DNA of 45,956 bases from an uncultured Candidatus Poseidoniales archaeon (GCA_902605365.1 CACLCM010000012.1:1-45956), one strand, 5' to 3'; shown: positions 1-45,956, numbered from the stretch's first letter. Numbers and translations: made by a program. Notes: generated from the letters alone by a model not told the origin.

Positions 1-975
1 AGACACCAGAGTAGCCCAGAAGTCCGTGAACGCCTTCAGGCCGTCGGAGCTTTATCGCAAGCGATAAGCGCCGAAGTCCAGAAAGTAATTATCGGTAAGG
101 CACACGTTATTGACAATGTACTGATCAATATTCTCTCGAACGGTAACCTACTGTTCGAAGATTATCCAGGACTTGCTAAGACATTGATGACCAACACCTT
201 CGCAGATGCGTTGGGTTGTGATTTCAAGCGTGTTCAGTTTACACCGGATTTGCTACCTGCAGATATCACCGGTACGAACATCTACGATGCAAAGAAGGGA
301 GAATTTACCTTCAAGCCAGGTCCACTATTCTGTAACCTGCTTCTTGCTGACGAGATTAACCGTGCTCCTCCTAAGACCCAAGCGGCTTTGCTTGAGGCTA
401 TGCAGGAGAAGCAGGTGACTATCGGAACAGTCACTCACAAATTACCAGCACCATTCATTGTTATGGCGACACAGAACCCTGTTGAACAGGAAGGTACCTA
501 CCCTCTACCTGAGGCGCAATTGGACCGTTTCATGTTCAAGATGAGTGTCGGTTACCCTGACCGTGCAGACGAAGATGAAATCCTAGCCCGACGTATTAAC
601 CGTGGAAAGGATGCAGTCGATGTCGACGTCATTACAGACCCACAACGTGTAATCGCTATGCAACAGGCTTGTGAAGACATCTATGTCGACCCAGCCCTAC
701 GTATGTACATGGTCGAGATTGTAACAAGAACTCGTGAGGACCCTCGTGTTCTCGTAGGTTCTTCACCTCGTGGTTCTCAGGCATTACTGAAGACCTCACG
801 CGCAGCAGCAGCTCTTCGTGGCCGTGATTTCGTCACACCTGACGACATCAAGACCGTGTCAGAACTTGCACTTGCTCACAGGATTATTCTGAAGCCAGAA
901 CACCAAATCAAAGGTTTGGAAGCTGGAGAAGTTGTTCAGACAATCCTACGCGAAGTACCTGTACCAACAGTTTGA
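1..975 (+). CDS. MoxR-family AAA+ ATPase, 5' end outside window
   Basis: The frame is open from base 1, so the start lies upstream and 324 codons are visible. MoxR ATPases are chaperone-like AAA+ proteins that usually act with DUF58 or VWA-domain partners. Visible codons 53-61 hold the P-loop in its usual MoxR form (EDYPGLAKT, Lys at 60). Walker B is LLADEINR, with Asp-Glu at codons 117-118, and the sensor region is ATQNP at 156-160. The C-terminal lid carries VGSSPRGSQALLK and the VTPDDIK segment typical of the family. The DUF58 gene follows after 35 bases, the classical MoxR-DUF58 pairing. The family call is secure; the substrate is unknown. Confidence 0.95.
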   Translation, partial: RHQSSPEVRERLQAVGALSQAISAEVQKVIIGKAHVIDNVLINILSNGNLLFEDYPGLAKTLMTNTFADALGCDFKRVQFTPDLLPADITGTNIYDAKKGEFTFKPGPLFCNLLLADEINRAPPKTQAALLEAMQEKQVTIGTVTHKLPAPFIVMATQNPVEQEGTYPLPEAQLDRFMFKMSVGYPDRADEDEILARRINRGKDAVDVDVITDPQRVIAMQQACEDIYVDPALRMYMVEIVTRTREDPRVLVGSSPRGSQALLKTSRAAAALRGRDFVTPDDIKTVSELALAHRIILKPEHQIKGLEAGEVVQTILREVPVPTV

Positions 976-1010
976 TCGGAGTATTCGAGAAATAGAGAGA
1001 GGTGCGTAGC

Positions 1011-2324
1011 ATGTGGAGTCGTAAGAGTGCAATGTTAGGGTCCCTAGCAGTAGCAATGTATTTGCTTGGCCTGACGTTAAGGAATTCTCAATTGGTTACC
1101 ATTGCGGTGGTAATCTTTGTGTTCCTGACGTGGGCTGCACTTTTCGGCAGTCATGCTGATGTTTCTGCCAGTGGCAGACGTGCTGAAGAATGGTCTGGAG
1201 AAGAAGGAGTTTCTCTTTCAAATGTTTCAGCCATGCGTAAACTCTCTAGCGCCCGAATTTTCGAAGATGGTGATGTAGGAGTGACGCTGCGAATGCAAAA
1301 TCACTCAGCTTTGGGGAAGATTCTCGAAGTTAAGGATAGAGTTCCAGAAGTAATGCGTATCAAAGATGGTGCAAATTACATTTTGATGGAACTCGGCCCT
1401 CGTCGTGAAACCTTCATTGAATACACCGTTGAATGTCCACTTAGAGGATTCTACAGTCTAGGACCGGTTGCTGTCCGTGTCCAAGACCCATTCGGATTAT
1501 TCCACAAGGAAAAGGAACTGCATGTCTACAATGACTTCCTTGTGTTCCCGAAGATGGAAGACCTGAAAGAAACATTCGTCAAATCCCGTGTTCCGAAGAT
1601 TTTCACTGGTGCGGTAAACATCCGACAACCAGGGCCAGGTTCTGAGTTCTACTCACTGCGTGAGTATTTCGAAGGAGATTCATTCCGTTCAATTAACTGG
1701 TCAGCATATGCTAGAAGTGGTAAGTTGATGGTAAACGAGCGTGAGAGAGACGCAGTCAGTGACATTATTCTGATTGTTGACTCTCGTGCAGTTTCCGAAA
1801 CCGGACCTGTTTCTAGGAATGCTTTGGTATATTCTACTAGGGCAGCAGCAAGTCTTGCTAAGTATTTCTTAGGACGACGTGACTCTGTTGGATTGATTAC
1901 TTACAGTGATGAAGTTGTGAGTGTTGACCGTGATACTGGTAAGAAGCAATTGTACGTAATTTTGACTAAACTTGCTGGAGCAATGGCAAAAGGAAACATC
2001 CCATTACAGGTTGTAGTAAACCGAATTTTGCCTCATATTAACAAGGGAAGTCCAATCATCGTTCTTTCTAATTTAGAGGATGACCCGACTATAGTAAGCG
2101 CTCTACGTGATTTCAGGGCTCGTGATTTCGATGTCACAGTTCTATCACCATCAAGCCTTGAATTCGAGTTTGATGCAAAGAGATTAGATCGTACAGGCTA
2201 CGAGGTCTTGAAGACTGAAAGAGATGTATTGATTAGTGAATTACGCGGTTTGGGAGTCAACATCATGGATTGGGAGCCTGACATGCTTCTGTCAACTGCA
2301 CTTGCTGGGGCAAGAGGATTCTGA
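1011..2324 (+). CDS. DUF58 domain protein, MoxR partner
   Basis: A 437-residue protein with two closely spaced N-terminal membrane helices (about residues 8-45) and a long cytoplasmic part. The DUF58 signature is clear around residues 210-245: PGPGSEFYSLREYFEGD, then RSINWSAYARSGKLMVNE. The region after it resembles a von Willebrand A fold (DIILIVDSR), but the metal-site DxSxS motif is incomplete. I chose the ATG at 1011 because GAGAGGTG lies eight bases upstream; a GTG at 1002 is in frame but overlaps that ribosome-binding site. It sits between the MoxR gene and a membrane protein. DUF58 proteins are thought to be clients or adaptors of MoxR; the job here is not visible. Confidence 0.9.
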   Translation: MWSRKSAMLGSLAVAMYLLGLTLRNSQLVTIAVVIFVFLTWAALFGSHADVSASGRRAEEWSGEEGVSLSNVSAMRKLSSARIFEDGDVGVTLRMQNHSALGKILEVKDRVPEVMRIKDGANYILMELGPRRETFIEYTVECPLRGFYSLGPVAVRVQDPFGLFHKEKELHVYNDFLVFPKMEDLKETFVKSRVPKIFTGAVNIRQPGPGSEFYSLREYFEGDSFRSINWSAYARSGKLMVNERERDAVSDIILIVDSRAVSETGPVSRNALVYSTRAAASLAKYFLGRRDSVGLITYSDEVVSVDRDTGKKQLYVILTKLAGAMAKGNIPLQVVVNRILPHINKGSPIIVLSNLEDDPTIVSALRDFRARDFDVTVLSPSSLEFEFDAKRLDRTGYEVLKTERDVLISELRGLGVNIMDWEPDMLLSTALAGARGF

Positions 2325-2336
2325 GGAGGGAATATT

Positions 2337-3251
2337 ATGGCAATGAAATCCGGTGATACAGCACATCTGTATGATGGAAAGACCGTTCGTTCGGCTGCTC
2401 CTTCAAGAAAGAAACTTGCAGGCACTGCATCTTCAACAGGAGAAATCCCCAAAGATGCAATTCCTACAGTTGAAATTCCTACTTTCATCGAAAGCCTACT
2501 TGGCGGACCTTTGGTTCCAAAGATGAAGTTCCTACCTGCTGATAAAATGGTTCAAAACCTTCAGCTTGGATGCTATGGAGTTCTTATTGCTCTGGGTATT
2601 CTAACCTATATCGTGACACCTGCGGTTGGAACTCTTTGGTTCGCAATCACTGGTTCTATGGCTGCCGCTAACATTCTACAACTAATGGTGGTCGTAGGCG
2701 CTGTTGGAACTGGTTTCTGGGGAACTATGTCTCGAGATGCACGCTTTATGCTTACATCTTATGTCCTATTCATCGTCTCTGTAATGAGATTCGCATCATC
2801 CAAGGTTTCACTGTCCCAAGATTTGTTTGGATTTGGTGACAGTCAATTTATGCTTACAGTTCTAGTGGTAATTTACGCAGTTCTTCTGGTAATGTATTTC
2901 GAATTATCAAACGGAGTACTTCGTTTCAGTATGCTAGATACTTCCATCCGTACACGTGAAGTATATGTCATGAACGTGAAGAAAATTATTGGAAAGTACC
3001 ACCGCTCTCTAGTTATCAATCCAATTATCGCAGGCTCGTTAGCAATGCTTGTTCTTTCAGTCAACACAATTCTGCCTGCTTTCGTTTCACTATTCTCTGA
3101 GCAAACAGCTCTACGAATGGAAGAATCGGTTGAATTGATCTCAGTTTACGGGGTTGCATTGGGAACGCTGTTTGTGTTCCTTATCGTTGGAGGACTATTC
3201 GCTCTAGACCTTCCAACTCACTTGCAGTCTTGGAGAGAAAACAAAGACTGA
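2337..3251 (+). CDS. six-helix membrane protein of the MoxR-DUF58 operon
   Basis: I do not recognise a family for this 304-residue protein. About 70 polar, presumably cytoplasmic residues precede six predicted membrane helices, at roughly residues 78-105, 108-130, 138-158, 165-188, 228-255 and 265-292. No enzymatic motif is visible. The start has a strong ribosome-binding site (GAGGAGGG, six bases upstream) and lies 12 bases after the DUF58 stop, so the three genes are probably one transcript. MoxR-DUF58 operons elsewhere often carry a transglutaminase-like or VWA membrane protein at this place; neither domain is seen. The 3' end overlaps the convergent aspartate kinase gene by 34 bases. Confidence 0.8.
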   Translation: MAMKSGDTAHLYDGKTVRSAAPSRKKLAGTASSTGEIPKDAIPTVEIPTFIESLLGGPLVPKMKFLPADKMVQNLQLGCYGVLIALGILTYIVTPAVGTLWFAITGSMAAANILQLMVVVGAVGTGFWGTMSRDARFMLTSYVLFIVSVMRFASSKVSLSQDLFGFGDSQFMLTVLVVIYAVLLVMYFELSNGVLRFSMLDTSIRTREVYVMNVKKIIGKYHRSLVINPIIAGSLAMLVLSVNTILPAFVSLFSEQTALRMEESVELISVYGVALGTLFVFLIVGGLFALDLPTHLQSWRENKD

Positions 3252-4462
3252 TACAATTCTAATATCGTACCCGACAAATCGTCGGTGTCTATGATATATC
3301 TAGCACCGTATTCATTTTTAGATACAAGTTCATGTTCAATTTTCTTGGAACCTGTGTTTCCTATAATTGATATAATTCCAGTTCTGTATTCGATTTTCCC
3401 ATGAATAAGATTCTCATAATCTTGTAAATCATGGGTTGGTACAATTAATTTCATACCCTCTCTAGTAGATTCCATCAACCAAGGCTCAACTCCTAAAGAT
3501 TCAATGCGTGACAATAAATCACTGTTCAATGGGCCTTCTTGAGTAATCACGGAAACCCCTGGCTGGCAGCCAATTGCTACTATTGAATCCAAATCGAAAT
3601 CTGGTCCAATTACGGTGGGAGCATCAGTAGTTGGATTTTTGATATTTCTAATCTCCAAGGGTATTCCTGGTTCAATTAACGGAGATACTGTTGCAGGATG
3701 TATTACAGGAGTTCCATGTAGTGCTAATTCTGATGCCTGGCCATACCCAAGGTAATCGATTGCAGGTGTTTCAATACCCCAGCGAGGATTCAATCTCTTT
3801 ATTCCATCAACATCTTTCCATAAAATCAATTTTGATGCGTTCATCAAGTTTGCAAATGCTGCAGCAGAATGATCCGAACCTCCTCTAGACAAAATTGCGA
3901 TATCGCCATCCTCTCCTTCTCCAAACCATCCAGTTAGAATTGGTATGCCTATCAATTTCTCACGTTCTAATTTTTCAGATGATGCAGAAATATCAATTTC
4001 ACTAGCCCTGCCCTTTCCTTTGAGTTTCAAACCAATGTCTTCAGCCCCAATTGGATTGGCGTCTAGCCCAATTGAGCGGAGCCTGTGAGCTACAGCGAGT
4101 GCACTCAAGCGTTCCCCTGCTGCCAGAATTAGGTTTTCAGACCTCAGTGAATATTCACCACTAGAGAGATTAACTAATTCATTGGAAATTCCTGAGATAA
4201 CTTTCTTGAATAATTCACTAAATTCTCCAGTATCTAGTCCCGGGGCGAATAAAAGGTGCTGAGATTTGAGGTCATTGACTAATCTGCCCGCATATTGTGG
4301 CTCTCTTGCTGCACGAAATAGCCTGTCAGTCATTCCCCATAAGGCGGAAACAACCACGAGTGGCCTGCCTGGAACACTTTGAATGACTTCTGCTATACGG
4401 TCGATATCACTACCTTCACGTAAACAAGAACCGCCAAATTTGTGAACTACAAATTCATCCAT
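3218..4462 (-). CDS. lysC: aspartate kinase
   Basis: Phosphorylates aspartate, the first step towards aspartate semialdehyde and the Lys/Thr/Met family. The 414-residue protein begins with the amino-acid kinase motif KFGGS (residues 8-12), and LSRGGSDHSAAAF near residue 190 is the aspartate kinase nucleotide/substrate signature. The last roughly 120 residues should be a regulatory ACT region (VAIGCQPGVSVITQEG), though its end is divergent. The start is decided by AAGGAGGA seven bases before the ATG; this site lies inside the end of aroC and the two genes overlap by eight bases. It is the last gene of the shikimate operon, which makes sense because archaeal ADH synthase uses aspartate semialdehyde. 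A homoserine dehydrogenase domain is absent. Confidence 0.92.
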   Translation of the reverse strand: MDEFVVHKFGGSCLREGSDIDRIAEVIQSVPGRPLVVVSALWGMTDRLFRAAREPQYAGRLVNDLKSQHLLFAPGLDTGEFSELFKKVISGISNELVNLSSGEYSLRSENLILAAGERLSALAVAHRLRSIGLDANPIGAEDIGLKLKGKGRASEIDISASSEKLEREKLIGIPILTGWFGEGEDGDIAILSRGGSDHSAAAFANLMNASKLILWKDVDGIKRLNPRWGIETPAIDYLGYGQASELALHGTPVIHPATVSPLIEPGIPLEIRNIKNPTTDAPTVIGPDFDLDSIVAIGCQPGVSVITQEGPLNSDLLSRIESLGVEPWLMESTREGMKLIVPTHDLQDYENLIHGKIEYRTGIISIIGNTGSKKIEHELVSKNEYGARYIIDTDDLSGTILELYQSLFSLQDCK

Positions 4463-5444
4463 CAATATATCCTCCTTGGATACCAAGGTCAGCAATAACC
4501 AATCTTGCTACCGCTTCTACGACTGGTCTTGCCCTAGGAGCGATTACAGGGTCATGCCTTCCTTTGATTGCTAACTCCTCCATCATTCCTGATATTTGAT
4601 TGAATGTTTCTTGCGGTAAAGAAATTCCACTTGGTGGTTTGAAAGTAATTCTAACATGTATTGGAGCACCACTAGCCATGCCACCAAGGGCTCCATCAGC
4701 GCCTTCGTCAAGTTTCATACCTTCTCCCCACTTGTCGTTGTGCTGGCTTCCTCGCATTTCTCCGGCATTTACACCTCTTCCGAATTCCACTGCTCGAGCA
4801 GCAGGAATTGCCATCAGTGCTCTGGCCAATGCTGGCTCAAGTCCATCAAACCAAGGCTCACCTAATCCAATAGGCAATCCAGTAATTACGAGGTCGACCC
4901 TGCTTCCAAGAGAATCTCCTGCCTTTCTAGCCTGTTCAGCCAAAGCAATCCCTTCATCACCCTCAAGGCCTCCTAAGGCGCCTACAGTAGCCTCTATTTT
5001 CCAATCATCAGGAATTATATTTCGTGAAATAGAAGATGCGGCAACTAAGCCTGCAGTTAGGCGAGCAGAGAATGAACCTCCTCCTCGTAAATCTGCGGCT
5101 CCTTCGGTTTTGATATTGATCGGATGGTCGACATGACCGGGTCTAGGTTGGTAAGGTAGGAATGAATAATCCTTAGAGCGAACATCCTGATTTCTAATCA
5201 GAAGAAGAATTGGCATTCCAGTTGTCCTTCCATTATTGACTCCTGAAAGAATCTCGACATCGTCGGTCTCTTTCCTTTTACTCGCTAAGCCAGAACCTGG
5301 TCTGCGAGAAACCATGTCGGTAATTAATTGCTCTAAGTCGAACTCAACATTAGCGGGCATTCCTTCTATAAGTGCGCCTACTGCGGGGCCATGAGACTCT
5401 CCAAAGAGAGTTACAATCATGTTCTCACCTAGACTCATGCGCAT
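4455..5444 (-). CDS. aroC: chorismate synthase
   Basis: Converts EPSP to chorismate with reduced FMN, the last shikimate step. FGESHG lies at residues 14-19, followed by the RRPGSG segment near 48, DHPINIKTEGAADLRGGGSFSAR in the middle, and RHDPVIAPRARPVVEA near the C-terminus, all family hallmarks. At 329 residues it is shorter than the roughly 350-380 of most homologues, mainly by lacking a C-terminal tail. Two in-frame ATGs, at 5444 and 5438, are possible; neither has a convincing ribosome-binding site, and MSLGEN at the second would match common family starts. The gap to the upstream shikimate kinase gene is 41 bases, and the aspartate kinase start is embedded in its end. Confidence 0.95.
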   Translation of the reverse strand: MRMSLGENMIVTLFGESHGPAVGALIEGMPANVEFDLEQLITDMVSRRPGSGLASKRKETDDVEILSGVNNGRTTGMPILLLIRNQDVRSKDYSFLPYQPRPGHVDHPINIKTEGAADLRGGGSFSARLTAGLVAASSISRNIIPDDWKIEATVGALGGLEGDEGIALAEQARKAGDSLGSRVDLVITGLPIGLGEPWFDGLEPALARALMAIPAARAVEFGRGVNAGEMRGSQHNDKWGEGMKLDEGADGALGGMASGAPIHVRITFKPPSGISLPQETFNQISGMMEELAIKGRHDPVIAPRARPVVEAVARLVIADLGIQGGYIDG

Positions 5445-5485
5445 TGTATCAAGCCACTTGAGCAGGGTCCTATTGAAGAATGTGA

Positions 5486-6370
5486 TTACTCTTCGTCCGA
5501 TGGTTCAAATTCGGCATTGATGACCTTAGTTAGCCTTATTTCGACATGGTCAAATTTCTCATACCACTGAATCAGCCTTTCAATCGAAGGTTTGCTGATA
5601 GCAGGAATAAAGATTGCAATCGCAGGTCCAGAACCACTCATTCCTGCGGCTCTAGCACCATTTACGAATGCGTCATTGGACATTCTTCTGCCCTCTGCGT
5701 CATTTAATGCCCCAACCACTCCTCTACCATTCCAGGTTAAAGCAACTAAATCCTTACCTTCTTGTAAAGCCGTCAAAGCTTGTGAAAATGCTTGTTGATG
5801 GAATGTGAAATTTTCCATCTCTGGTCTTTTATCCCTATCTCCGCGCAAGACTAGTAGAACAGTCCAGTCATCAGAATTAGGCCCAACCGATTCCAAAAGC
5901 ATACCACTACGTGCATCCTCTGCATTAGAATCGATCAATTTCCATCCACCATCCAACGCCGCCCAAGAGTCATCATAACTTCCAGTTAATGATACTCCGG
6001 AACTTAATTGTGCAGCAGCAGAAAGGTCCACAATATCTGCTTTTTCGAGTTCTATACCTGTTGCTTCACATAATGCTTTGATTGCAGCAACAGACACTCC
6101 TGCACTTGATTTCAAACCTTGACGAGGGGGGATTTCTGACTTAACCGACCAAAATAGTTCACCTTCGGGAACTGCTAGTCCAGCATCTTTCCAAGATTTC
6201 ATTACTGCCTCTAAAAGGCCATCAGGGTCTTCTAATTGCCTTCTTGGCTCCTTGTCCAGCAGTCTTACTTTGACAGGTAAATTTAGTGCGAGTGATGCGC
6301 CATAGCCAAGTCCGGCTGCATGAAGGAGACTACATCCCCCGTTTGCATTGCCAGAACCTAATACAGCCAT
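5486..6370 (-). CDS. aroK: archaeal shikimate kinase, GHMP superfamily
   Basis: ATP-dependent phosphorylation of shikimate by the archaeal GHMP-type enzyme, unrelated to bacterial AroK. The 294-residue protein starts AVLGSGNANGG, carries the GHMP phosphate-binding motif PPRQGLKSSA at residues 81-90, and has the third motif MSGSGPAIAIF near residue 245. I place the start at the ATG at 6370 because AGGTAGGTG lies six bases upstream; a GTG three codons earlier would begin directly at the stop of the preceding gene. It lies between dehydroquinate synthase II and chorismate synthase, which supports shikimate rather than homoserine or mevalonate as substrate. Confidence 0.9.
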   Translation of the reverse strand: MAVLGSGNANGGCSLLHAAGLGYGASLALNLPVKVRLLDKEPRRQLEDPDGLLEAVMKSWKDAGLAVPEGELFWSVKSEIPPRQGLKSSAGVSVAAIKALCEATGIELEKADIVDLSAAAQLSSGVSLTGSYDDSWAALDGGWKLIDSNAEDARSGMLLESVGPNSDDWTVLLVLRGDRDKRPEMENFTFHQQAFSQALTALQEGKDLVALTWNGRGVVGALNDAEGRRMSNDAFVNGARAAGMSGSGPAIAIFIPAISKPSIERLIQWYEKFDHVEIRLTKVINAEFEPSDEE

Positions 6371-6379
6371 TTTGTGCAC

Positions 6380-7354
6380 CTACCTTTCTTTGACCTCTGC
6401 GCTAATTGGAATGCCAATATGCCTGCCACCACCGCCACTCCATCCTAGCAAAGTTGTACCTTCAGCCAGTTCGGTTATTGATACAATTTCGTTTGTCGCA
6501 GTGACGAGTCGCACGGTCTCTGCCTGTTGCAAGAGTGTACCTGCTTCATTATGCTTTTCATCCCTCCATCGGAATAAAATAAACGGCCGTCTTTCGATTT
6601 TAATTCGTCCAACTATTGCACTTCGAGAAGTGCCTGATTCACTTAGAACCATTATTTCATCTCCCATTTTTAATTCCGATAAGTAAGAAGTGGAACCATC
6701 TGCTTTGAGAATATAGGAATGTGCTGCTCCGGCATTAACCCTAAACGGTCTAGTGGGAACGAACTCAGATTCTACAGTTTCACCGTGTACCAAAACCATT
6801 GAATTTGCACTAGAACCAACTAACATCCCTTCGCCGAGTTCTAGCATTGAAGTCAAATCGACACAAACACGGTCACCAACTCCGCCCTCTTTTACTTCTA
6901 TTACTTCTATTTGTGAAAGATTGAAAGATGGTTTTTCAGGCGTTGGCGCAACAGGTGCCACCACTTCTCCACGCTGCGACTTTGCGATCAATGCAGTGGG
7001 TAAGTTCTCTTCGCTGACCAATAGTGCATCCACTCCAATCTGCAATGCGAAAGCAGCACCTAATACTTGTTCGGGCGAAGAGATTCTTGCAGCAACTTTG
7101 GTTGGACCGCCATCGCATACAGCGATGATATTCTCGATTGGTATCATTTTCCATTCACCTAAGTCGAGTAAAATCCATTCAACGCTTCCAGCCATGGAGC
7201 GAGCCTTAGCTTGACCTTCCGAATTGCTAACATCTACCCGCCTTCCGACTTGACGTTGATTTATGTACAAGGCTGCTCCATCGACTTGTAAATCATCACC
7301 CATCAAGAGGTCAACACCATCTTGACGACTTCCAGATTCAAGCCAAATTTGCAT
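6380..7354 (-). CDS. aroB': 3-dehydroquinate synthase II (archaeal type)
   Basis: Oxidative deamination and cyclisation of 2-amino-3,7-dideoxy-D-threo-hept-6-ulosonate (ADH) to 3-dehydroquinate, replacing bacterial AroB. The C-terminal half has the family core: VLVHGETVESEFVPTRPFRV, then NAGAAHSYI and the glycine-rich ending LGWSGGGGRHIGIPI. With the ATG at 7354 the protein has 324 residues, normal for the family. A GTG at 7372 would add six residues and overlap the end of the upstream gene; neither start has a strong ribosome-binding site. It directly follows ADH synthase, its substrate supplier. Confidence 0.92.
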   Translation of the reverse strand: MQIWLESGSRQDGVDLLMGDDLQVDGAALYINQRQVGRRVDVSNSEGQAKARSMAGSVEWILLDLGEWKMIPIENIIAVCDGGPTKVAARISSPEQVLGAAFALQIGVDALLVSEENLPTALIAKSQRGEVVAPVAPTPEKPSFNLSQIEVIEVKEGGVGDRVCVDLTSMLELGEGMLVGSSANSMVLVHGETVESEFVPTRPFRVNAGAAHSYILKADGSTSYLSELKMGDEIMVLSESGTSRSAIVGRIKIERRPFILFRWRDEKHNEAGTLLQQAETVRLVTATNEIVSITELAEGTTLLGWSGGGGRHIGIPISAEVKER

Positions 7355-7358
7355 TTTT

Positions 7359-8159
7359 TCACAATCCCGCACTTTCTATTGCCTGATTGACGTCTGCTCC
7401 GTCGTGAATAATTGCTCTCAGGGCAGTAACCATTTTCGCAGGGCTTTCGTGAGAAAACACACTTCTACCCATACAAACACCTCCGCCACCGGCTTGCATA
7501 GCCTGGTGGACGATTGTAAGAGTTTCTTCAGTGGTCGAGCCAGCAGGTCCTCCTGCTATCAAAACAGGTATTGGTACTGCAGAAGTGACCTTTTGAAAAG
7601 ACTCAACCGAACCCGTCCATTTCGTTTTGACAACATCACATCCCAGTTCAAAAGCCAATCTGGCCGCATGCGCTGCACCTTGAGTATCATCTCCCTCCAT
7701 GATTTCGAGGTTTTCGCCTCTAGGGTAAATCATGCCCAATACAGGACAATCCAAGAAATGAGCCTCTTGGGTAATCTCACCCAGTCTTTCAATCATTTCA
7801 GGTTCATCAGGGCTCCCCATGTTTACTTGCACACTAACGCCTTTGGCGCCTCGAGACAAAGACTCCTCTGCGCTACCAACTAGTATTTTGTCACTAGATC
7901 TTGAGCCAGCATGTCGAGTTGAAACAGATAGATGAGATACCATGTTGGCACCAATCGAAGCATATCTAGAAACAACTCCTTTTTGTGCTACAATAGCATC
8001 AGCATGTGAGATACTTTGAATTAAAGATTCTAGGTTTTCTAATCCTTTGACAGGATAATCAGATACTCCGTGGTCGATTGGAATCCAAACGCCTTTTCCG
8101 TTCGGTAGTAGCGATTCGATATCTCTCATGTTTACAGGCAGAGGGTGTGGTATTGACAA
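7359..8159 (-). CDS. aroA': ADH synthase (2-amino-3,7-dideoxy-D-threo-hept-6-ulosonate synthase)
   Basis: A class I aldolase-like enzyme that condenses a deoxyketohexose phosphate with aspartate semialdehyde, the first committed step of the archaeal shikimate route. Visible signatures are WIPIDHGVSDYPVKGL near residue 25, MIYPRG, the Schiff-base lysine region DVVKTKWTG and the phosphate-binding segment VLIAGGP. Other class I fructose-bisphosphate aldolases of this family look similar, but the direct link to dehydroquinate synthase II settles the role. The start appears to be a TTG at 8159 (266 residues), seven bases after the stop of the upstream regulator. An ATG at 8129 would give 256 residues and still keep the whole barrel. 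Confidence 0.9.
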   Translation of the reverse strand: MSIPHPLPVNMRDIESLLPNGKGVWIPIDHGVSDYPVKGLENLESLIQSISHADAIVAQKGVVSRYASIGANMVSHLSVSTRHAGSRSSDKILVGSAEESLSRGAKGVSVQVNMGSPDEPEMIERLGEITQEAHFLDCPVLGMIYPRGENLEIMEGDDTQGAAHAARLAFELGCDVVKTKWTGSVESFQKVTSAVPIPVLIAGGPAGSTTEETLTIVHQAMQAGGGGVCMGRSVFSHESPAKMVTALRAIIHDGADVNQAIESAGL

Positions 8160-8166
8160 GACTTTC

Positions 8167-8826
8167 TCATTTAGAGAGGTGCGTTTTCACAGCCCATTCT
8201 ACCAATGCTGCTTCCGCTTTTGCTAAATGCTCTTGAAGTGTTGAGCGAGGAATTTCAGAAAGTTCAGAAAGTTCTTTCTTACTAATTTTCCTAGGAGTTT
8301 CGTAATATCCGGCATTAACTGCTAAAACTGCAATTTCTAATTGCTTTGGAGTCAGGATTTTTCGTATGCTATCTTCAATTTCTGCAATATCAACTACATT
8401 GACATTATCTGGAGGAAGCATAATTCTAGCGGCTTTCAAGAATCCACTAACTCCTTCTGGAAGTCCTCGAATTGTAATTTGTACTCCATTTTCCCCGATA
8501 ACATACGGCGGGATAACGTGTAGGCTATCAAAATTAATCGCCGCTACAGAGAGTGGATGGTTATTCCATACTACGATATAGCCAACGCCGCCAATTTCAG
8601 GAAGCGGATGTGGCACCATTGCTCCTTCCATTTTCAAGAATGGGATATTATGCAAGTCCTCGGGTCCTTTGTCATCATAGAAATCAATTTTCACAAGTTG
8701 TCGTACTCCATCCTTGGTAACTTCAAGATGAGCAACGACTTCATACATTTTAGCGACTTTAGTAATCAATCCAATATCTGAATGAGCCACAGTTTCAGGC
8801 AACCACTTCAATTGAACCTCGCGCAT
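8167..8826 (-). CDS. HTH_10 (Bat-type) transcriptional regulator
   Basis: A 219-residue DNA-binding protein. Residues about 160-215 form the archaeal HTH_10 domain: LTPKQLEIAVLAVNAGYYE, then PRKISKKELSEL and IPRSTLQEHLAKAEAAL, the recognition helix. The N-terminal 150 residues are a predicted ligand or sensor region (beta-rich, DFYDDKGPEDL) without a named domain that I recognise. It is the first gene of the operon that continues into ADH synthase only seven bases later. That position suggests it regulates aromatic amino-acid synthesis, possibly its own operon, but this is inference. The ATG lies about 23 bases after a TATA-like box, so the transcript may be leaderless. Confidence 0.88.
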   Translation of the reverse strand: MREVQLKWLPETVAHSDIGLITKVAKMYEVVAHLEVTKDGVRQLVKIDFYDDKGPEDLHNIPFLKMEGAMVPHPLPEIGGVGYIVVWNNHPLSVAAINFDSLHVIPPYVIGENGVQITIRGLPEGVSGFLKAARIMLPPDNVNVVDIAEIEDSIRKILTPKQLEIAVLAVNAGYYETPRKISKKELSELSEIPRSTLQEHLAKAEAALVEWAVKTHLSK

Positions 8827-8844
8827 GTACTAATTATGAAGCAG

Positions 8845-8853
8845 TCATATAAG
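8845..8853 (-). promoter_or_regulatory. TATA-like box of the HTH_10/shikimate operon
   Basis: On the minus strand CTTATATGA is centred about 23 bases upstream of the ATG at 8826. This roughly fits the archaeal spacing of TATA box to start for a leaderless transcript, and no ribosome-binding site precedes the ATG. Confidence 0.45.
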
Positions 8854-8884
8854 AATGTAAAACATGGGCATTCCACCTGATTTA

Positions 8885-8892
8885 CTTTAAAC
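8885..8892 (+). promoter_or_regulatory. TATA-like box of the ABC exporter operon
   Basis: CTTTAAAC is centred about 30 bases before the ATG at 8919, which predicts a transcript with almost no leader. The 92-base gap 8827-8918 thus holds divergent promoters for the shikimate operon and the ABC exporter. Confidence 0.45.
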
Positions 8893-8918
8893 TAATTTGT
8901 AATGGCACAAACGATAGC

Positions 8919-9602
8919 ATGCCTATTATCGATATTCAAGGAATGGAACGCCATTATGAAATGGCATCTGAAGTGGTAAAAGCACTGGATGGAGTGTCCA
9001 TAACCGTTGAAAAAGGCGAACGAATTGTACTGCTGGGTCCTTCTGGTTCAGGAAAAACAACTCTATTGAATTGTGTAGCTGCATTGGATAGCCCGACTAA
9101 AGGTACGTATGATTTTGATGGCAAAACTGTGCCTCGACTCAAATCAGAAGAGATGACTACATTTCGTCGTGAAAACATTGGATATGTCTTCCAGTTTTTC
9201 AATTTGCTACAAGATTTGACGGTTTTGGAGAACCTTCTTCTAATCCAAGAATTATCAGGGGGAAGAGATAAAAAAAGGGCTTTACAATTGCTCAAACTAG
9301 TTGGCTTAGAAGATGAAATTGACCGTTTCCCTGCAGAGATTAGTGGCGGGCAGCAGCAAAGAGTTGCAATAGCCAGAAGCCTTGCTAAAAGTCCGAAACT
9401 CCTCTTGGGCGATGAATTGACCGGTAATTTAGATTCTAATACTTCTTCGATGGTTATGGAGGTCTTGGTTAAGGCTTGTGAAACCGAAGAAATTACTACG
9501 ATTATGGTGACTCATGACGAAAAATTGACAAAATATGCAACTCGAGTGATAAGGTTGGATAGTGGCAAAATAGTTTCCGATGAATCAACTGGAAATGAAT
9601 GA
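8919..9602 (+). CDS. ABC transporter ATPase, MacB/LolD/FtsE type
   Basis: The 227-residue ATPase subunit of an ABC system. It has Walker A GPSGSGKTT (about residues 41-49), the family Q-loop region NIGYVFQFFNLL, signature SGGQQQRVAIARSL, Walker B LLLGDELTGNLD and switch histidine MVTHD. Subfamily members normally read GDEPTGNLD; leucine replaces the proline here. The cognate FtsX-type permease begins nine bases downstream. MacB-like systems move lipoproteins or peptides, or transmit force to outer partners, rather than importing solutes; the substrate here is not visible. Confidence 0.93.
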   Translation: MPIIDIQGMERHYEMASEVVKALDGVSITVEKGERIVLLGPSGSGKTTLLNCVAALDSPTKGTYDFDGKTVPRLKSEEMTTFRRENIGYVFQFFNLLQDLTVLENLLLIQELSGGRDKKRALQLLKLVGLEDEIDRFPAEISGGQQQRVAIARSLAKSPKLLLGDELTGNLDSNTSSMVMEVLVKACETEEITTIMVTHDEKLTKYATRVIRLDSGKIVSDESTGNE

Positions 9603-9611
9603 TGTGAGTAT

Positions 9612-12110
9612 ATGTTTAGTAAAACTCCACTTGCCCCATTAGTTACATTATTCAGCAGATCTAGTTTGCTGAATAAAAGACTGGCAAGAAGTCTTTGGCG
9701 TACAAAACTAAGGTTGTCAGCTGTGGTATTCATGGTCGCAGTAGGGGTTTTCGCTGGTATTTCATTCGGTGCATATGCTAATGCTGCTACAAATCTCTAT
9801 GATGATATTTATGATGGGGAAGGCGGAGTGAACCTTCCAGATATTTGGATAAATAATCCAAGTGGAGTTTGGGACGCCAATGAGTCTTCTAACCTGTGTG
9901 ATTCAATATCGCAAAACTGGCCAGATTCGGAATACGATATGGAGACTTGCGAACAGAGACTCATTGTTGATGGAATCATGTTCTACAGTGATTCGGGCAG
10001 CGAAGAAACAGCAATTCCTGCAATATGGCACGGTATTGATGAAGGTATGGTGGATAAGGTATGGATGCCAGAAGATAGCGATTTGTCATCAGGTAATCTT
10101 GCGTCATCATCCGATGAAATAGTACTCGATAGCCACATCGCTATCGACCTTGATGTGAAATTAGGAGATGATGTCGAAATCAGTTCAGGTTCAGACAGAA
10201 TGATGTACACTGTTGTGGGCATTGGTTTTCATTCTCAACATCTATTCTATGCACAGGAGGGAATGACTCTTCCTGCTGATGATGGAACTTTTGCTACAGG
10301 ATATCTGACCGCATCAGGTCTAGAGAGATTAACCAATTTCAGTGAAGGTTCATCCAATCATATATTGATAGATATCAAAGGAAATCCTTCATATGACCTG
10401 CAATCAACAGATGATGTTGATGAAGGAAAAGAGTTGAACTTTGTAATTGACGAATTATCTGAATTGATGTCGTTAGAAACCGATGTTCCAGTAAGTGTTT
10501 ACGACCGTTCCGGAGTGCAATCAGTCGAATTCCTCAGGGCAGATGCAGAGGGAGCAGTCAAAATATTCCCGTACGTGACGGGAATGATTGCTGCAATAGC
10601 AGGAATCACTATTTTCCTGAGTTTGCAAAGGTTGATTCAGTCTCAAGCACGCGAAATTGCAGTGTTGCGCACTCTTGGCGTCCCCAAGTTGTCAATCATG
10701 CCCGGTTACATCATCGCTCCAGTTGTGATCGGAGGGATCGGTTCACTAATTGGTGTGCTTCTCGGTGTCTATTTCGGCGCTCCCAGTATGCTTGGATTAT
10801 ATGAGAAAATGATTGGGCTGCCAATTAGTTCTGATGTTGATAATTCTCTTATCACTCAAGTCGTACTAATTTCGATGGTAATTGTGTTATTGGCTGGATT
10901 GAGGCCAGCATGGCAAGCATCCCGACTACAACCCTTGGCGGTATTTAGAGGCCAGCACGAAGTCAAATTATCATCGCGAAGACTTCAACGTTTTACTGCA
11001 TCACTTCCTACTACCGTTGGACTTTCAATCCGTTCAAGCTTACGTAAACCAATGCGCGTAGGATTTACTTTCTTCGCAGTAGGTATCTCGATGCTACTTT
11101 TCGGTTCAATGTTGTTCATGTTAGAATCCATGGAAGGTTCATTCATCGGCGGTATCAAGGATAGACAATCTTGGGAAGTTCAAGCGTCTAATTCTCCAGG
11201 TGGAGAGGATGCAATTGTTGAATGGGTCGAAGAGAATGGTGGTCAATACGAACTTTTGATAAATTTCCCTGTAGGTCTTGAAGATGATAATCGGGAAATA
11301 ACTGCTTTTGGATTGGATAATATCTCCACAGTGAGTGATGGTGATTCAATGATCATGGTTGACCTTATGGAAGGAGATATTCCAGTTAGAGATGATGCTA
11401 CGATACAAGTTTTAATCGATGAGGGCACGTCGATATTCTTAGAATGGGAAACGGGAGATGTGGTCCCAATTTTCATTGGTAATATGAAATATGAAGTCGA
11501 GATTTCCGGAATAACCGAAGGTGAAATATCTCGTACAATGTACATCTACAGAGAGGACCTATCTCAGATGGTCGGAATTGAATCAACCTCGGTCTTGATA
11601 CAACTTTCCGATGATAACAAATCGTTAGACGGACTTGCTGAATTGTCTGTGGGATATACCAAAAAAGCAGATGCGATAAACACCTTCGAAACATTACTAG
11701 AACAGCAAAAGCAGTTTTTCTATGCGATTGAGTTCCTTGGAGTAATAATCGCAATAGCGGTACTCTTCAACACTCTTCTGATGAATATTGCAGAACGGGA
11801 TACAGAACTCGCAACACTTCGAGTCCTTGGGGCTCCAATAAACAAATTGGGTAAAATGATGTTCTGGGAACATTTAGGAATAGGTGTAATCGGAGGAATA
11901 CTCGGAGCCATATTTGCTTACTTTGGGACGGTATTACTTGCTTCTTCAATGGTTCAGTGGGCGTTTTACTTCACCATATCGCCCGCTCCTAGCGCAATAA
12001 TAACTATTGCAGGCGTAATAATTGGGATTTCGGTCGCTTTAACTCCATTCGGAATGTGGCGTATTAAGAAAATGAATTTGGTCGATAAAGTCAAAGATCT
12101 TTCAAATTAG
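9612..12110 (+). CDS. FtsX/MacB-type ABC permease with two FtsX domains
   Basis: An 832-residue permease partner of the preceding ATPase. One N-terminal helix (about residues 32-58) is followed by an acidic extracellular domain of some 250 residues. The first FtsX unit (about 317-455) includes AREIAVLRTLGVPKLSI, the classical coupling segment, and PAWQASRLQPLAVFRG. A fifth helix near 478-500 leads to a second extracellular domain and a second FtsX unit (about 705-828) with RDTELATLRVLGAPINKLG. The two matching halves are the usual archaeal/Gram-positive layout of this permease family. The high Asp/Glu content of the outer domains fits a marine or salt-exposed surface. Confidence 0.9.
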   Translation: MFSKTPLAPLVTLFSRSSLLNKRLARSLWRTKLRLSAVVFMVAVGVFAGISFGAYANAATNLYDDIYDGEGGVNLPDIWINNPSGVWDANESSNLCDSISQNWPDSEYDMETCEQRLIVDGIMFYSDSGSEETAIPAIWHGIDEGMVDKVWMPEDSDLSSGNLASSSDEIVLDSHIAIDLDVKLGDDVEISSGSDRMMYTVVGIGFHSQHLFYAQEGMTLPADDGTFATGYLTASGLERLTNFSEGSSNHILIDIKGNPSYDLQSTDDVDEGKELNFVIDELSELMSLETDVPVSVYDRSGVQSVEFLRADAEGAVKIFPYVTGMIAAIAGITIFLSLQRLIQSQAREIAVLRTLGVPKLSIMPGYIIAPVVIGGIGSLIGVLLGVYFGAPSMLGLYEKMIGLPISSDVDNSLITQVVLISMVIVLLAGLRPAWQASRLQPLAVFRGQHEVKLSSRRLQRFTASLPTTVGLSIRSSLRKPMRVGFTFFAVGISMLLFGSMLFMLESMEGSFIGGIKDRQSWEVQASNSPGGEDAIVEWVEENGGQYELLINFPVGLEDDNREITAFGLDNISTVSDGDSMIMVDLMEGDIPVRDDATIQVLIDEGTSIFLEWETGDVVPIFIGNMKYEVEISGITEGEISRTMYIYREDLSQMVGIESTSVLIQLSDDNKSLDGLAELSVGYTKKADAINTFETLLEQQKQFFYAIEFLGVIIAIAVLFNTLLMNIAERDTELATLRVLGAPINKLGKMMFWEHLGIGVIGGILGAIFAYFGTVLLASSMVQWAFYFTISPAPSAIITIAGVIIGISVALTPFGMWRIKKMNLVDKVKDLSN

Positions 12111-12142
12111 ACCAAATCGTAGATTTTGGATACCATGAACCG

Positions 12143-13930
12143 ATGTTAACAGGCGATGGTAATAAGTCCCAGTTTGGCTTAGCCCTGCTCATGGAACTTG
12201 GTTCTTGGTTAATGATAGGGCTTCTTGGAGGCGCCTTTCTCTTTGGAATATGGTTCATGCTGGTTCGTAAAGATGACCGCAGCACCCGTTCAATGTCGAT
12301 ACAAGGGCAAGATCTCACTCGTCGCGGAACTCCAGACTTTTCACAGGCTCACAATGAATTCGACCGTAAGTTGGCAGAGGTAGAACGCCACCTAGCATCT
12401 AAGCGTAGGGACGAGCGGGCAATTTTGCTTGCCGAAGAAGAAGCAAGGAAGCAATTAGCCGAGGGAGCTGCTAAGAAATTGATTGCTGAAGAAGAAGCGC
12501 GTTTGGCTGAAATCGAAGCAGAGGAAGCCCGAAAGAAAGCCGAATACGAGGCCCAGCGAGAGGCTGAATTAGAAGAGGCTAGAAAGTTGGCTGAAGAGAG
12601 AGAAGCAGAGCGTTTAGCAGAAGAAAAGAGGCTGGCCGAAGAACGCGAAGCTGAGCGACAAATAGAACTCGCTGAAGCAGAAGAGCAAAGACTCGAGGAA
12701 ATCGAAGCATTACAAGAGTCTGAGGAAATGGAAGCACAGATGGCTTCAGAACAGGCAGACCGTGAATTAGTGAAACGTTTGGAAAGAGAAGGCGCTAAAA
12801 CCTCAGAAGTTCAAGTTTCGCTAATGTGGGATAATTACAATGATTTGGATTTACATGTTCTTTGTCCATCCGGTGAAAGAATACATGGCGGAAACAAAGT
12901 TTCTGAATGTGGTGGAGAACTCGATGTCGATGCAAACGTCAGACCAGAGACCAAGAAACCTGTTGAAAACATAGTTTGGCCTGATTTCAAGGCACCACCT
13001 GGTTCTTACAAAGTGTATGTTCATCATTACAAGAAACATAACAAGCGTCGTTCAAAAGATCCAACAAAGTTCAGAGTCGTTTGTAATTCAGGTGGCGAAA
13101 TATCTCACTATGAAGGTGAATTGTCTTTCGGCGACCCTATTATGCTAGTTTGTGAGTTCGAACTTGAGAAACCCGAAGAGAGGGGTACAGTCGAAGAAAG
13201 AGAAGTAGCCTTGATTGAAGAAGAAACTGAAAGAATCGCTGAAGAAGAAAAACTCGCAATAGAACTTGAAGAGAATCGCCAGATAGAACTTGCAGAAGCA
13301 GAAGAACAACGTCTTGCAGAGATAGTTGCTAATGAAGCGGATGAATTGGAAGCGATAAAAGCAACTCAGCAGGCGATGAAGGAATTGACCGAGAGGTTAG
13401 AAAGAGAAGGTGCGAAGTCATCTGATGTTCAAATCTCTCTGATATGGAATAATTACAATGATTTAGATTTGCATGTAGTGTGTCCTTCTGGTGAAAGAAT
13501 CCATGGTGGTAACAGGGAGTCTGCATGTGGTGGAGAACTCGATGTTGATGCTAACGTGAGACCAGAATCCAAGAAACCAGTAGAGAATGTTGTTTGGGCT
13601 GAAGGTAAAGCCCCAGGTGGTACTTACAAGGCATATGTTCATCACTACAAGAAACACAAAAAGCGCCGAGCAAAAGACCCTACTGCATTCCAGGTAATTT
13701 GTAACCAGGGCGGAGAAATCAAAGAATATGAGGGTGAGGTCTCGAATGGAGACCCAATCATGTTAATTTGTGAATTTACACTTGAGAATCCTGAAACAAG
13801 AGCAGCTAATGCTGCTGAAGCGAAAGCGAAACTTGCTGCTTTGGCAAGCGGAGAATGGGATGGCTCTGAAGAGCCTGAGCAATTGAGCGATGAAATGTCT
13901 GATGCTCTTGATGAATTGCTAGATGACTGA
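12143..13930 (+). CDS. membrane-anchored coiled-coil protein with two DUF2135-like domains
   Basis: 595 residues. A single helix at about 12-36 (MELGSWLMIGLLGGAFLFGI) is followed by a long Glu/Ala/Arg-rich coiled coil to about 215. Next come a beta domain (about 219-348), a second coiled coil (about 350-425), a second beta domain (about 426-553) and an acidic tail. Both beta domains share NDLDLHV-CPSGERIHGGN, CGGELDVDANVRPE-KKPVEN and YVHHYKKH, which resembles the YfaP/DUF2135 family of secreted beta domains. Four cysteines recur per domain. The coiled-coil plus domain unit has been duplicated. The gene lies 32 bases after the ABC permease and may be co-transcribed. Function unknown; whether the domains are outside or inside the cell cannot be read from the sequence. 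Confidence 0.8.
   Translation: MLTGDGNKSQFGLALLMELGSWLMIGLLGGAFLFGIWFMLVRKDDRSTRSMSIQGQDLTRRGTPDFSQAHNEFDRKLAEVERHLASKRRDERAILLAEEEARKQLAEGAAKKLIAEEEARLAEIEAEEARKKAEYEAQREAELEEARKLAEEREAERLAEEKRLAEEREAERQIELAEAEEQRLEEIEALQESEEMEAQMASEQADRELVKRLEREGAKTSEVQVSLMWDNYNDLDLHVLCPSGERIHGGNKVSECGGELDVDANVRPETKKPVENIVWPDFKAPPGSYKVYVHHYKKHNKRRSKDPTKFRVVCNSGGEISHYEGELSFGDPIMLVCEFELEKPEERGTVEEREVALIEEETERIAEEEKLAIELEENRQIELAEAEEQRLAEIVANEADELEAIKATQQAMKELTERLEREGAKSSDVQISLIWNNYNDLDLHVVCPSGERIHGGNRESACGGELDVDANVRPESKKPVENVVWAEGKAPGGTYKAYVHHYKKHKKRRAKDPTAFQVICNQGGEIKEYEGEVSNGDPIMLICEFTLENPETRAANAAEAKAKLAALASGEWDGSEEPEQLSDEMSDALDELLDD
12655..13186 (+). repeat. first copy of in-frame duplication (coiled coil + DUF2135-like domain)
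   Basis: Begins at the codons for RQIELAEAEEQRL and ends after the codons for GDPIMLVCEFELEKPE. It matches 13276-13806 at an offset of about 621 bases (207 codons), with small length differences. Confidence 0.8.
13276..13806 (+). repeat. second copy of in-frame duplication (coiled coil + DUF2135-like domain)
   Basis: Begins at the codons for RQIELAEAEEQRL, identical to the first copy, and ends after GDPIMLICEFTLENPE. The DNA copies have diverged at many third positions, so the duplication is not recent. Confidence 0.8.
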
Positions 13931-15043
13931 TTAAGACAGAATTCTGTCTAAGCAATCATTCTCAACGGCCTTTTTGATGGAGCGGGCAATTCTTCTTCCT
14001 GTTGACATGAATGGCTCATTGATGTCACTGTAAGGTGATCCTCCCACAAACGGGTTTGAACCTGCAACAATCCTTGCGCTAATTTCGAATACTCTAAACT
14101 CTAATTTGTCGGTTACAATAGTTTCTAGGCAGAATGCTCCAATCATTCCTCTAGCGCCCTCTTCTAACTCAAAAGATGCAGCTACAGTGCCTTCTGCCAT
14201 CTCAAAGGCTCTAGGCAACAGACTTTCTCGAATTACAACAGGTTGATTCCCAGTTACTACAAAAGATGGTTCTAGATTCATTTCTCTTAAATCTCGCAAA
14301 CTTCCTAATTTGTAAAATTCATCGACGTTGGACTCATCTCTACGGTCCATACTCATCAATTCTAAACGACCGAGGTTCTTTCCTTCATTGGAGCCCTTGC
14401 CTCTAACTTGGAATCCATCATCAGCAGTTGGGTCGAAGAAGAAGTGAAGATAGTACCTGCATCCCAAAACGTATTCTTGGATAGTAAACTCTTCATCAAG
14501 GTTCACATTTCTCTTGAAATCTCTGTAATCTCTAGCAATGAAATATCCTTCTCCGCCTTTTGCTCCTGCATATTTTACAATAACAGGCCCGTCTATGTCG
14601 TGAGGATCATCTACGACCTTAGGCATTGAACAACCTCCCTCTTCTAACCACTCTCTCTGAAGTGCTCTGCTACTCTCCCAGTGAAGAATGCCCCTATTTC
14701 CAAATGTAGGGACTTCTAATTTCTTGAAGTTCTCACTACCAAGATATTCCACAAGAGATCCATGAGGTATGACTATGACATTGTTTTCTCTAAACCATTC
14801 TGCATGGTCTAGCATTTGATTATAATTATCCAACATGAGCCATTCATCAGGCTCAGCGCCAGGGAATGCTGAATAGAATCTGCGTCGGTTTTCTCCAACT
14901 GCAATTCCTAGAGTCCTAAACCCTTCTTGGCGCGCACCGTGAAGGATTTGAAGCGAAGAATGAGAAGCAACCACAGCTATTGTGATTCCTTTTGGGTCGT
15001 AGGATTTTAGCCAATTCCGCAACAGTCCTATGTCTACGCCCAT
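13931..15043 (-). CDS. purP: formate-dependent FAICAR synthetase PurP
   Basis: An ATP-grasp ligase that makes FAICAR from AICAR, formate and ATP in archaeal purine synthesis, replacing bacterial PurH transformylase. The 370-residue length is typical. The N-terminal half has IAVVASHSSLQILHGARQEG and FGNRGILHWESSR; the ATP-grasp core shows KYAGAKGGEGYFIA; the C-terminal end has EISARIVAGSNPF. It abuts the convergent coiled-coil gene with no spacer (stop codons at 13928-13930 and 13931-13933). The ATG lacks a ribosome-binding site but has a TATA-like element about 23 bases upstream. Confidence 0.95.
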   Translation of the reverse strand: MGVDIGLLRNWLKSYDPKGITIAVVASHSSLQILHGARQEGFRTLGIAVGENRRRFYSAFPGAEPDEWLMLDNYNQMLDHAEWFRENNVIVIPHGSLVEYLGSENFKKLEVPTFGNRGILHWESSRALQREWLEEGGCSMPKVVDDPHDIDGPVIVKYAGAKGGEGYFIARDYRDFKRNVNLDEEFTIQEYVLGCRYYLHFFFDPTADDGFQVRGKGSNEGKNLGRLELMSMDRRDESNVDEFYKLGSLRDLREMNLEPSFVVTGNQPVVIRESLLPRAFEMAEGTVAASFELEEGARGMIGAFCLETIVTDKLEFRVFEISARIVAGSNPFVGGSPYSDINEPFMSTGRRIARSIKKAVENDCLDRILS

Positions 15044-15128
15044 GCCGACGGCTTCAGTGTCATATTAATGACCGTTACGCCAATAGTCTGCATAATTAAA
15101 TGTTTGAGGCTAAAATTTATGTTCTCCA
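15044..15128. promoter_or_regulatory. divergent promoter region purP / tryptophan dioxygenase
   Basis: An AT-rich gap between two divergent genes. For purP the minus strand has a TTAATA-type box at 15063-15069, about 23 bases before its ATG. For the plus strand ATAATTAAAT at 15092-15101 lies about 31 bases before the ATG at 15129, and a second AT-rich run (AAAATTTA) is at 15112-15119. Confidence 0.4.
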
Positions 15129-15182
15129 ATGACAAGTTTTTCTTCCGTCAAGGTTTCAAGCCCTCCCCTCTCTGGAGGTATC

Positions 15183-16265
15183 ATGAGCGGTGAAAACTCG
15201 GGCGCCCGTATGACCTATGGCAACTATCTCCAACTGGAGGAATTGCTATCTTTACAATCTGGTCCAGAGGGTCATGAACCTGCTCCGTCTAATCATGAAA
15301 TGCATTTTATTGTGGTCCATCAGGCCTTTGAATTATGGTTTAAACAAGTCAATCTTGAGCTGGAATGCGCTCTAAATTTAATGAATGTTCCAGAAGTAGA
15401 TGAAAAACAGATACCAGTAATCGTTAGCCATCTTGAAAGGTGTTCCGAAATTTTCCGCCTTTTGGCCTCTCAGTGGAAGGTTATGGAGACACTTTCGCCT
15501 CAAGATTTCCTAGCATTCCGCGATAGGCTTGGCACATCATCTGGATTTGAAAGTTGGCAAATGAGGACTTTAGAAATGCTTCTTGGTTTGAAATCTGAAC
15601 AGAGAATCGGGGGTATGGACCCTATGGTCCACAACAGAAAACTTCACTCCGAAGGTAAACTAAGCGATTCAGTAATGGCAAATATGGATCGAATCGACAA
15701 ACTGCCTTCACTCAATGACGTATTACTTCGTTGGCTAGCAAGGACTCCTGTGAATGGGGTTTCGGGTGACCTTGGTGTACTCCGTAGTTTTGTAGATGGG
15801 CACCTGTCTGCAATGACTGAGCACGGCGAGTCAGTAATTGCTCACATGGTTAAGATTGGTCATGGTACTGAAGAGGTTATTCGTCCAAGAATCGAGTCTG
15901 GAATCCAAGGAGCTAGAGACTTCCTGTTACCCGACGGAGAAGTTGTGCCTGCTCGAGCTGGTTTACTTTTCATAGAATCATTTAGAGAACTTCCTTTACT
16001 ATCATGGCCAAGGCGGTTAATCGATACGATGGTTGATTTGGAGCAATCGATGTTGCTATTCCGTTCTCATCACGCTAGAATGGTCGAGAGAATGATTGGT
16101 CGAAGGATGGGCACAGGTGGCTCCAGTGGAGTCGATTATCTGGATATGACTCTGAAGTATAGGGTATTCACTGATTTGTGGGCGGTTAGAACAATGTTGG
16201 TTAAGCGCGATGCACTAGAAGATCCACTAAATTCAGATTTCTACGGTTTTACCGCAGGCAATTAA
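15183..16265 (+). CDS. kynA: tryptophan 2,3-dioxygenase
   Basis: A haem enzyme that opens the indole ring of L-tryptophan to N-formylkynurenine. The family pattern is complete: MTYGNYLQLEELLSLQSG, then HEMHFIVVHQAFELWFKQ (active-site His), RDRLGTSSGFESWQMR, and at the C-terminal end the haem-ligand region HHARMVERMIGRRMGTGG with SSGVDYL. From the ATG at 15183, preceded by GGAGG four bases away, it has 360 residues; an ATG at 15129 would add 18 low-complexity residues and would suit a leaderless transcript. No kynurenine formamidase, kynureninase or other kynurenine-pathway gene lies nearby. The enzyme is common in bacteria and eukaryotes and much less so in archaea, so gene transfer is possible. 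Confidence 0.93.
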   Translation: MSGENSGARMTYGNYLQLEELLSLQSGPEGHEPAPSNHEMHFIVVHQAFELWFKQVNLELECALNLMNVPEVDEKQIPVIVSHLERCSEIFRLLASQWKVMETLSPQDFLAFRDRLGTSSGFESWQMRTLEMLLGLKSEQRIGGMDPMVHNRKLHSEGKLSDSVMANMDRIDKLPSLNDVLLRWLARTPVNGVSGDLGVLRSFVDGHLSAMTEHGESVIAHMVKIGHGTEEVIRPRIESGIQGARDFLLPDGEVVPARAGLLFIESFRELPLLSWPRRLIDTMVDLEQSMLLFRSHHARMVERMIGRRMGTGGSSGVDYLDMTLKYRVFTDLWAVRTMLVKRDALEDPLNSDFYGFTAGN

Positions 16266-16275
16266 TTCGCTGAAC

Positions 16276-16527
16276 TCACTCGTGAGGGTCAGTGTCGATT
16301 GGAATGAGTTCGTTATCGTATTCATACATTGCAATCTTTAGAGGGTCTAGAACGAAGCGAACAGATGCTTCTTCTAGTCCATACAGGGAAACTAATTCTT
16401 CCTTAAACGCTTCACGTAGAACGTCTTCAGGAGCGTTTAGAGGTGCGCCCATTCCAATTTGGAGAGCACGAGCGCCAATGATTCTAGCGCGTTCAAAGCG
16501 GGTATGTGGGCGGATTGGTTTTACCAT
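16276..16527 (-). CDS. rpoK: DNA-directed RNA polymerase subunit K (Rpo6/omega homologue)
   Basis: A small polymerase subunit of 83 residues. The omega/RPB6 core is plain: [19 protein letters not shown], then after a loop [17 protein letters not shown]. The loop between the halves ([17 protein letters not shown] and following) is longer than in many archaeal Rpo6 proteins. I chose the ATG at 16527 because GAGGT lies about eight bases upstream; an ATG at 16545 has no such site. The gene converges on the tryptophan dioxygenase gene with only ten bases between stops, and no other polymerase or ribosomal gene is beside it. Confidence 0.92.
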
Positions 16528-16607
16528 TCTGGATACCTCATGCACAGTAGGTGCGACTCTTGCGACCAGCGCCCTCTTATTGAACTCTGCCCCACGAAGA
16601 AATAATT

Positions 16608-17450
16608 TTATTCTTCTTCTTTATGCACTGGTGCACGAATTAATTGTATCAATTGGAATGTTGCAGGTAGGGTAATAATCATCAACAAGATTGTGATTAT
16701 AATGACTGTAGAACCTTTTACTGAACGCCTATCTTCATCTATGCCATCAAGGCCTCCATCTGGGACATAATCGTTAGCAGGCATGGAAGAACCTGATACA
16801 AGAGCAATAAATCCAGGGTGTGAAACGACAATAACTAATTTTTCTCCATCGATGTTGACAATATTGGTTTCAGACAAATTAGTATGACTAACGGCCATAT
16901 TCGTTAGATTAGTAGTTGAGTTCACAGTCCAAACATCGATAACACTTCCATTGAATTCACCTTCAACATACAATGAATTGTTTTCTAGGCTGACATTAGA
17001 AATCCCGCTATAGTTGGAAATTGATTCAGACAATAATGAGCCAAGTTCCTGTGATTGTGTGGGGCCTGCGAGAATGTAGTGTCCATCAATTGCCAGGGTC
17101 GGATAGCCCCATAAACCGTAAACATCGAGGAACCTATCCCTTGATTCTTGTAACCAATAATCATCACTGGATGATGATCTATGGCTCAAAATAAGCGCAG
17201 AATTATTCGAATCTTCTTGCAACTGTTGCTCTACTTCAGGACATTCTGTACACCAGTCTGCTCCAAAATATTCCACTATGTTGCTTGGACGCGAGACACA
17301 AGTTTGGTTTTCTTCACACTCTAAATCTAATACGATTACATCTACAATGTAGCCTTCTGAGTGAGCTCCTTCCAATCCATGAGCTCCCGTATATCCGGGC
17401 AACAACATAACGATTGTGAAAAGGGCGGCTAGAATGGTTCTCCTCATCAT
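16608..17450 (-). CDS. secreted, membrane-anchored thioredoxin-fold protein
   Basis: 280 residues. A signal peptide (about 1-23) and a C-terminal helix (about 248-270, [19 protein letters not shown]) with a basic cytoplasmic end put the bulk outside the cell. A thioredoxin-like domain follows the signal peptide: [19 protein letters not shown] gives an active-site WCxxC near residues 69-73, and [12 protein letters not shown] supplies the cis-proline loop. The middle region is rich in NxS/T sequons. It is divergent from ctaA-ctaB and shares their promoter region, so a role in redox handling or metallation of oxidase subunits at the outer surface is plausible but unproven. The start codon is one of two adjacent ATGs and looks leaderless. 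Confidence 0.82.
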
Positions 17451-17473
17451 GTTGGCCCACGAAGTCCGGTTTG

Positions 17474-17479
17474 TTAAAA
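17474..17479. promoter_or_regulatory. symmetric TATA-like box between divergent genes
   Basis: TTAAAA read on the plus strand is TTTTAA on the minus strand. Its centre is about 28 bases from the plus-strand ATG at 17505 and about 26 bases from the minus-strand ATG at 17450. The whole gap is only 54 bases and neither gene has a ribosome-binding site, so both transcripts are probably leaderless and may use the same box. Confidence 0.5.
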
Positions 17480-17504
17480 GGGAGCCTACGGCCCCCTAGG
17501 ACTA

Positions 17505-18551
17505 ATGGCAACCGAATGGTTCAGGCGCCCATCGACATTGCCTTTGGCTGTCGCTATAATGGCGATGCTGATTGTTGTGGTTGGCGGGACTATTCGTATC
17601 TATGATGCAGGGGAGTCTTGTCCCGACTGGCCTCAATGTTTTGGTACCTGGGGATTCGATGTATCTGTTGAAGACCAGGGCGAATGGTATGACGAAACAG
17701 AGGAATATGATAGTCGAGGCGAAGACCATCGATATACTACTTTTGAGATATTTGTAGAATGGATTCATCGTTTGTTAGCTAGCTTAATGGCAATACCGGT
17801 TTTAGCAAATTTCCTAATCATTTGGAAAAAGAAAGAAATCTATGGTGACAGACTTGTAAAGGTCTCATTTTTCACAGGGATTCTACTAACAATTCAAGGT
17901 ATTGCGGGCGCAGTCACGGTAAAATTCGACAATGCAGACTGGTCGGTCGCTCTGCACTTAGGATTGGCATCTTCATTCCTTTTCATTTTGATATGGCAGT
18001 ACGTAAACATGAGGAAAAAAGAGGGGGCGGAATGGGCCACCTTTTCCTCACCTAGTCTTTTCAAGAAATCTGAATATAATCGATTACTAATCCTCACAGT
18101 GTCGATATTTTTACTCTTGATTATGGGTGCTTGGGTTTCATCTTCACCAGATGGCAATCAAGGGTGTTCTGTAGGATTCCCTGATGCCTGGCCGAAATGC
18201 CAAGGTGAATTATTGCCAAGTTTGGACAGTAGTGGTATACTTGTTCAGATGGTTCACCGATTAGGGGCGGGAATTGTCGGTATAGCATTGATATTAGGTG
18301 GTATGCGACTACGGGAGAAAACAGCAGAAACAGGCGCTCATAAAGCATATTCAAACTTTTTAGATGCCGCCACAGGTTTCTGGTTTGTGAATATGCTAAT
18401 CGGCGGCATGTACGTCGTTTGGGCTAAGATGGGGGATTTCCCTGAAAAGTTGTCTTTGTTACATCTGGTGATAGGTGTAGTCGGATTTTTGTGCGCATCA
18501 ATGGGATTAATCCTATTGCAATCAAGTCATGCAGGTGATGAAGATGAGTGA
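17505..18551 (+). CDS. ctaA: haem A synthase (COX15/CtaA)
   Basis: Oxidises haem O to haem A for aa3-type terminal oxidases. The 348-residue membrane protein has about eight helices in two related halves. Each half carries the family features: GGTIRIYDAGESCPDWPQC then EWIHRLLASL in the first, and SVGFPDAWPKCQG then QMVHRLGAGIVG in the second, with the haem-ligand histidines. Cysteine pairs sit in the outer loops of both halves. An insert of about 30 acidic residues (EDQGEWYDETEEYDSRGED) widens the first loop. The ctaB reading frame begins inside its last codons. Indicates an aerobic respiratory chain. Confidence 0.93.
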   Translation: MATEWFRRPSTLPLAVAIMAMLIVVVGGTIRIYDAGESCPDWPQCFGTWGFDVSVEDQGEWYDETEEYDSRGEDHRYTTFEIFVEWIHRLLASLMAIPVLANFLIIWKKKEIYGDRLVKVSFFTGILLTIQGIAGAVTVKFDNADWSVALHLGLASSFLFILIWQYVNMRKKEGAEWATFSSPSLFKKSEYNRLLILTVSIFLLLIMGAWVSSSPDGNQGCSVGFPDAWPKCQGELLPSLDSSGILVQMVHRLGAGIVGIALILGGMRLREKTAETGAHKAYSNFLDAATGFWFVNMLIGGMYVVWAKMGDFPEKLSLLHLVIGVVGFLCASMGLILLQSSHAGDEDE

Positions 18552-19626
18552 CTCAAAACCTAATCTTCTGACGATTTATTTCCAATTGATGAAATTGCGA
18601 GTAGTAATCCTTCTACAAATTACTGCTGTCTGTGCAATATTGGCTCATGATTTGATGGTTAGAAGTGGTGCTTTGACCGGCGAGCGAACATGGATGGATA
18701 CCCTTCTAGCAATTTCAATTACTATTCTAGGAGGAACACTAGCTGCGGGCGGTTCCAATGCAATTAACATGGTTTATGATCGAGATATTGATGTTGGGAT
18801 GTCTAGAACACGTACTAGGCCAATACCCGAAGGATACATCACTCCTAGGCACGCACTAATTTTTGGAATAACAATCTCACTAATCGGTTGTGCGATATTC
18901 TATCCAATCCACTGGAAGGCTGTATTTTGGACAATGTTCTCTGTTTTATTCTATGTATTAATTTACACAATGTGGCTGAAAAGACGTACACCTCAGAATA
19001 TCGTAATTGGTGGTGTGGCAGGTTCAACGCCTCCACTTATTGGATGGGTTGTTGCTTCAGCCCAATCAATTCCAGATAATCTCAACCCGTTTGATTTGGG
19101 TTCACCAATTCCTTGGATGCTTTTTGCCCTTATTTTCTTCTGGACTCCTCCGCATTTTTGGGCTCTTGCGCTTTACAGAAGCGGGGAATACAAGAAAGTT
19201 GGAGTGCCAATGATGCCAGATGTAAAGGGTCCAGAGAGGACCCTGTTAGAATCTAAATTGTACTGCATAATGTTATTCGCAATTGGCTCAGTGCCATGCT
19301 TTTGGCCTGAGTACGGACTTCCCTTAGCTTGGGCATTCCTTTCTGGTGGAATTACCTTTTGGTATGCTATATCAGTATGGAATATTGACTTGAATGAGGG
19401 ATTGGATTCAGAAGGGCGATTACCTTCTGCATTTGATTCATTTATGCGTTCCTTAGGTTACTTGGCTTGGATGTTCATCGGCTTCGTATACATGGCTGCA
19501 GTTCCAATTTCGCAGATATGGTATTGGACATCAGTATTTTTCTTGATAGTTCCTATTGTAAACTGGTTGATGGTCAAGTGGAAAGATTCTGTAAAGTCGA
19601 ACACAAAGGTTCTGAATGCTGAATGA
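18544..19626 (+). CDS. ctaB: protohaem IX farnesyltransferase (haem O synthase, COX10/CtaB)
   Basis: A UbiA-family prenyltransferase that farnesylates haem B to haem O. The 360-residue protein has about nine helices and both Asp-rich prenyl-binding sites: NMVYDRDIDVGMSRTRTRP near residue 80 and DVKGPERTLLESK near 225. FFWTPPHFWALAL between them is diagnostic for CtaB. The ATG at 18544 is favoured because AGGTGA lies six bases upstream and gives the common ATGAGTGA overlap with ctaA; two upstream in-frame ATGs lie in the ctaA coding end. Product passes to CtaA. Confidence 0.94.
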   Translation: MSDSKPNLLTIYFQLMKLRVVILLQITAVCAILAHDLMVRSGALTGERTWMDTLLAISITILGGTLAAGGSNAINMVYDRDIDVGMSRTRTRPIPEGYITPRHALIFGITISLIGCAIFYPIHWKAVFWTMFSVLFYVLIYTMWLKRRTPQNIVIGGVAGSTPPLIGWVVASAQSIPDNLNPFDLGSPIPWMLFALIFFWTPPHFWALALYRSGEYKKVGVPMMPDVKGPERTLLESKLYCIMLFAIGSVPCFWPEYGLPLAWAFLSGGITFWYAISVWNIDLNEGLDSEGRLPSAFDSFMRSLGYLAWMFIGFVYMAAVPISQIWYWTSVFFLIVPIVNWLMVKWKDSVKSNTKVLNAE

Positions 19627-19637
19627 GATGGATCTAT

Positions 19638-19723
19638 TGGCGCGACGAGGGGGATTCGAACCCCCGCGGGTACACCCATCGGATTAGCAATCCGACGCAA
19701 TGGCCAGGCTATGCGATCGTCGC
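19638..19723 (-). tRNA. tRNA-Ser (anticodon GCT)
   Basis: Acceptor stem GCGACGA/TCGTCGC, anticodon stem TCGGA/TCCGA with loop TTGCTAA (anticodon GCT, bases 19686-19688 on the plus strand), a long variable arm with GGGT/ACCC typical of class II serine tRNAs, and T stem GGGGG/CCCCC with TTCGAAT. Discriminator base is G, as expected for serine, and the 3' CCA is encoded. It is downstream of and parallel to the surface-protein gene at 19791 and converges on ctaB. No intron is apparent. Confidence 0.95.
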
Positions 19724-19790
19724 AGTAGTCGGCCCACTTGACTATTTCAGATAAAGCAGACGGTTGAACCATCAAAACAATGATGCTGAA

Positions 19791-22742
19791 TCAATTGAAG
19801 AAATCTTCGAAATCGTCATCCATGTTTGCTGGTTGATTAGCGGCTCTCTTGGCAAGGACTCTTTTCATCCTCTTTCTCTTCTTGAGAATTAGTGGCAGTC
19901 CGATAAAGTTGATCATTATCGTGAGAAGCATAACCATTCCTGCAATTTGGAAATTTTCTATTTCGATATACTCTTCTAATTGTCCAAACCATTCAACTCC
20001 ATATGGTGGCTCTGGCGGTTCTGGTGGTTCAGGTACACGATATTCGTTGTAACTCCAGTATTGGTCCTCAATGTACACTCTCTCGACGTTATTTGAAGGA
20101 TAGTCAATGAATGTGTACTCATTACCTACTGTGTCAAGTGGAGTCAAAATGTAGTAGTATGTTCTGTATGGCATAATTCCATCGAAGTCAGTTCCATTTT
20201 CAGTAAATGTACCGGTTTCACCAGGAATGTTGACCAATCCTGTTGCTATTGGCTCAATGTATCTCAAATCTATGTCGTTTGGCTTTTGCTCAATCCTGTA
20301 AATATTCCATGATATGTTACCATCTGGCTCATGATCCGGCCAAGTCCATGTCAAAGTCAACTCATAGCAGCGATTCCAATCATTGTACATATTGTAGCAT
20401 GAAGTATCATTGTTGTAAACTACTTGCGCACCCATTCCGGAAACCTCAGAGTTAGGGTCTATTGCATCTCCACAAGTTAATCCAGGGCTTCCGTCAATCG
20501 TTGAAACTTCTGCTTGCAAATAATTCGCTTTAGCAGCTCTATCGATTGGAATTATAGCATAAGATGCGCAAATACCAGTCTCTAATTCACGCTCATCAAC
20601 CCAAGTATTGGTTGTGCCGTCTAGGGATACGGAAAGAGAGCCTTGCATCAATCCTCTCCAAACGAATTCACTAGAGATGTCGTTAGGGTCAGGGAAATAT
20701 GCTGATGCTGTTATTGGACTAATAACTCGATAGATATGCCATCCTCCGAAATAAGGATTGGTTAAATCTCCAGTTGGGTCCCAATCAATTTGCATTTTTC
20801 CATCTGGCAACTTGGTCAAAATCAGTTCTCCGGAATTAATCTCAGGAGGAGGTAATTCTCCAATTATTAGTAAATCCATGTTCTCAATGATGTGTACTCT
20901 AAGTGTGTTATTGTCAATCAATTGGAAACTATTTTCTCCGTCTAGCGTATCCCAATCTAACTGGTCAAAACCATTTAACTGATAGATCGCAATAGATTCA
21001 CGAGGAACGTTGTCTGGGAGAAGTTTTGTGATATTGATGTCAAACTCCATCCAATCCATTCCAGCACTAGGCTCTTCAGTAGTAGACAAAACATCCACAG
21101 ATAACCTGAGAAGTGCTTCTAGTCCTTCTCCCGGGGAATAACTGACTCCTGGGATTGGATAATCGTAATACGATTCGCCTTCTGCATGTGTTCTAGTAAC
21201 TGCAGAACCATTTAGCCAATCTCCTTCACCAATATCCGTGCTGTTAAAGACAGTAATCAAAGCAGTAGCAGATTCCATAGTTCCTAGCGAGTCTACAGCT
21301 CTGACTGAAATGTAATGGTCTCCTAGGCCGATATTAATCGCAGGAACTTGAATTTCCTGTCCAGTACCTAATGGAATGATTCCGCCTAGCCACCATGAAT
21401 AGGACAGTGGCTGTGCTGCCGTTGCAGTGGTGCGGGCAGAGAATGTAATGTAGTCTGCAGTTTTGTAAGTACCATAGAAATTAGTCTGTTCTATGATTGG
21501 ATTTATTTCCCCTGCAATAACTTCAGAAATAACGTTGAGAATATTATCTGATGGTTTGGCATCATTGCCTTCTGTTAAAGCCTCGCTGACGAATACTTTG
21601 AGCCTTTTATCTCCTAATTTGTTAAGGTCAAAAATGCAAGTGGCCGAACTCCCTGGTGTGATCTCAGTAGGATTGCAGTCCTCTATTGTCTCTATGTTTT
21701 CGCTTAAGTCCATTACAGTAAATCGGACTAATGGTTCGACAACTGTGTGATTTCCTAAGTTAGAGACTACCACTGATACACTGTCATTGCCATAGAAATA
21801 CGTGGCTGAATTGGGAGCGTTAAGCGGTGCCATAGATGTTATTTGCAAGTCTACAGTGTCATCGAATGTAACTTCAGTGCTCTGCATATTATTGTATGAA
21901 TTCATGTCTCCAGAAGGGGTTCCGCTCGAATTTAATAGCCCGTAATGGAAAGTGTAAGTGCCTTCCAAGTTGTAATTCAGAGGGGGCATCGCTCTCGAGA
22001 ATGCACTCTCGCCCCACGAAGGTAGATCAGAATACGGAAGACTATCTGATGCAACTTCAATTCCATTGGAATCGATTAATTTCCAACCGATTTCTGCAAC
22101 TAGTCCGCATGTTCCACAAGATGTTACAATGCCGTCCACGTTCATTGAGTAATTGGTATCAGTATTCATGATTACTTCGCCATTATAGGTGGCTAGGTTT
22201 TCTAATTGCGATGTGATGTCTTGAGTTTCAAATGAAAGGTCTACAAGATTCTGAGCGAGGTTGAAATTGTAAACTCCTACGTCATTTGTTACGTTGTTAT
22301 CAGAATCAATGAATCTATAGACTAAGGTATATGCTCCTTCTTCACCGTCCGAGCTATACATCTTCAGGAAGGTGTGATTTACGCTTTGACCAACTGGAAT
22401 AGGGTCTATTGCTGCTGTTCCATAATCATCTCTATCATTATAGCAATTTGCAGAATCCTTTACTCCTTCACATACAAACCATTCAATCATTCTAGATTCA
22501 GTATTGTAAAAGAATCCTGAATTTGTTATCTGTACTTCTAAGGAAATAGGGTCCCATGCAGACATGAAATCACCGGGCAATGGTGAAATTGAAGCCGTGA
22601 TTTCGTAATCACCACTCACTGATGCTGCGGCGGTGGGTGTGAGTAAAATGCCTCCAAATGCAGACAATAACAACAACGAAACTAAGCCAATACTCAGGCT
22701 TGCCGAGGTATTGCTAGATTCAGCATACGCGCTGGACATCAT
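19791..22742 (-). CDS. large type I surface protein with CARDB/fibronectin-like domains
   Basis: 983 residues. A signal peptide lies at about 15-42 (IGLVSLLLLSAFGGILL, then PTAAASVSG), and the outer part is almost all beta structure. Several repeats look like CARDB/Ig-like modules (DLQITSMAPLNAPNSATYFY, DLSFETQDI), followed by fibronectin-III-like modules (NPYFGGWHIYRVISPI, NISWNIYRIEQKP). A proline stalk PEPPEPPEPP precedes the C-terminal helix (about residues 937-958), then a Lys/Arg cluster and an acidic cytoplasmic tail. No protease or glycosidase motif is seen. It is likely a cell-envelope or adhesion protein. The start is the first of two adjacent ATGs with a TATA-like box 26 bases upstream. 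Confidence 0.82.
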   Translation of the reverse strand: MMSSAYAESSNTSASLSIGLVSLLLLSAFGGILLTPTAAASVSGDYEITASISPLPGDFMSAWDPISLEVQITNSGFFYNTESRMIEWFVCEGVKDSANCYNDRDDYGTAAIDPIPVGQSVNHTFLKMYSSDGEEGAYTLVYRFIDSDNNVTNDVGVYNFNLAQNLVDLSFETQDITSQLENLATYNGEVIMNTDTNYSMNVDGIVTSCGTCGLVAEIGWKLIDSNGIEVASDSLPYSDLPSWGESAFSRAMPPLNYNLEGTYTFHYGLLNSSGTPSGDMNSYNNMQSTEVTFDDTVDLQITSMAPLNAPNSATYFYGNDSVSVVVSNLGNHTVVEPLVRFTVMDLSENIETIEDCNPTEITPGSSATCIFDLNKLGDKRLKVFVSEALTEGNDAKPSDNILNVISEVIAGEINPIIEQTNFYGTYKTADYITFSARTTATAAQPLSYSWWLGGIIPLGTGQEIQVPAINIGLGDHYISVRAVDSLGTMESATALITVFNSTDIGEGDWLNGSAVTRTHAEGESYYDYPIPGVSYSPGEGLEALLRLSVDVLSTTEEPSAGMDWMEFDINITKLLPDNVPRESIAIYQLNGFDQLDWDTLDGENSFQLIDNNTLRVHIIENMDLLIIGELPPPEINSGELILTKLPDGKMQIDWDPTGDLTNPYFGGWHIYRVISPITASAYFPDPNDISSEFVWRGLMQGSLSVSLDGTTNTWVDERELETGICASYAIIPIDRAAKANYLQAEVSTIDGSPGLTCGDAIDPNSEVSGMGAQVVYNNDTSCYNMYNDWNRCYELTLTWTWPDHEPDGNISWNIYRIEQKPNDIDLRYIEPIATGLVNIPGETGTFTENGTDFDGIMPYRTYYYILTPLDTVGNEYTFIDYPSNNVERVYIEDQYWSYNEYRVPEPPEPPEPPYGVEWFGQLEEYIEIENFQIAGMVMLLTIMINFIGLPLILKKRKRMKRVLAKRAANQPANMDDDFEDFFN

Positions 22743-22764
22743 GTAGTCCTACCATCCGTCCCTC

Positions 22765-22771
22765 AAATATC
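22765..22771 (-). promoter_or_regulatory. TATA-like box of the large surface protein gene
   Basis: On the minus strand GATATTT is centred 26 bases before the ATG at 22742, which predicts a leaderless transcript. The rest of the gap up to 22862 must carry the plus-strand promoter, where only a weak TATTGAA at 22814-22820 is seen. Confidence 0.4.
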
Positions 22772-22862
22772 AATCGGTGACTGAAGGCAGAATCGACAGT
22801 ATTGGTGACTTGGTATTGAATACGGGCGACACCCTCATGACTCTTCGTTGCCTCCGCAGTTT

Positions 22863-23942
22863 ATGCAGGGGGCCCGACAATCTCGCAAATCTTCATCAGA
22901 TGAGGATGGTGCAGTTGTTGCAGTTGTTGAATTTCTTTCAGCATTCACTCTATTTTTGATGATACTAACTGCATTTATGTCTCTCGCTCAACTAGAATTA
23001 GGTAGCAATGACCCTTATACCGATTTAGTCGATCGGTCCGCAGTTGATGGCTTAGACCGTCTTACCAATGGAGAAGGATGGTTTGTTCCCTATGTTGATG
23101 GCGTTAGAGATCAGGCTAATGCAACCGAAGATTGGCATATAGTGCCAGTGTCTGATTTGTACAATGGAGTACTTCAGCCAGGTATTGTTACTAATGGGGT
23201 CATTGATCTGGAACGTATTGATGCCTTGTCGAATGTAAGCATCGAAGCTATGGCGAGCGGCTTAGGGCTTGCAGATGACTTGCAGGTTAGGCTACTCGTA
23301 CAGATAGAATCATCTTCAAATTCTTCAAGAGTAGGAGCGATACTCTTCGACGGAGGTTCAGACCGCTCCACTGCGAGCACTTCTTCAGTCGCCAGTCGTA
23401 CATTCATTAGTGGCTCTGACGTAATTACGGTTAGCCTAGAGGTTCACGATGGAGGGAAGTCTCCTAAAGTTTTGAGAATCACAGAAATATCGCCGAGACC
23501 TTCGGATGGCGGCCCTGAATGGATTGAAGTTCAGAATAAAAATGGGTTTGCGATTTCGTTGAAGGGCTGGTCATTTGAGCGAAGTGGAACTTCCGGTACT
23601 ACAGATTACTTGTACAAAGATGGAGTGATTCCAGGTGGTAAACTTGCAATATTCACTGGCGACCCGTCATCTCAAGAGATAGGCAATGCCAGTGTAGTCT
23701 ACGATTTAGGAGCAAGCGGCTTCCTTGGAGTTGGTTCAATGGATGGTCTCGATGACAATTCTGGTAGACTTAGGATGTTATTTGCTGAAGATGACGAAGG
23801 AGTGGGTAACCAAGTTTGCAAAATTGAATGGAATCCTAGCACAGGTATACTTTCTAACAATACTATTGTTTGGAACGGTGGGCAACCTTCTCAATCTTCA
23901 TCTTGGAATGTTTCTCAATCCCCAACACCGGGCGAAGTGTGA
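22863..23942 (+). CDS. N-terminally anchored protein with lamin-tail domain
   Basis: About 359 residues. A short polar leader ending SSSDEDG is followed by one long hydrophobic helix (VVAVVEFLSAFTLFLMILTA) containing a glutamate, which resembles archaeal pilin-like or TadE-like N-termini. The spacing of G and E does not fit the class III signal peptide exactly, so it may simply be a type II anchor. A beta domain follows, then a lamin-tail domain from about residue 195 (LRITEISPRPSDGGPEWIEV and ISLKGWSFERSG). Lamin-tail domains in secreted prokaryotic proteins often accompany nucleases or adhesins; no catalytic domain is present. A TTG at 22848 in frame is an alternative start. It lies 53 bases upstream of three KaiC-like genes. 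Confidence 0.75.
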   Translation: MQGARQSRKSSSDEDGAVVAVVEFLSAFTLFLMILTAFMSLAQLELGSNDPYTDLVDRSAVDGLDRLTNGEGWFVPYVDGVRDQANATEDWHIVPVSDLYNGVLQPGIVTNGVIDLERIDALSNVSIEAMASGLGLADDLQVRLLVQIESSSNSSRVGAILFDGGSDRSTASTSSVASRTFISGSDVITVSLEVHDGGKSPKVLRITEISPRPSDGGPEWIEVQNKNGFAISLKGWSFERSGTSGTTDYLYKDGVIPGGKLAIFTGDPSSQEIGNASVVYDLGASGFLGVGSMDGLDDNSGRLRMLFAEDDEGVGNQVCKIEWNPSTGILSNNTIVWNGGQPSQSSSWNVSQSPTPGEV

Positions 23943-23995
23943 GCGATTGGTGCGTATCGTTCATTTAGTGTGATGATTTGGGTGGACTGTTAGCC

Positions 23996-24778
23996 ATGCA
24001 ACCCGCAACAGTCTACAGCCGCGACCGTTGTATAACGGGTATACATGGAATGGACGAGATTCTTAGAGGCGGAATACCTTACGGGTCTACGGTTCTGGCA
24101 GCTGGAACCTGTGGTTCTGGTAAGACTACTTTCGGTATGGAGTTCTTGGTAAGAGGGGCATTGGCAGGAGAAGCATGTGCTCATTTCACTGCAACCGAGC
24201 CAAGTGTCAAATTATTGGAGAATATTCGTCAATATGCATTTTTCGACATGAATATGATCGATAGCGGACTAATCAACGTATTCGACATGGATGTACTATA
24301 TTCATGGCTAGGTTTGGACAAAGCATCGTTCGATTTAGACGATGTCCACGCTCTGATTAAGGCGATAGTCGACATTGTCAACACCATTGGAGTAACTCGC
24401 CTCGTAATCGACTCTGTAACCACTCTCTGTTACAAAATTAAGAGTGAACAACTGATTCGTGATTTCTTGTTTACTCTAGGAAAGAAACTAGCAACATTAG
24501 GTTGCACTACTATTCTAATTTCAGAGATTACCTCTGCTACCGAGAACGCCCACTGGTCTTCATTCGGTGTTGAAGAAGCAATAGCAGATGGAATTATCGT
24601 AATGGGTGACGTTGAGAGAATGGGTCATCTTCTTAGATTCTTACAGGTTGTAAAAATGCGAGGTACTTCACACAGTCGTGCTAAGCATGCAATCGAACTA
24701 ACTCCTTTAGGAGTAATGCTAACCCCTATGCTGAAATGGGGAGCGGTTAGCGATAAAACCAGCCGATGGGGGTCATGA
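23996..24778 (+). CDS. KaiC-like RecA-fold ATPase with intact P-loop
   Basis: 260 residues, one KaiC domain. The N-terminal signature GIHGMDEILRGGIPYGSTVL leads to Walker A GTCGSGKTT (about residues 37-45). Walker B is TRLVIDSVTTL near 135, and ILISEIT follows. The glutamate pair usual after strand 2 in KaiC (EE) reads TEP here. These RAD55/KaiC-type proteins act in signalling or in motor complexes such as the archaellum ArlH; a single domain without KaiA or KaiB nearby does not imply a clock. The ATG at 23996 has GGTGGA upstream; a TTG at 23978 is in frame. Two degenerate relatives follow immediately, suggesting a mixed complex. Confidence 0.88.
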   Translation: MQPATVYSRDRCITGIHGMDEILRGGIPYGSTVLAAGTCGSGKTTFGMEFLVRGALAGEACAHFTATEPSVKLLENIRQYAFFDMNMIDSGLINVFDMDVLYSWLGLDKASFDLDDVHALIKAIVDIVNTIGVTRLVIDSVTTLCYKIKSEQLIRDFLFTLGKKLATLGCTTILISEITSATENAHWSSFGVEEAIADGIIVMGDVERMGHLLRFLQVVKMRGTSHSRAKHAIELTPLGVMLTPMLKWGAVSDKTSRWGS

Positions 24779-24780
24779 TT

Positions 24781-25365
24781 ATGTTTGAATTAGACCAAAG
24801 GATCGCTGAACAACTGACAGAAGTCAGCCTAAATTCATCTGTTCAAGTTCGCTGTGGAAACTCGAATGCATTTATGGTTACAGCATCTACAATGATTCCT
24901 CTCATGCAAATGTTCGAGATGGGCGGAGTTTACATCTGCGCTACCAGAGGTGCAGTAGAGATTATCGAGGCTTTCGAAGCAATAGGAGTGGATGTTTCAC
25001 ACATACAATTCGTAGACCTGGTTTCATCTGGTATTCTTGGTGGAACCGATGTTCCATACTCCAATATTTCATTCGTAGATAGCCCAATCATGCTAGAAAG
25101 CGTTCTTCTTCGCACACTTTACACTCTTAGAATTGCTAATTCCGAACGCAATTTTGTATTGATTGATTCAGTAAACGCATTAGCGATATACAACGAAGAG
25201 AGAATGCTCGCAGAATATCTTCATACATTCATCAATACTTTCCGCCAAAGAGAAGTATTGTCAATAATTTTGAACGTACCTGACCAAGTGCCTCCTATGG
25301 TACTATCAAATCTCGACCTTTACTGTACCGACTTGATTGACCGAGGACAGGTAGTGATTCACTAA
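24781..25365 (+). CDS. degenerate KaiC-like protein lacking the P-loop
   Basis: 194 residues starting at an ATG two bases after the previous stop, with GGGGGT eight bases upstream; in-frame ATGs at 24766 and 24775 are less well placed. The C-terminal half aligns by eye with the KaiC-like neighbour: RNFVLIDSVNALAIYNEERM matches its Walker B strand, and LSIILNVPDQ the next strand. The N-terminal half has no Walker A (the strand reads VQVRCGNSNAFMVTAS). No named domain is recognised with certainty. Its place between two KaiC-like genes suggests a non-ATP-binding subunit of the same complex. Confidence 0.75.
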   Translation: MFELDQRIAEQLTEVSLNSSVQVRCGNSNAFMVTASTMIPLMQMFEMGGVYICATRGAVEIIEAFEAIGVDVSHIQFVDLVSSGILGGTDVPYSNISFVDSPIMLESVLLRTLYTLRIANSERNFVLIDSVNALAIYNEERMLAEYLHTFINTFRQREVLSIILNVPDQVPPMVLSNLDLYCTDLIDRGQVVIH

Positions 25366-25379
25366 GGAGATGTTTTCAG

Positions 25380-26183
25380 ATGAGTAAAGAGGTCAAATTC
25401 GATTTGGAAGACGAGGAGTTTTTCGGTAGCGTTGGTAGTTTTGGAGTTCCAAAATTCGATAATGCAATGTACGGAGGAGTGCCTCGTGGTTTCTTAGTAA
25501 TCGGTTTTACAGACATCGGTGCAGGATCAGAACTATTCGCTAAACAATTCACTTCCCCGGCTGAAGAGCCAGATAATACAATTCTAATTTCAACAAACGA
25601 AAGCCAGCTCGAAATCGCTCGCGTTTTCAAGAAATACAGTTGGCCAACAGATATTGCTGTACGAACTCTCGGAGAAGAATTCAATGCTAGAGTTCTAGAA
25701 AAAGAATTACTTGCGAGTCGTTACCGATTGGAAGGATTCAAGCTTCCAGACATTCAAAGGCTCGCTCAGACCAGATTCGTAGATGATGACACTCAGGATT
25801 TCTTGACAGAAATGACAAATGAAATCATGGCAATGGGTCCATATTTTAGAGCAGTTGTTGATTCATTGGATTTCTTCATGCAGAGAGAAGACCCTAGCCG
25901 TGTGGTCGCAATGCTAAGAATGATGCAAGCTCATACTCAATTGAACCGTGGGATTCTTTTCATCACCGTATCAAATGATACAATTACCCCTGCAATCAAA
26001 CAAGAAATGGCTGCAATTGCGGACATGGTTTGCGATTTCAAGGTAAGAACTGTAGGTTCTGATTTCGAGACATCAATGATCGTTTCAAAATTCAGAAATG
26101 CTCCTGAGAATCTATCGATTATGGTTTACAGAGTAACTCCTGAAGAAGGAATTACCCCAGAGACCGTCGAGCGTATCGCTTGA
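25380..26183 (+). CDS. KaiC-like protein with a mutated P-loop
   Basis: 267 residues. The KaiC layout is recognisable (SFGVPKFDNAMYGGVPRGFL), but at the P-loop the sequence reads TDIGAGSELF where the first paralogue has GTCGSGKTTF: the Lys and Thr needed for phosphate and magnesium binding are replaced by Ser and Glu. Strand 2 keeps ILISTNES, and the Walker B strand is AVVDSLDFF. It is therefore a probable pseudo-ATPase or a protein that binds something else. AAGGAGA precedes the ATG, 14 bases after the preceding stop. Third gene of a three-gene KaiC-like set. Confidence 0.82.
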   Translation: MSKEVKFDLEDEEFFGSVGSFGVPKFDNAMYGGVPRGFLVIGFTDIGAGSELFAKQFTSPAEEPDNTILISTNESQLEIARVFKKYSWPTDIAVRTLGEEFNARVLEKELLASRYRLEGFKLPDIQRLAQTRFVDDDTQDFLTEMTNEIMAMGPYFRAVVDSLDFFMQREDPSRVVAMLRMMQAHTQLNRGILFITVSNDTITPAIKQEMAAIADMVCDFKVRTVGSDFETSMIVSKFRNAPENLSIMVYRVTPEEGITPETVERIA

Positions 26184-26225
26184 TACGAGAGGGTCAAGGG
26201 CAGATTTTTGCGAACCAAGTTCGTA

Positions 26226-26702
26226 TTAGATTGGACGTAACATCATTGTTACTGACTTGGATTCATGTTCTAGAATGCCGACTTCGGTAAAATCAAATCT
26301 GTAGTGGAAACGCATAGAGCCGGGATTAGGAGGGTCTAGACTCACCTCTGCTGCAATTGGAACCTTATGTTGCTTTGAATACTCGACTACTTTTTGATAA
26401 ATAAGAGAGCCAATACTTTGGTTGCGATGAGTTTGCGATACAGCAATTCTATCAACGTAAATGAAATCATCATAATTTTGATTGAACCATGCATAGTTCA
26501 AACTCCCGTAATTTGTACCAGGTAATAGGCAAATAACGAAGGCCAATAATTTCGAGTTTTCAAAAACACCAATTGCAAGTTCAGAAATCTCAAGCAGTGC
26601 TTTGATTTCTTCGTGGTTTACTTTACCCGTTCCAGGTAACCCTTGCTCGTTGATTTCCCAAATTTCAGAAATATCTTCATTCTGAAGCTCTCTCAAATCC
26701 AT
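26226..26702 (-). CDS. GNAT-family N-acetyltransferase
   Basis: 158 residues, the size of a single GNAT domain. The acetyl-CoA site is DRIAVSQTHRNQSIGSLIYQ, corresponding to motif A (Q/R-x-x-G-x-G/A) though with NQSIGS, and the C-terminal part has VSLDPPNPGSMRFHYRFDF, as in small-molecule or N-terminal acetyltransferases. The acceptor cannot be predicted. It lies 41 bases upstream of the next gene boundary and is flanked by the thrombospondin-repeat protein gene on the same strand. Confidence 0.85.
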   Translation of the reverse strand: MDLRELQNEDISEIWEINEQGLPGTGKVNHEEIKALLEISELAIGVFENSKLLAFVICLLPGTNYGSLNYAWFNQNYDDFIYVDRIAVSQTHRNQSIGSLIYQKVVEYSKQHKVPIAAEVSLDPPNPGSMRFHYRFDFTEVGILEHESKSVTMMLRPI

Positions 26703-26743
26703 GGTCGACTCGATAATGACCTAAGACATAAGCCTCTCTAATC

Positions 26744-29521
26744 TCAACGATCTCTTAGGTAGTCTTCCCCATACCATGCCCATTGTTCCATTGTCCAACC
26801 TGTAGGCAGCCCTTCAGGAGGCAGTTGTGGAGCATTTGGTGTGCTCTGTGGTGAAACCACTTGAGGTGTAGGTAAATCAAAATCTGAATTAAATTCAGTC
26901 TTGTTTTTTCTTCTGTTAAGGAATACGATACCAGTTGCTAGTATTCCAAACAAAATTATCCCTATAACTGAAATTATTGTTGTGGTAGAAGCTCCAGATT
27001 CAGCATGTTTAGATGCATCATTAGGAAAAGCATCTGCTTTGTCAGACCAACCATCGCCATCGCTATCTGGGCAACCGAGTAGGTCTTCATAGGATTCGCC
27101 TTGAACTTCAGGGCAATCATCAGAGATCTCGCTACCTGGCTGGTCTGCATAGCTATCCCCATCGCTATCTGACCAAAGTGTACTATCGTTTGGATATGAG
27201 TCTAATTCATCATCCCATCCGTCCCCATCTGTATCAGGGCAACCATATCTCTGTTCATTCGACAGGCCAAATTCTCCTAAACAGCTATCTGGTGAATCTC
27301 CCAGCGGAGAATCTCCGAACCCGTCTCCATCATCATCTAAGTGTTGAGTACTGTCAAAGGGCAACATGTCGCCAGAGTCGGACCATCCATCCCCATCGCT
27401 ATCTAGGCAACCAAATCTATCTTGACTAGATGTTCCAAATATTTCAGGGCAAGCATCTGCCTCAAAACCAGTTGCTTCGTCTCCATACCCGTCACCATCT
27501 TGATCGATATGTTGAGTTTCTTCTAATGGGAAAGCGTCAGCTCCCAATGCGGAATCCCAATTAGAATCTGGATTCGACCATCCGTCTCCATCACTGTCTA
27601 AGCATCCTCTACGGTCTAGAGTTGAGTTTCCATAAACCGTGACACAATCATCACCATCTATTCCATCGGATTCATCTCCGTAACCATCTTCGTCTATATC
27701 TGACCACTGAGTTGGCTCGTAAGGAAACGCATCACTACTATCTGCGTGACCGTCTTCATCAAAATCTGGACAGCCAAATAATCTACCCGAATCACTCAAC
27801 CCATAATCGATTGGACAATCGTCTTGCTTGTCTAGGAAACCATCGTTATCGTCGTCCTCATCCTCATTTCTGTCTTCACAACCATCTTGGTCTACATCGT
27901 TAGATGATGTGGAGATGAAGGTCGGATGGCTTTGAGGGCACAAATCTGCATTGGCAGTAGATTGTATACAGTCCCAGTCCTCATTCCAGCCTGAATCACA
28001 AATATTGTCATTGTCGTCATCTTTGTCTTCACTGATGTCTTTACAGCCGTCATTGTCATAATCTGAATCTGAATCTGAAGTCCAGTCTAGTTCACCAATA
28101 GAGCAGCCATCTCCGCTATCCAATACTCCGTCATTATCATCATCATAATCTTCTGAGTAATCTCTACAGCCATCTGAATCATGGTCGGTAAGTAATGACG
28201 GATTCCAATTCATTTCACCTGTAGCACAGTTGTCTAAGTTGTCAAGAATGCCATCATTATCGTCGTCCTCATCGCACACATTACCCATTGCGTCATTATC
28301 GTGATTAGCCTGACTTGGGTTGGAAACTAGAGGGCAATTGTCATCTTCGTCGGCAATTCCATCATTATCTTGGTCAGACTGGGGGTCGATTCTGACAACT
28401 TCATCTTGACCATTATCTACATAGTACAGTTTTCCATTTGGTCCAATCTCTAGCCCCATAATTGACGATGCAGAGGTAAGAATAGAGCCTGCTTCAGTAG
28501 CGCTTTTTCCATTTGTACTCAAGTCATATGCAATTATACGGCTATTGCCGTTTTGAGATACGAAGAGTTGGCCATCTTCTATTGCAATGCCTGATGGGCT
28601 GCTAAGTCCTGAATCAAGTACTCCCCATTCAACTCCACTGATCCTAGAATACTCAGCAAGGTCTTCTTTTTGAGTTGTTGAAGGATTGGTTTGCCATTGT
28701 GGGTCGAGAATATTCTCGGTGTTGTAAGTGGAGTCGTCAGTATTGACCCAAAGCACCCTGTTTGCACCAGTATCGGCAATATAGAGTATGCCAGTTTCTT
28801 TGTCCAAAATCATGTGACCAGGGACTCCGAATGAACGTGAGAGTTGTATTTCGGAATACCGGCGGACGATAGCGTCTGAATGATCATCTTCACCTGTGTC
28901 ATGGTCCTCTTGGAAATCGTAATACACTAGCTCCCCATAATATCCATCGTTGTACCAATAAGCGTTACCTGAATCATGCGCAATTCCCATTCCGTCTGGT
29001 GATTCATGATTCATATCGATGTGGCTGCCCAACAATCCGTTTCCATTATTTTGATTTTCAACGGCAAAATGTGAGAGAGACGAAGGCCAAAGAGTTGGTC
29101 CCATGAATTGGTTGGGAGCACCTTGACCGCAGTAAGTATTCTGAGTTTCTTGAGCAGAACCCCACTGCCAGTCAAACTCGGGATGATATTCGCCAAATGC
29201 GATGGCACTAACTTCTTCCAAGAAGTGGTAAGCATGCGAGTCCTTACGATTTTGTGAGGTTTGGTTCTCAAGTCCAGTATTCTGGACAATTGTTATGCTG
29301 TCAGTAGCACGATTTGCAATCCAGAGTTCGTTGGCTCTTCCAGGATGGAATTCCAAATCTCTTGGGTCGGAAAGTGCATCAGACGAATCGGCTATTACCA
29401 CTTCTTCGAAGTCAACTCCGAATTGAGGTACAACGGTTGTACTTTCGTTTCCTAGCGCATGCGCGGGTAGGTACATTACGAGAATCATTAGCATTACTAC
29501 ACTAACTAGTCTGTTACCCAT
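26744..29521 (-). CDS. surface protein: beta-propeller + thrombospondin type 3 repeats + C-terminal anchor
   Basis: 925 residues. A signal peptide (about 1-23) is followed by an NHL/SMP-like beta-propeller region (about 35-375; FGVPGHMILDKETGILYIAD, LSSPSGIAIEDGQLFV). Residues about 379-835 are calcium-binding thrombospondin type 3 repeats (DSDGDGWSD, DQDGDGYGD, DDNCP). A membrane helix at about 843-865 and an NRRKNK stop-transfer cluster are followed by a roughly 50-residue cytoplasmic tail that is Pro/Gln-rich and ends with GWTMEQWAWYGEDYL and an RDR end. The rigid Ca-stalk implies display of the propeller away from the cell. AGGT lies eight bases before the ATG. Confidence 0.88.
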   Translation of the reverse strand: MGNRLVSVVMLMILVMYLPAHALGNESTTVVPQFGVDFEEVVIADSSDALSDPRDLEFHPGRANELWIANRATDSITIVQNTGLENQTSQNRKDSHAYHFLEEVSAIAFGEYHPEFDWQWGSAQETQNTYCGQGAPNQFMGPTLWPSSLSHFAVENQNNGNGLLGSHIDMNHESPDGMGIAHDSGNAYWYNDGYYGELVYYDFQEDHDTGEDDHSDAIVRRYSEIQLSRSFGVPGHMILDKETGILYIADTGANRVLWVNTDDSTYNTENILDPQWQTNPSTTQKEDLAEYSRISGVEWGVLDSGLSSPSGIAIEDGQLFVSQNGNSRIIAYDLSTNGKSATEAGSILTSASSIMGLEIGPNGKLYYVDNGQDEVVRIDPQSDQDNDGIADEDDNCPLVSNPSQANHDNDAMGNVCDEDDDNDGILDNLDNCATGEMNWNPSLLTDHDSDGCRDYSEDYDDDNDGVLDSGDGCSIGELDWTSDSDSDYDNDGCKDISEDKDDDNDNICDSGWNEDWDCIQSTANADLCPQSHPTFISTSSNDVDQDGCEDRNEDEDDDNDGFLDKQDDCPIDYGLSDSGRLFGCPDFDEDGHADSSDAFPYEPTQWSDIDEDGYGDESDGIDGDDCVTVYGNSTLDRRGCLDSDGDGWSNPDSNWDSALGADAFPLEETQHIDQDGDGYGDEATGFEADACPEIFGTSSQDRFGCLDSDGDGWSDSGDMLPFDSTQHLDDDGDGFGDSPLGDSPDSCLGEFGLSNEQRYGCPDTDGDGWDDELDSYPNDSTLWSDSDGDSYADQPGSEISDDCPEVQGESYEDLLGCPDSDGDGWSDKADAFPNDASKHAESGASTTTIISVIGIILFGILATGIVFLNRRKNKTEFNSDFDLPTPQVVSPQSTPNAPQLPPEGLPTGWTMEQWAWYGEDYLRDR
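27015..28385 (-). repeat. thrombospondin type 3 (calcium-binding) repeat array
   Basis: Encodes about 455 residues of Asp/Gly repeats. The first part has short DDDNDG-type units (N, D and C rich). The second part has about five longer units of roughly 50-60 residues built as GC-DSDGDGWSD-DAFP-DSTQ-DDDGDGFGD-DSCP-G-S--R-GC; the last unit is incomplete. DNA similarity between units is visible (recurrent ccatcgctatct-like strings). Confidence 0.85.
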
Positions 29522-29627
29522 ATTAGATACCTAAATCTGTTACGCCTTTCATACCTTGCTTAAGCCGATAGACAATTGCTCGTAACAATCACTGAAAATT
29601 TCCTAACAATAATTGATATTTAATCAA

Positions 29628-30368
29628 TCATTCAGGCTTACTTGCTTTGAAACGACTGGACATTCCAGGGAACAGTAATCTAGCTTTAACTTGTTCATAT
29701 CCTACCTCTTTCATAATTCCCTTGTAATAGGAATGAGTGCCGTAATGAGTGTATGTTCTAGCCAACCATTTCCAAGGGTGATTTGGGTCTTTGGTGACAA
29801 CTCTTGCAACCCATTGAACGAATGTTCCCATGTACAGTCTTCCAAATAGGCCATGCAACCAATTTGCTTTGCCTGCATCACATATCACAAGTTGTCCGCC
29901 TGGTTTCAATACTCTGAATATCTCAGCAAGGCCTTGTTTTTTATCTTTGAAATCTCTGAAAGAGAACAAGCAGAATACTCTGTCGAAAGTGTCATCTGGA
30001 AGTGGAATTTCTTCTGCAATCGCCTCGACATATTGAGCCGGCGATTCTCCTCTTTCTTCACGCACCTTGTCTACTCTTTTACGGCAAACCTTCAACATTT
30101 CAGCACTAGGGTCGAGGCATGTTAGGTCCATACCTTCAATCCCTACGGCGAATGAGCCAGGCCCGCATCCAACTTCGAGGACTTTCATTCCTTTTTGCGC
30201 ATGATTTCGGACATGTTTTCGCATACCCTTATCGAAACCCAGAGTCATGATACGGTTTACTCTGTCATACACAGGAATTGTTGCTTCCAACTGCCTTTCT
30301 AATTCAGTCCACGCCTCTTCATCGATTCCGGAAGGGTCGAATCCTCCTGTCTTGGAGCGGTCGGACAT
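29628..30368 (-). CDS. UbiE/MenG-like class I SAM methyltransferase
   Basis: About 246 residues. YDRVNRIMTLGFDKGMRK is the N-terminal signature of UbiE/COQ5 quinone methyltransferases, followed by SAM motif I VLEVGCGPGSFAV, DPSAEML, the post-motif IPLPDDTFDRVFCLFSFRDF and VLKPGGQLVICDAGK. A role in menaquinone or another quinone's ring methylation is likely; phospholipid or sterol methylation cannot be excluded. The start is uncertain: an ATG at 30368 lacks a ribosome-binding site, and a TTG at 30416 would add 16 residues containing CKAC and lies about 28 bases from a TATA-like CTAAAAATC. Divergent from the ATP synthase operon. Confidence 0.82.
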   Translation of the reverse strand: MSDRSKTGGFDPSGIDEEAWTELERQLEATIPVYDRVNRIMTLGFDKGMRKHVRNHAQKGMKVLEVGCGPGSFAVGIEGMDLTCLDPSAEMLKVCRKRVDKVREERGESPAQYVEAIAEEIPLPDDTFDRVFCLFSFRDFKDKKQGLAEIFRVLKPGGQLVICDAGKANWLHGLFGRLYMGTFVQWVARVVTKDPNHPWKWLARTYTHYGTHSYYKGIMKEVGYEQVKARLLFPGMSSRFKASKPE

Positions 30369-30500
30369 AGTTGTTCGGCATGCCTTACAGTTTTGACCAT
30401 TTTGGGGGTATTCCAATTGATTTCGATTTAGAAATTGTGATTTTTAGACCAAGAGGGTTATGAACCCATTATTGGTGGGCCGGCTAACAGGGTGTTCACA

Positions 30501-30818
30501 ATGGGTATGTCAGATGTACTTAACAGCATCAAAGAAGCAGAAGAGTCGGCAGATGCTAAACTTACTGCATCAAAGGAAAAAGCAGCAAAAATCGTTGCAG
30601 ATGCTCGAAAAGAAGCATCAGATATAATCCAGAACGCCCAAGATGGTGCAGTTTCTTCAACAGCGAAGAAACTTGATTCAGCCCGTGCAACTGCCGGTGC
30701 TGAAGCAGATGGTGTTCATGCAGAAGGCGCTAAGTCGGTAGAAAGCATTCAATCTTCAGCCGGTGAGCGTCGTGCTGCCGCAGTCAAATTAGTAATCGAT
30801 TCATTAATGTCTAACTGA
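30501..30818 (+). CDS. atpH: A-type ATP synthase subunit H
   Basis: 105 residues, almost wholly an Ala/Lys/Glu coiled coil (VLNSIKEAEESADAKL, KAAKIVADARKEASD), as in the AhaH half of the peripheral stalk, which pairs with subunit E. The ATG at 30501 has AGGGTG six bases upstream; a second ATG follows two codons later and a GTG at 30492 overlaps the site. First gene of the nine-gene operon H-I-K-E-C-F-A-B-D, nine bases before atpI. A TTTTTAG element at 30441-30447 may be its TATA box. Confidence 0.88.
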   Translation: MGMSDVLNSIKEAEESADAKLTASKEKAAKIVADARKEASDIIQNAQDGAVSSTAKKLDSARATAGAEADGVHAEGAKSVESIQSSAGERRAAAVKLVIDSLMSN

Positions 30819-30827
30819 GGTGTTACA

Positions 30828-32858
30828 ATGCTTAGTTCTGTTGAAATGTCCCGCCTTACAATGGCAGGGTCTATTGGCGAACTTGATGCCGCTCTGCGCC
30901 TTTGTGCAGATTTAGGCTACATCCACTTAACTCCTTATTCGGCAGAAACAGATGGTATCAGCGTTGGTACCCCTCATCCCGATGCCGATGAAGTCTCCAC
31001 TTTACTCTCCAAGGTCCGTTCTGCTATTGCGGTATTGAAATGCTCAAACAAAGAAGGGCCAATATCTGCTAAGATAGTTAAGCAGGCTCTTTCAGGAAAG
31101 TTTCCAGGTGATCTGGACTCGATTTCCTCAATAATCGAAAATAAGAATAATGCAGATGCAGAAATAACACGTTTGGAAGAGAGAGTCTCTATACTGAACG
31201 TCATTGCTCCTCTCAATGTTCCTCTAGAATTGATGACTGAACTAAAATCGGTTGAAGTTTATCTTGGAGAGACTGGTAAAGCCCGAAAAGCTCACCAAGT
31301 ATTCGGTGAACTAAGTAGTAGAATCGAAATGCATGTTGCAGGAGATGTAGTCGCAGTCGCATGTGCTGGAAAAGAGGCTGCTGAAGTACAGATGGCTATG
31401 GGTGAGTTAAACGCTAAGCCAATTCAGATACCCAGCGGAAAAGGCACTCCTTCTGAATTACTAAAGGAAGCATCTGTTGGTATTGCAAAGAACCAACAGG
31501 TAGTTTCCAGCTGTGAATCTAAGATGGAATCATGGATTCAGAATAATGGCAGGATGCTATTAGCGGTTCAAGAACACCTTGAGCGTGAAAATGAAATCCT
31601 AACTGGGCACACACTATGTGCTACAAGCTCACATGCATTTGCTTTGGAAGCATGGCTTCCTACTACAGAGGCAGATAATGCTAGAAGCGTTCTTTCCAAA
31701 GCATGTTCGCACTTGATGATAGAAGAGTTCGTTGAAGAACACGGTCATGGAGATGATGAACACCACCATGAAACAGAGTACCCTCCTGTTGAATATGACA
31801 CACTAGCCATAACACGTCACGCATCAGCCCTTACAAACCTAGTTGGTAGGCCTAAGTATGGTTCTATCGACCCAACGAGTATGTTGGCTTTCACCTTCCC
31901 AATCTTCTATGGTTTGATTTTAGGAGATGCTGGTTACGGGCTGGTAATAATGCTACTAGCCCTAGTGCTGAAGTCAAAGATTGGTCACGACCCAGTCGGT
32001 GCAGTCGGTGCAAGAATCCTGATGAACATGGGTATTGCAACATTCATAGTTGGTGTACTAACTGCTGAAGCATTTGGATTCGTAATAGAGAATTGGTCGC
32101 CTTTCGCTGCATTCTATGATTCATTGTATAATGCAACCCACCATTCTCTTACAGGTACAGTATTCGATGAAATCTTTGGATTATCTCATACATACTTACC
32201 GTTCCATCGTGCTGGCGGCGCTCTACAAGATTACATTCTGCTATCCATTTACCTTGGGTGCGCTCACCTCCTAATCGGTTTCATCATCGGATTCATCAAT
32301 GTATTCAGAGCCCACGGCCCAGTTGCAGCATTCTTTGAAAAAGGGTCTTGGATGTTGATTTTAATCGGTGGCTCTGCACACGTTCTTAGATTCGTTACCG
32401 ACGAGTCTTACGGTACCTTTGAAGGTTCAATTTGGTCCGCTATGGTCGTAATAGGCGTAATATGCCTAATTTACGGCCTAGCAGTTTACGAAGGATTTGG
32501 CTGGCTTGGTGGCATCATCATGGGCCCAATTGAGACATTTGGATTACTTGCTAACACCTTGTCTTACCTTCGAGTAATGGCTGTAGGTGTTGCCGGGGTT
32601 AAGATTGCTGAAATCGGTAATGAGATGGGATTCCATGGCATGGCAGATGCAGTATCATCTGGTGACTATTTAGTGGCTGTTCTTTGTTTCTTAATCTGGA
32701 TAGGTGTCCAGGTATTCGCTCTTGCGCTTGGATTACTCTCACCGAGTATCCACGCTGTCCGTCTGCACTTCGTTGAGTGGATGGGCAAGTTCTACGACGG
32801 CTCTGGACAGGAGTTTGCACCAATAGGTGGCCGTCCTCTACATGTGGAGGGCCACTGA
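30828..32858 (+). CDS. atpI: A-type ATP synthase subunit I (a-subunit equivalent)
   Basis: 676 residues. The N-terminal cytoplasmic half (1-330) has the coiled-coil stalk; the C-terminal half has about seven or eight helices that form the ion half-channels with the c-ring. Recognisable are FPIFYGLILGDAGYG (residues near 358), GGIIMGPIETFGLLANTLSY with the essential LRVMAVGVAGVKIAE, where the arginine is the conserved stator charge, and HAVRLHFVEWMGKFYDGSG at the end. A His/Asp-rich loop EEHGHGDDEHHHE sits at the junction of the two halves. GAGGTG precedes the ATG. Confidence 0.95.
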   Translation: MLSSVEMSRLTMAGSIGELDAALRLCADLGYIHLTPYSAETDGISVGTPHPDADEVSTLLSKVRSAIAVLKCSNKEGPISAKIVKQALSGKFPGDLDSISSIIENKNNADAEITRLEERVSILNVIAPLNVPLELMTELKSVEVYLGETGKARKAHQVFGELSSRIEMHVAGDVVAVACAGKEAAEVQMAMGELNAKPIQIPSGKGTPSELLKEASVGIAKNQQVVSSCESKMESWIQNNGRMLLAVQEHLERENEILTGHTLCATSSHAFALEAWLPTTEADNARSVLSKACSHLMIEEFVEEHGHGDDEHHHETEYPPVEYDTLAITRHASALTNLVGRPKYGSIDPTSMLAFTFPIFYGLILGDAGYGLVIMLLALVLKSKIGHDPVGAVGARILMNMGIATFIVGVLTAEAFGFVIENWSPFAAFYDSLYNATHHSLTGTVFDEIFGLSHTYLPFHRAGGALQDYILLSIYLGCAHLLIGFIIGFINVFRAHGPVAAFFEKGSWMLILIGGSAHVLRFVTDESYGTFEGSIWSAMVVIGVICLIYGLAVYEGFGWLGGIIMGPIETFGLLANTLSYLRVMAVGVAGVKIAEIGNEMGFHGMADAVSSGDYLVAVLCFLIWIGVQVFALALGLLSPSIHAVRLHFVEWMGKFYDGSGQEFAPIGGRPLHVEGH

Positions 32859-32897
32859 TATCACAGTCCCAATTGGACAAAAAAGGAGGAAAAAAGA

Positions 32898-33194
32898 ATG
32901 AAAACACGAAATTTGAAGATGAGCCTAAGAGCACTAATCGTCCTCATGGGAGTTACACTGCTAGCACAAGGTGCATTAGCAGCTGTTGGTGACTATGACG
33001 GATGGGGTCGCTACATGGGAGCCGGAATCGCACTTGGCCTAGCAGGTCTTGGTGCAGGTTACTCCCAAGGTAGCATCGGTAGCGCAGCAGTTGGTATGCT
33101 AGCAGAAGACGGATCCAAGTTTGGACCAGCTCTGATCTTTACCGCATTGCCTGAATCTATCGTAATTCTAGGTGCACTACCATTGTTCCTATGA
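32898..33194 (+). CDS. atpK: A-type ATP synthase proteolipid subunit K (c-subunit)
   Basis: 98 residues. A hydrophobic N-terminal segment (MSLRALIVLMGVTLLAQGAL) that may be a signal sequence or extra helix precedes one c-type hairpin: GIALGLAGLGAGYSQGSIG, the polar loop MLAEDGSKFG, and LIFTALPESIVILGALP, whose glutamate is the ion carrier. The Gln in SQG and the ES pair correspond to positions used for sodium in some c-rings. GGAGG lies eight bases before the ATG. It is a single-hairpin form, unlike the fused ones of some archaea. Confidence 0.93.
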   Translation: MKTRNLKMSLRALIVLMGVTLLAQGALAAVGDYDGWGRYMGAGIALGLAGLGAGYSQGSIGSAAVGMLAEDGSKFGPALIFTALPESIVILGALPLFL

Positions 33195-33210
33195 GCAGTA
33201 CTGGCTAACT

Positions 33211-33225
33211 CCGAGATTTTCTCGG
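33211..33225 (+). other. intercistronic hairpin between atpK and atpE
   Basis: CCGAG, loop ATTTT, CTCGG: a perfect five-base stem 16 bases after the atpK stop and before the atpE ribosome-binding site. It may stabilise the atpK message or cause partial termination, matching the need for many c-subunits per complex. Function is inferred from place only. Confidence 0.4.
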
Positions 33226-33246
33226 TGCTATGCCGGAGGTGAATAA

Positions 33247-33810
33247 ATGACGCTAGAACAACTCGCAAAGGACATTTCCGCTTCAGCAGAGGCGGAAGCC
33301 AAGGCTACCATTAAGGCAGCTAAGGACGAAGCGAAAACCATCCTAGCTGAGGCTAAGGCTCGTGCAGACTCTATTGAAGGGGATGCATCGGGCAAGGCGG
33401 ACAAAGAAGCAGACCAACTCGCTAGAGAAATGGTCGCATCTGCACGTCAGGCTAATCAGAAGGAAGTCCTAGTCGCCCGAAGAGTCGAACTCGACGCTAC
33501 CTTAGCAAGTGCTCGCTCTATGCTTGGTGATTCAAGTCTTGCAGGACGTGCAAGTCTGCTTAAGAGTCTCGTCAAAAAGGCGGGAAGTTTAGGTGAAGGA
33601 AAGATGGTTTTACGCCCTACAAAGATTGACAAAGCAGCTCTGCAAGATTCCGCTAAGGGATATTCAGTTGGTGGCGAAGTCGATGGACTAGGTGGATTCG
33701 TCCTTGAAGCAGAGGATGGAACGCTCTCTTTTGACTTGCGCTTTGACACATTGTTAGAGAATGCATGGGTAGAGCAGAGAGCTGCAGTTAACGAGACCCT
33801 ATTTGGATAA
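33247..33810 (+). CDS. atpE: A-type ATP synthase subunit E (peripheral stalk)
   Basis: 187 residues. The N-terminal 75 are a long Ala/Lys/Glu helix (AEAEAKATIKAAKDEAKTIL), and the C-terminal globular part has KGYSVGGEVDGLGGFVLEAE and the FDLRFDTLLEN end typical of subunit E. A strong GGAGGTGA lies four to five bases before the ATG. The following subunit C start lies 22 bases after this stop. It pairs with subunit H as a stator stalk holding the A/B hexamer. Confidence 0.93.
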   Translation: MTLEQLAKDISASAEAEAKATIKAAKDEAKTILAEAKARADSIEGDASGKADKEADQLAREMVASARQANQKEVLVARRVELDATLASARSMLGDSSLAGRASLLKSLVKKAGSLGEGKMVLRPTKIDKAALQDSAKGYSVGGEVDGLGGFVLEAEDGTLSFDLRFDTLLENAWVEQRAAVNETLFG

Positions 33811-33832
33811 ACGAACTAAGGAGTCGAAGATT

Positions 33833-34873
33833 ATGTCAATCCTTGCTAACAATACCGCTTACGTGGCTGCACGTGCTAAGGCTCGCAAAGCGAGTCTGAT
33901 GGACCGTACACGCCTACGTCAGCTCATCCAACAATCTCCTGAACAACTTACTGTCGCAGTGGCAGACAGTGGTTACAGGACTGAAATCGACCTTTACGCT
34001 GGACACTTTACCGGCGGAGATTTGGTCGAGGCCGCACTAACGCACAACCTACAAGCAGAATTATCCAATATTCTTGGACTTTGTAATGGTAAGGTACGAA
34101 ATGTAGTAGAAATTTACACAGGACGTTTCCGTTACCAAAACGCGAAGGTCGTACTTCGTGCTGTTGTAAATGAGGTTGACGTGAAGAAGGTCTCTCACTC
34201 TATTCTACCAGAAGAAAGTGAGATTAACATACCATGGCTAAGAATTATCGAAGAATCAAACACTCTTCGTGACGCTGTTGAACAAATGCGTCGCCTACCA
34301 TTTGGAAAGGCATTGCTAGCTATAGGTGAGGATGAAGGATTACAGACATACGAAGACGCCCTAGATCGCCATTACTTCAAGCACTCATTGAGTATGCTTC
34401 AAGGCGGCGCACCAGATGTACGTGTTTTACGTAACCATTTGTCAAGCGAAATCGATCACCGTAATATTGTCAATATACTCGAAGGACACGCTTTTGGCTT
34501 GTCTGTCGAGGAAATCTCAAAGGCGCTCATCTCTGGTGGTCGCCTAATCAAAGAGAGAAGTTTTGCTCAGGTTGCTGGCAACAGGGACGGACTTCTCGAA
34601 GTACTAAGGCAGTCTAACAATTTCGATTTTGATGGATTCCAAGAAGTGGTTTCATCCTCTGATGAGGAGAGAACACTGGACCCTATCATTACCTGGTTGC
34701 GTAGCCGTGAACTCTCACAGATGAAGCGAATGAGCTACCTCCACCCGATTTCAGCCCTTCCAGTAATACACTATGTGTCTGCGAAGGTTCAGGAAATTGA
34801 GGACCTTCGTCTCATAGTCCGCGGCCGGATGGCTGGTTTGGCTACTGAGGTTCTGGAGGCACACGTGCTCTGA
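33833..34873 (+). CDS. atpC: A-type ATP synthase subunit C (central stalk cap)
   Basis: 346 residues, the V-type d/C subunit that couples the central rotor to the c-ring. Helical throughout, with the repeated three-domain pattern; DLYAGHFTGGDLVEAALTHN and ILRL-type arginine-rich helices (IYTGRFRYQNAKVVLRAVVN) are family marks, and RGRMAGL near the end is conserved. The ATG at 33833 has AAGGAGT about ten bases upstream; an in-frame TTG at 33803 lies within the end of atpE and is not needed. Confidence 0.9.
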   Translation: MSILANNTAYVAARAKARKASLMDRTRLRQLIQQSPEQLTVAVADSGYRTEIDLYAGHFTGGDLVEAALTHNLQAELSNILGLCNGKVRNVVEIYTGRFRYQNAKVVLRAVVNEVDVKKVSHSILPEESEINIPWLRIIEESNTLRDAVEQMRRLPFGKALLAIGEDEGLQTYEDALDRHYFKHSLSMLQGGAPDVRVLRNHLSSEIDHRNIVNILEGHAFGLSVEEISKALISGGRLIKERSFAQVAGNRDGLLEVLRQSNNFDFDGFQEVVSSSDEERTLDPIITWLRSRELSQMKRMSYLHPISALPVIHYVSAKVQEIEDLRLIVRGRMAGLATEVLEAHVL

Positions 34874-34883
34874 GGTGTTATGA

Positions 34884-35183
34884 ATGGAAATCGCAGTAGT
34901 AGGCAGTCCTGAGTTCACGCTCGGATTCCAGTTAGCTGGAATTAGTACATTATACAACCCTGAAGGCGAGGAGGCTACCTCCAAAGTATTCAGGGATTTA
35001 CTTACAACAAAGGGTGTGGGAATCGTGGTGGTCGACTCTGCGGTTCTGTCCTCCCTACCAGAACGTCTTCGTGAAAGGCTTTCTGAAAGCGTCACTCCAA
35101 CCGTTCTTGGTATAGGAACAGAGGAGGACACTACTTTACGAGATACAATTCGTAAGGCAATAGGAGTCGACTTGTGGAAATGA
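34884..35183 (+). CDS. atpF: A-type ATP synthase subunit F
   Basis: 99 residues with the start EIAVVGSPEFTLGFQLAGI, closely matching the conserved glycine-rich beginning of V/A-type subunit F, and VVVDSAVLSSLP followed by TPTVLGIGTEED. Part of the central rotor shaft with subunit D. GAGGTG lies upstream of the ATG, ten bases after the atpC stop. Confidence 0.93.
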   Translation: MEIAVVGSPEFTLGFQLAGISTLYNPEGEEATSKVFRDLLTTKGVGIVVVDSAVLSSLPERLRERLSESVTPTVLGIGTEEDTTLRDTIRKAIGVDLWK

Positions 35184-35209
35184 TTTCCAAAAAAATGGAG
35201 GAATAAAAT

Positions 35210-36949
35210 ATGAAGAATGAAGGATTAATTTACCGTATTTCAGGGCCAGTAGTAACGGCCATTAATATGAAAGCGGCAATGTACGATGTTGTCCGTGTTG
35301 GAACGGAAGGCCTAATGGGAGAAGTAATCGAATTACACGGCGATAAAGCTGTTATTCAGGTGTATGAAGATACATCCGGTATACGCCCTGGAGAAATAGT
35401 AGTAAACACTGGTGAAACGCTTTCTGTTTCATTAGGACCTGGTTTACTAACTCAGATTTATGACGGAATTCAGAGACCTCTTCCAACTCTTGAAAAAGAG
35501 ATGGGAGTATTCCTTACTCGTGGTGTCGATGCAGATGCATTCGATCTTGAGAAGGTTTGGACCTTTGAACCGCAAGTCTCTGTTGGAGATACCGTGACCG
35601 GCGGTCAGGTTGTTGGACACGTCCAAGAGACCGATACTATCGTTCACAAGATTATGGTAGTTCCTGGAAACGGCGGAGTTGTCAAATCTATCGAATCTGG
35701 AGACTTCAATGTCACTCAGACCATTTGTACCTTCGAAGATGGCAGTGAAATGCAGATGATGCAAGAATGGCCAGTAAGAACTCCACGCCCATACAATCAG
35801 AAATACCCGCCAGTAATTCCTCTTGTTACAGGTATGCGTATTCTTGATTTCCTTTTCCCATTGGCAAAGGGTGGCGCAGCTGGTATTCCGGGACCATTCG
35901 GTTCAGGTAAGACAGTTACACAACAATCTCTAGCAAAGTATTCTGATGCACAACTCGTTGTTTACATCGGTTGCGGAGAGCGTGGTAATGAGATGACTGA
36001 AGTATTGGATGAGTTCCCTCATCTAATCGATCCTAACACTGGAAAGCCATTGATGGAAAGAACAGTAATGATTGCAAACACTTCAAACATGCCTGTAGCA
36101 GCACGTGAAGCGTCTGTGTACACAGGAATTACAATTGCAGAGTATTATCGTGATATGGGTTACGATGTTGCTCTTATGGCAGACTCCACATCTCGTTGGG
36201 CTGAAGCAATGCGTGAGATTTCCTCTCGTCTTGAAGAAATGCCTGGTGAGGAAGGTTATCCTGCTTACCTATCAACTCGTATCGCTGAATTCTATGAGCG
36301 TGCAGGAAGAGTTGAGACACTGAATGGAGAAGATGGCTCAATTACCGTAATCGGTGCTGTATCACCTCCTGGTGGAGATATTTCAGAACCGGTATCACAA
36401 GGTACACTTCGTATCGTTAAGGTATTCTGGGGTCTAGATGCAGGTCTAGCTCGTCAACGCCACTTCCCTGCTATCAACTGGTTGAATTCTTATTCTCTGT
36501 ACCCTCAGAGTCTTGACCAGTGGTTCAGAGACAATGTGGCACAGGATTTCCCTGAAATCAGAATTGAACTATCGGGATTGCTGCAAGTCGAATCGGAATT
36601 GCAAGAAATTGTACAACTTGTTGGTTCAGATGCTCTTCCAGTCGACCAGCAGTTGACTTTGGAAGTAGCTCGTATGATACGAGAATATTTCCTTCAACAA
36701 AATGGATTCCACGAAGTTGATGCATATTGTGACATTCACTTGCAATACAAGATGGCAAAGGCGATTCTTGCATTCCAAGAATCCGCTAAGTCCGCAATGG
36801 CAGCAGGTGCTCAACTTGGGGACGTAGTTAACGTCCCTTCACGTTCAGACCTAATGCGTGGTCGCTTGAATAAAGGATACGTCGACACAATTGACGAAAT
36901 GGTGAAGACCATGCTCGAGCAAATAGCAGCTACAGTAGAGGATAATTGA
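35210..36949 (+). CDS. atpA: A-type ATP synthase catalytic subunit A
   Basis: 579 residues, full length for the family. The catalytic P-loop GPFGSGKTV lies at about 226-234, followed by [12 protein letters not shown], the Walker B region [20 protein letters not shown] and the [11 protein letters not shown] segment. The archaeal non-homologous insert (about 115-200) is present, and no intein interrupts the gene, although some archaeal atpA genes carry one. GGAGG precedes the ATG. Subunits A and B form the alternating hexameric head. Confidence 0.97.
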
Positions 36950-36961
36950 GGGGGAATAATC

Positions 36962-38341
36962 ATGACAGGAAAAGAATATCGAACAATTACAGACGTCAAG
37001 GGACCTCTAGTTTTCTTGAACAAGACAGAACCTGTTGCTTTTGGTGAAATCGTATCTTTGCGATTATCAAATGGGACAATTAAGAACGGACAAGTACTCG
37101 ATACATCTGACGATTTAGTTATCGTACAGGTATTCGAAGGTACAGCAAAAATCGATAGAGATTCAGGTGTTACCTTCATGGGAGACGTATTCAAACTCCC
37201 AGTATCTACTGATTTAGTCGGTCGTATCTTAGACGGTGCAGGGCGCCCTCGTGACGGTGGTCCAGATATTGTTGCTGAAGAGAATGCGGACATCATTGGT
37301 GCTGCTATCAACCCATACAGTCGTCGTAGCCCACACGATTTCATTCAAACTGGGATCTCTGCAATCGATTGCTGTACATCATTGGTTCGTGGACAAAAGT
37401 TGCCAATTTTCTCAGCATCTGGTCTTCCACACAACGATATCGCACTACAGATCGCTCGTCAAGCAAAGTTAACTGCTTCCGATGAAGAATTCATTGTAGT
37501 ATTCTGTGCTATGGGAATTACTGCTGAAGAATACAACTTCTTCCGTGCTGATTTAGAGCGAACTGGTGCACTTGAAAATGCGGTATTGTTCGTTAACCTA
37601 GCGGATGACCCTGCTGTTGAGCGTATTATTACACCTCGTCTAGCACTAACCGCTGCGGAATACCTGGCATTCGAAAAGGACTACCACGTTCTGGTTATCT
37701 ACACTGACATGACAAACTATTGTGATGCTTTGCGCCAGATTGGTGCAGCTCGTGAAGAAGTACCTGGACGCCGTGGTTACCCAGGATACATGTACACTGA
37801 CCTTGCTATGCTATACGAGCGTGCAGGATTGGTTAAAGGAAAGAAGGGTTCAATCACTCAATTCCCTATTCTGACAATGCCTGGTGACGATATCACTCAC
37901 CCAATTCCTGACCTTTCAGGATATATTACAGAAGGACAAATTGTTATCTCTCGTGAATTACACCAAGCAGGTATCTATCCTCCAATCAACGTATTACCAT
38001 CTCTATCCCGTCTAATGGGTTCATGTATCGGTGAAAAGACCACTCGTGAAGACCACAAGTCGGTTTCTGACCAGATGTATGCTGCATATGCACAAGGCCG
38101 TGAATTACGTGGTCTAGTAGCAATTGTTGGTGAAGATGCACTAAACGAGCGTGACAAGCAACTTCTAGAGTTCTCTGGTGTGTTCGAAGATAAATTCCTA
38201 AGACAGTCTCGATACGAAGACCGTTCAATCGGAGAAACCTTAGATCTGTGCTGGACTTTGATGTCTAGTATCGATACCAAGTACCTAGTACGTCTTGACC
38301 AGAAGTGGATTGACAAGTACCACCCAGATAACCGCGAGTGA
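36962..38341 (+). CDS. atpB: A-type ATP synthase regulatory subunit B
   Basis: 459 residues, normal length. Characteristic stretches are [15 protein letters not shown], the non-catalytic nucleotide site region [20 protein letters not shown] (which lacks a GKT P-loop, as expected for B), [38 protein letters not shown] and [32 protein letters not shown] precedes the ATG. The next gene follows after 29 bases. Confidence 0.97.
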
Positions 38342-38370
38342 GTTTACTGAACCAATAGGGAGTTGAAATT

Positions 38371-38988
38371 ATGGCACTTGACATAAAACCAACACGCAGT
38401 GAACTGATCAAGCTCAAAGGGCGCATTAAGCAAACAAAGAATGGATACAAACTTCTCAAGATGAAGCGTGACGGTCTATTCCACGAGTTCCGTAAGTTGT
38501 TGGCTGAAATGATTGAAGCCAAGCGCGAACTAACCAATACATATCGTTTAGCAAAGCAGCGTATTGACTTGGCAAATGCCATCGAAGGTGGCCTCAAAGT
38601 CCGCTCTGCAGCAATTGCGAACTCCGCCTCTCCTGAGGTCGAAGTTGAGCGTCGAAATATTATGGGGGTTGTAGTTCCTTCAGTTTCAGGAACTAATCTA
38701 AAACAGGCTTTTGGTGAACGTTCAATCGGTTTTACTGGTTCATCCCCTTACATTGATGAAGCAGCTGACTCTTTTGGAAATCTAATCGAGAGAATGGTGA
38801 AAGCAGCGGAGATGGAGGCTACATTGAAGCGTCTCCTCGCTGAAATCGAAGCAACAAAGAGACGTGTAAACGCATTGGAGTTCAAGGTAATACCAGAACT
38901 TGAAGAAGCACGCGTATTCATTCAACTTCGTCTTGAAGAGATGGAAAGAGAAGAAACATTCCGCTTGAAACGTTTCAAGAATAAGTGA
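38371..38988 (+). CDS. atpD: A-type ATP synthase subunit D (central shaft)
   Basis: 205 residues, a long antiparallel coiled coil with the family beginning KPTRSELIKLKGRIKQTKNG, then YKLLKMKRDGLFHEFRKL, and the C-terminal helix KRRVNALEFKVIPELEEAR followed by FIQLRLEEMEREETFRLKR. Equivalent to the rotor gamma subunit by function. AGGGAG lies upstream of the ATG. Last gene of the ATP synthase operon. Confidence 0.96.
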   Translation: MALDIKPTRSELIKLKGRIKQTKNGYKLLKMKRDGLFHEFRKLLAEMIEAKRELTNTYRLAKQRIDLANAIEGGLKVRSAAIANSASPEVEVERRNIMGVVVPSVSGTNLKQAFGERSIGFTGSSPYIDEAADSFGNLIERMVKAAEMEATLKRLLAEIEATKRRVNALEFKVIPELEEARVFIQLRLEEMEREETFRLKRFKNK

Positions 38989-39025
38989 TATCTTACCCGA
39001 TTCATTCATTGAGGACGGGCGTACC

Positions 39026-39040
39026 CCCAAGTTCATTGGG
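39026..39040 (+). other. hairpin upstream of the M50-like gene
   Basis: CCCAA, loop GTTCA, TTGGG. The last bases of the stem (TTGGG) run into GGGAG, the likely ribosome-binding site of the ATG at 39051, so the stem could partly hide it. It also sits just after the ATP synthase operon and could act in termination. Confidence 0.35.
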
Positions 39041-39050
39041 AGACTAGTTT

Positions 39051-41432
39051 ATGGCTGAAGATGAAATAATCCCGGTTCACAAGGATTCTTGGAATCATCG
39101 TGAATTACTTCAGAGGATTCTTTCTAGGTACTGTCATGTATTGGAAGATATAGGTGGCAGAACTCCAGCCTATTTGGTGTCTGAGAAGAGTGAAGGAGAG
39201 GATTTTCATGAGACACTGGCCTCGATAAACTCTCATTTCAAAACAATCGGTTACAATGCACGTCTATATCCTGATGAGCCTTGGATTATCCAACTGATTC
39301 CGGATCCTAAATATCAATGGCCCTCACCTAGATTTGTAATTTCAATGTGGGTCCTTTCTCTGCTGACAACCGTTTATGCAGGTGAGAAGTGGATGGCCTC
39401 AGGACGCCCTTCAGGCGGGTGGTTTGTCGAAAACACCTCTCTGGATGCCCTTGTTGGTTTTACTTTACCATTATTCGCCGTTCTAATATTGGCATCATTC
39501 ATTCAGAAGTGGACTGCTTCAAAAAGTGGAGTTAGATTGCCGCATCTATTCCCACTACCAGGTCCAGCAATGCTGTGGTGGCCATTTGGAATAATTGGTT
39601 TTGCTTCCCTTCCACGCAGCGATGCTAGATTATGGCCTGACCGTAGTTCATTAGGTAAATCTGCACTTTCTGTACCAATTGTAATGATTGTTTGTGGAAT
39701 GGGGCTTTCTTTACTAGGTCTAAAACTAACTCCAGATATCGTTCCAATTACAGCTTCTCCGCTTATTCTTGACCTTCCTTTACTAGTCAATCTAATCGGA
39801 TTGAATATGGAGGGTGAAACCAGTATGCTACTCAAGAGTTCTTGGTCGCACCCTTTCACTCTTGTAGGTACAACTCTGATGTTCTTTGGCTGGATATCCT
39901 TGCTGCCCATACCTACTTTCCCAGGAGGGCGTATTCTAATCGCACGAATGGGCATTCCTGAAGCAAGATCTGGTTCCACTCAAGTGATGCTATTGATGGT
40001 AGTTCTTCTGTTCGCTTTCTTGTTTGGAGCATTCTCTGTATGGAGCATCTGGGTTCCAGTAGTTGCACTTTGTGCGTCATTATTGATTACAAAGGGCAGT
40101 GACCCTAGATTACCGATTGTCCTCGATGACTTCAAGGGTTTACCTGATGTCGACCACAGAAGAATCGGAATAATTCTTTTCATGGCTTTCATGTTCGCAC
40201 TACCTTCGCAAATACCGTTCTCAATGGATGATGATTGGGACGAAGAAATCTCTTGGGATATCGATGATAATACATTGGTTATTGAAGAGGGTTGGTTTAA
40301 TCAAACAATAACAGTGAGTAACCCCTCACTAATTGTACAGGGTTGGGATTTAACTTTACTTTCTACGATGAATGGTGAGTTTACCTTATCCAGTTCTAGT
40401 TGTGATTCTGAGTTACAGGATAATGTTGTGAAATGTGAAGGAGACATAAATCCCGAAGATCCAATCGACCTGGAATTCGATTTTGAATGGAAAGAGGATT
40501 GGAATACCACTGGTATCGATTTCATCTGGAGAATTGGAAATGAATTCATTACTCACAAAGTAGTTCCTGACCAGACGATTTACCCAGTAGGTTCTTGGCA
40601 ATTCAATGGCGACATAGATGACCCTAAGTCATGTATAGAGTTACAAGTCAATGGCAAGTCATCAACGATCAATCTTCCATCGATTGAGGATTACACAAGT
40701 TGGGACGGAGTTGATGATAATGGAAACCTTACTGTTGACAAGCACACTTCAGAAATTTGTTTGAACAGTTTGTCAGGAGACGATATGCAATGGCTGGATG
40801 GCTATCTATTCAACATTGATGAGACACCCTACAAAACATCTTACGAATCTCAGAACTTTGTTTCAATTCCCAAAGAAGGCATAGTCCTTGACAATAATGA
40901 ATTGATGTTCAGTCAATCGATTTTAGCTCTAAATCACGAAGATGATTGTCTAACTCTTGGCAACCCTTCCTCGATATACCCTCTTGTAGATGAAATTAGA
41001 AGTTGGAATATGTCGATAACACCGGTTGGCTTGAATCAATTTGAAGATTCAAATGATTCTATACGCTTCTTTGCGCCTTCTGGTTCAATAATTACCGACT
41101 GTCAGCAATATTACTTGCCTTCTCAGTTCACTGTCTTGGAGGGCCCTTCGTTAATTATTGGGCAACTGGATGAAAGGACACAACATTGGATTGGTTCTGT
41201 AAATGTCATCGATGATGAAATAACGATTGAGAACCCAAATTCTGAAAATATTACCTTGAACATTGAGTTTGATGGAAATGGCACACAGTGGGATATTTCT
41301 AACAACATAGTTTTGAATTCAGGCCAAATAACCACAGTGTCAGCAATCGCTCCGGAGACGGGTATGTCATTTGCATGGTTCGAATTAAATGATGGGGAAA
41401 TAATTCTTCATCTGGTTAATCACGAGGTTTAA
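39051..41432 (+). CDS. M50/site-2-protease-like membrane protein, catalytic residues missing
   Basis: 793 residues. Residues 1-95 form a soluble domain, followed by about eight helices to near 395 and an acidic beta-rich outer region to the end. Layout and motifs resemble archaeal/chloroplast EGY-type site-2 proteases: WVLSLLTTVYAG after the N-terminal domain, then a helix where HExxH is expected reading ILASFIQKWTASKSGVRLP (about 146-164), and a later LLPIPTFPGGRILIARMG (about 284-301) where LDGG is expected. The zinc-binding His, Glu, His are replaced by Ser, Phe and Lys, and the Asp by Pro. I infer an inactive S2P relative. The start has GGGAG nine bases upstream. Confidence 0.72.
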   Translation: MAEDEIIPVHKDSWNHRELLQRILSRYCHVLEDIGGRTPAYLVSEKSEGEDFHETLASINSHFKTIGYNARLYPDEPWIIQLIPDPKYQWPSPRFVISMWVLSLLTTVYAGEKWMASGRPSGGWFVENTSLDALVGFTLPLFAVLILASFIQKWTASKSGVRLPHLFPLPGPAMLWWPFGIIGFASLPRSDARLWPDRSSLGKSALSVPIVMIVCGMGLSLLGLKLTPDIVPITASPLILDLPLLVNLIGLNMEGETSMLLKSSWSHPFTLVGTTLMFFGWISLLPIPTFPGGRILIARMGIPEARSGSTQVMLLMVVLLFAFLFGAFSVWSIWVPVVALCASLLITKGSDPRLPIVLDDFKGLPDVDHRRIGIILFMAFMFALPSQIPFSMDDDWDEEISWDIDDNTLVIEEGWFNQTITVSNPSLIVQGWDLTLLSTMNGEFTLSSSSCDSELQDNVVKCEGDINPEDPIDLEFDFEWKEDWNTTGIDFIWRIGNEFITHKVVPDQTIYPVGSWQFNGDIDDPKSCIELQVNGKSSTINLPSIEDYTSWDGVDDNGNLTVDKHTSEICLNSLSGDDMQWLDGYLFNIDETPYKTSYESQNFVSIPKEGIVLDNNELMFSQSILALNHEDDCLTLGNPSSIYPLVDEIRSWNMSITPVGLNQFEDSNDSIRFFAPSGSIITDCQQYYLPSQFTVLEGPSLIIGQLDERTQHWIGSVNVIDDEITIENPNSENITLNIEFDGNGTQWDISNNIVLNSGQITTVSAIAPETGMSFAWFELNDGEIILHLVNHEV

Positions 41433-41434
41433 CC

Positions 41435-42325
41435 ATGAGAGTTGCAGTATTAGGCGCCGGTGCAATCGGCAGCCTCATTGCCGCAAAATTGGTTGAAGCA
41501 GGGTACGATGTACTCGTGCATGCTCGTGGTGAGCATGGTGCGGTTCTAGCGCTATATGGGCTAGAAGTAACCGGTAACTGGAATGTTTCAATCAGCCCAG
41601 ATGATTGGACAGTCAGTCTCGATGGTGCAGGAATCCATTCATCGCTTGAGAATACTTGTGACCAAGTTATCATAACCAGCAAATCAAAAGACACGCTTGA
41701 ACTTGTCAAATTAGCATCTTTCTTGTCATCTGGTCCGGTTCTATCACTGCAAAATGGTCTTGGTAATTTAGAGATACTAACTGAGTACGTATTCGAAAAC
41801 GCCGCAGTGGGAGTAACTACTAATGCAGTAACAAGGATGAAACCAGGTCATGTTGAATGGGTTGGGAAAGGTGATTTGTATTTGGGCGGTCCGAAGGGCA
41901 AAGAATTTGTCAAAACCTTAGCATCTCTCGATGCTTCATATGTTGACGACGTATCGTCAATTCTTTGGAACAAGTTGCTCTTGAATGTGGCAATAAATCC
42001 TCTAGCGGCCATTTGTGGTGTGAAAAACGGTGAGTTGCGAAAAGAACCACTTCTCTCACAGGCTGAATCTACTATGATAGAGGCTGCCAATGTAGCTAGA
42101 ATTATGGGTGTAAAAATAGACGATGACCATGAATTGATATCTCGACTTCATTCAGTATTAGATTCAACAGCAGAAAATATCTGTTCAATGCTGGTTGACG
42201 TAAAGGCTGGTCGTGAGACTGAGATAGATGTGCTCTGTGGGCAAATCGTTTCCAGAGGTGAAAAAATCGGAATACCTACTCCACTAAATTCTATGCTTTT
42301 ATCACAAATAAAGGCACTCAGATGA
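41435..42325 (+). CDS. panE: 2-dehydropantoate 2-reductase (ketopantoate reductase)
   Basis: 296 residues. NADPH reduction of ketopantoate to pantoate for coenzyme A. The Rossmann start VAVLGAGAIGSLIAAKL is followed by TKSKDTLE-type segment TSKSKDTLELVKLAS, LSLQNGLGNLE, and the catalytic-lysine region LWNKLLLNVAINPLAAICGV, all typical of ApbA/PanE. The ATG lies two bases after the preceding stop, so the two genes are likely co-transcribed although unrelated in function. The 3' end overlaps convergent nadB by eight bases. Confidence 0.93.
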   Translation: MRVAVLGAGAIGSLIAAKLVEAGYDVLVHARGEHGAVLALYGLEVTGNWNVSISPDDWTVSLDGAGIHSSLENTCDQVIITSKSKDTLELVKLASFLSSGPVLSLQNGLGNLEILTEYVFENAAVGVTTNAVTRMKPGHVEWVGKGDLYLGGPKGKEFVKTLASLDASYVDDVSSILWNKLLLNVAINPLAAICGVKNGELRKEPLLSQAESTMIEAANVARIMGVKIDDDHELISRLHSVLDSTAENICSMLVDVKAGRETEIDVLCGQIVSRGEKIGIPTPLNSMLLSQIKALR

Positions 42326-43898
42326 GGTCTTTATTCCAATGCAGGCCGCGGTTTTCTTTTCGTTTTAACGCATCTTCAGTAATATGAGTCGCTACAAGGA
42401 CGAGATTTCTCAATTCAATCAAATCTCTTGTTGGTATACTCCTTCTCCAAATTAGATCTACTTCTTTTGAAAGCAAAGTTAGCATTCTCTTTGCTCTTTC
42501 TAGTCGACTAAATGAACGAACAATGCCTACATCGTCGGTCATAGTTTTCCTCAGTGTTTCTAAGTCTCTTATCAAAGGAGCATGTTCTTCCAACTCTTGC
42601 ATTCCTTCAGCTCTCCACTTCGGGACCTCTTGTAGGTCATTACTCGGTTGTGAGATAAAGTGGTCCGCTGCCCTATTTGCAAATACTACCGCCTCCAGCA
42701 AACTGTTCGATGCTAATCTGTTTGCTCCATGCATTCCCGTGCATGCGACTTCTCCAATTGCGTACAGTCCTTTCATTACCTCTCCATTACTCATCAGCGC
42801 CCTCCCATCGATGTCGACTGACAAACCACCCACCATATAGTGGGCAGCGGGTGCAACAGGCAATGGATCTCGGCCCAGAGATAACCCAAATTGATTCAAT
42901 TTGGATTCAATTGTAGGGAAGTTTTTGCGCAATTCATCTTTGTCCAGATGGTCTGTGATTAGCCATACATTATCTGCACCAGTAATCTTCATTCTTTGGT
43001 CACAAGCTCGTGCAACAACATCTCTAGTTGCAAGGCTAGCATCAGGGGATGATTCGAGTGTGAAAGAATGAACATCTGGGCCTAATGGTGACGTTCTATA
43101 TTTTTCAAGACCGGCATTATCTAGAAGGACACCACCTTCTCCTCGTAGCGCTTCAGTAATCAAAAATGGAATCTTATTTCCTGCCATTAAGGCTGTTGGA
43201 TGAAACTGGAAAAACGCCATATCGGTACTTGCAGCGCCTGCTCTAACCGCCATTGCTAATCCATCACCTGTTGCTACAGATGGATTTGTAGTTCTCTCCC
43301 ATAGTTGGCCACAGCCTCCTGTAGCAATTAGAACAGCATCTGCAGCTATTGCTTCCATTTTTCCAGTGTCTAGGCTCAGGCACCAAATTCCTTTGATGCC
43401 TTTTCCAGGCTCTCCGTGTACGGTTTGAATCAAATCTACCCCTAATGTGTGAGGCCTTAATGAAATATTTTCACTTGATGCAACGGCTTCTGTAAGGGCT
43501 CTTTCGATTTCCGCTCCTGTTGCATCCTTAGCATGTAGGATCCTTCTTGCCGAATGCCCACCTTCCTTCACTAAGTGAAAATCGTCTCCTTCTTTTTCAA
43601 AATCTACGCCTATTGATAGAAGATCCCTAATGCGGTCTCCTGCCTCTTCAACAACGCACCTAACTATCTCCTCATTGCAAAGCCCGTCTCCAGATGAGAT
43701 GGTGTCTTTGATGTGGGCTTCCATGCCTTTTCCATCGGTTTTGTCAAGAATGCCGGCAATGCCACCCTGTGCCCAATTAGTCGAGGAGTCTTTGGGCCTT
43801 TGCTTGGTAATTATTATGACTTCATGACCGGCTTCATTTAGACGTAATGAAGCGAATAATCCGGCAATCCCGCTGCCTATAATTACGACTCTAGACAT
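42318..43898 (-). CDS. nadB: L-aspartate oxidase
   Basis: FAD flavoprotein that oxidises aspartate to iminoaspartate, the first step of de novo NAD synthesis. 526 residues from the ATG at 43898: RVVIIGSGIAGLFASLRL is the FAD dinucleotide fold, STNWAQGGIAGIL and GGHSARRILHAKDATG belong to the succinate dehydrogenase/NadB family, and HYMVGGLSVDIDGRA, GEVACTGMHGANRLASNSLL complete it. An in-frame extension to 44018 is upstream junk that would overlap the divergent gene. No nadA or nadC is in the window. The upstream spacer to 43943 is only 44 bases. Confidence 0.93.
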   Translation of the reverse strand: MSRVVIIGSGIAGLFASLRLNEAGHEVIIITKQRPKDSSTNWAQGGIAGILDKTDGKGMEAHIKDTISSGDGLCNEEIVRCVVEEAGDRIRDLLSIGVDFEKEGDDFHLVKEGGHSARRILHAKDATGAEIERALTEAVASSENISLRPHTLGVDLIQTVHGEPGKGIKGIWCLSLDTGKMEAIAADAVLIATGGCGQLWERTTNPSVATGDGLAMAVRAGAASTDMAFFQFHPTALMAGNKIPFLITEALRGEGGVLLDNAGLEKYRTSPLGPDVHSFTLESSPDASLATRDVVARACDQRMKITGADNVWLITDHLDKDELRKNFPTIESKLNQFGLSLGRDPLPVAPAAHYMVGGLSVDIDGRALMSNGEVMKGLYAIGEVACTGMHGANRLASNSLLEAVVFANRAADHFISQPSNDLQEVPKWRAEGMQELEEHAPLIRDLETLRKTMTDDVGIVRSFSRLERAKRMLTLLSKEVDLIWRRSIPTRDLIELRNLVLVATHITEDALKRKENRGLHWNKDLI

Positions 43899-43942
43899 GC
43901 TTGTCAGTTTGGCGTGGAGACTTCTACATTCAAAGGTGTTCC

Positions 43943-44785
43943 ATGTATGGTTGCGACACCAATAAGGGGGATGATTCAGTACAGGGTAATATGGGGCTGA
44001 TGAAAAAGTTAGCATCACTCCTTGGTTTGGTCCTAATTGCAGTCTCTGTAGCCAATGTTGAATTCGGTGCTTTAATGGATTTAGATCCTCCTCAGAAAGT
44101 TAACCTTTCTCGCTTAGCAGATCCGGGTTGTAATGCTGATGAAATTCAGAAAGACCTCGATACAGGGGATGTAAATGAGTGCGTATCTACTCCTGGTGTT
44201 TGGGAAGCACCAGATTTGTTATTATTGTTAGAAGGGTGTGTATTGTTTTTGACATCCTTTATGAGATGGCCTAGGAAAGGAAGGTGGGCCAAACGAATTA
44301 GACGTCTTGCAGTTATTGCAGGTCTGATATTCTGTGGAGTTGCGCTAGCGGATAGATTTGAAATGCTGCCAGGGGCCTCGTCTGAAGATTTATCTTCATT
44401 ATTGCCATTCCCTGCTCCTCCAATCGCAGTGCAGATAGGAATATTTGCAATTGGAATTTTCCTTGTGCGTGGGCCTAAATATCGCATAGATTATGATGGC
44501 CGAGAAAGGACCGATGAGCAAAAAAGAGACCGCTTATTGCAACAAATCGATTTTGCATACCAGCAAGGTGGTAACCTCGGCTCGCTATCAAAAACTAGTA
44601 GGAAGAAAGGATACTTGAATTACAAAACAGTTGGAGATCTTTGGGGCCATCAAAATCTAGAACGATTCGAAGATGATTTTGAAGGCGGTATGCGTGATAA
44701 TTTTGTTGGAAGCGTAGGCAGAACCTGTCACCTATGTAGCGGGGAAGGTTGCCCTGGTTGTGGCAATGTTGGATACATCACCTGA
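43943..44785 (+). CDS. membrane protein with C-terminal CxxC zinc-knuckle-like motif
   Basis: Unrecognised family, about 280 residues. Three helices are predicted (near LASLLGLVLIAVSVANV, LLLLLEGCVLFLTSF plus RLAVIAGLIFCGVAL, and IAVQIGIFAIGIFLV), a cytoplasmic segment of some 110 charged residues, and at the very end TCHLCSGEGCPGCGNVGYI, a CxxC-x4-CxxC cluster similar to one half of a DnaJ zinc finger. The ATG at 43943 has AAAGGTG about five bases upstream; ATGs at 43991 and 44000 are alternatives, the first with AGGGT before it. Divergent from nadB. A metal- or RNA/protein-binding tail is plausible. Confidence 0.7.
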   Translation: MYGCDTNKGDDSVQGNMGLMKKLASLLGLVLIAVSVANVEFGALMDLDPPQKVNLSRLADPGCNADEIQKDLDTGDVNECVSTPGVWEAPDLLLLLEGCVLFLTSFMRWPRKGRWAKRIRRLAVIAGLIFCGVALADRFEMLPGASSEDLSSLLPFPAPPIAVQIGIFAIGIFLVRGPKYRIDYDGRERTDEQKRDRLLQQIDFAYQQGGNLGSLSKTSRKKGYLNYKTVGDLWGHQNLERFEDDFEGGMRDNFVGSVGRTCHLCSGEGCPGCGNVGYIT

Positions 44786-44827
44786 ACGTTGTATCCGGCT
44801 GCAATTACACCCCCTTACAAACCACGT

Positions 44828-44841
44828 CTCGCGAGCGCGAG
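44828..44841. repeat. GC-rich inverted repeat upstream of smc
   Basis: CTCGCG, AG, CGCGAG: a perfect inverted repeat in a stretch of markedly higher G+C than its surroundings, 43 bases after the preceding stop codon. The two-base loop makes a stable hairpin unlikely, so a protein-binding site is more plausible. Confidence 0.35.
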
Positions 44842-44886
44842 TCGCGTAACCTTCAAGACCCCCCTCGCTCCCTTGTCGCCTTGAGG

Positions 44887-44906
44887 TCAAGGTTTCAATA
44901 CCTTGA
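44887..44906. promoter_or_regulatory. palindromic operator candidate in the smc promoter
   Basis: TCAAGGT, spacer TTCAAT, ACCTTGA: a perfect seven-base inverted repeat centred about 24 bases before the smc ATG at 44921, where a TATA box is expected. Binding here would block transcription. It could also fold as a hairpin in the leader. Confidence 0.45.
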
Positions 44907-44920
44907 TTAGAGGGAAAGGG

Positions 44921-45956
44921 ATGTATCTAAAATTATTAGAAGTTGAAAACTTCAAATCGTTCAAAGGCGAAGCTGTGATTCCATTTGACCGTGGTTTTAC
45001 TGCTATCACTGGGCCTAATGGCTCGGGTAAATCGAATTGTGGAGATGCTGTACAATTCGTCTTAGGTGCTCGTTCAGCCAAGGTGCTGCGTGCCCAAAAC
45101 TCAAAAGATTTAATTTTCAATGGTGGGAAATCTAACCGTCCAGCAAGAAATGCAAAGGTAACCCTCGTCTTTGCAAACCCAACTCTTTCCAATGGCCGTA
45201 GAAGGCTACCTATTGATTCAGACGAGGTTCGAATGACTCGCGAAGTCAGGTTGACCAAATCTGATAATACAGTTTCAACATATTTACTGAATGGAGAAGA
45301 AAGTAACCAAAAAGCATTCCACAGGATTCTGGGTCAAGCAAATGCAAGACCTGACGGTTACAACATCGTCCTGCAAGGAGATGTCACTAGGCTTTCTAGT
45401 ATGACTGCAATGGAGCGAAGGAAAGTATTAGATTCCGTAGCAGGAGTGACTTCCTATGATGATGAGATTCGTAAAGCAGAGAGGCAAAAAGGGCAAGTCG
45501 AAGATTTCATTGAAAGAATCTCTCTCGTAGAAGATGAACAAAAGGCTCGTCTAAAAACTCTGGAGAAGGAGAAAGCGGTTGCTGAAAGAGCGAAGGACAC
45601 CAAAGAAGAATTCGATAATGCAAATATCATTTTACAACAATCACGCCACATGTCTGCAAAAGCAGAAATAAAACACCACAGCGATGAAAGAATACGCTAC
45701 TTAGCAAAAGCAGATGACTTACAATCTGCTGTGAAAGAGGCAAAAGGCGTATTGCTTGAACTCGATGACCGAATTGGGGATTTGGAAAAGCAAATCTCTG
45801 ACGCTATGGATGGTGACAAAGGAGGCCTGAATGATGAAATCGGCAAACTACAAGTCTCTCTAGCCCTCAAGACTGATCACATCGAAGAAGCAGAAATTGC
45901 AGAATTAAAAGACACTGCAAATTTAATAGAACTGAAAGAGTTAATATCAAACGCCA
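44921..45956 (+). CDS. smc: chromosome segregation ATPase SMC, 3' end outside window
   Basis: 345 codons of the N-terminal part are present and the frame is still open at the last base. LLEVENFKSFKGEAVIPF and Walker A GPNGSGKSN (about residues 31-39) mark the SMC head, with FVLGARSAKVLRA and LIFNGGKSNRPARNAKVTL next. YNIVLQGDVTRLSSMTAMER and RKVLDSVAGVTSYDDE complete the first half of the head, and a charged coiled coil begins near residue 190. SMC condenses and segregates chromosomes with ScpA/ScpB-like partners; none is visible because the window ends. AGAGGGAAAGGG precedes the ATG directly. Confidence 0.95.
   Translation, partial: MYLKLLEVENFKSFKGEAVIPFDRGFTAITGPNGSGKSNCGDAVQFVLGARSAKVLRAQNSKDLIFNGGKSNRPARNAKVTLVFANPTLSNGRRRLPIDSDEVRMTREVRLTKSDNTVSTYLLNGEESNQKAFHRILGQANARPDGYNIVLQGDVTRLSSMTAMERRKVLDSVAGVTSYDDEIRKAERQKGQVEDFIERISLVEDEQKARLKTLEKEKAVAERAKDTKEEFDNANIILQQSRHMSAKAEIKHHSDERIRYLAKADDLQSAVKEAKGVLLELDDRIGDLEKQISDAMDGDKGGLNDEIGKLQVSLALKTDHIEEAEIAELKDTANLIELKELISNA

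Follow-up and report, generated by a model that had tools for sequence, protein, structure and literature searches.

Across the Thermoplasmatota, an active KaiC-like protein was found together with one or two inactivated relatives as a conserved set, and the association of this set with the archaeal type IV pilus is well supported. With a probability of about 0.6, we consider that the products of the three KaiC-like genes analysed here (genes 2–4, the trio) form a cytoplasmic KaiC-fold hetero-oligomer, probably a ring, that controls a type IV pilus. Archaeal KaiC-like proteins are numerous and mostly lack known partners, and a phylum-wide active/dead set adjoining pilin genes offers a concrete candidate for both partner and output. 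That KaiC-family ATPases occur close to the loci of archaeal type IV pili was reported in 2016 (PMC4858521), and, judging from the portions of PMC4858521 and PMC5847659 drawn on here, such ATPases and inactivated KaiC homologues are already known as a class. That portion of PMC4858521 does not describe a Thermoplasmatota-wide conserved active/pseudo/pseudo set ahead of pilin genes. With the 2017 proposal compared through the relevant part of a citing paper, the new element is thus the conserved grouping of an active KaiC protein with one or two dead ones upstream of pilin genes.

Layout and fold of the quartet

The window, that is, the whole stretch of 45,956 nt analysed, comes from a Thermoplasmatota archaeon of the Poseidoniales type whose genome is 60% complete. 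Four consecutive genes, numbered 1–4 from the upstream end, occupy 22863–26183 on the + strand; the intergenic gap is 2 nt between genes 2 and 3 and 14 nt between genes 3 and 4. The open reading frames of the window agree with the preliminary description of this DNA in position, strand and the 2–14-nt gaps between the KaiC-like genes, and the P-loop readings given there, GTCGSGKTT in the first KaiC-like protein and IGAGSEL in the third, are both present. The features are as follows.

19791–22742, − strand: divergent neighbour, a 983-aa secreted protein with a C-terminal membrane helix and an acidic cytoplasmic tail
22863–23942, + strand: gene 1, secreted or anchored protein with a pilin-like N-terminal helix and a lamin-tail domain, 359 aa, ATG start
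22902–23000, + strand: pilin-like N-terminal hydrophobic helix of gene 1 (GAVVAVVEFLSAFTLFLMILTAF...), from AlphaFold2, kept in orthologues
23996–24778, + strand: gene 2, active KaiC-like ATPase (PF06745), best start the ATG at 23996
24104–24130, + strand: Walker A motif GTCGSGKTT of gene 2, read from the sequence, Lys and Thr invariant in the Poseidoniales alignment A3
24653–24664, + strand: KMRG loop of gene 2, matching KaiC K224-x-R226 and K457-x-R459 in a profile alignment
24781–25365, + strand: gene 3, KaiC-fold pseudo-ATPase without Walker A, 194 aa
25075–25098, + strand: VDSPIMLE family signature of gene 3, with P, L and E invariant in 98/98 relatives
25380–26183, + strand: gene 4, KaiC/ArlH-like pseudo-ATPase, 267 aa
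25509–25535, + strand: degenerate P-loop TDIGAGSEL of gene 4, Lys replaced by Ser and Thr by Glu
26088–26099, + strand: KFRN loop of gene 4, equivalent of the trans-acting Lys-x-Arg of KaiC in a profile alignment

Against PF06745 (curated cut-off 26.6 bits), gene 2 scored 178.7 bits and gene 4 scored 47.4 bits, and gene 3 reached 22.6 bits as a protein and 27.5 bits in a genome search. The sequence similarity of gene 3 to the other trio proteins is weak, and its assignment to the KaiC fold rests on the predicted structure: the AlphaFold2 model (mean pLDDT 88) matched archaeal KaiC-like proteins, cyanobacterial KaiC and ArlH (FlaH) in a Foldseek search of the PDB. In gene 3, the P-loop itself is gone and a short RCGNSN turn stands in its place, and the C-terminal part of the domain is also lost; in weak-scoring alignments to the gene 4 family and to Methanocaldococcus jannaschii FlaH, the protein stops short of the Lys-x-Arg loop. 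The second KaiC-like protein had been said to lack the P-loop strand and to keep a Walker B-like motif. The P-loop is indeed absent and the Walker B Asp is present in 98/98 relatives of gene 3, but the strand ahead of the P-loop position is predicted to be retained (residues 25–29). The trio thus belongs to the PF06745 family by match or fold, with the Walker A Lys and Thr found in gene 2 only.

The same structural matches bear on an alternative that we regard as very improbable, namely that the trio is a RecA-like machine apart from pili, a hetero-hexameric RNA or DNA accessory ring of the type of Elongator Elp456 or the Rad51 paralogues. Three RecA-fold paralogues with degenerate P-loops are reminiscent of Elp4/5/6, which also form a hetero-hexameric ring of RecA-fold paralogues; very weak Pfam matches connect gene 3 with Elp5 (E = 0.1) and gene 2 with Elp4 (E = 0.33), and in some loci of family f3 the trio has RPA and RadA genes in its vicinity. 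However, these Elp-family matches are at noise level, for which reason Elp456 homology was rejected and the trio has no sequence membership in this eukaryotic tRNA-modification accessory complex. The top structural matches of the gene 3 model are KaiC and archaeal KaiC-like proteins, and no recurrent tRNA-modification neighbours were seen within the 5-kb flanks of 102 trio loci.

Conservation of active and inactivated proteins in the Thermoplasmatota

The active and dead states recur in 22 Poseidoniales loci and, in aligned columns, throughout the Thermoplasmatota relatives compared. The Walker A Lys and Thr are kept in 103/103 relatives of gene 2, Walker A occurs in 0/98 relatives of gene 3, and Lys plus Thr/Ser occurs in 0/81 relatives of gene 4. 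At the Thr position, the gene 4 family has Glu (66) or Asp (12) in 78/81 relatives; six of the 81, five from f3 plus locus L181, retain the Lys without the Thr. The earlier proposal of two KaiC-like proteins without a working P-loop is therefore upheld, and the comparison of orthologues revealed an intact GKT in none of those of genes 3 and 4. Because Walker A is absent in every orthologue of these two genes, its losses are neither chance nor a sequencing artefact, and genes 3 and 4 are pseudo-ATPases of the PF06745 family rather than ATPases.

In KaiC, the ATP of one subunit is touched by a Lys and an Arg of the next subunit (K224/R226 and K457/R459; PMC2777353). The corresponding KMRG loop in the gene 2 family has K in 103/103 and R in 98/103 relatives, and the KFRN loop in the gene 4 family has K in 75/79, R in 70/79 and N in 79/79. 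Since the gene 4 family does not bind ATP, as judged from its Walker A motif, yet conserves the neighbour-acting Lys-x-Arg residues, gene 4 is best understood as one of the partners that make up a mixed ring. In a tree of the gene 2 family, the gene 4 family, ArlH and a second KaiC paralogue, the gene 4 family formed one clade (95/90) and grouped with ArlH (95/95), a placement that involves long branches and a midpoint root; the gene 2 family lay, under the same midpoint root, on the opposite side of the tree from both. Furthermore, gene 4 scored 53.4 bits and gene 2 33.7 bits against the ArlH model NF052589 (equivalog cut-off 215), and the likeness of gene 4 to ArlH was strongest in the C-terminal half (NF052589, E = 2.8e-14). 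Recent tandem duplication followed by decay was ruled out by the conserved states together with the tree of the gene 2 and gene 4 families. The trio looks to have been inherited as one set.

A pattern scan for gene 3, with each species represented by one genome, gave 311 relatives, and the best 80 of these 311 were labelled Thermoplasmata, Thermoplasmatota, Aciduliprofundum/DHVE2 or Methanomassiliicoccales, or merely Euryarchaeota or archaeon. Among matches with room to judge, a gene 2 relative lay directly upstream of the gene 3 relative in 74/79 and a gene 4 relative directly downstream in 58/72; gaps were ≤20 nt in 90/95 gene 2/gene 3 pairs and in 74/79 gene 3/gene 4 pairs. Genomes of families f30, f37, f38, f7 and f22 yielded no clear gene 4 orthologue, and Methanomassiliicoccales-type loci have only the active KaiC and the gene 3 protein, with a pilin directly after. 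The invariant core is thus the active KaiC plus gene 3, and gene 4 is inessential to the core function, since some families with the pilin link lack it. These results bear on two earlier ideas. A search for relatives in which the genes occur singly and unlinked indicated that they are not scattered, although the third KaiC-like gene is missing in some families. The hetero-oligomer of one active and two inactive proteins gains from a co-conservation of phylum age, as a hetero-oligomer would give; as a strict three-subunit set it is too narrow, given the two-gene loci of the Methanomassiliicoccales type.

The pseudo-ATPases might instead act outside a ring made of gene 2, as separate inhibitors or scaffolds translated from a common message. 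The strong divergence of gene 3, including the missing C-terminal part of the domain, and the tolerated loss of gene 4 while genes 2 and 3 stay are compatible with this arrangement. We nevertheless consider it unlikely, since packing on an ATP-binding neighbour best explains both the near-zero gaps across the phylum and the Lys-x-Arg loop kept in a gene 4 protein that does not bind ATP.

Association with the type IV pilus

Clustering of the genes within 5 kb of the trio unit at 102 loci identified an archaeal type IV pilin (PF07790; e.g. AVSPVIATILMVAITVVLAAVLYVMV) as the commonest neighbour, downstream and on the same strand. Of the 102 loci, 37 have the pilin 0–3 kb downstream in the same orientation and the other 65 have none within 3 kb; in 16 of the 37 pilin loci, gene 4 was lacking and the pilin came directly after gene 3. 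A motif scan gave 54 matches, with 53 pilin starts in the 266 kb at 0–3 kb downstream and one, taken as background, in the ~1,170 kb of other flank on both strands; the trio loci are related to each other, so that these adjacency counts are not independent. Around KaiC2, the other KaiC paralogue, no true pilin was found in 12 loci (179 kb), the single motif match lacking a pilin-like context.

Within the Poseidoniales, the pilin lies behind the quartet in genera g9, g16 and g18. In the window's genome and in g2 and g3, the pilin is ~6 kb from an operon of a T2SSE ATPase and two T2SSF platform proteins, and in the window's genome this pilus motor operon is at a separate place from the quartet. 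The quartet pilin of g9, g16 and g18 and the pilin near the motor operon are orthologues, with head domains 29–50% identical. A prepilin peptidase-like gene (PF06847, slightly under the cut-off) adjoins the quartet upstream in g16 and downstream in g14. In the window's own genus, genes for a V-type ATP synthase, and no pilin, come after the quartet.

Outside the Poseidoniales, T2SSE-family ATPases were present in 34/34 trio genomes tested, a presence to which archaella and a T2SSE-like protein of wide occurrence also contribute. Within the Poseidoniales, two classes of non-archaellum pilus ATPase were found in quartet-holding genera and were absent from the sampled genera g11, g12, g13, g15, g17, g19 and g20. 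One or a few losses may explain this co-occurrence, and the Poseidoniales-only phylogenetic profile was set aside for that reason. A linkage of the trio to a pilus operon in f3 was also discarded, since the common neighbours are RPA-like proteins that also flank the Poseidoniales motor operon. Some families have unrelated trio neighbours, such as an OPT transporter in f3 and DUF763 in f24.

Such non-pilus neighbours, seen in several families, accord with the trio being a general KaiC signalling hub, in which an active KaiC and its inactivated paralogues would serve as a sensor or relay with pili as one of several outputs. KaiC-like ATPases with inactivated homologues have been proposed as archaeal hubs (Makarova 2017, as cited in the relevant part of PMC5847659). 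In addition, the interval between genes 3 and 4 holds a further protein in two loci. The one in locus L154 (f13) matches MetOD1 and ATC_hydrolase and may be a sensor, and the one in locus L156 (f20) is of similar size. However, the pilin is by far the strongest recurrent association outside the unit, with strand and side never varying, and a Pfam search found no fused input or output domains in the window's trio proteins. We therefore regard the hub as doubtful, though the strongest of the alternatives, and prefer the control of a pilus. The pilus linkage, which the preliminary description does not mention, makes an ArlH-like regulator or adaptor of the pilus likelier than a stand-alone motor or clock.

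Proposed mechanism and comparison with known systems

We propose the following scenario for pilus control by the trio. Gene 2 would be the ATP-binding and ATP-hydrolysing subunit. Gene 4, having lost ATP binding, may reach its neighbour with its Lys-x-Arg loop and thereby complete and regulate the gene 2 site. Gene 3, with neither P-loop nor Lys-x-Arg loop, may break the symmetry of the ring or dock a partner. On the model of ArlH and the archaellum ATPase ArlI, the physical ring that we infer may dock on the pilus ATPase and, driven by ATP, may switch its state, turning assembly on or off or choosing between assembly and retraction. Unphosphorylated ArlH is a hexamer that binds the archaellum ATPase, and autophosphorylation frees it (PMC8978795). 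In its broadest form, the scenario is a Thermoplasmatota-wide asymmetric KaiC ring that acts as a pilus switch, with one subunit having a P-loop and a trans finger, one the trans finger only and one neither; we put this tentatively, at rather less than even odds. If true, it would reveal a possible control of archaeal pili without ArlH and a KaiC ring in which built-in differences between the subunits, and not the nucleotide state, break the symmetry. A similar division of labour is known from the bacterial clamp loader, in which gamma is active, delta' has the arginine finger only and delta has neither; that complex has the AAA+ fold and works in DNA replication, and the likeness is one of analogy only.

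Like the trio proteins, ArlH (FlaH) is a single-domain KaiC fold on a pilus-type machine. However, ArlH is one ATP-binding protein within the archaellum operon (PMC8978795), whereas the unit described here, an active protein with one or two inactive ones, is encoded outside that operon. None of the trio proteins reached the ArlH equivalog cut-off of NF052589, and the trio is not encoded with ArlI, the loci being separate and ArlH-like genes adjoining a T2SSE of ~574 aa elsewhere in the genomes. A link with the archaellum was rejected since g16 genomes hold the quartet without a strong ArlH or ArlI match. A KaiABC circadian clock was likewise rejected, the trio proteins being single-domain and neither KaiA nor KaiB being recognised by eye among the window's open reading frames, as the preliminary description had also noted. 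The CdiP pilus of Cuniculiplasma, another member of the Thermoplasmatota, has its platform protein split over two genes, like the T2SSF pair of the window's genome; the portion of PMC12448462 consulted on this pilus does not mention a KaiC component.

Two putative surface proteins accompany the trio in the Poseidoniales. The lamin-tail domain attributed to the upstream + strand gene 1 proved real, although its sequence match is borderline (PF00932, 33.3 bits for a cut-off of 34.3, E = 7e-8), and it has support from the fold: the AlphaFold2 model (pLDDT 86) has a 33-residue helix (residues 19–51) followed by a beta-rich region, part of which matches lamin Ig-fold structures in Foldseek. The suggested association of gene 1 with the trio also holds, the two being linked in 22 Poseidoniales loci and once in f20 (locus L156). 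Its orthologues conserve a (T/V)AV(I/V)EFL core (23-row alignment A4), and the helix with its AVxEF motif looks pseudopilin-like; Pfam gave no Pilin_N or TadE match at E ≤ 1, and membership in TadE, a likeness by eye only, was rejected for want of such a match. Gene 1 may carry a class III signal peptide, and its product may be an anchored, pilin-like component, at the surface or the tip, of the pilus that the trio would serve. The 983-aa divergent protein, for which a CARDB match is marginal (E = 0.044), adjoins the quartet in 20 Poseidoniales loci and is a possible second candidate for a surface partner in this order.

Secreted proteins near the quartet

Two genes for secreted proteins lie near the quartet, which comprises the lamin-tail protein gene and the three KaiC-like genes:

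19791-22742, minus strand: large secreted protein with a membrane helix at the C-terminus plus a short, acidic tail on the cytoplasmic side
26744-29521, minus strand: secreted protein of 925 aa that carries many DxDxDG repeats of calcium-binding-like type and has a membrane helix at its C-terminus

The acidic tail of the former ends in DDDFEDFFN, and that of its orthologue in genus g10 ends in DDEFAEFFQ; this tail is a candidate docking peptide for the KaiC unit. In genus g16, a relative of the 925-aa protein adjoins the quartet (L079, L080).

Gene 3 family and genes within or behind the trio

The motif (V/I)(E/D)SP(T/I)MLE, found at 25075-25098 of the window, was near-invariant in the family of gene 3, a pseudo-ATPase without Walker A (98 relatives, phylum-wide). 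In families f13 and f20, an additional protein of approximately 371-374 aa separates genes 3 and 4 (L154:3751-4875, L156:10285-11400). The inserted protein of f13 (L154) matched the MetOD1 and ATC_hydrolase families and is perhaps a sensor subunit. Furthermore, a DUF763-type gene lies directly 3' of the trio at 15 loci of f24/DHVE2 (including L163, L165, and L166), identified as PF05559 in the two of these that were scanned.

Second KaiC paralogue and pilus-related genes

The Poseidoniales have a second KaiC paralogue (L085-L096, e.g., L086:9329-10135), which scored weakly as ArlH, the archaellum KaiC-like regulator, and was present in a set of genomes almost identical to that of the quartet. 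At several of these loci, it is adjoined by GlmS and Maf genes.

Pilin_N-type matches were also found within Poseidoniales open frames as long as 4,700 aa (G025:C2:116356, G047:C8:29885, G002:C1:1608215), which possibly encode giant proteins with a pilin-like anchor. The Poseidoniales pilus motor operon, T2SSE-T2SSF-T2SSF, directly adjoins two genes for RPA-like single-strand DNA-binding proteins (L107, L108, L112).

In Methanomassiliicoccales-labelled loci (L194, L248-L250), a pilin gene is located downstream of the KaiC unit. Several T2SSE ATPases are encoded in f30 genomes; by contrast, no secretion ATPase was recorded for Methanomassiliicoccus in a 2016 census, though f30 may be a different family.
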